A program made the position numbers and the translations under genes. Of a stretch of 64,000 nt of DNA, positions 1-64,000 are shown piece after piece (position 1 is the first letter of the stretch; every line of letters starts with the position of its first letter). The notes beneath the pieces are model-generated. The model was given only the letters and a program-made list of their open reading frames with translations, had not been told where the DNA came from and did not search any database. Where the stretch lies: NCBI RefSeq assembly GCF_900156425.1, contig NZ_FTNO01000001.1:62001-126000 (forward strand), given 5' to 3'. Source of the stretch: Haladaptatus litoreus (GTDB lineage: Archaea > Halobacteriota > Halobacteria > Halobacteriales > Haladaptataceae).

Positions 1-273
1 CTCGACTTTCACTTCCGTCGGCAGTCCGTGACAGTCCCATCCCTGCGGGAACAGCACTTGTTCGCCCTGAAGGCGGTGATACCGCGCCGCAAAGTCGATG
101 TAACTCCACTGGAGTCCGTGCCCGATGTGAAGGTTTCCGGTTGGGTACGGCGGCGGCGTGTCGATGACGTACTCCAAATCTCCGTCGGGGGTGTATATAT
201 CGGAGTCTTGCCACTCTTTCCGCCATTTCGGTTCTATACGCTCGGGTTCGTAGTCGTTTGGAACGTCGCTCAT
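1..273 (-). CDS. valS: Valine--tRNA ligase, N-terminal 91 residues (partial)
   Basis: This is the start of a class I aminoacyl-tRNA synthetase that charges tRNA-Val in the cytoplasm. The frame is open from the ATG at 273 to the window edge, so the rest lies to the left. Seen: a proline-rich strand, the HIGH signature (HIGH, residues 49-52) in the context [14 protein letters not shown], and the [14 protein letters not shown] segment typical of the ValRS/IleRS group; the PTEVKVE ending fits archaeal ValRS better than IleRS. The KMSKS motif and the editing domain are outside the window. ValRS versus IleRS is the only realistic alternative. Confidence 0.9.
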
Positions 274-424
274 GGATACAAATTCCTGTCGCTGTCTGGT
301 GATTCGGTGAGAAACACGACCGGCTTATCGTCTGCACTATAGACGTACTACCGACACCATCGCGCTCATACCTGTGACTGTGCGCGTCGTCGCTGATAAA
401 GGTTCCCGTCCGATGGCGTTCGAA

Positions 425-619
425 TCAATCCCAAACTGTCCAATATCTTTGAACGAGAACGAAGATGCCGATGGTTCCGAGGGCGGCGGCGACGGCCTGA
501 AGCAGTCTCGTCAGATGGTCGAAAACGGAGAGGAGATACGGCATCGCCAGCAAAATTGCGATGACCGAAAGGAGAACGACGACGACGTTTAATCGTCGAA
601 TGATTCGGTCGTCGCCCAT
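425..619 (-). CDS. Small membrane protein, function unknown (64 aa)
   Basis: A 64-residue protein with a charged start (MGDDRIIRRLN), one clear hydrophobic helix (about residues 11-30) and a second weaker one (about 38-58). It lies upstream of valS on the same strand, separated by about 150 bases, so it probably has its own promoter. The composition (basic N-terminus followed by membrane helices) looks like a real small haloarchaeal membrane protein. No motif allows a functional call. Confidence 0.6.
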   Translation of the reverse strand: MGDDRIIRRLNVVVVLLSVIAILLAMPYLLSVFDHLTRLLQAVAAALGTIGIFVLVQRYWTVWD

Positions 620-808
620 ATCCGATACGATACATCAGTTAGTTATTTGATTGTACCGGATAGCGAAGTAGATATACTGAATTATTTGAAACGACAACTA
701 ACTTTATTGGGATAGTATCCGAAGTACACGAGTTTCTATCAATATGTGTATGTGTCTCAGTGTTCTGTTCATACAAAATCCTAATAGTGTAGAAATTATA
801 TTTGTACT

Positions 809-1708
809 GTGGAAAATAAATTAATAACTCACGGTGCGGTCCTCACGCTCGTTTTCACACTGATTTTCGGCGGTGTCGCTGGCACGGTTGCCGTCGAACC
901 TGTTGATGGGTACATCACCGACAGTGACCAAGTCACTGTTACCGACGTCGTGGACGGCGACACGTTGGACGTTCGCTATTCCGATGGAACGACGGAAACC
1001 GTCCGACTGCTCGGCGTCGATACGCCCGAAACGCACAGCGCGAACACGCCCGACGAGTTCGAAGGCGTTCCGACCAACAGCGCCGGTGAGAACTGTCTCG
1101 CCGACGAAGGTGAGGACGCGACGGCGTTCATGACCCGAGAACTCGAAGGGGAGCAGGTCACCCTGAAGTTCGACTCCGAATCCGACAAACGCGGCTACTA
1201 CGGGCGACTGCTTGCCTACGTCTACCACGGCGGTGAAGATTACAACTACAAACTCATCGACTCCGGGCGAGCGCGGGTGTACGATTCGACGTTTTCCAAG
1301 AGCGATAGCTACTACAGCGCCGAATCGAGCGCCCAAAGCGAACGCAGAGACTTGTGGCGGTGCCGCGACGCTGGCGGTGCGGGCGACGTAGACATCGAGA
1401 CGATTCACGCCGACGCTTCGGGCGACGACAACGACAACCTGAACGACGAGTACGTCATCCTCGAAAACACCGGTTCCAGCACGATTTCGCTCTCCGGATG
1501 GACGATTTCGGACGCGGTGGGCCAGTCGTACACTTTTTCGGAAACGTCGCTCGCCCCCGGCGAAACGGTGACGCTCCACACCGGCAGCGGTTCGGATTCG
1601 AGCGGTGACGTGTACTGGAACCGCGGTTCCGCCGTCTGGAGCAACGACGGTGATACCGTTTTCCTCGACACCGATTCGGGAAGTCGGGTAACGAGTCGCG
1701 CGTACTAA
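809..1708 (+). CDS. Secreted thermonuclease-like protein with C-terminal lamin-tail domain
   Basis: Predicted extracellular nuclease of the staphylococcal nuclease (SNase) family, 299 aa, GTG start. Residues 5-29 form a hydrophobic signal or anchor segment. The SNase domain spans about 40-185 and keeps the family's catalytic pattern: D51, an Arg in VRLLGVDTPE (R66), E74 and a second Arg in YGRLLAYV (R133). Residues 192-299 resemble a lamin-tail domain (DEYVILENTG, LSGWTISD, LAPGETVTLHTG), a beta-sandwich often appended to secreted nucleases. A TATA-like stretch (about 780-787) lies about 27 bases before the GTG, which suits a leaderless start. Family assignment is firm; substrate (DNA or RNA) is inference. 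Confidence 0.88.
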   Translation: MENKLITHGAVLTLVFTLIFGGVAGTVAVEPVDGYITDSDQVTVTDVVDGDTLDVRYSDGTTETVRLLGVDTPETHSANTPDEFEGVPTNSAGENCLADEGEDATAFMTRELEGEQVTLKFDSESDKRGYYGRLLAYVYHGGEDYNYKLIDSGRARVYDSTFSKSDSYYSAESSAQSERRDLWRCRDAGGAGDVDIETIHADASGDDNDNLNDEYVILENTGSSTISLSGWTISDAVGQSYTFSETSLAPGETVTLHTGSGSDSSGDVYWNRGSAVWSNDGDTVFLDTDSGSRVTSRAY

Positions 1709-1926
1709 CAAATAACGAACGTGTTCTTTGAGGGTTCCGTGGGAGTATTTATAATATGATATCGTCCTTGCCGCCGCGTCTATTTCTCTCTGATTTGGTG
1801 GTTTTGTCATCGTACCGACCAACAAATTTCGTTTACCAATCTCTCGTGCGAATTCCATTAGAAATCTATAATCAATAGTCGATTTTGCAAAAAATTATAT
1901 TCTAGTGGTCGGGACACCTACCTGCG
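1709..1926. other. AT-rich intergenic region with promoter-like sequences
   Basis: This stretch lacks a supportable gene. It is clearly more AT-rich than its surroundings and contains TATA-like words (around 1748-1755 and 1894-1900). The second lies about 27-33 bases before the ATG at 1927 and could drive the mini-ORF and the secreted CAP gene behind it. Confidence 0.5.
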
Positions 1927-2031
1927 ATGGCATGGCACGCTAGCCTCCACGACGACGGGCAGTCACAACTATCGACCGACTGCCGCGATGAGTATCGACA
2001 GACGACTATCCAACCAGCGAGGACAATATGA
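1927..2031 (+). CDS. Possible 34-aa leader ORF coupled to the CAP gene
   Basis: A short frame starts at ATG 1927 and stops with TGA at 2029-2031, overlapping the ATG of the next gene (ATGA, 2028-2031). The peptide (begins MAWHASLHDD, ends IQPARTI) has no hydrophobic segment and no known motif. A TATA-like TTATAT at 1895-1900 is at the right distance for a leaderless transcript starting near the ATG. The four-base overlap is the arrangement used for translational coupling. Whether it is translated is inference; a plain 5' leader with a chance ORF is the alternative. Confidence 0.35.
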   Translation: MAWHASLHDDGQSQLSTDCRDEYRQTTIQPARTI

Positions 2032-3023
2032 GACGGAAATCCCTTTCTGCCGGTCTTTCACTGGCTCTCGCAGTCCTCGTCCTGACCAGTACGGTTGCCG
2101 TCGGTGCGGTTTCGGCTGAATCGACGATATCGGGAAGCAACCACGATTCGACTGCGAACGAAACTCACTCGTCCACCACAACAGACACTTCTGAGGCGAA
2201 TGACTGGGAACGCGCGATTTCTGCCGTACAGAACGCTCTCGAAGACGGTGAACTGGACGATGATTTCTGGCGCTTCCTCCAGTCAATTCTGTCCGGCGGT
2301 GAAGACGATGCTGACCGACCGACGACGCCGGAACCGGAACAGCCGACGACGGAACCACCCGAAACGACGACCTCGACGCCGGAAGAGACGACTACTACGG
2401 AAACACCGGACACGACGACCCAACCGGAATCAACCACGACCTCGGAGACGAGTACGACTCCGGAAACCACGACACAACCCGAAACGACCACTACTGAATC
2501 ACCTGAAACCACTACGACAACCGAGCCAACGACGACGCCAGACGAATCGGACGGCTTCGACCGAAGTGAGGTCGAGCGATACGTCCATCAGTTCGTCAAC
2601 GAAGAGCGCACTGAACGTGGCCTCAACGCTATTTCGTTCGACACCGAACTTCGCGACATCGCGCGCGGACACAGCGAGGACATGGCGACCCGAAACTACT
2701 TCTCGCACACCTCTCCTGAGGGCGAGAACTTCGCCGACCGCTACGAGCAGGCAGGATACACCTGTCGCGCATCGACCGGTGACGGTTCGTATCTCACGGG
2801 CGGCGAAAACATCGCCCAGACGTGGTACGACACGCCGATTAACAGCGGCGACGGTACGGTTCGCTACACAACGGAACGCGAACTCGCTCGCGGTATCGTA
2901 GACCAGTGGATGAACTCGCAGGGCCACCGTGAGAACATCCTCACTGATTCGTGGCAAAACGAAGGAATTGGCATCTACGTCACTGAAGACGGACAAGTGT
3001 ACGCGACGCAGAACTTCTGTTAG
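2028..3023 (+). CDS. Secreted CAP-domain (SCP/PR-1-like) protein
   Basis: A 331-aa exported protein. Residues 1-30 are a Sec-type signal peptide (basic MRRK start, hydrophobic core, alanine-rich end). A Thr/Pro/Glu-rich linker (about 95-180, many TTT and TTPE repeats) leads to a CAP domain (about 183-331). CAP signatures seen: NEERTERGLNAISFD, HSEDMATRNYFSHTSPEGE, GENIAQ, HRENILTDSW and the closing GIGIYVTEDGQVYATQNFC. Two cysteines (in YTCRAS and at the C-terminus) could form a disulfide. CAP proteins are extracellular and functionally diverse, so the role is unknown. The Thr-rich linker probably holds the domain away from the surface and is likely glycosylated. Confidence 0.88.
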   Translation: MRRKSLSAGLSLALAVLVLTSTVAVGAVSAESTISGSNHDSTANETHSSTTTDTSEANDWERAISAVQNALEDGELDDDFWRFLQSILSGGEDDADRPTTPEPEQPTTEPPETTTSTPEETTTTETPDTTTQPESTTTSETSTTPETTTQPETTTTESPETTTTTEPTTTPDESDGFDRSEVERYVHQFVNEERTERGLNAISFDTELRDIARGHSEDMATRNYFSHTSPEGENFADRYEQAGYTCRASTGDGSYLTGGENIAQTWYDTPINSGDGTVRYTTERELARGIVDQWMNSQGHRENILTDSWQNEGIGIYVTEDGQVYATQNFC

Positions 3024-3041
3024 TCGCGGACGACCGTTCGA

Positions 3042-3055
3042 TTTCTTTTATTTTT
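3042..3055 (+). terminator. T-tract terminator after the CAP gene
   Basis: A T-rich run (TTTCTTTTATTTTT) begins 19 bases after the CAP stop codon. Archaeal transcription commonly ends at such T-tracts without a required hairpin. Inferred from composition and position only. Confidence 0.5.
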
Positions 3056-3099
3056 GGCGAAAGGGTTACCCGTCCCGTATTCGAATCACTACCATTGGA

Positions 3100-3405
3100 A
3101 TGAGTAGCTTCGAGCGTCTCGACCTCCGGATTTCGCCCGAGGAAGCGACCGATTCGGTTCGGCATCGATTCGACGACCTTCGTGTGGTTCGGCGCGACGG
3201 AGCCATCGAGTTCCGAACCGCCACCGGATTTGTCGTAGCCACTCTCCATCACTCCGACGAGGGGAGTGAGACGAAGGCGAGACTCCGCTATAGAATCGCT
3301 CCGCGACTACCGGTGTATCTCCACAAAATGTCCAGAGGAAATCCGAGACGCACTCTTCGAATTTCGAGTGACGTAATCCGTCGCCCATCGCGATTTTTAA
3401 CGTGA
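3100..3405 (+). CDS. Hypothetical protein (101 aa)
   Basis: The ATG at 3100 opens a 101-codon frame between the CAP gene and the antiporter pair. The product (starts MSSFERLDLRISPEE) alternates charged and hydrophobic residues, has no membrane helix, and is basic toward its end (RGNPRRTLRISSDVIRRP). Hydrophobic strands around FRTATGFVVATLHHSD suggest a folded alpha/beta domain. No family is recognised. It is on the same strand as its neighbours and has no competing frame, so it is probably real. Confidence 0.5.
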   Translation: MSSFERLDLRISPEEATDSVRHRFDDLRVVRRDGAIEFRTATGFVVATLHHSDEGSETKARLRYRIAPRLPVYLHKMSRGNPRRTLRISSDVIRRPSRFLT

Positions 3406-3436
3406 TATTTATGCCCTTTCCAACTCCCTTTCCACT

Positions 3437-3931
3437 ATGACTGTCTACGAATCGGAAATCCCCGGCGTCGGCCACAAGTTCGAACTCGAACTCGACGGCG
3501 AGGAGCGACTCGTCGTCATCATCCACCACGATGGGAAACGCGAACTGTATCGGCGTCCGTCGCCGAACGAGGACAGCGTTAAACTCGCCTCGCTGACGGG
3601 CAAGAAAGCCCGTCAGCTCGGCTCTATCCTCGAAGGGGCCTACTTCCAGCCGGTCGAGATGGACGATTTGAACGTTCCGCTCGGAGAGTCCATCATCGAA
3701 TGGGTGGAGGTAAAAGACGGCTCTTCGCTGGTCGGTCAAACGCTTCAGGAGGCGGAAATTCGACAGCGAACCGGCGTCTCCATCATCGCAATTCAGCGCG
3801 GTGAGGAGACGATTTCGAACCCGAGTCCGGACACGAGCATCGACTCGGGTGACCTCCTCGTCGCCATCGGAACCCGCGAGGAACAGGCGGAACTCTCGGA
3901 CTTGCTCACCGCCGACGAAGAGGGCAACTGA
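3437..3931 (+). CDS. KhtT-like regulatory subunit of a K+/H+ antiporter (RCK_C domain)
   Basis: A soluble 164-aa protein that probably gates the membrane antiporter encoded directly behind it. The N-terminal half (MTVYESEIPGVGHKFELEL) is typical of KhtT/YhaT-type subunits. The C-terminal 75-160 is an RCK_C (TrkA-C) domain with SLVGQTLQEAEIRQRTG, IIAIQRGEE and LLVAIGTREEQAEL. In the family this domain binds nucleotides or cations and controls the partner. The stop is 7 bases before the next ATG, which implies an operon and complex. The exact ion and ligand cannot be read from sequence. Confidence 0.85.
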   Translation: MTVYESEIPGVGHKFELELDGEERLVVIIHHDGKRELYRRPSPNEDSVKLASLTGKKARQLGSILEGAYFQPVEMDDLNVPLGESIIEWVEVKDGSSLVGQTLQEAEIRQRTGVSIIAIQRGEETISNPSPDTSIDSGDLLVAIGTREEQAELSDLLTADEEGN

Positions 3932-3938
3932 GCCACCG

Positions 3939-5132
3939 ATGGCAGACCCGCTCCTCGTTCAGTTCGGAATCGCAGTGACAGCTATCGCCCTCATCGGGGC
4001 GCTCGCGTCCCGTATTCGCCTCTCCGTCATCCCCGCCTACATCGTCGTCGGCATCCTCGTCGGTCCCAACGAACCAACGTCCATCGGCGGAATATCGCTG
4101 CAACTCGTCCAAACCGGCGAGTTCATCGACCTTCTCGCCGAGCTCGGTATCGTTTTCCTCCTCTTTTTTCTCGGCTTGGAGTTCAGTCTTCAGCAACTCG
4201 TCTCGAACCGCGACCGACTGGTCAAAGTCGGCCTCGTAGACCTTGGAATCAACTTCTCCCTCGGACTGGGACTCGGTGTCGTGTTTGGCTTCTCGTGGCT
4301 CGAAGCCTTCTTCCTCGCGGGAATCGTCTACATCTCGTCCAGCGCCGTGATAACGAAGTCGCTCATCGACCAAGGCTGGATTGCGAACGCGGAAAGCGAA
4401 CCGATTCTCGGAACGCTCGTCTTCGAGGACATCTTCATCGCGGTGTATCTGGCCCTGCTGTCGGCGGTCGCACTGGGCGAGGGAAGCCCGACTGATGCCG
4501 CACTATCCATCGGTGTGTCGGTGGCCTTCCTCGTCGTCCTCGTCGCGGTTGCGTGGTACGGTTCGGAGTACATCGAGCGACTGTTCGAAACCGAATCGAA
4601 CGAACTGTTCCTTCTTCGCGTGACCGGCATAACCGTCCTCATCGCCGGAACCGCCTTGGCACTGGGCGTCAGCGAGGCAGTCGCCGCCTTCTTCGTCGGA
4701 ACGATGTTCAGTCAAACCGACCACGTCCACCGAATCGAGCAGGTACTTTCGCCGGTTCGTGACCTGTTCGCCGCCATCTTCTTTTTCTCCATCGGCTTGG
4801 CCACGGACATCACTCTGCTGGCGGATGTCCTCCTCCTGTTGGGTGTCGCGGTGGTCGTTACGACCGTCGGCAAGTTCGTCAGCGGAACCGTTTCGGGGCG
4901 TTTCTACGGACTCGACAGAACGCGCTCGTTCCGCGTCGGGTTCGGGATGGTTCCCCGCGGTGAGTTCTCGCTGGTCTTATCGACACTCGCGATAAGCGTC
5001 GGAACCGGTGCGCTCGGTGACTTGATACCCGCGTTTACCGTGGGCTACGTGCTCATCATGAGCATTCTCGGCACGCTGTTGATTCAGCACGCGGACAGGG
5101 TGACGGACGCGTTGGAAACGGCGCTCGCGTAA
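3939..5132 (+). CDS. CPA2-family cation:proton antiporter (KhtU-like)
   Basis: A 397-aa integral membrane protein with about 12 helices, belonging to the monovalent cation:proton antiporter-2 family (Na_H_Exchanger fold). Typical elements: GLEFSLQQL after helix 3, SSSAVITKSL, VFEDIFIAVYLALLSAV (the E-D pair in the transport core) and GMVPRGEFSLVL near the C-terminus. It lacks its own C-terminal RCK domain, which the preceding gene supplies as a separate protein, as in KhtTU. Together they would export K+ or Na+ against protons, relevant for a salt-in halophile. The ATG at 3939 is preferred; the frame is open further upstream but overlaps the partner gene. Confidence 0.88.
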   Translation: MADPLLVQFGIAVTAIALIGALASRIRLSVIPAYIVVGILVGPNEPTSIGGISLQLVQTGEFIDLLAELGIVFLLFFLGLEFSLQQLVSNRDRLVKVGLVDLGINFSLGLGLGVVFGFSWLEAFFLAGIVYISSSAVITKSLIDQGWIANAESEPILGTLVFEDIFIAVYLALLSAVALGEGSPTDAALSIGVSVAFLVVLVAVAWYGSEYIERLFETESNELFLLRVTGITVLIAGTALALGVSEAVAAFFVGTMFSQTDHVHRIEQVLSPVRDLFAAIFFFSIGLATDITLLADVLLLLGVAVVVTTVGKFVSGTVSGRFYGLDRTRSFRVGFGMVPRGEFSLVLSTLAISVGTGALGDLIPAFTVGYVLIMSILGTLLIQHADRVTDALETALA

Positions 5133-5177
5133 TCGCGTGGCCGAAATAGCTTTTATATCTTATAAAATATATCTGTC

Positions 5178-5606
5178 ATGAACTGTCCGAACTGCGGCGT
5201 CGATGTCGCTTCCGATTCGATTTACTGTCGGGACTGTTATCGACGACTGAGTGACACCGTCGCGACTAGACCGAGGGGAATTACGCTCGTCTGCGGACTC
5301 GTGCTCGTGAGCGGTTTCTTGCAGGCGGTGTTGGGATACTGGCTTCTCGACGGCGGGCTTTTCGCCACGGTACTCGGCGGGTTCGCGCTGTTCGTGGCCG
5401 CTCTCCAGTTCATAATCGTTTACGGCCTGTGGCGATTCCACTCGTGGGGATGGAAACTCGCGGTGACGGTGTACGGATTGGACATGTTCTTCAGCGTCGG
5501 TGGATTCTCTCTCGGTGACCCGATTGGAGTCATCAAACTGGTTCTCAACGGGGTATTCTCCTCTATCTCCTCACGCAAAAACATCGGTTTTGAATCCCGA
5601 TGTTAG
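5178..5606 (+). CDS. Zinc-ribbon membrane protein (142 aa)
   Basis: The N-terminus carries a double CxxC zinc ribbon (CPNC at residues 3-6, CRDC at 17-20), followed by about three or four membrane helices (from GITLVCGLVLVSGFLQ onward). Such proteins are common in haloarchaea and of unknown function; the ribbon probably faces the cytoplasm. A strong AT-rich TATA region (5150-5169) lies just upstream. The next gene encodes a related architecture, so the two may be paralogues or partners. Confidence 0.75.
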   Translation: MNCPNCGVDVASDSIYCRDCYRRLSDTVATRPRGITLVCGLVLVSGFLQAVLGYWLLDGGLFATVLGGFALFVAALQFIIVYGLWRFHSWGWKLAVTVYGLDMFFSVGGFSLGDPIGVIKLVLNGVFSSISSRKNIGFESRC

Positions 5607-5655
5607 ATTCCTCCGAACCCCTATTTTGAAGTAGCCTCTGTCCACAGATTGCCAC

Positions 5656-6075
5656 GTGTCTTGCGAAGTCTGTGGCGCGAGTACCCGTGACGGTGCGAAA
5701 CTCTGCCGCGATTGCGGTGCGCCGACGCCGAAATACATCGAAGCTATCTGCGTTCTCGCGCTGGTCGTTGACCCGTTTTGGTTCGCCCTGCTCTTCTCCG
5801 TCACCGTGATTCCGCCGTCAGTCGCCGAGACGAGTCTCCTCTTTCTGTCGCCGCTTCTCGTTGCGAAATTTCCCATTTACTACGGTCTCTTTCGGGCGAA
5901 AAAGTGGGCGTGGGGATGGGCCGTCGTGCTGTTCGTGGCGGGCGCGCTGGTCGGCTTGGTCGCCCTCTGGTTCGGCAGTCCAAGTGGTTTCGTGACACTG
6001 CTCGGAAACGGTGCCATCGCGGCGTACATCTACAGCAAACACGAGGTGTACGTCCCTGCTACAACGACAGCATAG
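5656..6075 (+). CDS. Zinc-ribbon membrane protein, second copy (139 aa)
   Basis: Starts with GTG at 5656. The layout repeats that of the preceding gene: a short double CxxC ribbon (CEVC, CRDC) followed by about four hydrophobic helices, including LALVVDPFWFALLFSVTV and AVVLFVAGALVGLVALWF. Sequence similarity is limited to the ribbon and the motif W.WGW(A/K) in the middle (RFHSWGWKLAV versus RAKKWAWGWAV). Function is unknown; the tandem arrangement is the main clue. Confidence 0.75.
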   Translation: MSCEVCGASTRDGAKLCRDCGAPTPKYIEAICVLALVVDPFWFALLFSVTVIPPSVAETSLLFLSPLLVAKFPIYYGLFRAKKWAWGWAVVLFVAGALVGLVALWFGSPSGFVTLLGNGAIAAYIYSKHEVYVPATTTA

Positions 6076-6125
6076 CCTCGACTCGAACCGCAACCCCTAC
6101 CTCTCCCCCACCTGCACCTACTGCC

Positions 6126-7019
6126 ATGCAACTGGGCGTCATCGGACTGGGGCGCATGGGTCGAATCGTAGTGGACAGAACGCTCGATGCGGGACACGAC
6201 ATCGTCGCCTACGACGTGGCAGAGGAGGCGGTCGAATCAGCAGAGTCGGCGGGTGCGGAACCCGCCGACTCGGTCGCCGACCTCGCAGAGAAACTCGGTG
6301 ACGAAAAACGAATCTGGCTGATGGTGCCCGCCGGGGAACCCGTGGACGCTGCACTCGAAGATTTAGAACCCTTCCTTGACGAAGACGACGTGGTCGTCGA
6401 TGGCGGAAACTCCTACTTCGAGGATTCGGTTCGACGCGCAGAAACGACCTCTGCGGCGTACCTCGACTGCGGAACCAGCGGCGGCCCCGCGGGTGCCGAA
6501 CTCGGCTTCTCCCTGATGGTCGGCGGGCCGCAGTGGGCCTACGATGAACTGGTTCCCGTGTTCGACGCAGTGGCGACCGGTCCGGATGGCCACGACAGAA
6601 TGGGTGAAGCAGGGTCGGGCCACTACGTGAAGATGGTTCACAACGGCGTCGAGTACGCGCTGATGCAGACCTACGGCGAGGGCTTCGAACTGCTCCACGA
6701 GGGTCGGTACGACCTCGATTTGGAGAAAGTCGCCCGAACGTGGAACAACGGCGCAGTCATCCGCTCGTGGCTCCTCGAACTCTGTGAGGAAGCGTTCCGT
6801 GAGGAAGGCACCGATTTGGGCGACGTGGCCGACCACATCGCGGGTGGTTCGACTGGAACGTGGACGGTGCAGGAAGCGCTGGAACAGGAGGTTCCGGTTC
6901 CGCTCATCTATCAGGCCCTCGGCGAGCGATTCGACAGTCGGTCGGAAGGCCGCTTTTCGCGGCGGTTGGCCAACCGACTTCGGTACGGCTTCGGTCGGCA
7001 CGAGGTCAAACGGGAGTGA
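6126..7019 (+). CDS. gnd: 6-phosphogluconate dehydrogenase, decarboxylating (short type)
   Basis: Converts 6-phosphogluconate to ribulose 5-phosphate with NAD(P)+. The 297-aa length fits the short YqeC/GndA type rather than the 470-aa form. Seen: Rossmann motif GLGRMG (residues 7-12), VDGGNSYFED, the substrate loop GTSGGPAGAELGFSLMVGG, and the catalytic pair K169 and N173 in HYVKMVHNGVEY. The C-terminal helical domain ends in a basic tail. In haloarchaea this enzyme feeds pentose synthesis through the oxidative branch. A KDG kinase gene at the far right end of the window is the only other sugar-acid gene seen. Confidence 0.93.
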   Translation: MQLGVIGLGRMGRIVVDRTLDAGHDIVAYDVAEEAVESAESAGAEPADSVADLAEKLGDEKRIWLMVPAGEPVDAALEDLEPFLDEDDVVVDGGNSYFEDSVRRAETTSAAYLDCGTSGGPAGAELGFSLMVGGPQWAYDELVPVFDAVATGPDGHDRMGEAGSGHYVKMVHNGVEYALMQTYGEGFELLHEGRYDLDLEKVARTWNNGAVIRSWLLELCEEAFREEGTDLGDVADHIAGGSTGTWTVQEALEQEVPVPLIYQALGERFDSRSEGRFSRRLANRLRYGFGRHEVKRE

Positions 7020-7084
7020 CTCCTGCGAGCGACGAGTGAAACGAGCGGTCTCGGCGCGGACCGCACGGAGCACCGAGGTTTTGG

Positions 7085-7134
7085 TCCAGATTTTGCCAGT
7101 GGAGTGACGACTGTCGCTCCGCGCAAAAAAGTGG
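7085..7134. repeat. Extended hairpin repeat between convergent genes
   Basis: The segment reads CCAGATTTTGCCAGT, then an inner hairpin (GGAGTGAC / GTCGCTCC), then GCAAAAAAGTGG. The outer ATTTTGC and GCAAAAA parts also pair, which gives a long two-level stem. The same frame with a different inner stem occurs at 24464-24519. It lies between the gnd stop and the stop of a small reverse gene, so it may act as a bidirectional terminator. Confidence 0.6.
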
Positions 7135-7193
7135 ACGCGCTTTGGTCGGTACTGTATTCGTGGAGCAGTTCCGGCAGAGAACAACTGTCCGTC

Positions 7194-7349
7194 TCACGAA
7201 CGATACAGATGTAGTGCGATGAGGAAGAGTAAAAAGAGCGGAATAATTGAGAACGCCGCTTCGAGCGGAACCAAGACAAGCACTATTGCGGACATGAAGA
7301 CGAACTCAAGCGCGACCAACACGCTCACAGCCTCGGCCGGATTCGCCAC
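7194..7349 (-). CDS. Small two-helix membrane protein (51 aa)
   Basis: A 51-codon frame begins at a GTG (7347-7349) directly after an in-frame stop, and ends at 7194. The product is almost entirely hydrophobic (AVSVLVALEFVFMSAIVLVL, then AAFSIIPLFLLFLIALHLY) with a short acidic linker, which predicts two membrane helices. No frame on the other strand competes. Small membrane proteins of this kind are frequent in haloarchaea and mostly uncharacterised. Translation is inferred from composition alone. Confidence 0.5.
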   Translation of the reverse strand: MANPAEAVSVLVALEFVFMSAIVLVLVPLEAAFSIIPLFLLFLIALHLYRS

Positions 7350-7478
7350 TTTTCAATATTCGTCTCCCCACGACTGTTAATTCTATGGGATAATTCGATT
7401 GCTGGTCGAACGACCGTCACTCCGTTTCCACTCGCCAATCACAATGCTGTTAAACCACCGTTCCGTAGCTTCCGCCAT

Positions 7479-8054
7479 ATGGTAAACGAACTGGGTCTGG
7501 GACTCGGGCTACTGTTCACGCTCACCGCAGTGGCTCTGCACTTCACCAAGGGAACCAAGTGGCGCGCCGCGGACGACATTTCCCAAGAAGTGCTCGACCG
7601 ACGCGCGGCGAGTGTCCCCGAAACCGACTTCCCCGAACCGATGAACCGCTCTATCGGTGGTGGCGGCGCAGTCGCTGTGGGTGCCGGTGCGGAAGGCGAA
7701 CTCGAAGGCGAAGAAGGCGAGGAAGAGGACGCTGGCTTCGACCCCGAAGCGATTCCGGAAGACGAAGTCGAATACTTCGAAGTCGAATACGTCAAAGAGG
7801 GTTCGACCATCGAAGTCGCCAGCAACGAGACGATTCTCGAAGCAGGCGAAGAAGAAGGTTGGGACCTTCCGTACTCCTGCCGCGCAGGGTCGTGTCTCTC
7901 CTGCGGTGCGAAAATCGCCGACGGAGAACCGGACGACATCATTCACAGCAACAACGACACGCTTAGCGACGACGAACTCGACAACGGATACTTCCTGTCC
8001 TGTACGGCCTATCCACAGGCCGACATCAGCGTCGAGACGAACGAAACGCCGTAG
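7479..8054 (+). CDS. Membrane-anchored 2Fe-2S ferredoxin
   Basis: A 191-aa protein with an N-terminal membrane helix (residues 4-21), an acidic Gly/Glu-rich linker (about 60-90) and a plant-type 2Fe-2S ferredoxin domain (about 98-190). The cluster ligands are clear: C134, C139, C142 (CRAGSCLSC) and C175 (LSCTAYP). The acidic DDELDNGYF stretch is typical of halophilic ferredoxins. It would act as a membrane-tethered electron carrier at the cytoplasmic face; its partner is not visible locally. A T-tract follows the gene. Confidence 0.88.
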   Translation: MVNELGLGLGLLFTLTAVALHFTKGTKWRAADDISQEVLDRRAASVPETDFPEPMNRSIGGGGAVAVGAGAEGELEGEEGEEEDAGFDPEAIPEDEVEYFEVEYVKEGSTIEVASNETILEAGEEEGWDLPYSCRAGSCLSCGAKIADGEPDDIIHSNNDTLSDDELDNGYFLSCTAYPQADISVETNETP

Positions 8055-8086
8055 TCTGCTCGCCGTACTCCCTTCGGCGACATTTC

Positions 8087-8099
8087 CTTTTTTGTTTTT
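8087..8099 (+). terminator. T-tract terminator after ferredoxin gene
   Basis: A CTTTTTTGTTTTT run about 33 bases after the ferredoxin stop, in a gap before an unrelated gene. Typical archaeal T-rich termination site by composition. Confidence 0.5.
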
Positions 8100-8155
8100 C
8101 TCACATAATCCGCAAGTCAAAGCGTTGAAATCCTCCGAAATTCTGTCGAATACTA

Positions 8156-8500
8156 GTGACGGAAACGCAGGATACGATTACTGAAGGACGGCTTTCGCGA
8201 CCACTATTTAAGCTCGCGTGGCCGATTGTCATCACGCAACTCCTGCAAGTCGCCTACAACATTACGGACACCATCTTGCTCGGGCGCGTCTCCGCACCCG
8301 CGGTCGGTGCCCTGAGTGTTGCACTTCCCGTTAGCATCCTTATTATTTCCATCAGCGGCGGGTTTACCGTCGCTGGGAGTACGCTCGTCGCCCAGTACAT
8401 CGGCGCAATCGGGGCCAGACTGTGGTTCACCCGCGGGACGTGGAAGCAGGCGGTTATCAGCGAACCGACACCGGCGTCGGGAAGCAGTGTCGAGGACTGA
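8156..8500 (+). pseudogene. MATE transporter with large in-frame internal deletion
   Basis: A 114-aa frame (GTG start) encodes the first 83 or so residues of a MATE multidrug/sodium antiporter (two and a half helices, up to LVAQYIGA) fused directly to its last 30 residues (LWFTRGTWKQAVI). Both parts align to the complete paralogue at 11102-12526: the N-part shares LAWPIV.. and QLLQV.YN..DT.., the C-part shares ALWFTRGTWK. About 360 central residues are missing, leaving an open frame. The junction (8399-8416) contains two near-identical octamers (ATCGGCGC, ATCGGGGC), consistent with repeat-mediated deletion. It cannot transport on its own. Confidence 0.85.
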
Positions 8501-8592
8501 GTCGCATTCGCTACGCTGGAACGATATTTCATCTACTCTGCCGTATGAGCCGCTGAGAAAGACGTATACTGCCAAATCTATAAAAGTCCATC

Positions 8593-8781
8593 ATGCCAGA
8601 AGGATACGTCTGCGACGAATGTGGCGATTTCCTCACCGTCAAACCCCACTCGCTGTTCCGATTCGGTCCCGGTGGACGGGAACAGGACCGCGAGTTCACG
8701 TTTTGCGAAGATTGTGCGCCGAAAATCATCAAAGAACACGGTTGGTCGATTCCCGGTCGGAGCGATGGGAATACGAAATAG
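8593..8781 (+). CDS. Small zinc-finger protein (62 aa)
   Basis: Two CxxC pairs (CDEC at residues 7-10, CEDC near 38-41) separated by about 28 residues predict a zinc-binding fold. The rest is polar (FLTVKPHSLFRFGPGGREQD). It is a compact cytoplasmic protein of the kind found widely in haloarchaea (zinc-finger micro-proteins), with no assigned role. The start follows an AT-rich stretch (AAATCTATAAAAG) about 20 bases upstream that may be its promoter. Confidence 0.7.
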   Translation: MPEGYVCDECGDFLTVKPHSLFRFGPGGREQDREFTFCEDCAPKIIKEHGWSIPGRSDGNTK

Positions 8782-8796
8782 CCCCGTACTCCACCG

Positions 8797-9189
8797 CTAC
8801 CAATGATTCGCCCCGGACTCCCGCAGTCGCTTCTCACGCCAGCAGGTGACTTCTAGTTCGTTTCCGTCCGGGTCGGAAAAGTAGACGCTCGTTTCGGTCT
8901 TCCGCACCGCAATCTCGCGCTCCTCCAATCGCTCCGCAACCTCTTCACAGAACTCCTCCGACGCGTTGAACGCGATATGGCGCGGACTCGTATCATTGGA
9001 AACCTCATCCACCTGAGCGAGATTGAGTCCTTGTCCCTGTCCAAGGTTCAGCCAGTGGTAGTCGTCCGTCCCCGGGTCGCGCCGGTCAACTGACCGCAAA
9101 CCCAGTACGTCCTGATAGAATGAAACCGCTCGTACGAGGTCGGAGACGGGCAGCACGACGTGGTCGAAGCCCTGAATCGAATGTGTCAT
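8797..9189 (-). CDS. VOC-family (glyoxalase/dioxygenase fold) protein
   Basis: A 130-aa single-domain member of the vicinal oxygen chelate superfamily. Seen: FDHVVLPVSDL at the start of the first beta-alpha-beta unit (metal His), FYQDVLGL, the mid-protein RHIAFNASEE (second His) and SVYFSDPDGNELEVTCW at the end (metal Glu). These are the positions used to bind a divalent metal in glyoxalase I-like proteins. The substrate cannot be told; many haloarchaeal VOC proteins act on small thiol or aldehyde compounds, which is only a guess here. Confidence 0.85.
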   Translation of the reverse strand: MTHSIQGFDHVVLPVSDLVRAVSFYQDVLGLRSVDRRDPGTDDYHWLNLGQGQGLNLAQVDEVSNDTSPRHIAFNASEEFCEEVAERLEEREIAVRKTETSVYFSDPDGNELEVTCWREKRLRESGANHW

Positions 9190-9326
9190 GTTCGACTGTT
9201 CTCGGTAGCTGATTTAATACCATCCCACTCACCGGTTTCGAACCGTCCGAAATCAGCGGTTCAAGCGACTCTTACCACACATTTATCTGGCTATTAGTTA
9301 ACACGTCGTGTTGCCATTTACCGTTC

Positions 9327-9488
9327 ATGCACCTCCAGCATCACGACGACGAATACGCGGTTCGGAACCCTGCTGACCTCGCAACGGTTCGACAGACGCC
9401 CGACGGTCAGTGGATTGCAGAAGACGCAACTGGTCGATCTGCTCACGGTTCGACGCCTGCGACGGCAATCGCCGCATTGAGAAGATAA
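9327..9488 (+). CDS. Small protein with HicB-like core (53 aa)
   Basis: A 53-codon frame between two reverse genes. The product ends with DGQWIAEDATGRSAHGST followed by TAIAAL, which resembles the short beta strand plus helix seen in HicB-like and related small haloarchaeal proteins. No HicA partner is next to it, so a toxin-antitoxin role is not supported. Start at ATG 9327 just after an AT-rich region (9280-9302) that could hold the promoter. The gene is short and the similarity is weak. Confidence 0.4.
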   Translation: MHLQHHDDEYAVRNPADLATVRQTPDGQWIAEDATGRSAHGSTPATAIAALRR

Positions 9489-9505
9489 CCGGAAATCGGC
9501 AACGC

Positions 9506-10825
9506 TCAGAAGACGCCGGTTTCGGGAGCCACGTCCAATCCGGCCGCGATTTCGTTCGCCTCCGCACGAATCGCGTCGGCGTCGGCGACGACCACCTCGC
9601 CGTTTTCTTGGAGCACGTCCCCGGCGACCATCGTGAACTCCACGTCGTCACCGTGTGCGCCGAAAACGGCGTGTGAAAGCGGGTCGTACAGCGGTGTCGC
9701 GCGGGTGATGTCGGTCGTTACGCCGATGATGTCGGCCTGCCAGCCTTCCTGTATTTTTCCGACGCAGTCGAATCCGGCGGCTTGAGCGCCGTTTATCGTC
9801 GCCATCTCGAAGATGGTTCCCGCGGGGGCCGCCTGTGCGTCGAGTTCGTCCACCTTTTGCAGGAGGCTCGCTTGCCGCATTTCGGTGAAGGGGTCTAACG
9901 TGTTGTTGCACGGCGGGCCGTCGTTACCGAGCGCGACGTTGATTCCCCGGTCGAGATAGTCGATGATGGGCGCGATTCCGCTGGCGAGTTTCATGTTCGA
10001 AGAGGGGCAGTAGGTGACGTGTGTTCCCGTCTCTGCGAGCACCTCGCGCTCCGATTCGTCCGTCCAGACGCAGTGGGCGAGGACGACATCCTCGCCAGTC
10101 AATCCGACTTCGTCCAACCAGTGAATGTTTCGCTGGCCGGTGTCGGACTCCACGGTGACGATTTCGTCCTGATTTTCGCTCGCGTGGGTATGAATTCTCA
10201 CGCCGTCGTACTTGTCGGTGAGTCGGCGCGCACCTCGGAGACACTCCTCGGTGCAGGAGACGGCGAATCGCGGCGTGACGGCGTACTGAATCCGGCCCTC
10301 ATTCGCGCCGTGGTACTGTCGGATGAGTTCTTCGGTGGTTTCCAGTCCGGTTTTGGTGTCCTCGTGGAGTCCTTCGGGGGCGCGTTTGTCCATCAGCACT
10401 TTTCCGATGCGGCCTCGGATTCCCATCTCTTCCGCGGCGTCGAACGCTCGATTCGCGTGTCGAACCGAGAGATGGTCGATACAGGTGGTCGTTCCGCTCT
10501 CAATGAGTTCGAGGTAGCCCAGTCGGGCGGCGGCGTACATCTCCTCCGCGTCGAGACTGGCTTCCATCGGGAGGACGTATTCGAACAACCAGTCGAGTAG
10601 TTCTGCGTCGTCGGCGATTCCTCGTCCGAGGCTTTGCACCGAGTGAATGTGGCCGCCGACGAGGCCCGGAAGGAGAAGGTCGTACTCGTCTACGTCGTGT
10701 TCGGCATACCTGTCGAGCAGTTCGGTGCGGTTACCGACTGCGTCGATAGTCTCGCCGGAGACGACGACTGCCCCATCTTCGATAATCGTCGTCGCGTCGG
10801 CGACGACTGTTCCAGTCAGTATCAT
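9506..10825 (-). CDS. Amidohydrolase (chlorohydrolase/5'-deoxyadenosine deaminase-like)
   Basis: A 439-aa metal-dependent deaminase of the TrzA/AtzA/MTA-SAH deaminase group. The metal site is intact: H59 and H61 (GGHIHS), H214 in HTHASE, H251 (AHCVW) and D302 (GNDGPPCNN). E217 in HTHASE is the usual proton shuttle. Substrate is not decidable; methylthioadenosine/deoxyadenosine or guanine-type purines are the likely range. The frame is open 36 codons further upstream, but the ATG at 10825 gives the expected MILTGTVV start. Confidence 0.87.
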   Translation of the reverse strand: MILTGTVVADATTIIEDGAVVVSGETIDAVGNRTELLDRYAEHDVDEYDLLLPGLVGGHIHSVQSLGRGIADDAELLDWLFEYVLPMEASLDAEEMYAAARLGYLELIESGTTTCIDHLSVRHANRAFDAAEEMGIRGRIGKVLMDKRAPEGLHEDTKTGLETTEELIRQYHGANEGRIQYAVTPRFAVSCTEECLRGARRLTDKYDGVRIHTHASENQDEIVTVESDTGQRNIHWLDEVGLTGEDVVLAHCVWTDESEREVLAETGTHVTYCPSSNMKLASGIAPIIDYLDRGINVALGNDGPPCNNTLDPFTEMRQASLLQKVDELDAQAAPAGTIFEMATINGAQAAGFDCVGKIQEGWQADIIGVTTDITRATPLYDPLSHAVFGAHGDDVEFTMVAGDVLQENGEVVVADADAIRAEANEIAAGLDVAPETGVF

Positions 10826-11101
10826 AAATGTCCGTTCGTTCCGTCTCCACGGGTGGGCGTCACGGGCATGAGTACTTCGGTTTCGACGGTTGGTCAGATG
10901 GACGTTGTGACTGTCACTGAATTTCATCACCACATAACTCCACTTTTCGCCGGTTTAGGCTGTTTTTAAACCCGAATTACCCTTCGGAAAGCTGTTTCGC
11001 GGTTCCTGCGGACATGACCTCGAAGCCGGGTTTTGGTAGATATTGCCACCTGATTTTAGAGTCGAAATATTGAAACGGTACTATTTCGTTTCGAAAGTAC
11101 G

Positions 11102-12526
11102 ATGACTAGCACACAGCCCAGCAGTTCGATTACGGAGGGTGGGTTGGTGCGACCGATGTTCGAACTCGCGTGGCCGATAGTCGTTATCCAGTTGTTGCAG
11201 GTGATGTACAACGTCGCGGACACCTTCTGGCTGGGCCGGCTCTCCGCCAACGCGGTCGGCGCGATGAGTATCGCGTTCCCGCTCATTTTCTTCCTCATCT
11301 CCATCGCGGGCGGCTTTACCACTGCCGGGAGCATCCTCGTCGCCCAGTACACCGGTGCCGATAGCGAAGGGTCTGCCGGAACAGTCGCGGGACAAATTCT
11401 GTCGTTCGTGGCGCTCCTCTCGGTCGTCCTCGGGACGCTCGGTTTCTTCCTCACCGAGCCGATGCTCGCATTGATGCCGTCTCAGGGAGCGACAACGGTG
11501 GATGTCGTTCCGCTTGCTCGCCAGTACATGGAAGTGTTCTTCCTCGGTCTGCCGTTCCTCTTCGGCTTTTTCGTCTTCAGCTCGCTGATGCGAGGGTACG
11601 GCAACACCCGGACGCCTATGCGAATCATGTTCGTCAGCGTGGTCGTGAACGTCATTCTCGACCCGATTTTCATCTTCGGATTCGGTCCCATCGAAGGTAT
11701 GGGAATCCAAGGGGCCGCGCTCGCAACCATCTCCGCGCGAGCGGTTGCGACAGTTCTCGGACTGTACATCCTGTTCGGGACGAGCGCCGGGCCGGACGTG
11801 CAGGTTGGTGACCTCGTTCCGGACCTCGGATACATTTGGGACATCGTTCGACTCGGAACGCCGAGCGCGCTCGAACAGTCCACCAGTGCGCTGGCGATGA
11901 TTACCCTGACCGCAATGGTCGTCCAGTTCGCTCCGCCCGTGGTCAGCGCTTACGGACTTGGTAATCGCCTCGCCTCCCTCGTCTTTCTCCCGGCGATGGG
12001 GCTAGGCCGAGCGACTAACACGATGGTCGGACAGAACCTCGGCGCGGAGAAACCCGACCGTGCGGAGCGGGCCGTTTGGCTCGCGGCGAAGGTCGGTTCC
12101 GCCGTCATGCTCGCCGTTGCAATCGTTGCGGCACTGTTTCCGGAACCAATCGTCGGCGTGTTCATGGCGACGGGGACGCAGGAGGCCGCCGACACTATAA
12201 TGTACGGAAGCGAGTATCTCCGGATTCGTTCCGCCGAGTTCGCGTTTATGGCTCTGTTACAGGTGTTGCTCGGCGCGTACCGCGGGGCCGGAAACACGAA
12301 AACTGCGATGGCGTTTTCGATGGTGGCGCTCTGGCTCGGTCGGGTTCCCGTCGTATACTATCTCGCATTCGTTCAGGATATGGGACCGACCGGGATTTGG
12401 ATGGGAATGGCGGTCGGCAACGTCCTCGGAGCAGTCGCTGCCGCGCTCTGGTTCACTCGCGGAACGTGGAAGCGTACCGTGATTGACGACACCAGCACGG
12501 TTGTTACTGACGGCGAAGGCGACTAA
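11102..12526 (+). CDS. MATE-family efflux transporter
   Basis: A full-length (474 aa) member of the multidrug and toxin extrusion family with about 12 helices. N-terminal LAWPIVVIQLLQVMYNVADT and the GGFTTAGSILVAQYTGA segment are family hallmarks; the second half repeats the pattern (VSAYGLGNRLASLVFLPAMG). MATE proteins export cationic compounds using Na+ or H+ gradients. It is the intact paralogue of the deleted copy at 8156-8500. No regulator is adjacent, so the substrate is unknown. Confidence 0.92.
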   Translation: MTSTQPSSSITEGGLVRPMFELAWPIVVIQLLQVMYNVADTFWLGRLSANAVGAMSIAFPLIFFLISIAGGFTTAGSILVAQYTGADSEGSAGTVAGQILSFVALLSVVLGTLGFFLTEPMLALMPSQGATTVDVVPLARQYMEVFFLGLPFLFGFFVFSSLMRGYGNTRTPMRIMFVSVVVNVILDPIFIFGFGPIEGMGIQGAALATISARAVATVLGLYILFGTSAGPDVQVGDLVPDLGYIWDIVRLGTPSALEQSTSALAMITLTAMVVQFAPPVVSAYGLGNRLASLVFLPAMGLGRATNTMVGQNLGAEKPDRAERAVWLAAKVGSAVMLAVAIVAALFPEPIVGVFMATGTQEAADTIMYGSEYLRIRSAEFAFMALLQVLLGAYRGAGNTKTAMAFSMVALWLGRVPVVYYLAFVQDMGPTGIWMGMAVGNVLGAVAAALWFTRGTWKRTVIDDTSTVVTDGEGD

Positions 12527-12686
12527 TTTACTGTCGTGGAGGATTAAGCGTGCCATAATAAAATGAGTAGAACTGGTAGGAGCCAGCAATGAGTCTGGCG
12601 AGCGTCGTAGCGCAGGGTCGATATGATTCCTGTCCGACGGAAGAAACGAGATACGCTGGCCGAAGCTATGTCCCGGGTGAGATACG

Positions 12687-14318
12687 ATGAGCAACGTAGA
12701 TGTTCTCCTCATCGGTATCGATGCGGGCTGTCTGCCAGTTTTTGAGCGCCTCTATGAAGACGACGTTATTCCGAACATTCGGTCTATCTGTGAGGATGGC
12801 GCGTCTGCCCCGCTTGAGTCCCAAATGCCGCCGTGGACGCCGAGTGCGTGGCCGTCGCTCTACACGGGAGTCAACCCCGGACAACACGGCGTCTGCGGGT
12901 TCGTCGCCTACGAGGGCTACGACTTCCACGTCGTCAGCGGCAACGACGTCGAGGAACACTCGATATGGTCGCTGCTCGACAAACACGGCAAATCGAGCGT
13001 CGTCGTCAACGTACCAGTTACCCATCCACCAGAGGAAATCGACGGCGCGATAATTCCGGGCTTCATCGGGCCGGAAAACCCACGATGCTATCCGGAAGGG
13101 CTACTGGACGAGGTTCGCAACGAAATCGGCGACTACCGCGTGTACCCCAACTACACCCGCGGTGACGAGCGACTCTCTGACGCCCAAAAGATGGACGAGT
13201 ACACGAATCTCGTCCGCATGCGCGGCGAGGCGTTCCGCTATCTGGCCGACAAACACGAACCCGACTTCGGGTTCGTCCAATTCCAGAAGACGGACACCGT
13301 CTTCCACGAGTTCAACGGCGAGTGGGACAAGGTGAAAACCGTCTACGAGGAAGCCGACAAACAGGTCGGCAAACTGCTGGAGGAGTGTGACCCGAACACG
13401 GTTCTCATCGCCAGCGACCACGGAATGGGACCGTACGACAAGTACGAGTTCCGCGTCAACGAGTTCCTGCGCGACGAAGGCTATGTGAAGGCGCGAAAAG
13501 GTGGCAAAGGAATGCCGTCGTGGAACCCAATTCAAGAAGAACTCCGCGAAGGAAAGGATACGAAAACGTGGGAACCGAACACTTTCGAGCGAATGGCCGC
13601 AAAGATGGCCGAGTTCGGGTTCACCGCCCACCGAATCAGAACTGGTTTGGAGAAGGTCGGGCTGGCGGAAATCGCAAAGCAGTACGCGCCGAAAAACGTC
13701 GCCCGAACCGGCAACGAACAGGTGGATTTCCCGAAATCGACCGCATACATGCGCGCCCGAACCGAGTTAGGCGTCAGAATCAACTTGCGTGGTCGGGAAC
13801 CACAGGGTATCGTCCCCCCTGACAAGTACGATGAAGTCCGCGACGACTTGATAGAAAAACTCAGTGGGGTAGAAACACCCGACGGCGAACCCGTTTTCGG
13901 CGAAGTCGCACCTCGCGAGAAGTATTTCCACGGGAAAAACGCCGACAACGCCCCGGACATCGTGACGATTCCGAACGAGATGGGGCAGTTCCTCTCGGCA
14001 CAACTGCTCGGCGATTACTTCGCACCGCCGACCGAACCGTGGAATCACAAGATTGAGGGTATCGTCGCCGCGCAAGGGGAGAGAATCGACCCCGACAGAA
14101 TGCCGACGAAGGCCCATCTCTTCGACGTTGCGCCGACCATCATGTCCGCGTTCGGGATTCCGTACAACGACCGAACGGACGGGGACGTGATTCCGGTCGT
14201 TGACGATGTTGGTTCACAGAGCTACCCGGAATACGACGAGGACGACGACGTTTCGATGGACAGCGAAGACGAAGCAGGCGTCGAGGAGCGACTGGCCGAC
14301 CTCGGCTACATGCAGTAG
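12687..14318 (+). CDS. Alkaline phosphatase superfamily protein (phosphodiesterase/phosphomutase type)
   Basis: A 543-aa cytoplasmic-looking protein of the type I phosphodiesterase/nucleotide pyrophosphatase branch. Metal-binding and nucleophile motifs are in order: GIDAG (D12), PPWTPSAWPSLYTGVNPGQHG (nucleophile Thr/Ser about residues 51-53), FQKTDTVFH and ASDHGMG (D and H). The C-terminal part is acidic (DEYDEDDDVSMDSEDEAG) and ends with LADLGYMQ, seen in related sulfatase-like proteins. No signal peptide. Substrate unknown; nucleotide or sugar phosphoesters are possible. Confidence 0.85.
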   Translation: MSNVDVLLIGIDAGCLPVFERLYEDDVIPNIRSICEDGASAPLESQMPPWTPSAWPSLYTGVNPGQHGVCGFVAYEGYDFHVVSGNDVEEHSIWSLLDKHGKSSVVVNVPVTHPPEEIDGAIIPGFIGPENPRCYPEGLLDEVRNEIGDYRVYPNYTRGDERLSDAQKMDEYTNLVRMRGEAFRYLADKHEPDFGFVQFQKTDTVFHEFNGEWDKVKTVYEEADKQVGKLLEECDPNTVLIASDHGMGPYDKYEFRVNEFLRDEGYVKARKGGKGMPSWNPIQEELREGKDTKTWEPNTFERMAAKMAEFGFTAHRIRTGLEKVGLAEIAKQYAPKNVARTGNEQVDFPKSTAYMRARTELGVRINLRGREPQGIVPPDKYDEVRDDLIEKLSGVETPDGEPVFGEVAPREKYFHGKNADNAPDIVTIPNEMGQFLSAQLLGDYFAPPTEPWNHKIEGIVAAQGERIDPDRMPTKAHLFDVAPTIMSAFGIPYNDRTDGDVIPVVDDVGSQSYPEYDEDDDVSMDSEDEAGVEERLADLGYMQ

Positions 14319-14395
14319 GTTTGCTCGGTTCCGGTCGCTCATCTTCCGGCCATCTTTTTTATCCACTCCGACCCCGAACGTGTTCGGGGGTTTCC

Positions 14396-15919
14396 ATGAA
14401 CACGAACGACGAATTTGGTGCGGACGAACTGCCGGGAACAGACGACTCATTCTGGCTCGAAACGACCGATTCGACTGATTTCGAACCGCTTCAGGACGAC
14501 CATCGCGTAGACGTTGCGGTCGTCGGCGGCGGTATCGCGGGACTTTCCGCCGCGATGGAATTGAAAAATGCCGGAAGAACGGTTACGGTACTCGAATCCG
14601 ACAGAATCGTCTCCGGAGTGACGGCGCGAACGACCGCCAAGTTGACGAGCCAGCACGGACTCGTATATCACTCGCTGGTTTCCCAGTTCGGACGCGACCG
14701 CGCTCGCCGGTACGCCGAGGCGAACGAGGCCGCCATCGAAACCGTCGCCGACAGGGCGGGGGATTTCGACTGTGATTTCCAGCGACGGCCCGCCTACACC
14801 TACGTTTCCGACGAAAACGACCGGGGCAAAATTCGACAGGAGGTGAACGCCGCACGAAGCGTCGGCCTGCCCGCTTCTTTCACGGAGGATATTCCGATTC
14901 CGTCGGACGCTGTGGCCGCAGTTCGATTCGACGACCAAGCGCAGTTCCATCCGCGGAAGTATCTGCTCGGGTTAGCCGACGAGATTTCCGGCGACGGATG
15001 TGATATTTTCGAACAGACGAAGGCGACCGACCTCGATTCCGGTTCGCCCTGCAAAGTCACGACGGAGCGAGGAACCGTCACCGCGGACGCCGTCGTCGTC
15101 GCAACCCATTTTCCGTTTTCCGACCCCGCGGGATATTTCGCCCGGCAGTTTCCGAAGCGGTCGTACGTGCTGGCAACTCGAATCGCCGACCCGCAACCGG
15201 AGGGGATGTACTATCGCTCGGGGGAACCGTACTTCTCGGTTCGTCCGCACGAAATCGACGGCGAGTCGTTCGTTCTCGTCGGCGGGCAAAATCACAAAAC
15301 TGGACAAGGTGGTTCGACCGCCGACAGATACCGGGCAGTCGAACGAGAGGCGAGAAATCACTTCGATGTCGAGGAAGTAGTCTATCGCTGGTCAACGCAG
15401 GATTATCGAACGACGGATTCCGTTCCGTTCGTCGGCACGCTTGCGCCGTGGATGGACGACGTGTACGTCGCAACGGGATTCGGTGGATGGGGGATGACGA
15501 ACGGTATCGCCGCGGGTCGAATTCTCGCCGACGAAATCGCCGGGTCGGGAAGCGAGTGGTCGAACGTTTTCGACCCCGGGAGACTACCATCACTGTCGGA
15601 CGCGAAACCGCTGGTACGAGAAAACGCAACCATCGGAAAGCGGTTCGTCGAAGACTGGGCGAGGAAACCGCAGGGAACGCGCGAACCGCTTTCGAAAGAA
15701 GAAGCGAGGGTTACTCGCGAGGACGGAAACGCCATTGCCGAATATCGAGATGAGGACGGCGAACTGCATCGCGTTTCGGCAGTTTGTACGCACCTGAAAT
15801 GTGTCGTCGCGTGGAACGACGCGGAAAAAACGTGGGATTGTCCGTGTCACGGGTCGCGGTTTGACTTCGACGGAGTGGTTCTCGACGGTCCAGCGGTTCG
15901 TGACCTGCCGAAAAAGTGA
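14396..15919 (+). CDS. FAD-dependent oxidoreductase with C-terminal Rieske domain
   Basis: A 507-aa fusion. The N-terminal about 400 residues are a DAO-type flavoprotein: GGGIAG dinucleotide motif (44-49), a SGVTARTTAKLTSQHG loop and a C-terminal FAD contact (YVATGFGGWGMTNG). Residues 430-507 are a Rieske 2Fe-2S domain with ligands in CTHL and CPCHGS. This architecture is known from bacteria and haloarchaea, where the Rieske domain probably passes electrons from or to the flavin; the natural substrate is unknown. An AT-rich TATA-like TTTTTTAT precedes the ATG by about 35-43 bases. Confidence 0.9.
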   Translation: MNTNDEFGADELPGTDDSFWLETTDSTDFEPLQDDHRVDVAVVGGGIAGLSAAMELKNAGRTVTVLESDRIVSGVTARTTAKLTSQHGLVYHSLVSQFGRDRARRYAEANEAAIETVADRAGDFDCDFQRRPAYTYVSDENDRGKIRQEVNAARSVGLPASFTEDIPIPSDAVAAVRFDDQAQFHPRKYLLGLADEISGDGCDIFEQTKATDLDSGSPCKVTTERGTVTADAVVVATHFPFSDPAGYFARQFPKRSYVLATRIADPQPEGMYYRSGEPYFSVRPHEIDGESFVLVGGQNHKTGQGGSTADRYRAVEREARNHFDVEEVVYRWSTQDYRTTDSVPFVGTLAPWMDDVYVATGFGGWGMTNGIAAGRILADEIAGSGSEWSNVFDPGRLPSLSDAKPLVRENATIGKRFVEDWARKPQGTREPLSKEEARVTREDGNAIAEYRDEDGELHRVSAVCTHLKCVVAWNDAEKTWDCPCHGSRFDFDGVVLDGPAVRDLPKK

Positions 15920-16102
15920 GGACTGCTGGTGAATTCGATTTCTTTGAGTCGGATTCGGTTCTCTCCTTGACATTAAATTCAAGAGCGGTACTCGTAGAAT
16001 AGTATTTGAGCACTGCCACGCAACTGATACTACGAATGGCCTCCAGCCACAAATTTTGTACAGATATGTCTAGTGAAGCCCTTCAATGCTCTCTGAAGCA
16101 GA

Positions 16103-16109
16103 TTTATGT
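16103..16109 (+). promoter_or_regulatory. TATA-like box of trpB
   Basis: TTTATGT is centred 28 bases before the ATG at 16134, the spacing expected for a leaderless haloarchaeal transcript. It favours the 16134 start over an in-frame upstream ATG at 16086. Confidence 0.5.
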
Positions 16110-16133
16110 ACATGGGACTGGAACCGTTTTCCC

Positions 16134-17303
16134 ATGTCTCAGGAAAATGCGACTCAGTTCGGAACGTTCGGTGGCCGACACGTCCCCGACGCGCTCGAAG
16201 AACCGCTCTCCGGCCTTGCAGAAGCGTTCGACGAAATCTACGACACCGACGAGTTTCAAGACGATTTCCGTTCCCTACTCGCGGATTTCGCGGGGAGGCC
16301 GACACCAATCTACCACGCGGAACGCCTCTCCGAGGAGTACGGTGCACAAATCTATCTGAAACGCGAAGACCTGCTTCACGGCGGAGCGCACAAAATCAAC
16401 AACTGTCTCGGGCAGGCACTGCTCGCCAAGAAAGCCGGGAAAGAGCGTCTCATCGCGGAAACCGGCGCGGGCCAGCACGGCACTGCATCCGCCATGGTCG
16501 GCGCGCTCCTCGACATTCCCACGGAAATCTACATGGGGAAAAAGGACGCCGAGCGCCAGAAGATGAACGTCTTCCGCATGCGCTTGATGGGGGCCGAAGT
16601 GAACGAAGTCACCCGCGGCGATTCCGGCCTCGCGGACGCGGTGGACGCTGCGTTGGAGGATTTCGCTGAAAACATGGAGGACACACACTACCTCGTCGGG
16701 AGCGTCGTCGGCCCCGACCCGTTTCCGCGAATGGTGCGCGACTTCCAGTCGGTTATCAGTGAGGAAGCGAGAAAGCAGATACAGGAGAAAACCGGCGGAC
16801 TCCCCGACGCCGCCGTCGCCTGCGTCGGCGGCGGGTCGAACGCAATCGGCTTGTTTCACGCCTTCCGCGACGACCCGGTGGAACTGTACGGCGCGGAGGG
16901 CGGTGGCGAAGGGTCAGACTCGAAACGCCACGCCGCGCCGCTGGCCAACGGCAAAACCGACATCCTCCACGGAATGCGAACCCGGATTCTGGCGGACGAC
17001 GTGGAAGTCCATTCGGTTTCAGCAGGGCTGGATTATCCCGGCGTCGGCCCGGAACACGCCCAGTTCCGCGAATCCGGTCGCTGTGAGTACCACGGCGTCA
17101 CCGACGACGAGGCTCTCTCCGCGTTCCGCGAACTGAGCGAACTGGAGGGAATTATTCCTGCACTCGAATCCAGTCACGCCGTCGCGCTGGCGAAAGAGAT
17201 TGCCGAAGAGAAGGACGAAGACGACGTGATTCTCATCAATCTGAGCGGTCGCGGGGACAAAGACATGGAACAGGCCGCCGAAATGTTCGACTTGGGCGAG
17301 TAG
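16134..17303 (+). CDS. trpB: Tryptophan synthase beta chain (stand-alone)
   Basis: Catalyses the last step of tryptophan synthesis, joining indole and serine with PLP. 389 aa, TrpB1 type. The PLP lysine K87 (GGAHKINN) and catalytic E109 ([10 protein letters not shown]) fall at the same numbers as in the well-studied enterobacterial enzyme; GGGSN is the PLP phosphate loop. The surroundings of the alpha-subunit contact ([26 protein letters not shown]) deviate moderately from the usual pattern. No trpA, trpC or other trp gene is adjacent; haloarchaea usually have trpCBA together, so this may be a second, free-standing TrpB or a beta-replacement enzyme of changed substrate use. Confidence 0.85.
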
Positions 17304-17843
17304 GCCGAGATAGAATTTTCTTCGACTTTTTCGCCATCGTTGGTTTCGGTGTGACGAGTGGAGAGGAACCTGTCTTTCACCTCGTGACTGCGAATCACGT
17401 CTACAAACACGCCCTCACTCGTCACGCTCCTTCCAGTCGCTCGTTCCTCGTTCGCCCGGAATCCGCCAGGCCCGCAGGCAGGCCGAGGACGACTGCCCTC
17501 GGCCCCGCCAAGTGATTGGTGGGATTGCCGATTTTCGGTTGATAACGGGAGTGTGCGCAATGACTTCTCGGTTTGTTTGCGGTGGTGGCGCCAGCGCGTT
17601 TCACACGAACGACGAACGTCAGTGAGGCGTGAGTGCTCTCCCGCGCTGGCGGGGAGGACTGGGGACACTGACGGTGGTGGGGCGGAGGCGGTTTCATTGG
17701 AGTCGGCAACAGCTAGCGCGATGAAAAGGGTCAGATTCTAAGGGGGAGTTGCTTATTCCCGCCGTAGATACAGGACTTCCTCCCGCGACTGCCCCGACAA
17801 AACAGACAAAATGCAATTCTGTCTGGTCACCAACTCCACCTAG
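17304..17843. repeat. Non-coding gap carrying mosaic repeat modules
   Basis: No gene is supportable. The right half (about 17590-17720) contains the module CCGCGCTGGCGGGGAGGA and an end reading GGCGGAGGCGGTTTCATTGG followed by AGTCGG, which matches the ends of repeat elements at 43.8, 48.0 and 54.6 kb. The left half holds short inverted segments (for example GGCCGAGG / CCTCGGCC around 17480-17510). Confidence 0.6.
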
Positions 17844-19085
17844 TCACCACTGCGTCAGTGCCTTCGCGCCGTGTGAATGCGACAGCACGCCGAAGAAGGT
17901 TAGCACGCCGGAAATAGACGCCAAGCCACCGACGTAAAACACCCATTGGATGCCCGGCCCGGTCATCAGAATCCCCGCCAGAATCGGCGCGAGGATGCTT
18001 CCGGGTCGCCAGACGAGTTCCCGAATCCCGAAGCTACTGGCGACACCCGCGCCATCCGCGCCTTCGTCCGCGAACAGGGCCATGCTGGCCGGTTCGCGGA
18101 AACTGTCCGCCACGCCGAGGAGGGCGTTCAGGAAGACGAGGGGCAGGAAGGCGGGCGAGAGTTTGCCGAGGATGGGAAACATGGCCGGTAGTCCGAGCGT
18201 CTGACCGATTGTGGGAGCGAAAGGAACGCAGAGGGCGACTAATCCGTACAGTCCGCCGCCAACGAAGACGAACAGGGCGCGTCCGTAACTGTCGGACAGT
18301 CGGCCCGTGTAGGGCTGAAACAGCATGTTCATGAACTTCTCCGAGACGAGGACGACGCTGACTGCGAGGGCCGCGTACGCCAGCCCACCCTCCGCGGCGT
18401 TCAGTCCGGCGTAGACCACGACCCAGTTTCGAACCATCGTCACCGCCACGGCGTACTGCGACCGGAAACTCGTCAGCGTGAGCAGTTTTCGGTTGACCGC
18501 CAAGTCCGAAAACGGGAAGCCTTCGATTCGCGTCCCATCACGCTCGACGAACAGGAGGACGCCGAGCAGGGCCGGAATCAGCAGGGCGACGATGACGCCG
18601 AAAACCACGCTGAATCCGTACTCTCCGTACAGCACCGCGGCGGAAATCGACCCGAGGATTGATGCGGCGAATCGCGCCGAGTTCGCCTTGCCGATGTTGT
18701 TCGCCCGTGTGTCAACCGTCGAGAGTTCGCCGACCAGAGAAAGCGTGATGAGGCCGGTTCCGGTGATGGCAACTCCCTGAAGCGCCCGCGCCGCGATGAA
18801 GCCCCAACTGCTTTCCACGAACGGGAAGGCGGCGTAGGAGCAAACCGACAGCGCGAGGCTTACGAGCAGGACGGTTCGCTTGTCGTAGCGGTCGCCCGCC
18901 CACGCCATCGGAACGGTGACCACGGTTTGTGCCGCGGTCAGTCCGGAAACGAACAGGCCGACGACGACGCCCGATTCCGGGTCGAGAACGTTGAGATATT
19001 CGGGAAGAAGGGTCGCCAGCGTAATCACTCCGAACCCGGCGGCGAACCGAGTGAGATAGAGCGCGTAAAACTGAACGCGTTGCAC
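17844..19085 (-). CDS. Major facilitator superfamily transporter
   Basis: A 413-aa protein with about 12 hydrophobic helices. The MFS signature between helices 2 and 3 is visible as WAGDRYDKRTVLL and repeated in the second half as PYTGRLSDSYGRALF. The N-terminus (FYALYLTRFAAGFGVITLAT) resembles drug or sugar efflux-type MFS members. No neighbouring gene hints at the substrate. Confidence 0.9.
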   Translation of the reverse strand: MQRVQFYALYLTRFAAGFGVITLATLLPEYLNVLDPESGVVVGLFVSGLTAAQTVVTVPMAWAGDRYDKRTVLLVSLALSVCSYAAFPFVESSWGFIAARALQGVAITGTGLITLSLVGELSTVDTRANNIGKANSARFAASILGSISAAVLYGEYGFSVVFGVIVALLIPALLGVLLFVERDGTRIEGFPFSDLAVNRKLLTLTSFRSQYAVAVTMVRNWVVVYAGLNAAEGGLAYAALAVSVVLVSEKFMNMLFQPYTGRLSDSYGRALFVFVGGGLYGLVALCVPFAPTIGQTLGLPAMFPILGKLSPAFLPLVFLNALLGVADSFREPASMALFADEGADGAGVASSFGIRELVWRPGSILAPILAGILMTGPGIQWVFYVGGLASISGVLTFFGVLSHSHGAKALTQW

Positions 19086-19184
19086 GCTTGTCAGTGCGAA
19101 GAACCGTCGAAAAACCCTTTCGTTTCGAAATAGTTGCGTTCGATTACTGTTGTTTCAGCTGTCGGCACTCGTGCGTAGCACTCG

Positions 19185-19295
19185 TCACTCTGTATTGTCT
19201 TCGTCACGACAGTTCGAACACAGACCGTCTTCGAGATACACATCGAGTACCTGTTCGCCACAGTTGTCACATTTTTTCAACACATCGGAAGACAT
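19185..19295 (-). CDS. Zinc-finger micro-protein (36 aa)
   Basis: A 36-codon frame with two perfect CxxC knuckles: CDNC (residues 9-12) and CSNC (26-29). The full sequence is acidic around a single rubredoxin-like zinc knuckle pair, matching the small zinc-finger (micro-)proteins known as a large haloarchaeal class with roles in regulation and stress. It lies between the MFS gene and the subtilase gene, all on the minus strand. Its small size makes chance possible, but two CxxC pairs at this spacing are unlikely by chance. Confidence 0.65.
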   Translation of the reverse strand: MSSDVLKKCDNCGEQVLDVYLEDGLCSNCRDEDNTE

Positions 19296-19379
19296 CAGTC
19301 GCTTCGACTGTGACAATCCGATAAAAATAGATGTGTCGATTTCTGTGGTCGCCCCGGCGAGAGTTCCGAAACTCCCAGT

Positions 19380-20816
19380 TCAGTAGTTTACGAGGCTCAC
19401 GTCGCTGTACGTGGCCATATTTCCGTTCTCCGCACGAGTTACGGCGGATTGGGCGTTCACGAATCCCGAACCAATAGACCACGGGTTGTAGCTACTTACC
19501 GCGTCTTCGGCTTCCGCGGAAAGCGTGTTCAGCAGTTCCGCAGGAGTTGGCGACCCGCCGTTGTTCTGCCGATAGGCATCGACCATGAGGGTGGCCATCC
19601 CGGCGACTGCCGGACACGCCATGCTCGTCCCGCTGATGCTCGCGTACCACAGGTCGGTGTCGCCACCCTGTGCGTTGAGTGGGTCGGTCGGAGCCATCGT
19701 GCTGACGATAGCGTTTCCGGGCGCACCGATTCCGGGCCGGTAGATGCCGAGCGGGCCGGATGGCGACCCGCCATTACGATACTGCTCCAAGTTGTCGAGC
19801 GCGGTTTTACGGTTCCAGTTGGTTTCCCCGTCGAAGTCCTTGCTTCGCCCGCGCGAAGAAAAGTCCGTAACCGTCTTATCGTCTTTCGTCGCGGCGACAC
19901 CCAGCACGTTCGGTGCCTTGGCATACTGGTTGAGCGTGTTCGTACTCGGCCCGGAGTTGCTCGCCGCGAACACCGGGAGGAGTCCCTCCTTCCATGCCTC
20001 CCATGTTGCAACGTTGAGCGCGTCGTCCGGGTTGAACGCGTTCCCGTTCGAAGACCCGTAGGAGTTCGAGACGACGGAGATGTCCGTCTCGCCCGCCTTC
20101 TGCCGTGCGAGAAGGTGGTCGAACGCGGCCACCGGTTTCACGATGAGCAGTGCCAGCCCTGCCGAGTAAACGGTGAGGTCGGCGTCGGGGGCCATCCCCT
20201 TCTGTTGCCCGTCGCTTTTCGTTCCGTCGCCAGCAACCGTCCCGGAACAGTGGGTACCGTGACCGTTGTCGTCGGTGTCTAAGTCTCCAGCCGGAACCCA
20301 GAGTGTCGGTTCGCCAAGTAGGTTGCCCGCCCACCGCCAGTTCGCAACCAGACTCGAATCGAGGTCGGGGTGGTCGCCGTCGACTCCCGAGTCGATGACT
20401 GCAGTATGGACGCCCTCCCCGGTGTAGCCGTTCGACTGTACTTCGGAAACGTTCGTCACCTCCCGTGTGTCTTCGTTGTAATAGTCCAGTTCGACGTTCT
20501 TCTGGATGTATCGAACCGAATCCCAGTCGGCTAGCGTCTCCAACTGACTTACGGAGAGTTCCGTGTATCCGATAGGAAGTACTTCGAATTTGTGGTAGCC
20601 ATTTACGAGGTCGAGTGTGCCCAACTGGTCAACGTCGTCGTTGCTGTCGAACACGACGAGGGACTGCTGGAGCGCGCTCGTCGCGAGGTCGAACGCGCTG
20701 TCGATAATTCCGTCACCCGCACTCGCAGTACCGCTGAATGGTATTGCCGACGCGACCGCCGCCACGCCAGTTGCTTTCAGGAATCGCCGCCGTCCGTGTG
20801 GTTGGGTATCAACCAT
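19380..20816 (-). CDS. Tat-exported subtilisin-like serine protease (S8)
   Basis: Extracellular halolysin-type protease, 478 aa. The Tat signal GRRRFLKATG (8-17) and an ASA cleavage region lie at residues 1-33; a pro-region (about 35-125) follows. The catalytic triad is complete: D142 (VIDSGVDGDHPD), H186 (DNGHGTHC), S398 (GTSMACP); oxyanion N287 (AASNSG). There is no C-terminal polycystic-kidney-disease or other extension as in longer halolysins. The ATG at 20816 is chosen because a TATA box sits exactly 27 bases upstream; an in-frame GTG lies four codons earlier. Confidence 0.92.
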   Translation of the reverse strand: MVDTQPHGRRRFLKATGVAAVASAIPFSGTASAGDGIIDSAFDLATSALQQSLVVFDSNDDVDQLGTLDLVNGYHKFEVLPIGYTELSVSQLETLADWDSVRYIQKNVELDYYNEDTREVTNVSEVQSNGYTGEGVHTAVIDSGVDGDHPDLDSSLVANWRWAGNLLGEPTLWVPAGDLDTDDNGHGTHCSGTVAGDGTKSDGQQKGMAPDADLTVYSAGLALLIVKPVAAFDHLLARQKAGETDISVVSNSYGSSNGNAFNPDDALNVATWEAWKEGLLPVFAASNSGPSTNTLNQYAKAPNVLGVAATKDDKTVTDFSSRGRSKDFDGETNWNRKTALDNLEQYRNGGSPSGPLGIYRPGIGAPGNAIVSTMAPTDPLNAQGGDTDLWYASISGTSMACPAVAGMATLMVDAYRQNNGGSPTPAELLNTLSAEAEDAVSSYNPWSIGSGFVNAQSAVTRAENGNMATYSDVSLVNY

Positions 20817-20832
20817 CCCATATTCCACTCTG

Positions 20833-20843
20833 AAATATATAAA
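20833..20843 (-). promoter_or_regulatory. TATA box of the subtilase gene
   Basis: On the minus strand TTTATATATTT lies 17-27 bases before the ATG at 20816, fitting a leaderless transcript. It sits in an AT-rich pocket between coding regions. Confidence 0.6.
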
Positions 20844-20931
20844 CTAAACACTTTTCGCCAAGAGTTGAAAAATCCTCCTCGGTGTAATTTCCACGAAAAT
20901 GACGCCGAAACAACCCTATCGCGGTTTATTT

Positions 20932-21423
20932 CTACGGAACCGGTTCGATGTTCTCGCCCTGATAATCGCCGTCGTAGGTTGTTTCGTGGCTCGCTTCACC
21001 GAACACGAGTTGTGCGATTCGTGCACCGCGTTCGAGTTCGATGTCGTGATGAACCTGTAGCAGTCCTTCGCCTTTCCCTTCGTAGCCTGCGTCCCAAACC
21101 GCCGTGTTGAGCATGCAGGAGTTGCGCATGAGTGACGACCGCGGATAAATGTAGCCGACGTGATTTTCGGGAATCTGCACCGTCTCCGCGTATTGGACGA
21201 TGTAGGCCCCTTTCGGAAGGTAGTACGTCTCCGGTACGTTTTCGCCGACTTGCTCGGACTCGATTCGCTGTCGGTCACCGATTTCTTTTTCCTCCCGACC
21301 GATTCGGCCGGAATCGCGCTGTTCGTACACGGCTTCCAGCGTCAAATCGACCCCGTTGGGCTGAACCTGCTCGTCTGTGGTTTCCGCAATGTGCTCTGCA
21401 ACGAACGTCCCACTCCGGAACAT
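20932..21423 (-). CDS. dut: dUTP diphosphatase / dCTP deaminase family protein
   Basis: A 163-aa protein of the dUTPase/dCTP deaminase fold that would clear dUTP or make dUMP, keeping uracil out of DNA. Seen: QPNGVDLTLEAVY near the start, YIYPRSSLMRNSCMLN (phosphate-binding motif), TAVWDAGYEGKGEG (active-site Asp/Glu region) and LERGARIAQLVFGEA. The length is shorter than typical Dcd, and the final motif resembles haloarchaeal dUTPase; I cannot exclude a deaminase. The ATG at 21423 is the first consistent start; the frame continues upstream antisense to the aconitase gene. Confidence 0.82.
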   Translation of the reverse strand: MFRSGTFVAEHIAETTDEQVQPNGVDLTLEAVYEQRDSGRIGREEKEIGDRQRIESEQVGENVPETYYLPKGAYIVQYAETVQIPENHVGYIYPRSSLMRNSCMLNTAVWDAGYEGKGEGLLQVHHDIELERGARIAQLVFGEASHETTYDGDYQGENIEPVP

Positions 21424-21570
21424 ACCACGTTGTTCAGTTCTCCCGGTAAAAATCGTGTCGAATCGGTGCGTCGATTGTTCCGTGTTGGCATTCGTTCGGC
21501 TCAGGTTTCGAAAGAATTGCCGGACGAGAGCCGAATTTACCACGAACGATGAAAACGTAAACACGCGGGA

Positions 21571-21578
21571 TTTATACC
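21571..21578 (+). promoter_or_regulatory. TATA-like box of the aconitase gene
   Basis: TTTATACC is centred about 29 bases before the ATG at 21604, consistent with a leaderless transcript. This is the divergent promoter region shared with the dUTPase gene on the other strand. Confidence 0.5.
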
Positions 21579-21603
21579 TTCGGAGAGTCGATATTCGTCC
21601 GAT

Positions 21604-23583
21604 ATGGGACAAACACTGACGGAAAAGATTCTCGACGACCACCTCGTCGAGGGCGAACTCGAAACCGGTGAAGAAATCGGAATCGAGATCGACCAAGTTC
21701 TCACACAGGACACGACTGGCACCCTCGTCTGGCTCCAGTTCGAGGCGCTCGACATGGACGAAGTCCAGACCGAAGTCGCCGCGCAGTACTGTGACCACCA
21801 GACCTATCAGTTCGACTTTAAGAACACGGACGACCACCGATTCCTTCGCTCGGCGGCAGGCACCTTCGGCGCACACTACTCCCGCCCCGGAAACGGTATC
21901 TGTCACAACGTCCACAAGGAGAACTTCGCCGCACCCGGCAAGACGATGCTCGGTTCGGACTCCCACACGCCAACACCCGGCGGACTGGGTGAACTCGCAA
22001 TCGGTTCCGGCGGACTCGACGTTGCAGTCGCCATGGGTGGCGGCCCGTACTACATCGAGATGCCGGAAATCGTCAGCGTCCGACTCGAAGGCGAACTCCC
22101 AGAGTGGGCAACCGCCAAGGACGTCATCCTCGAGATGCTCCGTCGTCTCTCCGTAAAAGGTGGCGTCGGCAAAATCTTCGAATACACCGGCCCCGGCGTC
22201 GAAACGCTCACCGTCCCCGAGCGAACGACCATCACGAACATGGGTACGGAACTCGGCGCGACGACCTCCATCTTCCCGACGGACGAGGAGACTAAGGATT
22301 GGCTCTCCCGACTCGGCCGAGAAGACGAGTACGTCGAACTCACGCCCGACGACGACGCGGAGTACGACGACGAAATCGTCATCGACCTCTCCGACCTCGA
22401 ACCGCTCATCGCAAAGCCGTCGATGCCGGACAACGTCGTCCCCGTCCGCGAAGTCGCGGGCGAGAAGGTCGACCAAGTCATTCTCGGTTCCTGTACGAAC
22501 GGTGGCTACGAGGACATCCTCCCCGCCGCGAAGATGCTCGAAGGTCGTACGATCGACCGGAAAACCGACCTCATCGTCGCACCCGGTTCCAAACAGGCCT
22601 CCGAGATGCTCGCCCGTGAGGGCTGGGTCGCAGAGATGATGGCCGCTGGCGTCAACTTCTCCGAGGCGACCTGTGGTGCCTGTATCGGTATCGGTCACGT
22701 TCCGGCATCCGACTCCGTCTCGCTCCGAACCTTCAACCGCAACTTCGAGGGTCGCTCCGGAATCGAGGACGACTCGGTCTACCTCTGTTCGCCGGAAGTC
22801 GCCACGGCGGCGGCACTCAAAGGCGAAATCGTCGACCCACGCGACCTCGCCGACGAACTCGGCGACATGGACGCACCGGGCATCGAAATGGGCAGCAAAT
22901 ACGGCACCAGCGCCGACGACCCCGACCTCATCGCCCCCGACGAGGCCGTGGACGACGACCTCATCAAAGGCCCGAACATCGGCGATGTCCCGCTGAAGGA
23001 CGAACTCGAATCCGAACTCGCAGGCCCTGCTCTGCTCAAGATGCAGGACAACATCACGACCGACCACATCATCCCGGCAACGCAGGACATCCTGATGTAC
23101 CGGTCGAACATCCCGAAACTCTCCGAGTTCACCCTCTCGCGCGTCGACGACTCGTTCGCACAGCGCGCACTTGACGCCGACGGCGGTTTCCTCGTCGCTG
23201 GCGAGAACTACGGTCAGGGTAGCTCCCGCGAACACGCGGCCCTGTGCCCGATGTTCCTCGGTGTCGAAGGTGTTCTCGCACAGAGCTTCGCCCGCATCCA
23301 CAAGGCGAACCTGTTCAACTTCGGTCTGCTCCCCCTCGAAATCGACGCGGACGATTACGAGCAAATCGAGCAGGGCGACGACATCGAAGTCGTTGACGAC
23401 GTTGCAGAAGCGGTTCGCTCCGGTCAAGAAGAGTTCACGGTTCGCGTGAACGACGACTGGGAACTCACTGCGACCCTCGACGCCTCCGAGCGCGAACGCC
23501 GCATCCTCGCCGACGGTGGCAAGCTCTCGCACACGAAGAAGCAGGCCGAGTCCGGCGACAGCGCGGCACCTGCTGACGACTAA
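21604..23583 (+). CDS. acn: Aconitate hydratase
   Basis: Tricarboxylic acid cycle enzyme that isomerises citrate to isocitrate through a 4Fe-4S cluster. 659 aa, matching the haloarchaeal/AcnA-like short form. The three cluster cysteines are in SCTNGG and CGACIG; substrate-contact regions include GSDSHTPTPGGLG and QDNITTDHIIPA, plus the swivel-domain loop NYGQGSSREHAAL. The C-terminal tail is acidic as usual in halophiles. It is monocistronic: a strong inverted repeat follows the stop. Confidence 0.94.
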   Translation: MGQTLTEKILDDHLVEGELETGEEIGIEIDQVLTQDTTGTLVWLQFEALDMDEVQTEVAAQYCDHQTYQFDFKNTDDHRFLRSAAGTFGAHYSRPGNGICHNVHKENFAAPGKTMLGSDSHTPTPGGLGELAIGSGGLDVAVAMGGGPYYIEMPEIVSVRLEGELPEWATAKDVILEMLRRLSVKGGVGKIFEYTGPGVETLTVPERTTITNMGTELGATTSIFPTDEETKDWLSRLGREDEYVELTPDDDAEYDDEIVIDLSDLEPLIAKPSMPDNVVPVREVAGEKVDQVILGSCTNGGYEDILPAAKMLEGRTIDRKTDLIVAPGSKQASEMLAREGWVAEMMAAGVNFSEATCGACIGIGHVPASDSVSLRTFNRNFEGRSGIEDDSVYLCSPEVATAAALKGEIVDPRDLADELGDMDAPGIEMGSKYGTSADDPDLIAPDEAVDDDLIKGPNIGDVPLKDELESELAGPALLKMQDNITTDHIIPATQDILMYRSNIPKLSEFTLSRVDDSFAQRALDADGGFLVAGENYGQGSSREHAALCPMFLGVEGVLAQSFARIHKANLFNFGLLPLEIDADDYEQIEQGDDIEVVDDVAEAVRSGQEEFTVRVNDDWELTATLDASERERRILADGGKLSHTKKQAESGDSAAPADD

Positions 23584-23626
23584 AAACCACGACCTTTCAG
23601 CTACCACCTTTTACGACGGTCGAGAG

Positions 23627-23659
23627 ACGAAGAGCGACGCGAATCGCGTCGCTCTTCGT
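23627..23659 (+). terminator. Perfect 16-bp hairpin after aconitase
   Basis: ACGAAGAGCGACGCGA and its exact reverse complement are separated by one base (23643). The hairpin starts 44 bases after the acn stop codon. It probably blocks or ends transcription or protects the mRNA 3' end; no strict T-tract follows directly. Confidence 0.55.
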
Positions 23660-23869
23660 GTCTGTCTCCCTGTAAAAGCTGGACCAAAAGCACGGCGTCA
23701 CCCCCTTCGGGGGGTTCCTTGGCCCGCTCACTCGTCACTTCGTTCCTCGCTCGCGGTGAGTGGGCTAGCCCTCTAGTGGTTGGTCGGCCTGCTGTACCCG
23801 TAATTTTTAGTTGTCGTTGCCCAAGTGGTTGGGATAGCTATAAGTTTGCTCTCCTTTTCTTTGTCCGAT

Positions 23870-24214
23870 ATGACCGATGTCGTGCTGACAAAACAGAAAA
23901 TCGAGCCGGGGAAAACGGAGCGTCTGAAGGAGTGGTCAGAAGAAGTCCGAGAGCGGAAAGACGAGGCGGTTGAGACGCTTCAAAACGAGGGCATGCACGC
24001 CGAATCCGCCTTCATCGAGCGAACTGACGACGGCGACTTTTTGGTCTACTACATGAAAGCGGAGGACATCCACGAGGTGTACGAGGCGTTCGAAAATTCG
24101 ACGCACGAAATCGACCGAGAACACGAGGAAGTTATGCGGGAAACGCTCGAAAGTGTCGAAGATGTCGGGGAATACGAACTGCTCTACCATCTCGACAATC
24201 CAGATTTGCCATAA
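23870..24214 (+). CDS. DUF6176-type small protein (114 aa)
   Basis: A soluble acidic protein beginning MTDVVLTKQKIEPGKTERLK. The arrangement beta strand, helix (EWSEEVRERKDEAVETLQNE), beta strands (ESAFIERTDDGDFLVYYMKA) is that of a ferredoxin-like alpha/beta dimeric barrel, and the sequence resembles the DUF6176 group. Function is unknown. The ATG at 23870 is preferred over an upstream GTG because the upstream codons are hydrophobic and unlike the family; the region before it contains TAGCTATAAG at about the right promoter distance. Confidence 0.7.
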   Translation: MTDVVLTKQKIEPGKTERLKEWSEEVRERKDEAVETLQNEGMHAESAFIERTDDGDFLVYYMKAEDIHEVYEAFENSTHEIDREHEEVMRETLESVEDVGEYELLYHLDNPDLP

Positions 24215-24520
24215 CTGAGCAGACTACACAACCTTCTGCGGGCTAACTGCTCACCGGAAAATCGAAGATTTTCCGGGCCGACGAATCCCTCGAAGGAGCG
24301 TCGAAGACGCGACTGAGGGGGTGAGGAATGTCTTCGTGAGAGGAGCGAGCGAATGGCTCGGAAGTCGCACGCCCGCGGAACGAAGTTCTCGTGAGCGAAG
24401 CGAACGAGAGCAGGGAAGAGCTTGCCTCTTCCCGTGTGAGCAGGAACGTCTTCCGGTGCCTTTGATCCAGATTTTGCCAGTGAGTGCGGCAAAGCCGCAC
24501 TCACACAGCAAAAAGTGGGC
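24215..24520. repeat. Mosaic palindromic repeat region upstream of rimI
   Basis: A 300-base non-coding block composed of recognisable modules. A hairpin CCGGAAAATC-GAA-GATTTTCCGG occupies 24254-24276. The segment 24282-24328 recurs inverted near 26750-26796. The segment 24391-24463 recurs inverted near 54605-54685. The last part (24464-24519) is the extended hairpin also found at 7085-7134. None of the open frames here is conserved between copies. Confidence 0.7.
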
Positions 24521-24527
24521 GGGAAAC

Positions 24528-24535
24528 CTTTATCC
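24528..24535 (+). promoter_or_regulatory. TATA-like box of rimI
   Basis: CTTTATCC starts 29 bases before the GTG at 24557. It lies immediately right of the repeat block, so the insertion-like element ends just outside the core promoter. Confidence 0.45.
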
Positions 24536-24556
24536 TCTCGTGTCGAACCCCCATCC

Positions 24557-25027
24557 GTGACAACTACCGCGAACGAGGCGGACGCACCCACGATTCGCCC
24601 CGCCGAAAACGCGGATTTGCTCGCCATCTTCCGCATCGAAAAGGCGTCGTTCAGCCAGCCGTGGCCGTTTTCCGCGTTCCAACGCTACGTCGGCGAACCG
24701 ACGTTTCTGGTGGCAGCGGGCGACTCGAAAATCCTCGGGTACGTCGTCGCGGACATCGTGCCAAATCACGGGCGTGCACTCGGCCACGTCAAAGACCTCG
24801 CGGTGCATCCTTCCCGCAGAGGGGAGGGAATCGGTCGAAAACTGCTGCTGCGCGCGCTCAACGGACTTCGAGCGCGCGGTGTTCACTCCGTTAAACTGGA
24901 GGTGCGAGAGAGCAACGAACCCGCGATTTCCCTGTATCAGGAGTTCGGTTTTCACTACCTTCGAACCGTACCGCGCTACTACGGCGACGGGGAAAACGCA
25001 CTCGTGATGATAGTCGAACTCGATTGA
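24557..25027 (+). CDS. rimI: Ribosomal-protein-alanine / N-terminal acetyltransferase
   Basis: A GNAT-fold acetyltransferase (156 aa, GTG start) that transfers acetyl from acetyl-CoA to protein N-termini, in the RimI/archaeal Naa10-like group. Seen: IFRIEKASFSQPWPFSAFQ (substrate strand), GHVKDLAVHPSRRGEGIGRKLL (acetyl-CoA pyrophosphate loop with RRGEGIG) and ESNEPAISLYQEFGF followed by YYGDGENALVM. The following DUF5810/DUF5809 pair is on the same strand after a 60-base gap. Confidence 0.88.
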   Translation: MTTTANEADAPTIRPAENADLLAIFRIEKASFSQPWPFSAFQRYVGEPTFLVAAGDSKILGYVVADIVPNHGRALGHVKDLAVHPSRRGEGIGRKLLLRALNGLRARGVHSVKLEVRESNEPAISLYQEFGFHYLRTVPRYYGDGENALVMIVELD

Positions 25028-25085
25028 AGGGAATTCACCCATCGGAACTGAACCGCTTTTCAGTCTGTGTTTCCTACAGGCCGAT

Positions 25086-25502
25086 ATGGGATTTGCGTGC
25101 CCGGTCTGCGAGACGCCACAGTCCGACGGGGAACACCTCGCCAACCACCTCGCGTTTGCCGCGATGCTCGGCGACGACGACCACGAAACGTGGTTGGACG
25201 AGCACGCGCCGGGATGGAGCGAGGAGAGTCCGGACGAACTCGCATCGCGCGTCACGGAACACGCCTCGGAAGAGGAGTATCCGCAGGTGTTCGAGGATAC
25301 GGTTCACGACCACCAGCATCACGGCCAGCAAGAACACAGTTTAGAAACCGAACTCCAGCAAACCGGCGGCTACGGACGTGACGCGAACATGGGCGCGGAA
25401 GCCCAATCCATTCTCAACGAAGCGCGCCAGATGACCGAGGAGATGCTAGAAGAAAACGAGGAGGCCGAGGAAGAAAGCGACGGCGAGGACGAAAACGAAT
25501 AG
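25086..25502 (+). CDS. DUF5810-type zinc-finger protein (138 aa)
   Basis: Starts with a CPVC knuckle (GFACPVCETPQSDGEHLANH) whose second half is His-rich, as in C2H2-like fingers: CPVC at residues 5-8 and H17/H21. The middle is acidic with a WLDEHAPGW motif; the C-terminus is a Glu-rich helix (QMTEEMLEENEEAEEES). I recognise the haloarchaeal DUF5810 pattern, normally adjacent to the DUF5809 gene, as it is here (24 bases apart). Function unknown; nucleic-acid binding is plausible. Confidence 0.72.
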   Translation: MGFACPVCETPQSDGEHLANHLAFAAMLGDDDHETWLDEHAPGWSEESPDELASRVTEHASEEEYPQVFEDTVHDHQHHGQQEHSLETELQQTGGYGRDANMGAEAQSILNEARQMTEEMLEENEEAEEESDGEDENE

Positions 25503-25526
25503 TTCCCTCCGCGTGAACCGCCGAAT

Positions 25527-25937
25527 ATGGAAACGCACGGAACCTTCTCCCCCGAAGACGAAGCCACAGCACGCGAACAGTACGAGTCCGTTGGCCCGGC
25601 GGCACAAACCGTCGTCAAGGAGACGGCGAAAGCGATGCAGTTCGACCGTGAGGAGTACGGCGAGCGCGTAACGAGCGACGTGGTCGAAACCGCACGGGAC
25701 GCACTGTTCGCGTCGCTTCTCTCGGTTACCACCGGAACACGTGAGGAGTTCGAGGACGCTGTTCCAGAGAACTTCGACGTTCACGTGGAAGGAAGCGACA
25801 ACGTAGAAAACGTCGCGTGGCACGTCGCACCCGCGGTGGAAACGGTGGTCGCCGCGACCTACAACGAAAAGGAAAATGCGGCGATTGCGACCCTGCAGCG
25901 AATCACCTTCGGCCGCGTCTACCGGGACATCGTTTAA
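25527..25937 (+). CDS. DUF5809-type protein (136 aa)
   Basis: A soluble acidic helical protein beginning METHGTFSPEDEATAREQYE. It follows the DUF5810 gene closely and ends with LQRITFGRVYRDIV. The conserved NVAWHVAPAVETVVAATYNE segment looks like a buried helix of a compact domain. The two-gene arrangement suggests a complex, but no function has been assigned to either. Confidence 0.7.
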   Translation: METHGTFSPEDEATAREQYESVGPAAQTVVKETAKAMQFDREEYGERVTSDVVETARDALFASLLSVTTGTREEFEDAVPENFDVHVEGSDNVENVAWHVAPAVETVVAATYNEKENAAIATLQRITFGRVYRDIV

Positions 25938-25964
25938 TTACTTCGCGCCCGATCCGTTCGGTAT

Positions 25965-26162
25965 ATGACATCAAATCCCGAACAATTCGACCACTTTTCC
26001 CCGTTCGATTACGCTCAGTTCGAGCAGGGACGCGACCGAAAATCGCTGGTTGCGCGGCAGTTCGTTACCGATTCCCTTGTCTCTGCACCTGCACGTGGTA
26101 TCACCAGTGGCGAGCAACTGTCACTCGATGCGTTCGAGAAAATCGTTCGATTCGAGTCCTAA
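25965..26162 (+). CDS. Hypothetical protein (65 aa)
   Basis: A 65-residue aromatic-rich protein (FDHFSPFDYAQFEQGRD) starting 27 bases after the previous stop. It has no cysteines or membrane helices and no recognisable family. It may be the last gene of the rimI-DUF5810-DUF5809 run, or an independent small gene; its stop lies 13 bases from the stop of the convergent regulator. Confidence 0.45.
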   Translation: MTSNPEQFDHFSPFDYAQFEQGRDRKSLVARQFVTDSLVSAPARGITSGEQLSLDAFEKIVRFES

Positions 26163-26175
26163 GAGAGAATCGTCT

Positions 26176-26622
26176 TCAGTTCGGGACGTTCTCCTCGCCG
26201 CGAACGTCGTCACAGCATTCGCTGTACTCGGTTTGTGGCGCACTGCACTGCCCGGCACAGGGGTGGTCGATTAGCTCACGGAGTCGGGCCGCGACATCGT
26301 CCGAGAGGGCCTGACCCATCTCACGGGCGTCCTCGGGACTGTCGATTTCGAGGTCGTCTTCGAGGAAGTTCTCGGCGAGGCAATGTTTCCACATCACTTC
26401 GCGGGCCGTCTCCTCGCCCTCGTCGGTGAGTTGCGCGCCCTTGTACTTCTCGTAGGTTGCGAGGTCGCGCGATTCGAGCGTCGTCAGCATTTCCGTGACG
26501 CTGGCGGCGCTCACGTCGAGGGCAGTCGCCAATTCTCCGGTTTTTGCCGGGCGACCAGTGCTCTTGCTGACGAGATGAATCGTGCTGAGGTAGCGCCCGA
26601 CGCTCGCGGAAACCTCACTCAT
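26176..26622 (-). CDS. DtxR/SirR-family metal-dependent transcriptional regulator
   Basis: A 148-aa regulator. The N-terminal winged helix (SVGRYLSTIHLVSKSTGRPAKTG, then LDVSAASVTEMLTTLESRDL) is of DtxR type and is followed by the dimerisation/metal region (MWKHCLAENFLEDDLEID, with the C-H pair typical of metal site residues, and HPCAGQCS). Family members sense Fe2+ or Mn2+ and repress uptake genes. The C-terminus is unusually cysteine-rich (CAGQC, ECC). Two earlier in-frame ATGs (26631, 26658) exist; the longest version adds a further CRSC. The start is therefore uncertain. No SH3 domain. Confidence 0.85.
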   Translation of the reverse strand: MSEVSASVGRYLSTIHLVSKSTGRPAKTGELATALDVSAASVTEMLTTLESRDLATYEKYKGAQLTDEGEETAREVMWKHCLAENFLEDDLEIDSPEDAREMGQALSDDVAARLRELIDHPCAGQCSAPQTEYSECCDDVRGEENVPN

Positions 26623-26658
26623 TACCTCCATCTGAGTGCAGGAGCGGCATAAATCCAT

Positions 26659-27147
26659 CCCTCAACCTTTTGCCGCGGTCGGGAACCAAAGCCAGTCCCG
26701 TGTGGGACTGGCTTTGATCGGCCTCCCTCGAAAAAGGTTGATCAAAAGCCTCCTCACCCCCTCAGTCGCGTCTTCGACGCTCCTTCGAGGGATTCGTCTC
26801 CCCGGAAAATCTTCGATTTCCGGTGAACACCTAGCCCTTAGCGGTTGTGTACTTTACCGGGAACGACGGCAAGCCGACCAATCCACGGGACGCGCGGTGA
26901 GGATAGGTCGCGCTTGCCGCGCGACCTGTCCGAACACCCGAGGAGGAGAGGGGACGACGAGGGCGGGTGCGCCGACCGCTGGCGCACCCGCCCGCATGCG
27001 GTTGCGGTATTTGTAGTCGTGATTTGCAGTCAAAATTCGGTGATGGCTCCGTCGTCAGAGCTCTCTCCTTATCCGATACTAACTTACTTCCTTACTCCCA
27101 ACTGTCATTCTCCCGCTTTTAAGCCCCGTCCCCGACATTCCACAACC
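26659..27147. repeat. Non-coding gap with hairpins and repeat modules
   Basis: The gap separates the divergent regulator and Nudix genes. It contains a perfect 13-bp hairpin (26687-26716, loop GTGT), a module (26750-26796) that is the reverse complement of 24282-24328, a CCGGAAAATC-type partial hairpin near 26800-26826, and inverted words GGCGGGTGCGCC / GGCGCACCCGCC around 26962-26994. A TATA-like CTTTTAAG (27116-27123) serves the Nudix gene. Confidence 0.65.
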
Positions 27148-27699
27148 ATGACCGACGACTGGCGCGACCACGACTGGCCGGTGCTCGAATCCGAAGTCGA
27201 ATACGAAACTGGCTGGTACACGGGCGGCTACGACCTCGTGGAGCAACCCGACGGGACGACGAAAAAATACTACTGGGCTGAACTCCCGCCAGCAGTGGTC
27301 GTGCTGGCCGTCGCGGGCGACGAAATCGTCTTCGTGGAGCAGTACCGCCCCGCGATTGGAGAAGCTTGTCTGGAATGCCCCGCTGGAATCGTCGAAGACG
27401 GCGAATCCTACACCACTGCCGGGGCGCGAGAACTCCGCGAGGAGACGGGATTCGAGGCGAACAGCCTCGCACTGCTCGAATCCTTCTGGGTCGCGACGGG
27501 TGTCTTGCGCCACGAACGCGGCATCGTCTTCGCAGAAGGACTAACGCCGACCGAGCAAAATCTGGACGACAACGAGTTCCTCTCGGTGCGCTTGATTCCC
27601 GTTGAGGACGCCTTGGATGCGGCGCGCGAGGCACCCGCCAACGACGCGACTATCGAGGCACTGCTCCTCGCCAGCGAGGCCGGACTCATCGACGGATGA
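27148..27699 (+). CDS. Nudix hydrolase (ADP-ribose pyrophosphatase type)
   Basis: A 183-aa Nudix enzyme. The Nudix box is complete: GIVEDGESYTTAGARELREE followed by TGFE. The upstream sequence AVVVLAVAGDEIVFVEQYRP and downstream SFWVATGVLRHERGIVFAEG are typical of ADP-ribose pyrophosphatases, which recycle ADP-ribose to AMP and ribose 5-phosphate. The stop overlaps the ATG of a second Nudix gene by four bases (ATGA), so the two are co-translated. Confidence 0.88.
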   Translation: MTDDWRDHDWPVLESEVEYETGWYTGGYDLVEQPDGTTKKYYWAELPPAVVVLAVAGDEIVFVEQYRPAIGEACLECPAGIVEDGESYTTAGARELREETGFEANSLALLESFWVATGVLRHERGIVFAEGLTPTEQNLDDNEFLSVRLIPVEDALDAAREAPANDATIEALLLASEAGLIDG

Positions 27700-28214
27700 A
27701 CTGGAAACGCAAAGCGAGACGGGGACTGGCGCTGTTCGGGCATGCAGTAGGGTACGATTCCCTCGAACGCCCCGACGGAAAACGCGTCCGGAAACTCTGG
27801 TTCGACCCGCCGGATTCGGTGGCCATCGTGGCGCGCACTAGCGACGAACTCGTACTCATCGAGGAGTATCGCCCGCGACTCGGGAAGACCATGTTGTCCT
27901 GTCCGGCGGGGCGAATCGACCCCGGCGAGTCGTTCGAACAGGCCGCAGAGCGGGAACTCCGCGAGGAAACCGGCTACGAGGCGGAGCACGTCGAACTGCT
28001 CGAAACGTACTATCCGACGGCGGGAATGCGAAAGCGCCGCGGCGTCGTGTTCGCCGACGCCCTCACGCCGGGAACCCAGCACCTCGAACCGGGCGAGTTC
28101 ATCGAGGTCAGAACCGTTCCGGTCGCGGACGCAATCGAAACAGTTCGTGCTGGCCCGATTTGTGGCTGGTCGCTTCCGCCGTTACTGGTCGCACAGGAAG
28201 AAGGACTGCTCTGA
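27696..28214 (+). CDS. Second Nudix hydrolase, coupled to the first
   Basis: A 172-aa paralogue of the preceding gene with box GRIDPGESFEQAAERELREE then TGYE. Both share VxIVxxxxxELVLIEEYRP-like strands, the xxCPAG turn and the RGVVFA(D/E)xLTP segment after the box. The start overlaps the upstream stop. A basic N-terminus (MNWKRKARRG) distinguishes it. Likely substrates are nucleoside diphosphate derivatives; a joint or heteromeric function is possible. Confidence 0.87.
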   Translation: MNWKRKARRGLALFGHAVGYDSLERPDGKRVRKLWFDPPDSVAIVARTSDELVLIEEYRPRLGKTMLSCPAGRIDPGESFEQAAERELREETGYEAEHVELLETYYPTAGMRKRRGVVFADALTPGTQHLEPGEFIEVRTVPVADAIETVRAGPICGWSLPPLLVAQEEGLL

Positions 28215-28268
28215 TACTCCTCGTTCGAAATCCGACCGGGTTGCTTATTCCGTCGGCGTCCATACGAC

Positions 28269-28622
28269 GTGTCGATGGACGCCGAAATCTCGACGGACGA
28301 CGTTCACGAACTCGTAGAGTCAGACGAAGACGTACGAATCGTTGACATCCGGCCGGAGTCGCAGTTCGACGGCGGTCACATCCCCGGAAGCGAAAACATT
28401 CCGTTCCACGCGCTTCCACAGCGTGTCTCGGAGTTGGAGGATGCAGAGCGCGTCGTCACCGTCTGCCCCCTCGGAAAATCGAGCGTGCAAGCAGCCCGCC
28501 TCATCGACTCCTACGAAGGTATCCCCGAAAACACGCGCGTCGAAAGCATGGCTGGCGGACTGAACGACTGGGAACACGACCTCGAATCGGCAGAGGGTGC
28601 TGAATCCGACGCACCGTTCTAA
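28269..28622 (+). CDS. Rhodanese-like sulfurtransferase domain protein
   Basis: A single rhodanese domain (117 aa). The active-site loop is VCPLGKSS, with the catalytic Cys in the position where single-domain thiosulfate or persulfide transferases carry it; FDGGHIPGSENIPFHALPQR is the conserved helix-loop before it. It would bind and pass a persulfide. A GTG at 28269 is taken as start; an ATG two codons later (28275) is equally possible. Confidence 0.87.
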   Translation: MSMDAEISTDDVHELVESDEDVRIVDIRPESQFDGGHIPGSENIPFHALPQRVSELEDAERVVTVCPLGKSSVQAARLIDSYEGIPENTRVESMAGGLNDWEHDLESAEGAESDAPF

Positions 28623-28693
28623 TTCTGTCTCTCCTTCGGCAACAATACATAAATATATGCTACTTCCTACCAGTGTGTTTTCTATAACCAATC

Positions 28694-29071
28694 ATGACAC
28701 ATGTTAGCGTGCGTGATGTTGGAGCGTACTGCAAGCGCCGAGCAGGGCGCGGCTTACAGGGAATCATCGCATACGGTTCGCAGGAGTACGAAATATACTT
28801 CCTCTCCGATACGGTTCGAGATAGCTTCGGCGACGAACAGATAACAAATTTGGTCGAGTTAGGCCGTGACCTCCACAACACTATCGGTCTGGCAGGGACG
28901 GTTGCCCCCGAACTCGGCACCCCTCGCGCGAACGTCTACACGTTCAGTAACCTGTTCGTCATCCACTTTACCCGCACCGAAACGGAGGGGATTCTCGTCG
29001 CCTTCAGCGAACGAAGTGGGAAATCTCTCTACCGTGTTATCGACGACTGTCTCGAAAGAATAGACGCATAG
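28694..29071 (+). CDS. Conserved haloarchaeal hypothetical protein (125 aa)
   Basis: A soluble alpha/beta protein (AYGSQEYEIYFLSDTV, NVYTFSNLFVIHFTRTETEG, RSGKSLYRVIDDCLE) with alternating strands and helices that suggests a roadblock-like or small ligand-binding domain, but no family is certain. It resembles uncharacterised haloarchaeal proteins of similar length often found near general regulators. An AT-rich stretch (AAATATATGC, about 40 bases upstream) may be its promoter. Confidence 0.6.
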   Translation: MTHVSVRDVGAYCKRRAGRGLQGIIAYGSQEYEIYFLSDTVRDSFGDEQITNLVELGRDLHNTIGLAGTVAPELGTPRANVYTFSNLFVIHFTRTETEGILVAFSERSGKSLYRVIDDCLERIDA

Positions 29072-29118
29072 CTCTGTTCTCTTGCATTTCTATTTTCGAA
29101 AACGACCGAGAGTATCCG

Positions 29119-29436
<318 letters not shown>

Positions 29437-29477
29437 CTATTAAACACTGTCGGGTATGTTGCCATGTCGAGTGATAT

Positions 29478-31724
29478 TTATCCACTTGACTGCCGACGTT
29501 TCGACCCTCGGACGATGTCGTTTACGAGCGACACGGCTTCGTCTGCGTGTTCCCGACTCACATCTCCTGCGTATCGCGCCCGTTCGTACAACGATCCGAC
29601 ACGTTGTGCCCGGTCGTCCACGCCAACGTGCGAGAGCGAAGCGATATACTCGCGCGGCGTTTCACCTGCTCGTCGCACACGATGCTTCTGGGCGAGGTAA
29701 TACTCCAACCGATTGAACGCCCGTTCCACGTCCGTCTCGGGGTCGTCACGCGGTTGCCAGCGAACCCACACCGTTCGATACGCCCGTTGCAGTATGCCGG
29801 TTCGTCTCGCCGTCAGCAACACGCCAATCGCCAGCAAGCCACTGTACAGCAGTTGCTCTCTCGACGGCGGTTCGATAGGAATCCCGCCTCCTTCCTCGGA
29901 CGACGAGTTCGTCGTTTCCGTCGGCGTCACCGCGCTCGTCAACTCGCCGAGGTCTGGATTTTGCGGGTCACCGGGGTCTGGATTAGGGCCGTCTACCCCA
30001 TCGCTGGTGGAGTTATCTTCGTCATCCGTGGTGGTGGTCGTCGTGGTCGTCGTGGTGGTCGTCGTCGGTTCCGGCGTCCACGTTCCGTTCTCGCTTTCGT
30101 CCGTATCGACGCCGCTTTCGCCGCTCGCACGGGCGTCATTGACCATCTCCTGTTCCGCGTCCGAACGCGAATCGCTCGGCGTCGGGTCGAATCGAACCCA
30201 CCCCGTGTCCGGGAAGTACACCTCGACCCACGCGTGGGAGTCGAGGCCACGGACGACCCACTCGTCCTCCGAAACGCGCTGACCCGACGTGTAACCGGTG
30301 GCGAACCGCGCGGGAATATCCTGCGTCCGGAGCATCGTCACCATCGACGTGGCGTAGTAGACACAGTAGCCTTCCTCCATCTCGAAGACGAACGAATCGG
30401 CGATTTCGTCATCCGGTCGCTCGACATCGAGGGAGTACTCCTTGTTCTCCTCCAACCACGTTTCGATGCGGACTGCCTTCTCGTATGGATTGTCCGCGTC
30501 GGCGGTAATCTCGCTCGTCCTCTCTTTCAGTCGGTTCGACGTTGACCCGGGTAGTTGTAAGTACTGCTGTCGTATCTCGGATGGATAGTCGGCTCCCGAA
30601 TCGCGCAACGTTTCGGGGTCTTTCGTCGGAACGCGACTACGGACGCTGTACGACTCGCCTTTTGTTAGCGCGCTTCTCGGCGACAGACTTCCGGTGCTAC
30701 TGATTCGGGTTTTGTCGTCCATATCACCCATCACGCGTATCGGTTTCCACGCCGCAGGCATCGCATCGACGCGGTCAGCTTCGACGGTGAACGTCTGCCG
30801 GACTTCGTAGGACGTTCCGGGCGGTGGTGACTGGTCTTCGTATGACCGACTGCCACCGGTTCGAATCCAACCGTCGCCCGTATATCGGTCGTAGGACGCT
30901 ACTTTCCAGTAGCCGCCGTGATTCGACGTGACGGTGTACTGCACCTTCGGCGAGAGTTCGATGCTCCCCTGTATCGCAACGCGCTTGTCGTTACTGATGA
31001 GTCCGCCGCCGCCTCCGGAACCACCGCCGCCGCTACTCGGGAGAATCGGACTTGCGCTGCCACCGGGAACGACGCTCACCGTCGTCGAGAGCAGTATCAT
31101 CGCAACTAACGCCACTGCTAACACGTCCATCTGCGCGATGGTGCCGCCGTATCGGGACATCGTCCCGAAGGCGACGATACCGAGTGCACCGACCATTCCT
31201 GTCAGCGTCACGAACGCTCCGGCGTCGCCCGTGAGGACGAAAAAGCCGAGTACTGCCCCGCCGCTCGCCGCGGCGAGTCCGTACCGTCGTCGGAAGACGA
31301 GATACCACGGAACGAAGACGGCGGCGGGTGCGACGCTCAACGCCCACGTCTCGATTTCCCGCATCATCTCGACCGACAACCCGGTCAACAACGCGATGGT
31401 ATCCGCGATGATGCGGTCTGCCTGTTCCAGCGAGAGATACACCCCGGGAACCGTTGCGTAGTAACTGAACAGGCCGATTACGAGCAAAATTGCACCGATG
31501 ACGAACGCCGTCCACGCTGGAAGCTTTCGCGCCAACAGCATGGCTCCGACGAGCGCGCCCGCGACTACGAACAGCAAATCGCCTGCGACGCCGACGACGT
31601 TCGTAATCCGATAGAGAATGCTCAGATACGACCCGATGAGCACCGCCGTCGAACAGACGGCAAGCCAGTGATATGGTATCGCTACGCCACCGAACCGAAG
31701 CCGGTCGTCCTGTCTCGTGCTCAT
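29478..31724 (-). CDS. Membrane transglutaminase-like protein (TgpA type, DUF3488-transglutaminase-DUF4129)
   Basis: A 748-aa membrane protein. About six N-terminal helices (residues 15-210) are followed by an extracellular transglutaminase-like domain with the catalytic Cys-His-Asp in GYCVYYATSMV, GLDSHAWVEVYF and FDPTPS. A run of 14 threonines in an acidic linker precedes one more helix and a cytoplasmic DUF4129-type tail (ERAFNRLEYYLAQKHRVRRAGE). It is the last gene of moxR-DUF58-tgpA; known as a widespread trio thought to act on surface proteins. Its start overlaps the DUF58 stop by four bases. Substrate unknown. Confidence 0.9.
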   Translation of the reverse strand: MSTRQDDRLRFGGVAIPYHWLAVCSTAVLIGSYLSILYRITNVVGVAGDLLFVVAGALVGAMLLARKLPAWTAFVIGAILLVIGLFSYYATVPGVYLSLEQADRIIADTIALLTGLSVEMMREIETWALSVAPAAVFVPWYLVFRRRYGLAAASGGAVLGFFVLTGDAGAFVTLTGMVGALGIVAFGTMSRYGGTIAQMDVLAVALVAMILLSTTVSVVPGGSASPILPSSGGGGSGGGGGLISNDKRVAIQGSIELSPKVQYTVTSNHGGYWKVASYDRYTGDGWIRTGGSRSYEDQSPPPGTSYEVRQTFTVEADRVDAMPAAWKPIRVMGDMDDKTRISSTGSLSPRSALTKGESYSVRSRVPTKDPETLRDSGADYPSEIRQQYLQLPGSTSNRLKERTSEITADADNPYEKAVRIETWLEENKEYSLDVERPDDEIADSFVFEMEEGYCVYYATSMVTMLRTQDIPARFATGYTSGQRVSEDEWVVRGLDSHAWVEVYFPDTGWVRFDPTPSDSRSDAEQEMVNDARASGESGVDTDESENGTWTPEPTTTTTTTTTTTTTDDEDNSTSDGVDGPNPDPGDPQNPDLGELTSAVTPTETTNSSSEEGGGIPIEPPSREQLLYSGLLAIGVLLTARRTGILQRAYRTVWVRWQPRDDPETDVERAFNRLEYYLAQKHRVRRAGETPREYIASLSHVGVDDRAQRVGSLYERARYAGDVSREHADEAVSLVNDIVRGSKRRQSSG

Positions 31725-32776
31725 CGTAAGTCTCCGTTTTCGTCCGTCACGTCAACTCGGTCATCTACGCCACCGTCGGCGCGCGCCGACGGTGGCGACC
31801 CTCTCGTCTCGAACGCGAACTCGTTGAACGCCACCGTCCGTCCGGCGAACTGGATTTCCGCGTCTTCGCGCGCGGTCTGTCCGCGGATGACGATGTCTGC
31901 CTGTCCTCGTTCGCGGTCGTGAACGCGCCCGCTTTCCATGTGTGCGAGCAGCGTGAGAATGTCCGTCTGCTGTGTATCGCCGAAATCAGGGGGAATCCGA
32001 CTTTCGGGCGTCCTCAGGCCAACGGAGATTCCCACATCGAGCATCGCGGACGCGATGCTCGCCGCCGCGTCCGCCACGGTATCGACGCGGCCGCCGTCCG
32101 CCTCCGCCGTGATTTCGATCTGCTGGCGTTCTTCTTCCGTTTCGAACTCCTTGATGAGCAAGTCGTCCGCCGGTCGTTTCGCGCTTGATTTCCAATGCAC
32201 GTCGCGGAGGGGGTCGCCACGCTGATATTCGCGCAGTTGGTCGAACTCGCGCCGCGCCGAAACGCCGAGGCTCTCTTCGAGCGCGGAAACTGTTTTCATG
32301 CCATCGACCGGGTGAATCCGCGGAAAGACGAGTATCGTCTCGCGCACCTGGTGCGTGAACGTTCGCCGAAACAGGCCAAACACGTCCTCGGCGACGATGC
32401 GAACCGGGCCAATCGACTGTTCACCGCGCTGTGCGAGTCGAACGTCGTACTCTATTTCCGTCTCGCCAATGCTGGTTTCGACCGATTCGCCCGAATGCTC
32501 GAGTCCGTCCGCGAGGCCGAGCGAAACTCGCCCTGCGAACGGGTCGGGGGCCGAAAAATCGAGTGTGATGGTCGCTTCGTCCTCCCGAAAGCCGACACTC
32601 GGCGCGGAAACGGTGAGATTCGGATGACTCGTTCGTTTCAGTTGGACGTATCCGACGACCAACGCGACGAGAATCGGGCCGACGACTGCGTTCAACGCCC
32701 GCGGGCCGAAGAAAAACGCCATCGCAACCCCGAGGATAGTGACAACGATAAATCCCTGTCCGCGTCGCGTCAGCAT
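31721..32776 (-). CDS. DUF58 domain protein
   Basis: A 351-aa protein with two N-terminal membrane helices (residues 8-45), a beta-rich region with a cell-surface-like fold, and the DUF58 core with signature REYQRGDPLRDVHWKSSAKR and the following LLIKEFETEEERQQIEI. DUF58 proteins accompany MoxR ATPases, where they probably act as adaptor or von Willebrand-like partner. It follows moxR by one base and overlaps the transglutaminase gene. Confidence 0.9.
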   Translation of the reverse strand: MLTRRGQGFIVVTILGVAMAFFFGPRALNAVVGPILVALVVGYVQLKRTSHPNLTVSAPSVGFREDEATITLDFSAPDPFAGRVSLGLADGLEHSGESVETSIGETEIEYDVRLAQRGEQSIGPVRIVAEDVFGLFRRTFTHQVRETILVFPRIHPVDGMKTVSALEESLGVSARREFDQLREYQRGDPLRDVHWKSSAKRPADDLLIKEFETEEERQQIEITAEADGGRVDTVADAAASIASAMLDVGISVGLRTPESRIPPDFGDTQQTDILTLLAHMESGRVHDRERGQADIVIRGQTAREDAEIQFAGRTVAFNEFAFETRGSPPSARADGGVDDRVDVTDENGDLR

Positions 32777-32777
32777 C

Positions 32778-33776
32778 TCATTCCACCGGAACGTTGTCGA
32801 GGGCGGCCTGAACGACGGCCTTTCCTTCCTCGCCGCCCATCGTGCCGGAGGTGCCGCGGACGCGGTGGCTCAACACCGTTTCCGCTTCCAACTTCACGTC
32901 GTCGGGGACGACGTACTCTCGGCCTTCCAGGAGTGCGCGCGCCTGTGCCGCACGGAGGACAGAAATCGACCCGCGGGGACTCACGCCGAGTTGTCCGTGG
33001 TCGCGGGTGTAGTTCGCCAGTCGCGTGACGTACTCCCGGACGGGTTCCTGAACCGTCACTTTCGAAACCGTCGCTCGCGCTCGGCGGATGTCGCTGGCGC
33101 TCGCAACCGGGTCGAGTCGGCGAATCGGATGCTCGCCGACGACCCGCCGGAGGATTTCGGATTCGTCTTCCGGATTCGGATAGCCGAGCGAGAGTTTCTT
33201 CATGAACCGGTCGATTTCCGCCACCGGCAGCTCGTAGGTTCTGTCCTGTTCAATCGCGTTCTGCGTGGCGATGACGGTGAACGGTCGCGGCACCTCGTGC
33301 GTCGTTCCGTCGATGGTGACCTGCTCTTCTTCCATCGCTTCCAGCAGGGCGGCCTGCGTCTTCGGTGGTGCACGGTTGATTTCGTCCGCGAGGACGACGT
33401 TGCCGAAAATCGGGCCGGGTTGGAACTCGAACTCCCTGTTTTTCTGGTTGAAAATGTTGACACCGGTTACGTCCGACGGAAGGAGGTCTGGCGTGAACTG
33501 CACGCGTTTGAACGAACAGTCGATGGAGCGCGCCAGCGACCGTGCTAGCATCGTTTTCCCGACGCCGGGAACGTCCTCCAACAGCAGATGACCGCGCGCG
33601 AGAATCGTCGTCAGAATGTGTTCGGCGGCGTCGTGTTGGCCGACGATGACGTGTTCGATGTTTTCGATGATTCGTTGCGTCAAATCCGCCGCATCTTCGA
33701 TAGAAAGTGGGTCTGCAAACTCGTCTGTCGATCGTTCCACATGTGTCGGCTCGGGGTCTTTGTTAGCTTCCTTCAT
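32778..33776 (-). CDS. moxR: MoxR-family AAA+ ATPase
   Basis: A 332-aa chaperone-like ATPase, first gene of the cluster. Walker A EDVPGVGKTML (about 67-77), Walker B VVLADEINRAPPKTQ, sensor 1 ATQNAIEQ and the C-terminal lid with SPRGSISVLRAAQARALLEG are all present. MoxR proteins remodel or activate partner proteins encoded next to them, here the DUF58 and transglutaminase-like membrane proteins. Cytoplasmic. Confidence 0.92.
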   Translation of the reverse strand: MKEANKDPEPTHVERSTDEFADPLSIEDAADLTQRIIENIEHVIVGQHDAAEHILTTILARGHLLLEDVPGVGKTMLARSLARSIDCSFKRVQFTPDLLPSDVTGVNIFNQKNREFEFQPGPIFGNVVLADEINRAPPKTQAALLEAMEEEQVTIDGTTHEVPRPFTVIATQNAIEQDRTYELPVAEIDRFMKKLSLGYPNPEDESEILRRVVGEHPIRRLDPVASASDIRRARATVSKVTVQEPVREYVTRLANYTRDHGQLGVSPRGSISVLRAAQARALLEGREYVVPDDVKLEAETVLSHRVRGTSGTMGGEEGKAVVQAALDNVPVE

Positions 33777-34018
33777 GCTCTAAATGCCGGGATTCGGTCG
33801 TAACGGGTTCGGGTGGCACCTGCCGGAGACGCAAAAGTCCCCTCTCGTTATGCGTACTATGGGGACGTACCTTTGTAACTTTTGTCGCTATTCAAAGAGT
33901 TGTTCGACTTACTGTTGAATACTTTGTGGATTGGTGCTTTCTAACTGGCGACAAGTAGGGAGAAAAGCTATTCACATCTGGATTAGATATATAAATTTAC
34001 ACACAAGTATGTGTATAC
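33777..34018. promoter_or_regulatory. Divergent intergenic region between moxR and vapB
   Basis: No gene is seen. The right end has a TATA box (GATATATAAAT, 33986-33996) centred about 28 bases before the vapB ATG, and an imperfect palindrome (TACACACA-AGTA-TGTGTATA, 33998-34017) directly between TATA and start codon. The palindrome's place suits autorepression by VapB, as in other VapBC pairs. Confidence 0.6.
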
Positions 34019-34252
34019 ATGGGGGCGAAAAACATCTCGCTGGACAACGAAGCGTACGAGAAGCTTCGAGTGAAAAAACGCGAGGGAGAAAGCTTCTCGG
34101 ATGTAGTGAAACGTCTGGCTGGCGAACGCTCCCTGCTCGAAATCGCGGGAATCCTTTCCGACGAAGAAGCGGACGAACTATGGGACGCCATCGAAGAGAG
34201 ACGTGCGGAACGCGAGCGGGAACCAGACGACATAGCTGACCGAATGAAATGA
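34019..34252 (+). CDS. vapB: VapB-type antitoxin
   Basis: A 77-aa antitoxin. Residues 1-40 form a ribbon-helix-helix-like DNA-binding part (NISLDNEAYEKLRVKKREGE, then SFSDVVKRLAG), residues 41-77 a charged tail that would wrap the toxin. The sequence fits the archaeal VapB/DUF217 group. Its stop overlaps the vapC start (ATGA, 34249-34252). It looks intact, although its toxin partner is broken. Confidence 0.85.
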   Translation: MGAKNISLDNEAYEKLRVKKREGESFSDVVKRLAGERSLLEIAGILSDEEADELWDAIEERRAEREREPDDIADRMK

Positions 34253-34641
34253 TTTTGGATACCGCATTCATCGTCGATTTAATGAAAAACGACGAGTAAA
34301 CCGTCGAACGATACGAACTGCTCGAACGAAATCGCGTCCAACAAAAACTGTCCGCCATGACGGTTTTCGAACTCTTTCACGCTATCGAGCGAACGATGGA
34401 TTCCGAATCGGAACGTGAGAAAGTTCGCAACGTCATCGAGACGAAAACCGTTGTTCCTGCAGATACTCCCGTAATGCGCAAAGCAGGGCGGCTTCACGGA
34501 GCACTACAGAACGACGGCACACCAATCGGCGAGAGTGACTGTATCATCGCGGCAACCGGACTCATCGCCGATGAACCGATTCTCACACGAAACGTGACCC
34601 ATTTCGAGCGAATCGACGGCCTTCAAGTCGAATCTTACTGA
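34249..34641 (+). pseudogene. vapC: VapC PIN-domain toxin with in-frame stop
   Basis: Begins ATG ATT TTG GAT and encodes MILDTAFIVDLMKNDE, then TAA at 34297-34299, then continues in the same frame for 113 codons to 34641. The part after the stop keeps PIN-domain features: AMTVFELFHAIERT (acidic Glu), GESDCIIAATG (Asp) and ILTRNVTHFERI. The first acidic residue D4 is before the stop. Read-through would give a 129-residue VapC. A single substitution (such as GAA or AAA to TAA) explains it. Translation from an internal start (34357) would lack D4 and be inactive as an RNase. Confidence 0.9.
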
Positions 34642-35076
34642 CTACCACTCTTTGCAGTCCGCACAAACCATCTCGTCTTCGTCCCGCCACCGTTTTTCGA
34701 CCGATTCGCCACAGCACTCGCAAGCAACTCCACCGGGCGTCCAGTCGTAGGTCGCGCGGGCCGGTTCTGCGTCGGAATCAACCAGCGACTCAGATTCGTC
34801 TTCACTTGCGGAGTCGGAACGTGAACCACGTTCCGACTCCGTTTCCGTTTTGGACTCCATTTCGGCCTCTGACTCCGTTTCTGTTTCCGTTTTTGACTCC
34901 GTTTCTTGGTTTTCCTGCTCGCCGACTTCTGCTTCCGACTCGGCTTTGACGGCCTCTGTTTCCGCTTCGGCCTCAGATTTCTCTCGCTCGGACTCGGCTT
35001 TCGCCTCGTCCTCGCTCGCTCCGAAGTCGGCTAGTGACGTATCCCGCGACACGCTCTCGTCTACGAATCGCCACAT
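34642..35076 (-). CDS. Acidic low-complexity protein with C-terminal zinc ribbon
   Basis: A 144-aa protein with three parts: a short N-terminus (MWRFVDESVSRDTSLADFGA), a long Glu/Ser/Thr-rich repeat region (SEAEAETEAVKAESEAE and similar), and a C-terminal zinc ribbon (CECCGESVEKRW and MVCADCKEW) preceded by YDWTPGG. The DTSLADFGA start and YDWTPGG plus ribbon occur together in many haloarchaeal proteins of unknown function. The ATG at 35076 is chosen so the frame does not overlap the divergent gene; an earlier in-frame ATG (35142) exists. Confidence 0.75.
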   Translation of the reverse strand: MWRFVDESVSRDTSLADFGASEDEAKAESEREKSEAEAETEAVKAESEAEVGEQENQETESKTETETESEAEMESKTETESERGSRSDSASEDESESLVDSDAEPARATYDWTPGGVACECCGESVEKRWRDEDEMVCADCKEW

Positions 35077-35124
35077 CGTAAGCGTGACGGAGAAACCAAG
35101 TACCCCCAGTACGGACGTTGCAGT

Positions 35125-35331
35125 ATGGTAAACCTCGTCCACAACATCACGGAAATGATTCGGCTGTTCACCGAAGTCGCGGTTTCGTTCCCCGGCTCCG
35201 CAATCCTCCTCTTCTTCGGCGCACTGCTCGTCGGCGTCTCGGTGCTAGTTTTCGGTTTCCTCGCACTCGGCGGACTCGGTGCCGCTATGATTCCCGACAC
35301 TGCTGGTCGAGGGCCAGAGCGACGAGCCTAA
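35125..35331 (+). CDS. Small membrane protein (68 aa)
   Basis: A 68-residue protein with a long hydrophobic stretch (FPGSAILLFFGALLVGVSVL and onward to GGLGAAMI) that would form one or two membrane helices, and a polar C-terminal tail. Divergent from the zinc-ribbon gene. It ends within the 3' end of mer on the other strand. Nothing identifies its function. Confidence 0.6.
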   Translation: MVNLVHNITEMIRLFTEVAVSFPGSAILLFFGALLVGVSVLVFGFLALGGLGAAMIPDTAGRGPERRA

Positions 35332-36268
35332 TCGCCTCTTTTCTGTTGGGACCAAGCGGTGACCCCGCAACGAAACTGTCGGCGTAGTCGAGCACTGCGT
35401 CGATTCGTTCGCCAACCGTCTCCGGCGTTCCGGCGATACAGAAGGCGTCTATCATTTCCGGCGTCACTAGCTCGAACGCGGCGGAAAACTCCCCTGCGCC
35501 GATTTTCTCCCCGATTTCGTCCGCGCGCTCGTGGTCGATTCCGTGCCTGTCCAGCACGGGCTTTGCCGCACCCCCTGCGATGAACGCGACCGGCGGTCTG
35601 GCGGCCTCTCGCGCTTCGTCGCCGTCCTCTGCGATGCTCACGCTGGCGAAGGCGGCGAAGTCGAACTCGCCGCGATGGTCGGGCCGGTCGGCCAACCCCT
35701 CCGAAATGCGCTCGTCCGCCCACTCGAAATCGCGCGGGTGAGAGGCGTTGACCAGCGCGCCGTCCGCGTGTTTCGCGCTCATTCGGAGCATGTGCGGCCC
35801 TTGTGCCCCGACGTACACCGGAATCTCGCCGACTCCGTAGTTTAAGCCCGCATCCTCCGCGACGAAGGTTCCGTCGTGGGTCACGCGCTCGCCGTCCCAG
35901 AGTCGCTGTGAGACCTTCATCGTCTCCAGCACGCGCCGGAGCGGGCGGTCGCGGTCGATGCCGAGATTTTGGAGGGTCGAACGGTCGCCCGCGCCGAGTC
36001 CGAAAACGCCTCGTCCGTCGCTGGCCTCGTGGATGGTCGCGACCTGTGAAGCGAGGGTCACGGGATGGGTTTCGTAGGGATTCACGACGCCCGGGCCGAG
36101 TCGGATGTTCTCGGTTTCAGCCGCGATTTGCGAAAGCACCGTGAAGGGGTCGCGGTTGTTGTAATGGCTGCTGGCGAACAGCGTGTCGAATCCCTCGCGC
36201 TCGGCGCGCGCGCCGAGCGCGACCAGTTCGGAAACCGGGTCTTCGGGCGTGAGTTCAATCCCGCGCAA
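35285..36268 (-). CDS. mer: F420-dependent methylenetetrahydromethanopterin reductase-like LLM protein
   Basis: A TIM-barrel F420-dependent oxidoreductase of the luciferase-like (LLM) superfamily; 327 aa with a TTG start at 36268. Motifs match haloarchaeal Mer (methylenetetrahydrofolate/methanopterin reductase): RGIELTPE at the start, FDTLFASSHYNNRDPF, RLGPGVVNPYETHPVTLAS, GLGAGDRSTLQNLGI and GEIPVYVGAQGPHMLRM. It overlaps the cofE stop by 14 bases, so a coenzyme F420 synthesis gene and an F420 user form one unit. An upstream ATG (36307) in cofE is less likely. Confidence 0.85.
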   Translation of the reverse strand: MRGIELTPEDPVSELVALGARAEREGFDTLFASSHYNNRDPFTVLSQIAAETENIRLGPGVVNPYETHPVTLASQVATIHEASDGRGVFGLGAGDRSTLQNLGIDRDRPLRRVLETMKVSQRLWDGERVTHDGTFVAEDAGLNYGVGEIPVYVGAQGPHMLRMSAKHADGALVNASHPRDFEWADERISEGLADRPDHRGEFDFAAFASVSIAEDGDEAREAARPPVAFIAGGAAKPVLDRHGIDHERADEIGEKIGAGEFSAAFELVTPEMIDAFCIAGTPETVGERIDAVLDYADSFVAGSPLGPNRKEAIRLVALALDQQCRES

Positions 36269-37016
36269 ACTCCCACCCCCTGAGCGCCTGCCGGACGAAA
36301 TCGCCATCGACCGCCCGGAACAGGTTGTCGCTTCCTTCGTGGTTGCCGAACTCCCAGTCGCGGACGACGACGACCGGCAGGCCGTCGTCGCCCTCGCCGC
36401 TCACGAGGTTTGCCGTGGACGCGAGTTCGTCCACGACCGATTCGACCGTCACTTCGAGTTCGTGGCCGTCCCTGTCGCGTTCCCCGCGCCAATCTCGACT
36501 GGCGGGCATTCCGGCCCATCCGAGCGCGACCCCGCGCTGGCCGTGTCGGAACGGCCGTCCGCAGGTGTCGGTGACGACGACGGGTACGTCCTGCGAGAGC
36601 GCCGACCGGATTCGGTCGGCGCTCTCGTTCGGTCGCTTCGGGAGCAAGAGAAGGTCTGCGTCGCCCGTATTCGAGCGGTCGATTCCCGCATTGACGCCGA
36701 TGTGGCCGAATCGCGTCGAAGTGAGCAGGAAGGGCGCTTCCATGATAATCTCGGTGCTCTCTTCGAGGACGGCCTGTGCGAATCGCGGGTCTTTCTCTTC
36801 GCCCGAAATCTCGCCGAGTCGATCTGCGAGTTCTTCCGCCCGCGGACTCGCCGGAAACTCCGCGAGATTTGCGGTGCGGCCCTCGGCTTTCGAGACGATG
36901 GTGCTCGCGACCAGCAGTACGTCGCCGGGTTCGAGGTCGATTCGCTCCTCCACGAGTTCGGCGATGTCGTCGCCCGGTTCGACCTCCGGAATCCCCGGAA
37001 CCGCGAAAACGTTCAT
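36255..37016 (-). CDS. cofE: Coenzyme F420-0:L-glutamate ligase
   Basis: Adds glutamates to F420-0, the last step in F420 synthesis (GTP and metal dependent). 253 aa. Characteristic segments: DVLLVASTIVSKAEGR, VLEESTEIIMEAPFLLTSTR, GHIGVNAGIDRSN and VVVTDTCGRPFRHGQRGVAL. The enzyme is essential for F420 enzymes such as the neighbouring Mer-like gene and npdG at 59 kb. ATG 37016 gives the normal MNVFAVPGIPEV start. Confidence 0.93.
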   Translation of the reverse strand: MNVFAVPGIPEVEPGDDIAELVEERIDLEPGDVLLVASTIVSKAEGRTANLAEFPASPRAEELADRLGEISGEEKDPRFAQAVLEESTEIIMEAPFLLTSTRFGHIGVNAGIDRSNTGDADLLLLPKRPNESADRIRSALSQDVPVVVTDTCGRPFRHGQRGVALGWAGMPASRDWRGERDRDGHELEVTVESVVDELASTANLVSGEGDDGLPVVVVRDWEFGNHEGSDNLFRAVDGDFVRQALRGWEFARD

Positions 37017-37100
37017 GCCCGGACGTTCGCGCGCCCGGATAAAAACCCGCCCGAAACGTGCAAATTGCGGTAGCTTTCGTGAGTTCGAACGGCTGAAGCG

Positions 37101-37622
37101 TCAGCTTTCGTGAACCTGCACGGAAACCGTTCCATCTTCGACGCTCGCAACCAGCATCGTCGCGTTTCGGGCGGGGGCCGCCCCCGTCGCACTCCCCGGA
37201 TTGAGCAGTCGGACGCCATCGACTTCCTCGTCCATCACTCGATGCGTGTGGCCGGAGACGCCGATGACCGGCGAAGCGGCCGACTTCTCGGCCGCTTCGT
37301 CGGAATTTTCTCGAACGATTTCGGTGACTCGACTGCGATAGCCGCGTTTCGGCCCAGTTCCGTGCGTCACGACGAACGTCACACCGCCGAGTTTTCGGGT
37401 TGCCACTTCGGGAAGACGGAGCGACCGCGGATCGGTGTTTCCGGCGACTGCGGTGAGGTTGCCGTCGGTCAGTTCCTCGATGGAAACCAACGCGTCCGCC
37501 GAATCGAAATCCCCCGCGTGAATCGTGTAATCCGCCCGCTGAATTCGGGTTCGAATCCAGTCGGGGAGGCGGTTCGCTCGCGAGGGGATGTGCGTGTCGC
37601 TGATGATGGCGACCCGAAGCAT
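37101..37622 (-). CDS. Metallophosphoesterase (YfcE/MJ0936 type)
   Basis: A 173-aa calcineurin-like phosphoesterase with all metal motifs: DTH (D9, H11), GDFD (D38), GNTD (N62), VTHG (H87) and GHTHRV. The closest known proteins are small archaeal phosphodiesterases of the YfcE/MJ0936 group with cyclic or bis-p-nitrophenyl phosphate activity; the physiological substrate is unknown. Independent of cofE: an 84-base gap. Confidence 0.9.
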   Translation of the reverse strand: MLRVAIISDTHIPSRANRLPDWIRTRIQRADYTIHAGDFDSADALVSIEELTDGNLTAVAGNTDPRSLRLPEVATRKLGGVTFVVTHGTGPKRGYRSRVTEIVRENSDEAAEKSAASPVIGVSGHTHRVMDEEVDGVRLLNPGSATGAAPARNATMLVASVEDGTVSVQVHES

Positions 37623-37708
37623 GGTTTTCGCTTCGTTGTCCCGGCAGAAAAGCGTTTGAGGCCGATTTCCACCGGAACGCTTTTTTGCTCAGTTTCGGTG
37701 GTTTAGTT

Positions 37709-38833
37709 ATGACCCGCGGGTTCCGCCGCGAATTTCTTCGCGCTACAGGTGCCAGTTTGCTAGCGTTCGGAAGCGGGTGTACCTCACTCCGAGCGAACGG
37801 CGACGACACCAGATGGACGGTGACACTGGACGGCTACCCCGCACGAGCATCGACCGTCACCGACACCGGACTCGTCGTCGCGACCACATTGGAACCGAAC
37901 GGCGAACTCGGATTCGTTCGATTCTCCGGCGAATACGAACCGCTTGCCGACCTCTCACGGATTACCGCCCCGCCGGTTCTCGTCGGCAATCGCGCATTCG
38001 TCGAGGCGGACGGAAGTATCCACGAGGTTCCGGTGAACGGCGATGGCCCGACCGAACTTCGAACCGACTACTTGGCGTTCGGTCGCTACTCTGCGGTTTC
38101 GGCGGAGTCATCACGACTGTACGGCGTCGCCTACAGTGAAGAAATCGAGAAATACGCGGCCTTCTCGTTGAACCTCGACACGGAGCGAATCGAGTGGGCA
38201 CATCCCTTCGGACACATCCGTTCGTCGGTCGATACGGACAGCGAGCGCGTGTTTGCGGCCTCTCCGACGGGGACAATACGAGCGTATGATGCGGCCGAGG
38301 GAAGGACGCTATGGAAGCAGAAAACCGGCAGAAATGCAGTGCTCACGCACCACGACGGTGCCGTTTTCGTCGCCTCGATGGACGGCGTTACAGCACTGAA
38401 CTCAACCGACGGGAGCGTGCGCTGGCAAACAGAAAGCGACTGGATTGGGTCGGTCGGAACGCTTCCCGAGGCGAACGATTCGAGCGTGTACGCCATTCTC
38501 TCGTTCTATTCGAACCATCGTCGGAGTCGATTCGCGATGGAGACGTACGTGATTGCCTGCAACAGAAACACCGGCGAAGAGCGCTGGCGAAAACAGGCGA
38601 AGTTCGGCACGCCACTTTCGGTGACCGAAAAGGAAGTCGCAATCGAATCTGTCGAACGAGTCGAAACGACGCAGGAGTCGTCCACTCCCGAGAACAGTCT
38701 CTCCATTTTCGGTGTCGGCGGTGCGCAGAAAGAGCAGTACGAACTGAACGAGCAAGCGACGATGAAACCCATCCTGCGCGACGACGTGGTCATCGTCGGC
38801 GACGACACGTCAATCGTCGCCTACGACCGGTGA
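37709..38833 (+). CDS. Tat lipoprotein with PQQ-like beta-propeller
   Basis: A 374-aa surface protein. The N-terminus has a Tat motif (RREFLRATG, residues 6-14) and a lipobox ending GSGC with Cys24, so it should be lipid-anchored outside the cell. The rest forms seven or so WD/PQQ-like blades (TGTIRAYDAAEGRTLWKQ, DGVTALNSTDGSVRWQTES, VIACNRNTGEERWRKQA). In haloarchaea such proteins may be scaffolds; no PQQ-binding catalytic residues are evident, so it is a binding or scaffold protein. Confidence 0.87.
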   Translation: MTRGFRREFLRATGASLLAFGSGCTSLRANGDDTRWTVTLDGYPARASTVTDTGLVVATTLEPNGELGFVRFSGEYEPLADLSRITAPPVLVGNRAFVEADGSIHEVPVNGDGPTELRTDYLAFGRYSAVSAESSRLYGVAYSEEIEKYAAFSLNLDTERIEWAHPFGHIRSSVDTDSERVFAASPTGTIRAYDAAEGRTLWKQKTGRNAVLTHHDGAVFVASMDGVTALNSTDGSVRWQTESDWIGSVGTLPEANDSSVYAILSFYSNHRRSRFAMETYVIACNRNTGEERWRKQAKFGTPLSVTEKEVAIESVERVETTQESSTPENSLSIFGVGGAQKEQYELNEQATMKPILRDDVVIVGDDTSIVAYDR

Positions 38834-38884
38834 TTGGCTTCGATTCGACCACAGATTCACCCTCCCTCGGAACGACGATTTCGT

Positions 38885-40135
38885 ATGGACCAAATCCACG
38901 TCGTCACCTGCTTTCTGCGGAATCGCGGTGACGTGCTACTGCTCCAGCGAAGCGAGCAGGTCGGGTCGTATGCGGGTCTGTGGGGTGGAGTCGCCGGACA
39001 CGCCGAGGGTGACCCTGACGCCCTCGCGCGCGAAGAAATCGAGGAAGAAACCGGCCTGCTCTCCGCCTGCACGTTCGTTCGAGCGGGCGATACCTTCGAG
39101 GTGGAAGACGAATCGCTCGGGAAACGCTGGATAGTCCATCCGTACCTGTTCGACTGCGCGAGTCGCGCAGTCGAACCTCATTGGGAAACGACCGAGATGG
39201 AGTGGGTTTCCCCGACCGAAATCCTTCGCCGGGAGACAGTGCCCGACTTGTGGAAATCTTACGCGCACGTCGCGCCGAGCGTCGAATCAGTCGCCAAGGA
39301 CGCGGAACACGGTTCCGCGTACATTTCAATTCGTGCCCTCGAAACCCTCCGCGACCGAGCTGGATTGCTTGCGGTTCGAGACGACGACTGGGACGAACTG
39401 GCCGAGTTGGCGACCGAACTTCGCTCTACCCGGCCGAGCATGGCCGTCCTCGAAAATCGAGTAAATCGCGTGATGGCCGAGGCGGACTCCCCCACCGCCG
39501 TCGAGCAGTCGGCTATCGAGGGAATCGACCGTGCCTACCGAGTTGACGAGGAAGCGACCGAAAACGCACGGGAGAGAATCGCGGATTCGACCGTTCTCAC
39601 CCTCTCTCGCTCCGGCACTGTCCTCGACGCGCTTCGCGGCGCGAAGCGCGTCTTCGTCGCGGAATCCCGACCAGCATGTGAAGGCGTCGGCGTTGCAGAG
39701 GAACTCACCGAAAGTACGGACGTGACGCTTCACACCGACGCCGGAATCGGGCACGTGTTGGCGACGGAAGACGTAGACAGCGTGGTCGTCGGTGCGGATT
39801 CCGTTCTCCCGAACGGCGACGTGGTGAACAAGACCGGAACGCGGTTGGCGGCCACGGCCGCCAACCGCGAAGACGTGCCGGTGTTCGTCGTTACGTCTAC
39901 CGACAAGGTACGACTCCGCGACGGGGCGGACCGCCCGGAACTGGAATCGGGCGATTCTGCGGCGGTGTACGACGGCGATAGAAATCTGTCGGTGTTGAAC
40001 CAGACCTTCGACGTAACGCCTGCGGAGTTCATCACTGGGTACGTAACCGAGCGCGGTTTGCTCGGAAGAAAGGCTGTTCGGGACGTAGGCGAGGAACTGC
40101 GGTCGTTGGCCGGATGGCGAGATGACGAGACGTGA
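38885..40135 (+). CDS. Nudix hydrolase fused to an eIF2B-like (MtnA/R15P isomerase fold) domain
   Basis: A 416-aa two-domain protein. Residues 1-140 are a Nudix domain with a degenerate box (GHAEGDPDALAREEIEEETG). After a helical linker (about 150-210, AELATELRSTRPSMAVLENR) residues 215-416 match the eIF2B alpha/MtnA/ribose-1,5-bisphosphate isomerase fold (TLSRSGTVLDAL, ESRPACEGVG, VVGADSVLPNGDVVNKTGT). It is not a canonical initiation factor. The combination suggests an enzyme that hydrolyses a nucleotide sugar and isomerises the sugar phosphate, as in AMP salvage; that link is inference. Confidence 0.82.
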   Translation: MDQIHVVTCFLRNRGDVLLLQRSEQVGSYAGLWGGVAGHAEGDPDALAREEIEEETGLLSACTFVRAGDTFEVEDESLGKRWIVHPYLFDCASRAVEPHWETTEMEWVSPTEILRRETVPDLWKSYAHVAPSVESVAKDAEHGSAYISIRALETLRDRAGLLAVRDDDWDELAELATELRSTRPSMAVLENRVNRVMAEADSPTAVEQSAIEGIDRAYRVDEEATENARERIADSTVLTLSRSGTVLDALRGAKRVFVAESRPACEGVGVAEELTESTDVTLHTDAGIGHVLATEDVDSVVVGADSVLPNGDVVNKTGTRLAATAANREDVPVFVVTSTDKVRLRDGADRPELESGDSAAVYDGDRNLSVLNQTFDVTPAEFITGYVTERGLLGRKAVRDVGEELRSLAGWRDDET

Positions 40136-40419
40136 TTGTGCTACATTGGTTTTGGAACTCGGCGTCGTCTATCGACTTTCTCATCCACTTTTCGCTTCCC
40201 ATCATCGCAGGATACGCCGTGTGGTCGAATCCCTCGAACAGACGGTGGCTTTCTTTCTCCATCTTCCTCTTGTCCACGTTTTCTTCCTCTCGCCGTTGTT
40301 CGTTCTGTACGGCGAAACGCCGTGACCGTTTCTGCGTCGTTTCGAACGGTGCTTTGGGACGATGTCCGCTCGTAAGAGTCAAACCAGTCGGGTGGATACG
40401 GACGATTGGGCGGCGGTGA
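40132..40419 (+). CDS. Possible small membrane protein overlapping the Nudix/eIF2B stop
   Basis: A GTG (40132-40134) overlaps the preceding TGA and opens a 95-codon frame. Its first half contains two hydrophobic stretches (SSIDFLIHFSLPIIAGYAVW and RWLSFSIFLLSTF), its second half is basic and not protein-like. No homologous family is recalled. The overlap could be chance, and the region (40136-40503) may simply be non-coding. Confidence 0.25.
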   Translation: MIVLHWFWNSASSIDFLIHFSLPIIAGYAVWSNPSNRRWLSFSIFLLSTFSSSRRCSFCTAKRRDRFCVVSNGALGRCPLVRVKPVGWIRTIGRR

Positions 40420-40503
40420 CGAAAGTTACCCCCTCCGAGCCCCTTGTGACGAGGATTTTTCCCGAGCCGCCCTTTCGATTCAACACCAATTATCGACATT
40501 CCA
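40420..40503. other. Remainder of the 370-base gap before the LURP-one gene
   Basis: Nothing gene-like is seen. The gap lies between a plus-strand and a minus-strand gene, so it holds two 3' ends, and contains no clear T-tract or hairpin. Confidence 0.4.
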
Positions 40504-41076
40504 CTACACACTCTCCAGCACCGCGATAGCCACGCTAGCAGCGCTCAAAACCCCTTGCGAAGTCGCCCCCGGACGCTCGATACGAACGTCGTAAACGGTT
40601 CGCGGATGAAGTCGCCCAGCAACGTCCCCGATATGCTCGCCGTTCGGCGCGTCGATGGAAAATGTCTGTGGAAGCGGAGAGAGCATCTGCGAGACGGTGT
40701 TCACTGCACCGACGAGTCCCCGGCGAGAGGTCACTTCGGCGATTTCTTCGCCGTCCGGAAACGCGACAGTCCAGTGATGGCGGCGAAAACTGAGGTCTTT
40801 CGAGAGGGTGAGTAGTGGCTCGTTTTCTCCTTCCACGAGAAGAACGTAGTCGCCTGTACTGTCGAACATCCGTTTCGAGCGCACTCGAAACACGATTTCG
40901 TCGTCCTCATCACGAAACGGAAACGTTGCCATGCCCTCCGACACGTTTCGTCCGGTGTCGAGAATCCGACTGCCGTCCGAATCGGAAACCCAGAACTCCT
41001 CCCGGAGAAACTTTCGTTTGACGGTGTACGATTCGTCCCCGAACGGCAGGTCACCAACCTCGTCGCGCACTGGCAT
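40504..41076 (-). CDS. LURP-one-related / Tubby C-terminal-like protein
   Basis: A 190-aa protein with the LOR (LURP-one, phospholipid-scramblase-like) beta-barrel: repeated strands FWVSDSDGSRILDTGR, FPFRDEDDEIVFRVRSKRMF and LLVEGENEPLLTLSKDLSF. The final helix typical of the fold is AASVAIAVLES. LOR proteins of plants, bacteria and haloarchaea may bind lipids or act as anchors; no function is proven for haloarchaea. The frame reads far upstream antisense to the dehydrogenase, but ATG 41076 gives the natural start. Confidence 0.83.
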   Translation of the reverse strand: MPVRDEVGDLPFGDESYTVKRKFLREEFWVSDSDGSRILDTGRNVSEGMATFPFRDEDDEIVFRVRSKRMFDSTGDYVLLVEGENEPLLTLSKDLSFRRHHWTVAFPDGEEIAEVTSRRGLVGAVNTVSQMLSPLPQTFSIDAPNGEHIGDVAGRLHPRTVYDVRIERPGATSQGVLSAASVAIAVLESV

Positions 41077-41181
41077 CGTCCGACGATTCGAACGTGCCGA
41101 TAGTAATCTCTGCTGATGGCTCGTCGCATCCACTCTGCCACTGTCCGAAGATTCATTCCCGTGCCGTGGGTACCCCTGTCT

Positions 41182-42117
41182 ATGCAGATTTCTCACCTCG
41201 GAATCCACGAGTCGGTCGGTGCCGTCTTCCCACCCGAACAGTTGCGCGAGGCGCTTTCGTCCATCGACCCGAACGTCGTGGTCGTCGGTGACGGCCCAGC
41301 GGAAATCGCGGAATGTGACGCCGTGGTTACCTTCGCCCACCGGAGCGCGCTTCTCGATTCCGGACTCAAGTGGGTGCATTCGATTCAGGCGGGATACGAC
41401 CGATTCCCGCTTTCTGCGTTCGAGGACGCGGGTATCATTCTGACGAACAGCACGGGCATTCACGGCACCAGCGTCGGCGAATCCGTGCTGGGGATGATGC
41501 TCTCCATTTCCCGCCGCCTCCACGTCTTTTCGCGCCAGCAGGCCGACCGCGAGTGGAACCGCCCCGACTGGAACGAACCGTTTACGCTCCAGCACGAACC
41601 GGTCTGTGTGGTCGGCCTCGGGACGCTGGGACAGGGAATCGCAAAGCGGGCGGATGCAATCGGAATGCACGTCACAGGCGTCCGGCGCTCCGCCGAATCG
41701 GTGCCGCACGTCCGAGAGGTGTACGCGAACGACGACCTGCACGACGCGATTTCGGAGGCTCGGTTCGTCGCCTTGGCGACGCCCCTCACCGATGCGACGG
41801 AAGGGTTGATGGGGGCGGCGGAGTTCGAGGCGATGCGCGAGGACGCCTACTTCATCAACGTGGCTCGCGGAAAGTGCGCCGACCAGAACGCGCTGATTTC
41901 GGCGCTCGAAAGCGCCGAAATCGCGGGCGCGGCCTTGGACGTGTTCGAGGAAGAACCGCTTCCGGAGGAGTCCCCGCTTTGGGAGATGGACGAAGTCGTC
42001 GTCACGCCGCACGCCGCGGCGGCGGAAATCGACTACTACAACCATATCGCTGAACTGGTTCGAGAGAACGTCCAGCACATCGACGCCGACGAGGAAGTCA
42101 CGAACCGGGTCGTCTGA
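41182..42117 (+). CDS. D-2-hydroxyacid dehydrogenase
   Basis: A 311-aa NAD(P)-dependent dehydrogenase of the D-isomer family. Rossmann motif GLGTLG (145-150) is followed at the end of strand 2 by R168-R169, which favours NADPH. The catalytic Arg229 (VARGKC), Glu257/258 (EEEPLP) and His277 (TPHAAA) are all there. Known haloarchaeal homologues reduce 2-ketocarboxylic acids with long chains; the actual substrate here is not known. A single gene with its own promoter region; next gene in the same direction is the FAD oxidase. Confidence 0.9.
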   Translation: MQISHLGIHESVGAVFPPEQLREALSSIDPNVVVVGDGPAEIAECDAVVTFAHRSALLDSGLKWVHSIQAGYDRFPLSAFEDAGIILTNSTGIHGTSVGESVLGMMLSISRRLHVFSRQQADREWNRPDWNEPFTLQHEPVCVVGLGTLGQGIAKRADAIGMHVTGVRRSAESVPHVREVYANDDLHDAISEARFVALATPLTDATEGLMGAAEFEAMREDAYFINVARGKCADQNALISALESAEIAGAALDVFEEEPLPEESPLWEMDEVVVTPHAAAAEIDYYNHIAELVRENVQHIDADEEVTNRVV

Positions 42118-42302
42118 GCCGACTGAACTGACTCTGACTGATTTCGATTTTTATCGCTTATTATCTGCTCATCGCTGATTTCGCGGTGTATTTGTTGACT
42201 TTGTTATTTGGTAACAACTAACGCTTTCCGTGTCGTAGAATCAGTTGCGCCCTCCGTAATGGCGAACTAGAAATGAACGATGTCGGGACGGGCGCGACAG
42301 AC

Positions 42303-42307
42303 GGAGG
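42303..42307 (+). promoter_or_regulatory. Strong Shine-Dalgarno before the FAD oxidase gene
   Basis: GGAGG lies 5 bases before the ATG at 42313 and matches the anti-SD of archaeal 16S rRNA. It supports 42313 over the in-frame ATG at 42280 and shows this gene is not leaderless, unlike most in the window. Confidence 0.6.
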
Positions 42308-42312
42308 AAATA

Positions 42313-43701
42313 ATGGCGACGACAGCAAGAGACGACGAAACAATCATCGAACAGTTTCGGGAGGAGATTCGGGGGACGCTGGTTCGGCCTGACGATGCGG
42401 AGTACGACGACACGCGCACGATTTACAACGGGATGATAGACAAACATCCCGGACTTATCGTCCAGTGTGCCAACGTCGGCGACGTAATCGCGGCCGTGAA
42501 CTTCGCCCGCGAGAACGACTTCGACACTGCGATACGGAGCGGCGGCCACAGCGGGCCCGGCCTGTCGCTCGTGGACGACGGATTGGTTATCGACCTGTCC
42601 GAAATGACAGGCATTCGTGTTGACCCCGACGAACGAATCGCGCGAGTCGAACCCGGTTGCACGTGGGGCGACGTGGATTACGCGACTCACGCCTTCGGAT
42701 TGGCGACCGTCAGCGGGGTCATCTCCACAACCGGCGTCAGCGGCCTGACGCTCGGCGGCGGCCACGGTTATTTGACCCGGAAATACGGTCTGACCATCGA
42801 CAACCTGCTCAGCGCGGATGTCGTGTTGGCCGACGGACGACTCGTTCGTGCGAGCGAAGATGAAAATCCAGACTTGTTCTGGGCGCTCCGCGGCGGCGGC
42901 GGCAACTTCGGCGTGGTCGTCTCCTTCGAGTACGAACTGCACCCCGTCGATACGGTGACCGCCGGGCCGCTGTTCTGGCCCATCGAGGAACTCGAAACCA
43001 CGATGCGCTGGTACCGAGAATGGCTCCCACAAGCGCCGGAAGACGTGTATGCGTTCTATCTGGTTGCGGAGGTTCCGGGCGACCCCTTCCCGCCGGAGAT
43101 TCACGGGGAAAAGGTCTGTGGCATGATGTGGTGCTGTCTGGGATCTGAAGACCAAACCGAGGAAATGCTTCAAACGGCCCGCGACGTCGCCGAACCGCTG
43201 TTCGAACACGTCGGGGAGATGCCGTATCCGGCGCTTCAGAGCATGTTCGACGACCTCTATCCGCCGGGCGAGCAGTGGTACTGGAAAGGCGACTTCGTGC
43301 GCGAACTCTCCGACGAAGCCATCGAAATTCACGAGCGCCACGCCGAGGTGCCGACGCCGAAATCGACCATGCACCTCTATCCAATCGACGGGGCGGCTCA
43401 CGACATCGACTCGGACGAAACCGCGTGGAACGCCCGCGACGCCAATTGGTCGATGGTCATCGTGGGCGTTGACCCCGACCCGGAAAACGACGGGAAAATC
43501 ACCAAATGGGCGCGCGACTACTGGCACGACCTGCATCCGCACACGGTCGGTGGGTCGTACATCAACTTCATGATGGAGGAAGGAGAAGACCGGATTCAGG
43601 CCACCTACGGCGACAACTACGAGCGACTGCGGGAGGTCAAGGCGGAGTACGACCCGGACAACTTCTTCCACGTGAATCAGAACATCGAACCCGCGAACTG
43701 A
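42313..43701 (+). CDS. FAD-linked oxidase (berberine-bridge-enzyme-like)
   Basis: A 462-aa flavoprotein of the vanillyl-alcohol-oxidase/BBE group. FAD-binding motif RSGGHSGPG contains the covalent flavin histidine (H79). In BBE enzymes a Cys also binds FAD; the corresponding stretch here (GVSGLTLGGGHGYLTR) has no Cys, so only mono-covalent flavin is likely. The C-terminal motif YGDNYERLREVKAEYDPDNF is the standard BBE end. Such enzymes oxidise sugars, alcohols or alkaloid-like substrates; the substrate is unknown. The Shine-Dalgarno defines the start. Confidence 0.9.
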   Translation: MATTARDDETIIEQFREEIRGTLVRPDDAEYDDTRTIYNGMIDKHPGLIVQCANVGDVIAAVNFARENDFDTAIRSGGHSGPGLSLVDDGLVIDLSEMTGIRVDPDERIARVEPGCTWGDVDYATHAFGLATVSGVISTTGVSGLTLGGGHGYLTRKYGLTIDNLLSADVVLADGRLVRASEDENPDLFWALRGGGGNFGVVVSFEYELHPVDTVTAGPLFWPIEELETTMRWYREWLPQAPEDVYAFYLVAEVPGDPFPPEIHGEKVCGMMWCCLGSEDQTEEMLQTARDVAEPLFEHVGEMPYPALQSMFDDLYPPGEQWYWKGDFVRELSDEAIEIHERHAEVPTPKSTMHLYPIDGAAHDIDSDETAWNARDANWSMVIVGVDPDPENDGKITKWARDYWHDLHPHTVGGSYINFMMEEGEDRIQATYGDNYERLREVKAEYDPDNFFHVNQNIEPAN

Positions 43702-43715
43702 AGGCCAGCAGAGCG

Positions 43716-43731
43716 TTTCGTTTTCCTTTTT
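43716..43731 (+). terminator. T-tract terminator after the FAD oxidase gene
   Basis: TTTCGTTTTCCTTTTT begins 15 bases after the stop codon. T-rich run typical of archaeal termination. Confidence 0.5.
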
Positions 43732-43794
43732 GATTGTTCTGTCAAGATATATTTCGGTTCAGCATACTCTGATTTCTGTTACGGAATACTATCG

Positions 43795-44190
43795 AATGTA
43801 CCGCTTGCAATTCCCGACTCCACCGAAACCGCCTCCGCACCACCTCCGCCAGTTCACGGCTTCGCCGTTCACTGTCGAGATTTCAAAGAACTCTCGTACT
43901 CCCCACTCCTCCCCGCCAGCGCAAGGTTGCACTCGCGCCTCACTGTCGTTCGTGCTCACAGCTTCGCCGTTCGCAATCGAGGCGACACAGTCGCCTCGTA
44001 CCCCTCGCCCGAATACGCTGGCGCACCCTTGCAGTTGTGTCGTCAAGCGATGTGGCGCACGCTGGCGAGCCTTCGAGGATACGGTCGTTCGAGACGCCGA
44101 GTCGAAGCCGCGCGAGCGAATCGGTTGGGGAGGCGTGTGGTTGATTGCGGTGCGGTGGCGGTCTGATTGGAGTCGTGACTTGCTATCGAA
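43795..44190. repeat. Intergenic repeat element, copy A
   Basis: Non-coding element about 390 bases long. Ends share the inverted words GACTCCAnnnAAACCGCC (left, about 43815) and GGNNGGCGGTCTGATTGGAG (right, about 44150-44170). The inner part 43906-44094 is about 95 percent identical, in inverted orientation, to 48061-48245. Internal smaller palindromes include GAGGCGACACAGTCGCCTC (43979-43997). A plus- or minus-strand open frame passes through it, but it is not conserved in other copies. Confidence 0.75.
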
Positions 44191-44426
44191 AAACCTCACT
44201 TGTTGTAAGTCGCACACTACCAATTTCGTCGTGGCGGGTATGTGTCATCGTGACTTCCTACTGGCCCTCTAGAGGTACTAACAATACTCACAAGCGACGT
44301 TTCCACACGTATTTTAAAAACTTCTCACAGTCTCACCTCTCTTTTGTTCAAAAACCCACAGCAAGCGCGCGGTACCCTTCCATAAAAGGGGGCAAACCTT
44401 TCATGGGCTGTGCGCCTGTGTAGCAC
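44191..44426. other. Upstream region of dgcN
   Basis: AT-richer stretch with no ORF of note. A possible TATA (CATAAAAG, 44381-44388) lies about 40 bases before dgcN. No clear operator. Confidence 0.4.
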
Positions 44427-45464
44427 ATGAACCTTCGGGAGGCCTTCGACGCCCCTGCACCCGCGATTATCCTCGCGGAAGGTGCCTTTGGAACCATGGA
44501 CGGAAAGACGGCGAACGGGGTCGTCATGCACAGCGAACTGTTCGACGCGAAAGCGGTCATCGACTCGACGCACGCAGGGGAAGATGCGGGCGACGTACTC
44601 GGACGAACCGACGTTGAAGACGTTCCAATCGTTGCCTCGACAGAGGAGGCCATTGAACGCGCTCCGGACGCCGAAGCCCTCGTCATCGGCGTCGCACCTG
44701 CCGGGGGTGCACTGCCGGACGAATGGGTCGCGGACATCGAGGAAGCCATCCGCGACGGACTGGACGTTGTCTCCGGCCTGCACGTCTTTCTCTCCGACCA
44801 GTCCTCGTGGCAAGCCCTCGCAGACGAACACGACGCGCGCCTCTTCGACGTGCGGAAACCGCCGGAAGAAGAGAACCTGCGAGTCGGAGATGGAAAAGTG
44901 GACGAAGCAGACGCCAATGTCGTCCTGACCGTCGGAACCGACTGCGCGGTCGGCAAGCGAACCACGACGTTCGAACTCTACCGCGCGGCAAAGCGCGCCG
45001 GACTGAACGCGGGATGGGTTGCCACCGGCCAAACGGGAATCATGGTCGGCGCGCATCGCGGCGTCGTCATCGACCGCGTACCGGCGGATTTCACCGCCGG
45101 AGTCGTCGAAGCCCTCGTGTCCGCCGTCGCGGAAGACCACGACATCGTTTTCGTGGAAGGACAGGCCGCACTCACCCACCGCGCTTACTCCGGCGTCACG
45201 CTCTCGCTCCTGCACGGCGCGTGGCCCGACGCCGTGGTGCTGGTCGATGAACCCGACCGCGACCGACGAACGCACTTCGAACAGTGGCCGGTCGCGGGCG
45301 TCGAGGCCGAAATCGATCTCGTCACCGAACTGTCCGAGGCGACAGTTGCCGGAATTTCGACGTGGGCCGCCCCCGAGCAAGTCGAGTATCCGGTCCCCGC
45401 CGCGAACGTGTATCACAAAAACGGGTCTGAAGACCTCCTTTCGGCGGTTCGAGAGGTGTTGTGA
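44427..45464 (+). CDS. dgcN: D-glutamate N-acetyltransferase DgcN (DUF1611)
   Basis: 345 aa. The DUF1611 family, of which DgcN is the characterised member, has an N-terminal Rossmann-like domain and a C-terminal P-loop domain, seen here as TVGTDCAVGKRTTTFELYRA (near residue 172) and GWVATGQTGIMVGAHRGVV. Established work describes DgcN as an acetyltransferase that forms N-acetyl-D-glutamate, paired with the enolase-fold DgcA. The next gene encodes that partner, with its ATG two bases after this stop. The pair gives a route to use D-glutamate as N source or to clear it. Family is firm, function from context. Confidence 0.85.
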   Translation: MNLREAFDAPAPAIILAEGAFGTMDGKTANGVVMHSELFDAKAVIDSTHAGEDAGDVLGRTDVEDVPIVASTEEAIERAPDAEALVIGVAPAGGALPDEWVADIEEAIRDGLDVVSGLHVFLSDQSSWQALADEHDARLFDVRKPPEEENLRVGDGKVDEADANVVLTVGTDCAVGKRTTTFELYRAAKRAGLNAGWVATGQTGIMVGAHRGVVIDRVPADFTAGVVEALVSAVAEDHDIVFVEGQAALTHRAYSGVTLSLLHGAWPDAVVLVDEPDRDRRTHFEQWPVAGVEAEIDLVTELSEATVAGISTWAAPEQVEYPVPAANVYHKNGSEDLLSAVREVL

Positions 45465-45465
45465 G

Positions 45466-46524
45466 ATGGGCAATCGGACGACGATACAGAACGTCTCCGT
45501 CTCGCCGCTCGATTTGCCGCTCCGTGAACCGTTCGAAATCTCGCTCGGAACACAGCACCACGCGAACAACCTGCTCGTGACGGTCGAAACCGAGAACGCG
45601 ACCGGGTACGGCGAAGGTTCGCCGCTCACGCCCGTCACGGGGGAAACCCAAGAGGCGGCGCTCGCAACTGCTCGCGCCGCCGTCGAACTGCTGGAAGGAA
45701 AAAACCTCGCGGACTACCGGGAACTGATTAGTGAAGTCCGCGCTACGTTTCCAGGGATGGTGTCAGCCCTGTTCGCGGTCGAAACCGCGATTTTGGACGC
45801 CTACTGCCGCGAGCGGGAAATGCCCCTTTCGGAACTTTTCGGCGGGTCGCCCCGGCAGGTGACGACCGACCTCACGATTTCGATTCTGCCGCCCGAGGAG
45901 GCGAACGACCACGCGGTTCGTGCGGTCGAAGCGGGATTCGACTCGCTGAAGATAAAAACCGGAACCACCGTCGAGCGCGACGTTGCCCGCGTTGAGGCGG
46001 TTCACGACGCCGCGCCGGATGCGGAACTGGCGGTTGACGCGAATCAGGGCTGGACGCCCAAGGAGACGATTCTGTTCGCGGAGGAACTCGAATCACGTGG
46101 CATCGACTGCTCGCTCGTAGAGCAACCAGTTCCGGCGGACGACGTGAATGGACTCGCCCGCGCCCGCGACGCGATTTCGATTCCCGTCGCGGCGGACGAA
46201 GCCGTATTCACGCCGGAGGACGCGATTCGCGTGGTTCGTGAAGATGCCGCGGACGTCATCAACGTCAAACTCGGGAAATCCGGACTGCTGGCGGCGGCGG
46301 ACATCGCCTCCATTGCAGAGGCCGCGAACGTCGAGTTGATGGTCGGATGCATGCTCGAAAGTGCAATCGGGATTCATACGAGCGCGCACCTCGTCGCTGG
46401 AATCGGGTCGTTCTCGCACGTCGATTTGGACGGGAATCTTCTGCTCGCGGAGGACGTGATTTCGACGGAGCGAGGGCCGGAGATTTCGATTGGCGGGCCG
46501 GGACACGGGATTACGCCGGAGTAG
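45466..46524 (+). CDS. dgcA: Enolase-superfamily N-acetyl-D-glutamate racemase DgcA
   Basis: 352 aa, mandelate racemase/muconate-lactonising type. Catalytic pattern of dipeptide-epimerase-like enzymes: SLKIKTG (KxK base), AVDANQGW (Asp metal ligand), LVEQPV (Glu), VAADEAV (Asp) and INVKLGKSG (second Lys base). Alone it would be called L-Ala-D/L-Glu epimerase, but the adjacent dgcN marks it as DgcA, which converts N-acetyl-D-glutamate to N-acetyl-L-glutamate. A Shine-Dalgarno-like GAGGTG lies 7 bases before the ATG within the end of dgcN. Confidence 0.85.
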   Translation: MGNRTTIQNVSVSPLDLPLREPFEISLGTQHHANNLLVTVETENATGYGEGSPLTPVTGETQEAALATARAAVELLEGKNLADYRELISEVRATFPGMVSALFAVETAILDAYCREREMPLSELFGGSPRQVTTDLTISILPPEEANDHAVRAVEAGFDSLKIKTGTTVERDVARVEAVHDAAPDAELAVDANQGWTPKETILFAEELESRGIDCSLVEQPVPADDVNGLARARDAISIPVAADEAVFTPEDAIRVVREDAADVINVKLGKSGLLAAADIASIAEAANVELMVGCMLESAIGIHTSAHLVAGIGSFSHVDLDGNLLLAEDVISTERGPEISIGGPGHGITPE

Positions 46525-46616
46525 TTCTGCGCTGGCCGCCGCGTCCCCCGGTACCACGCCTCAGACGTGTCAGCGTTTGAAAACTCCTTTACCCGCGGAT
46601 TGCCCAGTCCGGCCTA

Positions 46617-47810
46617 ATGAGTTACAAGATCGGACTCGTCGGGAAGCCCTCGGTGGGCAAATCGACGTTCTTCAACGCCGCGACGATGAACGACGTACCG
46701 GAGGGTGCGTACCCCTTCACGACAATCGACCCTTCCGTGGGCGAGGCCTACGTCCGCGTGAAATGCGCCGCACCCGAGTTCGACGAAACCTGCACGCCGA
46801 GCGTCGGCTTTTGTCAGGAAGGAACGCGCTACGTTCCGACGAAACTCGTGGACGTGGCCGGACTGATTCCGGGCGCGCACGAGGGCAAAGGACTCGGAAA
46901 CCAGTTCCTCACCGACTTGAACGAGGCCGACGTGCTGGTTCACGTCGTGGACTTCTCCGGAACAACCGACATTGAGGGCGAACCGACCGAGGGCCACGAC
47001 CCGCGCGATGACATCGCGTTCCTCGAAAACGAACTCGATATGTGGTATCTGGAGATTCTGGAGAAGGGAATCGAGCGCTATCGATCGGGCTACGACGGCG
47101 ACGAGAAACACATCGAAATCGACCTCGCAGAACAGATGTCCGCGTTCAAAACGAACAAGGACGAAATCAAGCAAATCATCCTCTCGCTCGACCTCGACCT
47201 CGAACCCGACGAGTGGGACGACAATGACCGCGAAGACCTCGCCCGTGAAATCCGCAAGCGCACCAAACCGATGGTCATCGCGGCGAACAAAATGGACACG
47301 CCAGAGGCGCAGGAAAACTACGACGACATCACGTCCGACCCGGAGTACGAGCACCTGACAATCGTCCCAGCGAGCGCGCACGCCGAGAAAGCCCTGAAGA
47401 ACGCCGCCGAACAGGGTATCATCGACTACGATGCTGGCGACGAGGACTTCGAAATCACGGGCGACGTGAGCGAGGAACAGGAAGAAGGCCTCTCCCAAAT
47501 CCGTGAGTTCGTCACGGAGTTCGACGGCACCGGCGTCCAGAAAGCCATCGAGGCCGCGCTGTTCGACGAACTGAACCTGATGGCCATCTTCCCTGGTTCG
47601 GCAAACGGCAGTGCCAGCGAGAAAGGCGTCTTTCGCGACTGCTTCCTCCTCCCCGGCGGTTCGACCGCGGAGGACTTCGCGTACCACCTGCACAGCGACA
47701 TCGGCGACGGGTTCCTGCACGGAATCAACTGTCGCAGTAAGCGCCAAATCGGTTCGAGTACGGAGTTAGACCATCGCTCTGTCGTGGAAATCGTTTCGAC
47801 AAATCAGTAG
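46617..47810 (+). CDS. ychF: Redox-regulated ATPase YchF (Obg-like, archaeal type)
   Basis: 397-aa P-loop NTPase of the Obg family. Walker A GKPSVGKST (9-17), switch PEGAYPFTTIDP, DVAGLIPGAHEGKGLGNQFL, and specificity motif NKMD. The C-terminal TGS-like region (NLMAIFPG..., DFAYHLHSDIGDGFLHGI) binds RNA or ribosome. YchF/OLA1 prefers ATP over GTP and is linked to ribosome function and stress. The promoter TTTACC (46588-46593) is centred near -27 relative to the ATG. Confidence 0.93.
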   Translation: MSYKIGLVGKPSVGKSTFFNAATMNDVPEGAYPFTTIDPSVGEAYVRVKCAAPEFDETCTPSVGFCQEGTRYVPTKLVDVAGLIPGAHEGKGLGNQFLTDLNEADVLVHVVDFSGTTDIEGEPTEGHDPRDDIAFLENELDMWYLEILEKGIERYRSGYDGDEKHIEIDLAEQMSAFKTNKDEIKQIILSLDLDLEPDEWDDNDREDLAREIRKRTKPMVIAANKMDTPEAQENYDDITSDPEYEHLTIVPASAHAEKALKNAAEQGIIDYDAGDEDFEITGDVSEEQEEGLSQIREFVTEFDGTGVQKAIEAALFDELNLMAIFPGSANGSASEKGVFRDCFLLPGGSTAEDFAYHLHSDIGDGFLHGINCRSKRQIGSSTELDHRSVVEIVSTNQ

Positions 47811-47828
47811 ATAACGAGTTTGAGGCGA

Positions 47829-47834
47829 TTTTTT
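47829..47834 (+). terminator. T-tract after ychF
   Basis: A TTTTTT run begins 19 bases after the ychF stop and is followed by further T-rich words. Likely transcript end. Confidence 0.45.
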
Positions 47835-47959
47835 CGATTTGCTATTTTGAGTGTTTGACACTGGTTTTGACCTATTCGACAGGCTTCGTAGGAAGGTACC
47901 AATCCCAACCAGACCGTTCTAAAATCGCCACCGAGTAACTGATTTGTTTTTCAGGTGCA

Positions 47960-48310
47960 GGTAGCAATTGCCGACAACAAATAACCGCCGCCGCACCCGC
48001 CCACACGCCTCCCCACCCGACTCGCTTCGATCGCCCCTCGCGCGCTTTTACTTACCTTCTCGGACGACCGTATCCTCGAAGGCTCGCCAGCGCGCGCCAC
48101 ATCGCTTGACGACACAACTGCAAGGGTGCGCCAGCGTATTCGGGCGAGGGGTACGAGGCGACTGTGTCGCCTCGATTGCGAACGGCGAAGCCGTGAGCAC
48201 GAACGACAGTGAGGCGCGAGTCCAATCCTGTGCTGGCGGGGAGAGATGGGGAAACTGCGGTTACGGTGGCGGTTTCAGTGGGGTCGGAAATCGCTCGCAA
48301 TGCTGTGACA
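47960..48310. repeat. Intergenic repeat element, copy B (inverted relative to copy A)
   Basis: Non-coding element. The left end reads GCCGACAACAAATAACCGCC followed by CACCCGCCCACACGCCTCCCC; the right end contains GGTGGCGGTTTCAGTGGGGT. The inner part 48061-48245 is nearly identical in reverse complement to 43906-44094. Together copies A and B flank dgcN-dgcA-ychF in inverted orientation. The rest of the gap up to 48434 has no gene. Confidence 0.75.
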
Positions 48311-48434
48311 GAGAGTAGACCGATTTCCCAACAGCCAGCACCGGCCTCTCACACGTACCTTTATAAATCAAAAAGCAACCAAGCCCATCAGTGTCCAAAC
48401 TCGAAAGACGAAAATAACCTCTCCAAACCACCAC

Positions 48435-49055
48435 TTACGAGAAGAATTTCAACAGGTCGTCGCGCTTCTGGTCGTGCAGATGCTCCTTCACCGACTCGTT
48501 CAACGAGTCGATACTCCCGCGCTTGGCGGTGATGGGCGCGATGGTGTCCTGCCACTGCTTCCACGGCGGATGCAGTCCGAGACGGTCACAGAGGTCGTTC
48601 AGGCGGTCGTCTTTGTCATCCACTTTGTCCATCTTGTTCACCGCGACGACGACCGGGATGCCCACGTCTTGGAGGAAGTAGAACATCTCCACGTCGTGTG
48701 GGATTTCGTCCTCGCCGGAGTGGCGGTCGATGATGTCGATGACGCTCTTGCCGTCCACGACGAGGACGCCGAGCAGAATCTTCTCGGCGTTGTCCTCGAT
48801 GTAGTGGACGATGTCGGTTTTTATCTGCTCTCTGTGCTCGTCGCCGACACCGGACATGAATCCGAATCCCGGCAGGTCGGTGAGCATGAAGTCCTCACTG
48901 GCCCAGTCGAAATGGTTCGGTTTGCGAGTGACGCCGGGTTTGCCACCGGTTTCGAACTTGTGTCCCGTCAGTTCGCGCATGAGGGTGGATTTCCCGACGT
49001 TCGAGCGCCCGACGAAAACGATTTCTGCATCTCGGTCGGGTCGGTTGTCGAACAT
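48435..49055 (-). CDS. engB: Ribosome-biogenesis GTPase EngB
   Basis: 206-aa GTPase of the TrmE-Era-EngA-YihA class. G1 [10 protein letters not shown] (16-25), G3 TDLPGFGF, G4 NKMD and a C-terminal [11 protein letters not shown] (G5). The N-terminus begins at ATG 49055. EngB assists large-subunit assembly in bacteria; archaeal copies are probably equivalent. Its 3' end faces repeat copy B. Confidence 0.92.
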
Positions 49056-49143
49056 ACTGTCCTTTTTTTCCGATGGGGCTTAACGGCCGTGTTTTCGCGT
49101 TCGAGCCAGCGATTATATCAATCTGCGAACCTCACCGGGAACT

Positions 49144-50472
49144 ATGCGACTCCTACAGGTTTCTATCCCGACGGGCGAGCGCGAGGCGGTCGTGCAGGTG
49201 CTCGAAGCCGAGGGAATCGACTTCTTTCTCACCGACGAAACGAGTGGGCGCAAATACACCGCAATCGCTACGTTTCCGCTCCCGCCGAACGCCGTGCAAC
49301 CGGTTCTCGACAAACTCCACGACGCGGGGCTGAGCGACGAGGCACATACGGTCATCATCGACGCCGAAACCGACACCTCGCGGCAGTTCGAGCAGCTAGA
49401 AAAGCGGTACGACGCCGAAAACGGCGGCGACAGAATCGCCCGCGACGAAATTCTCACGAAAGCTCGCGAGATGTCGCCTCGATTCCGAACCTTCGTTTTC
49501 ATGACCGTGGTGAGTGCCGTGGTTGCGACGGCGGGTCTCCTGCTCGATTCGCCCGCCGTTGTCGTCGGGTCGATGGTCATCGCCCCGCTGGTCGGCCCGG
49601 CGTTGGGTGCGGGGGTTGGCACCGTCTTGGACGATCGCGACCTGTTCGTTCGCGGTGTCAAACTCCAACTGTTGGGCGTCGTTACGGCAATCGTCAGCGC
49701 GACCGTGTTCGCGATACTCGTCCGAAATCTGTTTCTCTTTCCCCCGAACACGGACGTTACCACTATCTCCCAGATTAGTGGACGACTGTCCCCCGATTTC
49801 CTCTCGCTCATCGTCGCGCTCGGTGCCGGTGCGGCGGGTATCGTCAGCCTCGCCGCAGGTGTGTCGGTCGCACTCGTCGGCGTGATGATTGCCGCGGCAC
49901 TCATCCCGCCCGCCGCCGCCGTCGGCGTCGGCATCGCGTGGGGCGAACCGATGGTCGCGCTCGCGGCGGGCGTCCTCGTGCTGGTGAACGTTCTCTCCAT
50001 CAATCTGTCCGCGATTGCGACGCTCCAGTACATGGGCTACCAGCCCCGAAGTTGGTTCAGATTGGAGCGTTCGCGGGAGGAAACCATCCGTCGAATCGGA
50101 TTTTTGGTTTTCTCGCTCGCCGTCCTCTCGATTTTTCTCGGCGGTGTGACCTACTCGACCTATCAGGACGCGCAGTTCGAAGAGGGAGCGGATACGGCGG
50201 TAGTGGATGTATTTTCTGCATCCCAGTTCCAGCAGGCGGAACGGTTGGACATGCAGATACAGTACCAGCAGAGGTTCTCGATGGGAGAAAACACGTACAC
50301 GAGCGAGTTGCCGTTTCGGGAACCGAGTCGAGTTATCGTCACGGTCGGACGACCGCAGGGTGAACGCTATCCGAATCTGACCACCCAACTCCAAAATCGA
50401 ATCGAGCGCGAAACCGGGCGTGAAGTGGCGGTGCAGGTTCGGTACGTCGAAATAGACGAAACGTCGGCCTGA
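49144..50472 (+). CDS. DUF389/TIGR00341 membrane protein, copy 1
   Basis: 442-aa membrane protein. An N-terminal soluble domain (MRLLQVSIPTGEREAVVQVL to about 120) precedes about six helices with the signature LDSPAVVVGSMVIAPLVGP and the later GVMIAAALIPPAAAVGVGIA. TIGR00341 proteins are poorly understood (some predicted transporters). The C-terminal extracellular part after the last helix (YSTYQDAQFEEGADTAVVD) looks like a small folded domain. A SIMPL gene and a paralogue follow. Confidence 0.87.
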   Translation: MRLLQVSIPTGEREAVVQVLEAEGIDFFLTDETSGRKYTAIATFPLPPNAVQPVLDKLHDAGLSDEAHTVIIDAETDTSRQFEQLEKRYDAENGGDRIARDEILTKAREMSPRFRTFVFMTVVSAVVATAGLLLDSPAVVVGSMVIAPLVGPALGAGVGTVLDDRDLFVRGVKLQLLGVVTAIVSATVFAILVRNLFLFPPNTDVTTISQISGRLSPDFLSLIVALGAGAAGIVSLAAGVSVALVGVMIAAALIPPAAAVGVGIAWGEPMVALAAGVLVLVNVLSINLSAIATLQYMGYQPRSWFRLERSREETIRRIGFLVFSLAVLSIFLGGVTYSTYQDAQFEEGADTAVVDVFSASQFQQAERLDMQIQYQQRFSMGENTYTSELPFREPSRVIVTVGRPQGERYPNLTTQLQNRIERETGREVAVQVRYVEIDETSA

Positions 50473-50548
50473 ACTCTGCCTGCAGTCTGTCCGAACGTTG
50501 CACTTCCTGCCCGAACTATTTGGTTCTCGCCCTCGTCTCTCGTTCGCC

Positions 50549-51286
50549 ATGCGACGCGCAGTCACGACAGCACTGGTGGTTCTCCTCTTTTTCGGTTCCA
50601 TAGGGGGCGGAGCCAGTGGTGCGACACAAGGGGAGAGTACCGAATCGAACACGACGATTCGTGTATCCGCGGTCGGCGAAGCCGAATCGGAACCGAATCA
50701 GGCAATCGTACTGCTTTCGGTCGTTCAGTCCGCGAGTGACGCCGAAACCGTTCGGGAGCGACTCGCGCAGAACTCGTCCAGAATGCGAACCGCACTCAGA
50801 GAAAGCAGCGTTAGTGACGACCACATTCGAACCGTTTCCTTCGACATCGCGGAAGACCGGTCCGAAGACGGAAGCCAAACCGAATTCCGCGGGATTCACA
50901 CGTTCGAAATAACGGTGAACGACACATCCCGCGTCGGGGAAATCATCGACACGGCGGTGCAGAACGGCGCGAGCGAAGTGAGCGGCGTCGAATTCACCCT
51001 GTCGGACAATCGAACCCGAGAACTTCGGGCGACTGCCCTCGAAACCGCGATGCAGTCCGCCAGAACTGACGCGGAAACGATTGCCGGCGCGGAGAACCTG
51101 TCCGTCGTCGGCGTGCGAAACGTTTCGACCGTCGAACCCTCGTTCGTTCCGGTCGAAGCACAGACGACCACGGTGGCGGACGCTGGCGGAGAAACGGAGG
51201 TCGAATCCGGGCCGGTGACGGTGTCCGTGCAGGTGGTCGTGACCTACGAGGCGCGGGAGAGCGATACAACTCGACAGACGGCCTGA
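50549..51286 (+). CDS. SIMPL-domain (DUF541) secreted protein
   Basis: 245 aa. Residues 1-27 are a Sec signal peptide (MRRAVTTALVVLLFFGSIGG). The SIMPL domain (about 35-235) is seen as IRVSAVGEAESEPNQAIVLL, DHIRTVSFDIAEDRS and the final PVTVSVQVVVTYEA. SIMPL proteins are periplasmic or surface oligomers in bacteria; unknown in archaea. It sits precisely between two DUF389 genes on the same strand, suggesting a shared envelope complex. Confidence 0.88.
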   Translation: MRRAVTTALVVLLFFGSIGGGASGATQGESTESNTTIRVSAVGEAESEPNQAIVLLSVVQSASDAETVRERLAQNSSRMRTALRESSVSDDHIRTVSFDIAEDRSEDGSQTEFRGIHTFEITVNDTSRVGEIIDTAVQNGASEVSGVEFTLSDNRTRELRATALETAMQSARTDAETIAGAENLSVVGVRNVSTVEPSFVPVEAQTTTVADAGGETEVESGPVTVSVQVVVTYEARESDTTRQTA

Positions 51287-51318
51287 ACGCTTTTGCTTCG
51301 CCGTCTTGTTGTGCGTTC

Positions 51319-52626
51319 GTGCGTCTGGTTCACGTTTTCGTCTCGGAGGAACAGAAAGAAGCGGTTTTCGAGGTGCTCCAAGACCGCGAGGTCGATTACG
51401 TCACCACCACCGCATCGAGCGCCGCAACCGGCGGAACGCTGGTGGAATTTCCACTCCCTACTGACGGCGTCAACGACGTTCTCGACTCGCTCCGCGAGGT
51501 GGGACTGGACGAGGAGTCGTACGTCGTCGTCGGTTCCGCGGAAACCGCGAGGACGGGGACGATGGAGCGACTGCAAAACCGATACGCGAGCGACTTCTCC
51601 CCGCTTGCGACGTCCGAACTCCGGTCGAAATCGCGGGACATGTCCTACGATTTGTACTCGTTCGTCTGGCTGGTGGCCCTATCCGCGGTTATCGCCGCCG
51701 GAGGATTGCTCGTCGATTCGCCCGCCGTCATCGTCGGGTCGATGGTCATCGCCCCGCTGGTCGGGCCGGTTCTCACGACCGGCGTCGGCGTCGTCACCGA
51801 CGACCGAAAAATGATCTCTGACAGCGTTCAACTGCAGGTCGTCGGCCTCGTCGTTGCCATCGTCACGGCGGCAATGTTCAGTTTATTTCTTCGCGTGACC
51901 GGATTCGCCCCGGCAGGGCTTGCAATCTCCTCGATAGAGTTGGTGAGCGTCCGCCTCGCACCGACGCTGATTACGGTCGCCATCGGTCTTGGCGCGGGGT
52001 CTGCCGCCGCCTTCGCGCTCACGACGAAAGGGCCGACAGCGCTCGTCGGTGTGATGATTGCCGCGGCACTGCTTCCCGCCGCCGCGACGGTCGGCATCGC
52101 CCTCGTCTGGGGTGCGCTCATCGTCGCCCTTGGTTCGGCCGTCCTGTTGACGATGACGCTCATTTTCATCAACGTTGCCGTCATCGTCACGCTTCGGTAT
52201 CTCGGCTACCAGTCGGACGACCACGATTCAGGGTCGGATGCGGGTGAGAACCATCCGTCGTGGACGCTTCCGCGGTTCATCGCGTTGGCTCTGCTTGTCC
52301 TCGTGGTGACAGGTGTTCTGGCAGGAACGTTCGTCCAACTCTCGTTCGAACGCGAGGCGACGACGAGCGTCGAGGAGGTCATCGACCGACCGGCGTACGA
52401 CGGGTTGGAAGTCGTCGCAGTCAGAACCCAGTACGACGGTCGGCCGCTTGATTCTGCTCGAACCGTTTCGGTCACGCTTAGCAAATCATCGAACAGAACG
52501 TATCCGGCCGTCGCAGCCGATATTCAACGGCAGGTTGCCAGTCGAACGGGAGAAAAGCCGGAAGTTCGGGTTCGGTTTCAGGAGTATCAGGTCGCTTCTC
52601 CCAACTCTCGACTTGCGCCAGATTAG
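51319..52626 (+). CDS. DUF389/TIGR00341 membrane protein, copy 2
   Basis: 435 aa, GTG start 33 bases after the SIMPL stop. It repeats copy 1: soluble N-terminus (MRLVHVFVSEEQKEAVFEVL), LLVDSPAVIVGSMVIAPLVGP (only a few residues different), GVMIAAALLPAAATVGIALV. The extracellular C-terminus also resembles that of copy 1 (VRTQYDGRPLDSART). The last codons overlap by 4 bases the stop of the convergent GTPase gene. Confidence 0.87.
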   Translation: MRLVHVFVSEEQKEAVFEVLQDREVDYVTTTASSAATGGTLVEFPLPTDGVNDVLDSLREVGLDEESYVVVGSAETARTGTMERLQNRYASDFSPLATSELRSKSRDMSYDLYSFVWLVALSAVIAAGGLLVDSPAVIVGSMVIAPLVGPVLTTGVGVVTDDRKMISDSVQLQVVGLVVAIVTAAMFSLFLRVTGFAPAGLAISSIELVSVRLAPTLITVAIGLGAGSAAAFALTTKGPTALVGVMIAAALLPAAATVGIALVWGALIVALGSAVLLTMTLIFINVAVIVTLRYLGYQSDDHDSGSDAGENHPSWTLPRFIALALLVLVVTGVLAGTFVQLSFEREATTSVEEVIDRPAYDGLEVVAVRTQYDGRPLDSARTVSVTLSKSSNRTYPAVAADIQRQVASRTGEKPEVRVRFQEYQVASPNSRLAPD

Positions 52627-53582
52627 CCGTCGAACGGCAGTTCAGGTTCGTAGGCGATGGCCTCCACAGCGGCATCGAGGGTTTCGGTGACGTTGTCGTC
52701 TTCCTCGATGCTCATGTACAGGTCTGCCTCCACGTCGGTCGAGAGGTCTGCTTTGTTGCACACCGTGAGCACCGGCACGTCGCCGAACTGTGCTTCCACC
52801 GAATCGCGGAGTTCGAGCTGTGCGTCCAGCGGGTAGCCACAGTACGCGCTGGCGTCCACCATGAACAGGATGCAGTCAGCGACGTGGGTCAGCGCCGACA
52901 CCGCCTGTTTTTCGATGGCGTTTCGTTCGTCCTCCGGTCGGTCAAGGAGGCCGGGCGTGTCCACGATTTGGTAGCGGATGTGGTCGCGCTCGAAGTGGCC
53001 GACGCGAACGCTTTTCGTCGTGAAGGGATACTTCGCGATTTCGTTCCGCGCGTGAGTCACGTCGTTGACGAACGAGGATTTCCCCACGTTGGGGTAGCCC
53101 GCAACGACCACGGTCGGGTCGTCCGGGTTGATGTCGGGAAGTTTCCGCAGGTCGTTCCGTGCGGCACCGACGCGGTCTAAATCGTCCTCGACTTCCTCCA
53201 CGATGTCCGCGAGGCGGGCGAACCCTTGCTTGCGAACTTTTCGCGTGTAGTTGATGTCGCCGCGGAGTTTGCCTTGGTACTCGCGGCCGATTTCTTTCGT
53301 CTTTCGTGAGGCCCACTGGATTTCCGACAGGCTCTTTCGAATCTCGTCCACCTCTACCACGGCGTCCGCGAGTTCGTAGTAGAAGGGGTCTACCTCGCGG
53401 AAGTCCGGCCATTCGGTGACGACGTTCTGCAGGTTATCCGAAAGCACGTTCGAGGCGGTCTGGAGCATGGACTGCTGGGCTTGGATGCCGCTTTTGGCCC
53501 GCCCCGCCCGTGCCGCCCGCGAAAATGCCTTGTCGATGAGTTCCTCCGACGTGGGCGTCGTCGGCAGGGTCTCGAAAATCAT
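52623..53582 (-). CDS. Nog1-type GTPase
   Basis: 319-aa GTPase. A long N-terminal helical part (about 1-155, including KTKEIGREYQGKLRGDINYT) precedes the G domain: G1 GYPNVGKSSFV (about 166-176), switch KYPFTTKSV, G3 DTPGLLDR and G4 NKADL. The helix-G-domain layout fits Nog1, which works on 60S/50S assembly. ATG 53582 gives MIFETLPTTPTSEEL, the standard start; an upstream ATG would add 13 untypical residues. Confidence 0.9.
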   Translation of the reverse strand: MIFETLPTTPTSEELIDKAFSRAARAGRAKSGIQAQQSMLQTASNVLSDNLQNVVTEWPDFREVDPFYYELADAVVEVDEIRKSLSEIQWASRKTKEIGREYQGKLRGDINYTRKVRKQGFARLADIVEEVEDDLDRVGAARNDLRKLPDINPDDPTVVVAGYPNVGKSSFVNDVTHARNEIAKYPFTTKSVRVGHFERDHIRYQIVDTPGLLDRPEDERNAIEKQAVSALTHVADCILFMVDASAYCGYPLDAQLELRDSVEAQFGDVPVLTVCNKADLSTDVEADLYMSIEEDDNVTETLDAAVEAIAYEPELPFDG

Positions 53583-53733
53583 AGTCAGTCGTATGGACTC
53601 CCTGCTTAAAAGGGCGTCCATAGCGTCGTTCGACTCCGTTTTGTGTTCGACTTCGATTCTCGTTCAACTCCACTTCGCGTTCGATTCATTCCGGCGGGAG
53701 GCTTTTGCGCTCCCGATGCGTACTGAATACGGT

Positions 53734-54099
53734 ATGACTAATTGGTACGCAGTTTTCGTCGGCTTCGTCGTCTCGGTTATCGCGGGCGTCGTCGCGTTCG
53801 CTGTCCCCGGAATCGGCCACATCGGTGCCGGACTCATCGGCGGATTCGCTGCGGGCTACGTTGCAGGCGGTGGGTTGGGCAGTGGCTTCTGGCACGGCCT
53901 GCTCGCAGGGGCGCTCGGCGGAATCGTCGTCGCCCTCTTTTTGGGCCTCGCAGGAACCGTCGTCGGCGGACTGGCGGGCGGCCCCGTCGGGTCGCTGTTC
54001 GGCGGCATCGGTATCTTCGCCGCCGCGCTCCTCGTGGCGTTCATCATGGCGCTCGACAGCGCGCTCGGCGGAATGGTCGGGTCGCTGTTGAAAAGTTAG
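53734..54099 (+). CDS. DUF5518-type small membrane protein
   Basis: 121 aa with about four Gly/Ala-rich membrane helices (FVGFVVSVIAGVVAFAVPG, GLIGGFAAGYVAGGGLG, GGIVVALFLGLAGTVVGG, IFAAALLVAFIMAL). Strongly glycine-rich, as in the haloarchaeal DUF5518 group. Function unknown. Starts at the ATG that gives MTNWYAVF; an earlier ATG (53716) adds 6 residues. Confidence 0.8.
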   Translation: MTNWYAVFVGFVVSVIAGVVAFAVPGIGHIGAGLIGGFAAGYVAGGGLGSGFWHGLLAGALGGIVVALFLGLAGTVVGGLAGGPVGSLFGGIGIFAAALLVAFIMALDSALGGMVGSLLKS

Positions 54100-54130
54100 A
54101 GTATTTTTGTCCGCAGGACGAATAGCCGGT

Positions 54131-54445
54131 ATGGCCGAAATCGACGCCGACACCGTTCTTCCCGCAGAGCACATCCAACAGGCAGTCGCCTCCGGACGCG
54201 TCTCGCAGTTGCACCGCGGCGACCAGTACGCAGACGAGGGCGATACGTTCGACATTTCCGGCGAGACGTTCGAAGTGGTCGAAGTGACTGAGCGAAAACT
54301 CGGCGATTTGACCGACGAAGATGCGCAGGCCGAGGGGTCGGAGGATTTGGACGCCTACCGGGAGCGTCTGAATCACGCCCACGACCACTTCGAATGGGAC
54401 GACGACGCGACGGTCTACCGGCATCGGTTCGAGCGACAGGAGTGA
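54131..54445 (+). CDS. ASCH-domain-like protein (104 aa)
   Basis: Short acidic protein with features of ASCH/PUA-like folds: TVLPAEHIQQAVASGRVSQL, YADEGDTFDISGETFEVVEV and ERKLGDLTDEDAQAEGSEDL. The domain usually binds RNA or modified nucleotides. Starts at ATG 54131. It is followed by the large repeat gap. Confidence 0.78.
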   Translation: MAEIDADTVLPAEHIQQAVASGRVSQLHRGDQYADEGDTFDISGETFEVVEVTERKLGDLTDEDAQAEGSEDLDAYRERLNHAHDHFEWDDDATVYRHRFERQE

Positions 54446-55090
54446 AAACGGGGTTTATGTGCTGATTTTGTATCTGTGTGATAGGTGGAATGAGTTGATT
54501 TTGTATTGGTGTCGTAGGCAGATTGAACTATTTGTGTGTCTGTGCTGTGAGCAAGTTACGACAACATGTGACCGCAACCGCCTCCGCCCACACCCTCCCC
54601 AGCTGACTCCCTACGGTCGTCCACCGGAAGACGTTCCTACTCACACGGAAAGAGGCAAACTCTTCCCTGCTCTCGTTCGCTTCGCTCACGAGAACTCTGC
54701 TTGGAAGACCTCGCGCGGGCGAACCGGCAGGTTCGCCTTCACGCGCCAAATGGAATATTCGGGCTTTCTATTCGACACAAACACTGTGGCGCGTGCGTCG
54801 GCAGGCCCTCGGACGAAGAGTCCGAGGGCCTGCCAATTTTCGCGCGAGGGATGAGGCTTGCGAGACGCAAAGCGACTCGCTGACCTGCGACCGTGGCCCG
54901 CAGGCATCGCAGGCCTCTGGCCGAGAAGCGCAGTCGGTTGGGGAGAGTGTGGGCGGTTGCGGTTTCATTGGAGTCGTGATAACCCGACATCGTTGTCTGA
55001 AAACCATCAGATACCACTCCTCGTTTAAACCCGATGAATGACTGCACTCCTACAAAAACAGCAAACCCCAGAACTCCCCCACTCCTACCC
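54446..55090. repeat. Intergenic repeat element, copy C, with inverted ends
   Basis: A 645-base gap with no gene. Element about 54555-54985: left end GACAACATGTGACCGCAACC then GCCTCCGCCCACACCCTCCCC; right end (reverse complement) ACGACTCCAATGAAACCGCA then ACCGCCCACACTCTCCCCAACC, i.e. terminal inverted repeats of about 35 bases. Inside, 54608-54690 is the reverse complement of 24391-24463, and CTCGGACTCTTCGTCCGAGG (54811-54830 region) forms a hairpin. Confidence 0.75.
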
Positions 55091-55375
55091 TTATCGCCGC
55101 TCTGCCAACTCAGACCGCAAATCGTCCAAATCCATGTCCTTCATGGCCAGCAACACCAACAGGTGATACACGATGTCGGCGCTCTCGTGTGCGATTTCTT
55201 GGTAATCGTCGTCCTTCGCGGCGAGGACGAGTTCCGTCGTCTCCTCGCCGAGTTTTTCGAGGACGGCGTTCTGGCCCTTCTCGTGGGTGAACAGCGATGC
55301 GGTGTAGGAGTCCTCGGGGAGCGTTTCCTTTCTGTCCTCGATAACGTCGAAAAGGTCGCCTAGTACGTCGTCCAT
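55091..55375 (-). CDS. hisE: Phosphoribosyl-ATP pyrophosphohydrolase
   Basis: Second step of histidine biosynthesis: removes pyrophosphate from phosphoribosyl-ATP. 94 aa of all-alpha MazG-like fold with metal helices EKLGEETTELVLAAK and ESADIVYHLLVLLAM; the conserved KIGEE-type motif appears as KLGEE. ATG 55375 is used. It follows the DUF151 gene by four bases, so the two are probably co-transcribed; no other his gene is nearby. Confidence 0.9.
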   Translation of the reverse strand: MDDVLGDLFDVIEDRKETLPEDSYTASLFTHEKGQNAVLEKLGEETTELVLAAKDDDYQEIAHESADIVYHLLVLLAMKDMDLDDLRSELAERR

Positions 55376-55379
55376 GGCT

Positions 55380-55835
55380 CTATTGCGCTCCCATCTGCGC
55401 AACTTCTCTGATGTCCTGCAGTTCGTCGAACTGCTCGCGCTCCTGCTGGCCGTGGTGGAACACCTCGTCCGCGACTTCGATGGGCGCGTTGGTGCGCGAT
55501 GCGAGCGCCAGCGAATCGCTCGGTCGGGCGTCGACGACTTCGTGCCCTCGTGGGGTCTGAATGTGAAGTTCGGCGATGTAGGTGCTGTCGTCGAGTTCGC
55601 TGACGACGACGCGTTCCACGCGGCCGCCGAGTTCCTCCATCACGTCGAGCAAGAGGTCGTGGGTCAGCGGTCGCCCGATGTCCTCGGCTTCCATCCCCCG
55701 GGCGATGCTGATACCCTCTTCGAATCGAATGAAAATAGGAAGTACGTCGTCGCCGTCGTTCGGCGCGAGCACGACGACCGGGAGCGGTCCATCCCCGGTC
55801 GCGGCGACGCGCACCGCGTCGATTGAAACGTCCAT
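55380..55835 (-). CDS. Bifunctional nuclease family protein (DUF151)
   Basis: A 151-aa protein with DUF151 hallmarks: LPIFIRFEEGISIARGMEAE (usual I.PIWI...EA..I..), LTHDLLLDVMEELGGRVERV and the acidic DARPSDSLALASRTNAPIEV. Plant and bacterial members have DNase/RNase activity; the archaeal role is unknown. Cytoplasmic. hisE follows closely. Confidence 0.87.
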   Translation of the reverse strand: MDVSIDAVRVAATGDGPLPVVVLAPNDGDDVLPIFIRFEEGISIARGMEAEDIGRPLTHDLLLDVMEELGGRVERVVVSELDDSTYIAELHIQTPRGHEVVDARPSDSLALASRTNAPIEVADEVFHHGQQEREQFDELQDIREVAQMGAQ

Positions 55836-55895
55836 GGCCCAACCGAAGCGACCCAGCGCCAAAAACTCTTGCTCACTGGGGTGCAGGGTCGGCCG

Positions 55896-56477
55896 TCAGT
55901 CGCCGAAAAATGCAAGCCCGTGAATCCGACTGTCCGGCGTCAGTTCCGGATGGAAAGAGGTTCCGACGACGGGACCGTCCCGCACCGCGACGGGTCTGCC
56001 GTCCCATTCTGCAAGCACTTCGGCATCCCCAACTTCGCTGATGAGCGGTGCCCGGATGAACACGGACGGGAATGGTTCTGAGAGACCGGTCACGGAAAGC
56101 GGGGCCTCGAAACTGTCCTTCTGGCGTCCGAAGGCGTTGCGTTCGACCGTCACGTCCAGCAGACCGAGGTTTTCCACGCGGTCGTCTCCGGCGTCTGCGG
56201 CGGCCACGATAAGCCCGGCACAGGTTGCGAGAACCGGTTTTCCAGCCTCGACGTGCACCTGTATTTCGGGGGCGATTTCCTCCGACTGGAGCAAGCGCGA
56301 GATGGCGGTGGATTCGCCACCGGGCATGCAGAGTAGGTCACAATCCGGGACGATGCCGGACTGGCGGATTTCGGTGACGTCGGCCGTCTCGCCGTGAGCA
56401 GTGGCAGCCTGCCGAATCGCATCGGCGTGTTCGCTCACGTCGCCTTGGACGGCGATAACGCCAGCGTTGAGACTCAT
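55896..56477 (-). CDS. pdxT: Pyridoxal 5'-phosphate synthase glutaminase subunit
   Basis: 193-aa class I glutaminase that supplies ammonia to PdxS in PLP synthesis. Seen: AGVIAVQGDVSEHADAI at the start, CMPGGESTAISRLL, the nucleophile in ATCAGLI (Cys), and GTSFHPELTPD (His/Glu of the triad). pdxS is not in the window. The preceding gene on the strand, secG, ends 38 bases upstream. Confidence 0.93.
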   Translation of the reverse strand: MSLNAGVIAVQGDVSEHADAIRQAATAHGETADVTEIRQSGIVPDCDLLCMPGGESTAISRLLQSEEIAPEIQVHVEAGKPVLATCAGLIVAAADAGDDRVENLGLLDVTVERNAFGRQKDSFEAPLSVTGLSEPFPSVFIRAPLISEVGDAEVLAEWDGRPVAVRDGPVVGTSFHPELTPDSRIHGLAFFGD

Positions 56478-56514
56478 ACCGGGAGTTAGAAACACGTCGG
56501 CAAAAGGGACTCGT

Positions 56515-56679
56515 TTAGATTGCGAGGACGTTCAGCACCATGATGAGGATGCCGAAGAGGATGCCGAACGCGAAGACGCTTTTCGGGTTGATTCGAACCG
56601 CGTTTCGGTCTTCCGCATCGAAATATCGCACGAGTCCGGCGCTGGACATCAGTCCGCCGGAGTTTTGACCACTGCTCAT
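56515..56679 (-). CDS. secG: Preprotein translocase subunit SecG/Sec61-beta
   Basis: A 54-aa protein too short for many gene finders. It begins [20 protein letters not shown], continues with [16 protein letters not shown], and ends with one membrane helix ([18 protein letters not shown]). This is the archaeal Sec61-beta pattern: disordered Gly/Ser start, LVRYFD(A/E)E..., and one C-terminal helix. It is a tail-anchored accessory subunit of the SecYE channel. Divergent from the phosphotransferase. Confidence 0.92.
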
Positions 56680-56796
56680 ACGTTCGGTTCCGATAGCGTC
56701 CCGGGTAAACCTTTCGCAACGGTTGTCGTTCGGTGGACTGCGGACGAAACCGGCCTCCGCTCCCGTTCGGCCTCGCTAAAATGTCATCGGTATTTC

Positions 56797-56802
56797 TTTA
56801 TC
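56797..56802 (+). promoter_or_regulatory. TATA-like box of the phosphotransferase gene
   Basis: TTTATC starts exactly 27 bases before the ATG at 56824, consistent with leaderless transcription. It suggests the gene was recently functional despite the frameshift. Confidence 0.5.
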
Positions 56803-56823
56803 GGGGACGCACGACATCGTTCC

Positions 56824-57784
56824 ATGGACGAGCAAATCGCGTCGGTGCTCTCCCGCGCGTTCCCCGACCGCGAGGTTGCCGAGGTGAAGTCTTCCGGTCC
56901 GTCGTGGAACGACCAGAATCGAACCGTCGGCATCGACTTCGCCGACGGTGCGAGCATCTTCCTGAAGATGTCGAACGAGGGTGACGGAAGCCGAATCGCC
57001 CGCGAGCGAGCGGTCATCGACTACGTTCGGGAAAACTGCTCGGTGTCAGTGCCGAAAGTTGTCGCCGCCGATACCGGCGGCGACGTACCGTATCTCGCTA
57101 CTGCACCGGTATCCGGGCAAAACTTCATCCACCTGTGGTCGGATGCGAGCGCGACCCGCCGGGCCGCGCTCGCTCGTCAAGTCGGGAAATCGCTCGCGAC
57201 AGTTCACTCGCTTCGCTTCGAAAAACCACGGCCACGTCGTCGGTGGCAATGCGACCACCCTCGAACTCGAAACCGGGCTATGGACGGACGTTCTCATCGA
57301 CACGGTTCACGAACTACGGGAACTTGCCTCCTCGAACCGGTTCGACCACCATTTCGATGCGGTGGTTTCAGCCGTCGAAGCGAATCGTGAACTGTTGGAC
57401 GAGGCACCCGCCGCACTCCTTCACGGCGACCCTGCTCAGCCAAACTGCTTCGGCACCGACGCTGGAATTGGCTTCCTCGACTGGGAAATTGCGCACGTCG
57501 GCGACCCGGTTCGGGAAATCTATCGCACCCAAAATTTACAGTTCGGGTCGCTCCGCGCCGACGCTCCCGAAGAACTCGTCTCCGCGTTCTACGACGGCTA
57601 TCGCGAGCGAGCAGGCGAATTTCCGCCGGGATTCGAAGCCCGCCGTCCGGTGTATGCGGCGGTTCGGTTCCTCGGTCATTCCGGCGTCTTCGACAAATGG
57701 GCGGACTTCCTCGATGAGTCGCCCGAGGAACTCGCGGCGTGGATGGAAGGGGAGATGGAGCGACGACTCGCCGAAATCGACTGA
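56824..57784 (+). pseudogene. Aminoglycoside/choline-type phosphotransferase with frameshift
   Basis: The frame from ATG 56824 encodes the N-lobe (MDEQIASVLSRAFPDREVAE, DGASIFLKMSNEG with the Lys, and RAVIDYVREN) up to SLATVHSLRFEK. At an A5 run (57221-57225) the frame shifts by +1; the remainder (NHGHVVGGNATTLELETGL) continues in another frame with LLHGDPAQPNCFG, GFLDWEIAHVGDP and the final MEGEMERRLAEID. Deleting one A restores a single 319-residue protein of the APH/choline-kinase fold. Catalytic Asp is in HGD. Real mutation, programmed frameshift or sequencing error cannot be separated here. Confidence 0.87.
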
Positions 57785-57904
57785 GTGATTTGTTGTTCCC
57801 TCTGCTCTCCGCTTCGGCAAATACCACCAAGGACTATCAATTGAGACAACTAATCGGCCACTCTGGATGTCGAAATTTGACTGGACGAACCGAGATGATA
57901 GCAA

Positions 57905-58576
57905 ATGACCGAATACGACGCAGTCATCTTCGACAATGACGGCGTCCTCGTCGAACCACCCGCATACGACACGCAATCCGAGGCCACGCGAACCGCGTTT
58001 GAAGCGGTAGGGGTTGCGGACGCAGACCGAACCCATCTCGATGCAGTCGTCGGCGGCGTCACCGTCGATGGACTTTACGAACTCTGTACGGCCTACGACC
58101 TCGACCCGGAATCGTTCTGGGCGGCGCGCGAACACCACGACGAGCAATCACAACTGGAAAAATTCAGGGCAGGCGCTCGAACCTGCTACGACGACGTTTC
58201 GGCACTTTCGGGGCTTTCCGACCTCACAAGCTCCTGTGGTCTCGTCAGCAACAACCACCACAGCACTATCGAGTTCGTCTTGGAGTTCTTCGAACTGCAC
58301 TCTCTGTTCGACACCTACTACGGCCGCCCCAAAACCATCGAAAGCCTCCGATTGAAGAAACCGAACCCGCATTATCTCGATAAAGCACTCGCTGACCTCG
58401 GAGCCGAATCCGCCCTCTACGTCGGCGACAGCGAAAGTGACGTGGTCGCGGCCCACCGTGCGGATATGGATTCCGTGTTCGTCCGCCGCGCACACTGCCG
58501 CGATGTGAGCCTCTCGACAGACCCGACTTACGAGGTGAAGACGCTCCATGATGTGGCGGCGCTACTGGACGAATAA
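57905..58576 (+). CDS. HAD-family phosphatase
   Basis: 223-aa HAD hydrolase. Motif I is FDNDGVL (nucleophile D10-like; N in place of the usual middle residue variation), motif II GLVSNNHHST, motif III KKPNPHYL (Lys) and motif IV YVGDSESDVVAAHRA. The cap inserted after motif I is helical, as in beta-phosphoglucomutase/phosphoglycolate phosphatase types. Substrate unknown. Confidence 0.88.
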   Translation: MTEYDAVIFDNDGVLVEPPAYDTQSEATRTAFEAVGVADADRTHLDAVVGGVTVDGLYELCTAYDLDPESFWAAREHHDEQSQLEKFRAGARTCYDDVSALSGLSDLTSSCGLVSNNHHSTIEFVLEFFELHSLFDTYYGRPKTIESLRLKKPNPHYLDKALADLGAESALYVGDSESDVVAAHRADMDSVFVRRAHCRDVSLSTDPTYEVKTLHDVAALLDE

Positions 58577-58710
58577 CTGTGTCACAATCGGTCGATAGAA
58601 TCGGTACGAGTCGCACCGTCGATGTGCGTGGCCACCGTGAAAACAGTCGGCAGAGTTGGCAGAGTGAGAAACCCTTATGCACGCGGCGACGGAATCTCGA
58701 CAGAGAAACG

Positions 58711-58977
58711 ATGACCGTCAAGTTACTCGACTTCTACGCAGATTGGTGTGGCCCGTGTAAGACGCAAGACCCGATTCTCGACGACCTCGAAGAAGACTGG
58801 GGAGACGTCGAGTTCGAGAAAGTGGACGTAGACGAGCATCAGGACGTTGCCAACGAATATCAAGTGCGTTCGATTCCGACCATCGTCATCGAAGACGATG
58901 AGGGCGTCGTCGAACGATTCGTCGGCGTCACCCAGCGCGACGACTTGGAGCGAGTCCTCGAAGAAGCAGGCGCGTAA
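58711..58977 (+). CDS. Thioredoxin
   Basis: An 88-aa thioredoxin with the active site WCGPC (residues 12-16) and cis-proline loop SIPTIVIED. The protein is short but complete, missing only the first strand of the canonical fold. It would reduce disulfides in cytoplasmic proteins with a thioredoxin reductase. Starts at ATG 58711. Confidence 0.93.
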   Translation: MTVKLLDFYADWCGPCKTQDPILDDLEEDWGDVEFEKVDVDEHQDVANEYQVRSIPTIVIEDDEGVVERFVGVTQRDDLERVLEEAGA

Positions 58978-59067
58978 GTCGAAAATCGGCACCCGACAAC
59001 CAACAACCAACGTTTTTCGGTTCGCTACTTCCCGAGCGACTGCGTCAGTTGAATCGGCGACGGTGCG

Positions 59068-59736
59068 CTATTCGAACCTGACGCCCACGTCGTGCAGTCC
59101 TTCGTTGTTCATCGCGAGGTTGATGAGCAGCGGCGTCATGCTCTCGACTTCCGCGCTGTTTGCCAGACCACCGGCGTCCAGCGGGCGAAGTCCCTCGATT
59201 CCGTCGGCGAGCAGTTTGACCGTCTCCTTCGCGTCCTCGTCGTCGCCCACGAGGAGCGTGTCCTGTGACAGTTCGGCTTCGAGGTCGGCCAGTCGCCCCG
59301 CCGACAGGCCGTGGAACGCGCCAACGACCGGGACATCCTCGGGTGCAGTTTCCGCCACCAGTTCCGTCACGCTCCCCGCTTTCGGCGGTTTGTAGTGGAA
59401 TCCGTCCTCCTCGCGGTTCATCCCGACTGCAGGCGTCACCAACACATCCACGTCGCCCAGTCGGTCTGCCACCGACTCAATCGTGTCGCGGATGTGGAAC
59501 GGCGGTACCGCCAGCACTACGACGTCCGCGCGTTCGGCGGCCATCTCGTTGGCGAAGCCGTTAATCGAGCGCGAGACGCTCATGCTTTCGAGTTCGGTTT
59601 CGTACTCGTCGGCCTTCGTCCGTGCCTTTTCCGGGTCGCGCGACCCGATAACGACCTCGTGGTCGGTGTCGAACGCCCAGCGGAGCGCCAGTCCCTGTCC
59701 GATGTCGCCAGTCCCGCCCAAGAGTGCGATTCGCAT
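59068..59736 (-). CDS. npdG: F420H2:NADP+ oxidoreductase
   Basis: 222-aa enzyme that exchanges hydride between F420 and NADP. NADP-binding GGTGDIGQGLALRW at the N-terminus, IGSRDPEKA (Arg for 2'-phosphate), and F420-contacting VVVLAVPPFHIRDT plus VVGAFHGLSAGRLADLEAE. With cofE and mer at 35-37 kb it shows that F420 is used in this organism. Start ATG 59736. Confidence 0.92.
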   Translation of the reverse strand: MRIALLGGTGDIGQGLALRWAFDTDHEVVIGSRDPEKARTKADEYETELESMSVSRSINGFANEMAAERADVVVLAVPPFHIRDTIESVADRLGDVDVLVTPAVGMNREEDGFHYKPPKAGSVTELVAETAPEDVPVVGAFHGLSAGRLADLEAELSQDTLLVGDDEDAKETVKLLADGIEGLRPLDAGGLANSAEVESMTPLLINLAMNNEGLHDVGVRFE

Positions 59737-60603
59737 ACCCGAGGTGTCTGTTGGTATCGGGTTAAGTACTGCGAAAGGGACGGTTTCGTTGTGGTGTAGT
59801 TTGGCGACTGTAAGAGTTTGAACCGATTCGCAGAGAACGACTGTGGGTGAGGTGGTGAAAAACAGTTGCCGACAACAAACGAAGCCACCGGAAGAGCTTT
59901 GATCTTCCGAGGCACCGGAAAACCGCCGGCTTTCCGTGGCTCGCAAACACTTTGCGTTTGCTCACCCGTGAAAATCTATGATTTTCTCCGGCCCTCTCTC
60001 CCTCCGGTCGCTCGCCCTTCATCCACTGTCAGAGTAAGCTCTGACAAGCCCTCGTTCGCTCCTCCGTCGCTCACGAGGACACCAAGGCCCGCCACCGCAG
60101 TCTCCCCACTCCTCCCCGCCAGCGCGGGAGTGCGCTCGGTGTTCGCTTCGCTCACCTCTCGCGCGATTCGCGCTGGCGCTACCTTTCAACTGGCCAGTCA
60201 AGCGATATGGCGCGCGCTGGTGCGGGGCCGAGGACTTCACGTCCGAGGCTCTGCACTGAAGCCGCGCGAGGTCTTCGTGAGCGACGGAGGAGCGAGCGAA
60301 TGGCTCATCAGCGCTTGCCTCTGATGGTGGATGACTGAAACGAGCGACAGCGAGTGAAGGAATCGGTTGGGGAGGGTGTGGGCGGGTGCGGTCATGTGTT
60401 GTCGTGACTTGTCACTAACAATCTTCACTTCTTGTTCCCTCTTAGCGTGAATAGTCGTGACTTGCTATCTCCAAACCTACTCTGATTCGGTTGACAATAT
60501 CTCCCGATTCCACAAACTCAGCTTCAGGCTATTGGTTTCGAACCCTGCCGAAATTTCCGCCGCCACAACCGCTTTTGTATTGCTCGTCCTTGCTGTAAAC
60601 ACG
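59737..60603. repeat. Long non-coding gap with repeat element copy D
   Basis: No protein is supported over 860 bases. Left end at about 59860 reads GTTGCCGACAACAAACGAAG; right end at 60362-60410 in reverse complement reads TGACCGCACCCGCCCACACC. Inner modules: CCCCGCCAGCGCGGGAGTGC (60114-60133, shared with 17.6 and 43.9 kb), AATGGCTCATCAGCG (60299-60313; its stem AGGAGCGAGCGAATGGCTC is shared with 24.3 kb), and hairpins GGAAAACCGCCGGCTTTCC (59919-59937). Confidence 0.75.
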
Positions 60604-61413
60604 ATGTCATACGACGTTAGCGACGGCATTCCGAAACTCGGACTCGGAACGTGGCAGAACACCGACGGCGAGGACTGCGCACACAGCGTGAAATACGCCC
60701 TCGACCTCGGTTACGAGCATATCGACACGGCGCAAGCCTACGACAACGAGGAGTACGTCGGCGAAGGAATCGAAGAGTCGTCCGTAGACCGCGAAGATTT
60801 CTTCCTCGCCACGAAGGTCTGGATTGACAACTTAGAGCACGACGACGTACTGGAAACGACCCAAAACAGCCTCGACAAACTCGGGACGGACTACGTAGAC
60901 CTGCTTTACGTCCACTGGCCCGCCCGCGAGTACGACCCCGAAGAAACCCTCGCGGCCTTCGACCAGTTGTACGACGAGGGGAAAATCGAACACGTCGGCG
61001 TGAGCAACTTCGAACCCGAGCATCTGGACGAAGCACAGGAGATTCTCGACGCGCCCGTCTTCGCCAATCAAGTCGAGATGCATCCCCTGCTTCAGCAGGA
61101 CGAACTCCACGAGTACGCGGTCGAAAACGATGTCCAACTCGTCGCCTACTCGCCGCTCGCCCGCGGCGAGGTGTTCGACGTGCCGGAACTGAACGAAATC
61201 GCCGAAAAGCACGGCGCCAGCGAAGCGCAGGTCAGCCTCGCGTGGTTGACGCAGAAAGAGAACGTCGCAGTCATTCCGAAGGCAACGGGCGAAGACCACA
61301 TCGAGGACAACTTCGCCGCCCTCGACCTCGAACTGGACGACGAGGACGTGGCGAAAATCGACGGCATCGACCGCACGAGTCGTGAAGTCGACCCGGATTT
61401 CGCCCCGTGGTAA
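60604..61413 (+). CDS. Aldo/keto reductase
   Basis: 269-aa TIM-barrel NADPH-dependent reductase. The catalytic tetrad is complete: D41, Y46, K71, H104. AKR signatures: GYEHIDTAQAYDNEEYVGEG, GVSNFEPEHLDEAQ, and IPKATGEDHIEDN which binds NADPH. It probably reduces aldehydes or 2,5-diketo-gluconate-like compounds. The next gene, on the other strand, begins at the tail-to-tail junction. Confidence 0.92.
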   Translation: MSYDVSDGIPKLGLGTWQNTDGEDCAHSVKYALDLGYEHIDTAQAYDNEEYVGEGIEESSVDREDFFLATKVWIDNLEHDDVLETTQNSLDKLGTDYVDLLYVHWPAREYDPEETLAAFDQLYDEGKIEHVGVSNFEPEHLDEAQEILDAPVFANQVEMHPLLQQDELHEYAVENDVQLVAYSPLARGEVFDVPELNEIAEKHGASEAQVSLAWLTQKENVAVIPKATGEDHIEDNFAALDLELDDEDVAKIDGIDRTSREVDPDFAPW

Positions 61414-63381
61414 TCACTCCGCCAAAAACGAACTGAACACCTTCGCTTCCGCTTTTCGCAGATGTTGATGAAGCGTTGGCGCCGAGATGCCGAGTGCCTC
61501 TGCAACGTCCTCGGCGGTGCTGGCGCGCGGCCAATCGAAGTAGCCCGCCGTGTACGCCGCCCGGAGGATGGCTAACTGGCGCTCCGTGAGGTCGTCTTCG
61601 AGTTCCTCCCGAAAGTCGTGAACCGCCCTCGCGGGCTGCTTTCGCTCGTGTTTTCCGACCAACTCGGTTGCTGGAAACGCCGTTTCGAGCGTTTCGACGA
61701 CACTCCGCACGTCCGCATCGGCAGGGAGTTCAGTCACGATTCGCGCGGTACCGTTTTCGGCAATCGCCTCTGAAACCGACGCACCTCGTTCGGCCAGCGT
61801 GAGAACCGGCGAGGCTTCGGTTATCACCAGTTCGAACAGGGTTCCGTCTACCTGCCGAATCCGACGAATCGCGTCGGATTCGGTTGCACGCTTGAGTACG
61901 TCTTCCGCCGGAATCCCGTCGATACGAACGTATTCGAGAAGCGCGCCGTTTTTTCCCGGAATCACCTCTTCGAGCGTGATAGTCGCCTCGTCTTTCGATA
62001 CCCCGACAAAAAATGACGTGTCATCCGTCACGCGAAACTCCAATTCCACGACTCTGTCCGCAAAGAGCAGTCGTTTGCTCTCGACGGCGTCGATGACGAA
62101 CCCGACGAGTTCGCCGAGGGCTTCGAACCCTTTCGCCTCGCGCTCGCTGAAGGCGTTGGTGCGGGTGGCGTAGACGACGAGGACGCCGTAGACCGTTTGG
62201 CCGTGCGAGAACGGAAGCGCGATTCCGGAGCGAACCGCGCTGTCGGTGATGTTTTGCCGTATCGACGCCGGAAATCGCTCGTCGGATTCGATGTCGTTGA
62301 TGACGGTTAGCTCCCCGGAGTGGAGCACTTCGCTGGCCGGGCGTTCCCAGTCGTTTTTCGTGTCCACCGTTTCGAACAGTTCCCGCGCACCGTCGTCGAT
62401 TCCGGCCTCCGTTCTAACGGTGACACCACCGGTATCTCTGTCCCGTTCGCCAATCCACGCGAACCGGTAGAGGTCGGAGTCGGCGAGGTAGTCGCACACT
62501 GTTCGTTCGACTTCTTCCCGCGTCGCCGCCGAAACGAGCGCCCAGACGAGTTCGCGGATGACGACGTTGATGTGGTTTAATGTCTCCAGTTCGTCACGGT
62601 GCTTGCGGAGCGTTCGCTCGCGGCGCTTTCGCTTGCTAACGTCACGAACGACGCCGACGACGGTTTCGGCGTCGTCGGCTTGCAGGAACGTAAACCGCGT
62701 TTCGACTGGCAGCAGTGTCCCATCTTTTCTGACTAATTCTGATTCTAGCGCCGCCACGTCTCGCTCGCCGTTCGCTATTTCGAGCGCCAACTGTTCGCCT
62801 CGTTCGAAATCCTCCTCGGTGCTCAGAACCGAAGCGTGCAGGTCGAGCAACTGGTCGCGCTCGTACCCAGCCATCGCCGCGAACGCGTCGTTGACCGCGG
62901 TGTATCGAAGGTCTGCATCCAGAACGAACACGCCGTCGTTAATCGTCTCGAACAGGGTTTCGTACTGCTTGCGTTCGTTTTCTCGTCGCTTTCGCTCCGC
63001 GATGTTTCGGGCCGTTCCCGCGAGTCCGACGACGGTTCCGCTCTCGTCCGTGATGGGTGACCCGTTGAACTCGTGTGGAATCCGCTGGCCGTCCTCGGTC
63101 AACAGATGCGATTCGACGGTTTGGGTTTCGCCGCGTTCCAGCACTGCCCGGGTCGCTTTCTCTAAAATCGGGCGCTCGTCCTCAGGGACGAGCGCTCGCG
63201 GACTCATCTCGGCGAGTTCGTCGTCGGTGTAGCCGGTTCGCTTCGGCAACCGGTCGTTCCACTTCTGGAGCCGAAAATCGCTGTCGATTGCGTAGAAAAC
63301 GTCGGGAAGAGCGTCACAGAGGTCGCTCTCGAACACTTCGGATTTCGAATTTTGTGGTCGTTTCGATTCTCGCTTTGTCAT
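61414..63381 (-). CDS. PAS/GAF sensor with HTH-10 domain (bacterio-opsin activator type)
   Basis: 655-aa transcription regulator. Two PAS domains (about 30-145 and 150-270; e.g. ALPDVFYAIDSDFRLQKWND, LFETINDGVFVLDADLRYTA), a GAF domain (about 290-440), the BAT coupling region, and an HTH-10 at the C-terminus (LTERQLAILRAAYTAGYFDW, then EALGISAPTLHQHLR). Haloarchaea use such Bat-like proteins to sense redox or light and activate genes. ATG 63381 (MTKRESKRP) is chosen; the open frame starts 36 bases earlier with TTG. Target gene is unknown; the divergent KDG kinase gene is the nearest. Confidence 0.9.
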   Translation of the reverse strand: MTKRESKRPQNSKSEVFESDLCDALPDVFYAIDSDFRLQKWNDRLPKRTGYTDDELAEMSPRALVPEDERPILEKATRAVLERGETQTVESHLLTEDGQRIPHEFNGSPITDESGTVVGLAGTARNIAERKRRENERKQYETLFETINDGVFVLDADLRYTAVNDAFAAMAGYERDQLLDLHASVLSTEEDFERGEQLALEIANGERDVAALESELVRKDGTLLPVETRFTFLQADDAETVVGVVRDVSKRKRRERTLRKHRDELETLNHINVVIRELVWALVSAATREEVERTVCDYLADSDLYRFAWIGERDRDTGGVTVRTEAGIDDGARELFETVDTKNDWERPASEVLHSGELTVINDIESDERFPASIRQNITDSAVRSGIALPFSHGQTVYGVLVVYATRTNAFSEREAKGFEALGELVGFVIDAVESKRLLFADRVVELEFRVTDDTSFFVGVSKDEATITLEEVIPGKNGALLEYVRIDGIPAEDVLKRATESDAIRRIRQVDGTLFELVITEASPVLTLAERGASVSEAIAENGTARIVTELPADADVRSVVETLETAFPATELVGKHERKQPARAVHDFREELEDDLTERQLAILRAAYTAGYFDWPRASTAEDVAEALGISAPTLHQHLRKAEAKVFSSFLAE

Positions 63382-63547
63382 TCCCCTCTTCGCCGCTTGT
63401 ATGTAGTTAGCTAACAAACATTATTCTTTTTGACACTTCTCATTTTACCTGCAGTCTTCTCTCCTTTACTTGCCATCCTCTCTCCACGCGCTCCACTACT
63501 ATCGACTTACCGGGTGAACTATGCGTTCCGCCAACCTTGTCGCGCAC

Positions 63548-64000
63548 ATGACCGACCTCGTGACGTTTGGCGAGACGATGCTGCGCCTCTCACCACCGAA
63601 CAGTGAGCGAATCGAGAGTACTTCGACCCTCGAACTCCGGGCCGCGGGCGCGGAAAGCAACGTCGCCATCGCAGCACATCGCCTCGGTGCGGAAACGATG
63701 TGGGCGTCGAAACTCCCCGATTCGCCTCTCGGTCGGCGGGTCGTCGCCGGACTCAGACAGTACGGCATCGACACCGAAATTGCGTGGACTGACGACGGCC
63801 GACAGGGAACCTACTACCTCGAACACGGCACCGACCCGCGCGGAACCAACGTCATTTACGACCGGGCAGACGCTGCGGTGACCACGACCGAACTCGACGA
63901 CCTCCCACTGGGTTCGATTCGAGACGCGAAACTCTTCTACACCTCCGGTATCACGCCCGCCCTCTCTTCGACCCTCGAATCGACCGTCGGCGAGGTGCTC
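63548..64000 (+). CDS. kdgK: 2-keto-3-deoxygluconate kinase, N-terminal part (partial)
   Basis: The 151 codons to the window edge encode the start of a PfkB-family sugar kinase: [39 protein letters not shown] and [20 protein letters not shown]. This pattern fits KDG kinase, used in the semi-phosphorylative Entner-Doudoroff pathway of haloarchaea. The C-terminal catalytic GAGD motif lies outside. ATG 63548 is taken; an in-frame ATG at 63521 is possible. Confidence 0.83.

Follow-up and report, generated by a model that had tools for sequence, protein, structure and literature searches.

A functional MATE transporter has two MatE lobes and about 12 transmembrane helices in ~450 residues, and a protein from which most of the helices are gone cannot work as a transporter in the way known for MATE proteins. 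Among prokaryotes, relics and pseudogenes that arise by microhomology-flanked deletion are of an ordinary kind. Here we describe a very probable relic of this kind, a 114-codon MATE stub in a haloarchaeon of the genus Haladaptatus, together with the state of the same locus in related genomes. No title found on Haladaptatus pseudogenes or on haloarchaeal MATE efflux pseudogenes deals with this locus. By "the window" we mean the whole 64,000-nt stretch of DNA that was analyzed (genome G000, contig 2, 62001-126000); our genus sample comprises nine Haladaptatus genomes (G000-G008).

Structure of the 114-codon frame

The stub is an open frame of 114 amino acids with a GTG start (8156..8500, + strand), in which the beginning of a MATE transporter gene (~84 codons) runs in frame into its end (~30 codons). 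Residues 23-84 align with positions 1-62 of the 161 in Pfam MatE (8.8e-11). The N-terminal part is 93% identical over residues 1-85, and 94% over 84 codons, to the copy of the same gene in the closest relative, G003, which is far beyond chance. The remaining ~30 residues, AIGARLWFTRGTWKQAVIS..., correspond to the extreme C-terminus of MATE proteins and align with the ends of both the G003 copy and the intact paralogue MATE-1. At the DNA level, this C-terminal remnant is 89% identical to G003 over 8402-8467 and 80% identical to G002 (Haladaptatus halobius PSR5, NZ_CP085335.1) over 8398-8500. Positions of the features are collected in Table 1.

Table 1. Features of the MATE stub and its neighborhood, in window coordinates
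Feature	Position	Strand	Basis or remark
2Fe-2S ferredoxin gene, conserved upstream neighbor of MATE-2	7479..8054	+	Pfam Fer2 1.3e-15
N-terminal remnant of MATE-2: GTG start, codons 1-83 and most of 84	8156..8406	+	G003 alignment, Pfam MatE
Octamers ATCGGCGC (8399-8406) and ATCGGGGC (8408-8415)	8399..8415	+	from the first-pass annotation; one on each side of the junction
Deletion junction, GGCGC (5 bp) common to both arms	8402..8406	+	blastn segment overlap; arms located in G003
C-terminal remnant of MATE-2: end of last helix, tail, stop	8402..8500	+	DNA matches to G003 and G002
MATE-1, intact paralogue, 474 aa	11102..12526	+	Pfam MatE 3.1e-62; open in 9/9 genus genomes

The first-pass annotation of the window, made from the sequence alone, had described a MATE gene cut to its two ends by an in-frame deletion, with the frame and the C-terminal tail kept and an intact paralogue 2.6 kb downstream. 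Our analysis bears this out: the frame is open to the stop at 8500, the tail matches that of G003, and MATE-1 is intact 2.6 kb downstream. The lesion took out the active part of the gene, 1072 bp relative to G003. With 114 aa, one partial MatE match, and a TIGR00797 score of 32.6 against a cut-off of 147.4, the stub fails as a functional MATE transporter. Its product, if made, would consist of the first two helices fused to the C-terminal tail, and not of a two-lobed, twelve-helix transporter. We hold with high confidence that the 114-codon frame is a gene relic, produced when ~358 codons dropped out of the middle of a full-length MATE gene in the lineage of the window; the stub has presumably lost its function.

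Parent gene of the stub

Comparison of sequences confirms that the parent of the stub is MATE-2, a separate and ancient sister paralogue, and not the downstream MATE-1. In a FastTree phylogeny of 51 proteins plus the G003 copy (entered with X at its breaks), that copy groups with five Halorussus MATE-2 proteins with a support of 1.00 and lies outside the MATE-1 clade; the tree does not have the stub as a leaf, and L077, one of the 51, is a fragment of the same G003 gene. MATE-1 was considered as the origin of the stub and rejected, given an identity of 63-65% and the placement of the G003 copy of the stub's gene in another clade. In a scan of contigs, the only Haladaptatus match among those listed, at 63%, is the MATE-1 of H. 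halobius. The deletion proposed in the annotation stands, but the annotation had overlooked both the separate parent and the genus-wide, apparently repeated, loss of that parent.

The gene is conserved in the sister genus Halorussus, of the same family. In all 16 Halorussus neighborhoods examined (G011-G024, G026 [Halorussus aquaticus], and G027 [Halorussus salinisoli]), the ferredoxin gene is followed immediately by MATE-2 on the same strand, so this order is the old arrangement, and relatives of the window carry an intact homologue at the place of the stub. The frame is unbroken in 15 of the 16. The MATE-2 of G019 (L092, G019:C7, about 1396-1399) has one frame break near residue 435, which is either a fresh loss or a sequencing error. 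Among the other two of the 18 Halorussus genomes in the set, G025 (62% complete) has a piece of MATE-2 at a contig end (81%), and no MATE-2 was found in G009. G010, from a third genus, carries MATE-1 only. A MATE-2 gene of about 472 codons, just downstream of the ferredoxin gene, would have been inherited by Haladaptatus from an ancestor in common with Halorussus.

Deletion junction

The figure of about 360 missing residues given in the annotation holds: allowing for two frameshifts in the G003 copy, the missing piece would amount in an intact frame to about 1074 bp, or 358 codons. Both arms and their overlap were read from G003 as a model of the parent, not from the true parent of the window. 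In G003, the sequence is ...TACATCGGCGC/GGAA at the left arm and ...GTGGGCGC/AATCGGGGCC at the right one; the corresponding sequence of the window is TACATCGGCGCAATCGGGGCC. Among 200,000 random deletions of 300-1200 bp placed in the G003 gene, only 0.76% have an overlap of 5 bp or more, which makes a short-homology event plausible but does not prove it. Most likely, the central part was lost by end-joining or by slippage between two chance copies of GGCGC. The frame would have been kept by a one-in-three chance, so selection is not needed to explain its retention.

The annotation had instead attributed the deletion to recombination between two near-identical octamers at the junction. Both octamers exist, and the G003 gene contains each of them once, at positions 244 and 1325, with 1081 bp from one to the other. 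They are not the recombining repeats, however, since recombination leaves one hybrid copy, whereas the window keeps both side by side; we therefore reject recombination between ATCGGCGC and ATCGGGGC.

Because the genome is listed with 6.96% contamination, we also considered that the junction might be an assembly artefact, that is, a collapsed or skipped segment. Yet the window is collinear with G006 to the left (7194-8233) and to the right (8540-8780) of the junction, the tail of the remnant matches G002 through to the stop (8398-8500), the window differs from G003 on either side of the junction, and the two arms have just 5 bp in common in G003. An artefact is extremely improbable on these data.

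The DNA behind the stub differs between the window and its closest relative. About 3.8 kb that follow the MATE-2 pseudogene in G003 (L039, G003:C2:1862000-1881000, reverse-complement 6542-10374) have no counterpart in the window; judged by eye, long frames in this stretch look like those of a radical-SAM protein, an alpha/beta hydrolase, and a small membrane protein. In the window, positions 8468-9106 are instead taken up by the gene of a small CxxC protein and by the greater part of a glyoxalase gene. The CxxC protein (8593-8781) has 62 aa and two CxxC motifs and matches nothing in Pfam or NCBIfam; at the DNA level it is conserved in G006 (88%), again next to the relic, and G008 has a matching stretch of 2.4 kb (77%) that includes it.

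MATE-2 in the genus Haladaptatus

With Halorussus MATE-2 as query, no intact MATE-2 was found in any of the nine Haladaptatus genomes: MATE-1 is the top match each time (65-69% identity), so the search revealed no intact copy elsewhere in these assemblies. What is left of the gene varies greatly. In G003, MATE-2 is present at full length behind the ferredoxin gene, with a TAG at codon 5 and two frameshifts. G006 retains two shards, one of 78 bp from the start and one of about 45 bp from a later part. In G002 the C-terminal half lies right behind the ferredoxin gene and contains an in-frame stop and frame changes, and G007 retains the last ~24 bp, inside a 134-bp stretch that is 99% identical to G002. 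In G004, G005, and G008 the ferredoxin gene is there and nothing of MATE-2 was detected behind it. For G001, we found neither ferredoxin nor MATE-2 within 16.5 kb around MATE-1, and no ferredoxin match by DNA. Unlike in the other members of the genus, the G001 locus (L107, G001:C21:952000-968500) has a gnd-like gene (61% identity) and MATE-1 with no ferredoxin found between them.

The 114-codon form was searched for with the stub as query against 59 genomes (its own and 58 relatives) and, at the DNA level, in the nine genus genomes. A short gene widely conserved among relatives would have spoken against a deletion product of this strain, and a comparison of relatives had been suggested in the annotation. 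The form occurs in none of the eight other genus genomes, and among the matches listed, all except the G003 copy lie in open frames of about 310-930 aa; a conserved short gene is rejected.

Replacement of MATE-2 by a further paralogue was likewise considered as the cause of the loss. A paralogue of the G000:C2:309836 type, with matches of about 59-64%, is seen in G000, G002, G004, G006, and G007 but not in the other four genomes, so it does not account for all of the losses. Another MATE paralogue in G006 (G006:C1:2739829-2741203) matches in two frames, a 406-aa frame and then another, and so looks frameshifted as well.

Substitution pattern and timing of the loss

Differences between the window and G003 are mainly synonymous. 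Over 105 codons, with the junction codon entered once and the last nine tail codons left out, we count, with the stop included, 17 synonymous and eight nonsynonymous differences (omega 0.15, bootstrap 0.049-0.357). Including the whole tail, which is variable in intact MATE-2 proteins as well, the 114 codons have 22.5 synonymous and 17.5 nonsynonymous differences (omega 0.24, 0.109-0.481). Omega for MATE-1 in the same pair of genomes is 0.048 (0.019-0.085). Neutral simulations that used the observed transition share never gave so few nonsynonymous changes, either without the tail (0/5000; 8 of 25 observed, neutral mean 16.9) or with it (0/5000; 17.5 of 40 observed, mean 27.7). The difference between MATE-2 and MATE-1 in nonsynonymous and synonymous counts is no more than suggestive (P = 0.07, Fisher's test; input 18 synonymous and 8 nonsynonymous from 106 codon pairs, with the junction codon twice and the last nine tail codons left out). 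For G002 and G003, omega is 0.207 (0.141-0.290) over 282 aligned codons of the C-terminal half including the terminal stop, the alignment being rough at its 5′ end.

The deletion is carried by one genome, and the omega of the stub mixes time before and after it. A low omega, together with the still lower value for MATE-1, indicates constraint during much of the time since the split of the window and G003 and some time without it. Since the differences are mainly synonymous and the lesions are not shared, MATE-2 was probably still under selection in the common ancestor of the window and G003 and was then lost separately in each. We also considered that the gene was already dead in that ancestor, so that the deletion struck an old pseudogene. 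Both copies are indeed broken, an intact copy was found in none of the nine genomes, and the excess of the remnant's omega over that of MATE-1 makes some unconstrained time likely; against this, the TAG of G003 is not common to the window, and the simulations fail to reproduce so few nonsynonymous changes with or without the tail. We consider death before the split improbable.

A mainly synonymous pattern is expected from a selected peptide as well as from a recent loss. The stub could be a working membrane peptide of two helices that was retained once the deletion had occurred, acting for example on MATE-1 as a regulator or inhibitor, and its preserved frame, start, stop, and C-terminal tail, as well as its low ratio of nonsynonymous to synonymous differences from G003, are compatible with such a role. 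That ratio may, however, predate the deletion, and G003, the partner in the comparison, has a stop at codon 5; the 114-codon form is unique to the window within the genus genomes examined; and a nearly invariant Trp at codon 41 has been lost. At this codon the window has Leu, whereas 44 of 51 aligned rows (50 proteins plus the G003 copy) have Trp and six have Tyr, with one gap, which hints at relaxed constraint. At codon 24, G003 has Thr and 48 of the 51 rows have Ile. A new role, conceivable as it is, has nothing specific in its favor beyond the open frame, and we consider it very improbable. Decay, which the annotation had also preferred to a new role, is the likeliest reading of the stub.

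Number of losses

In a tree of MATE-1 (LG+G4, ultrafast bootstrap), the window and G003 are sisters, joined by G006 and then by G008; the other clade comprises G002+G007 and G001+G004+G005, and supports within the genus are 80-100. If MATE-2 was alive in the ancestor of the window and G003, vertical inheritance means that all earlier ancestors within the genus had a live copy too. At least six losses would follow: in the window, G003, G006, G008, the G002+G007 line, and the G001+G004+G005 line. This minimum presupposes the one gene tree, the argument from omega, and the absence of regain by transfer. The losses appear to be independent, the other lineages having broken or lost MATE-2 through other, non-shared lesions. 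Our assessment leans slightly toward a MATE-2 gene that was alive in the ancestor of the genus, is conserved in the sister genus, and was lost at least six separate times among the nine Haladaptatus genomes.

Discussion

The stub itself is ordinary, and the repeated loss of MATE-2 adds some interest. Six losses, if true, would be a sign not of one accident but of a common change by which MATE-2 became useless or harmful across the genus. The locus offers a series that runs from an intact gene in the sister genus through a full-length pseudogene, a two-ended stub, half a gene, and shards to near-complete erasure. With it, the erosion of genes in haloarchaea could be timed, and one could test why a transporter is discarded in one genus and kept in its sister genus. 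There is also a warning for annotation here: an open, in-frame 114-aa "MATE protein" is not a transporter.

Compared with the MATE family efflux transporters (Pfam PF01554, TIGR00797), the stub resembles the start of a MatE domain in residues 23-84 but keeps only 62 of the 161 positions of one such domain, while scores above the TIGR00797 cut-off are reached by MATE-1 and, in its open middle part, by the G003 copy of MATE-2. The stub resembles ordinary relics of microhomology deletion in that its junction bears a short direct repeat, that orthologues are intact elsewhere, and that sister species have other lesions. There is no essential difference from these, except that the deletion keeps the frame and that several stages of erosion are seen in one genus. 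Since close relatives within Haladaptatus show other breaks in MATE-2 or have lost it in other ways, the stub is best seen as ordinary gene decay with an unusually clear record.
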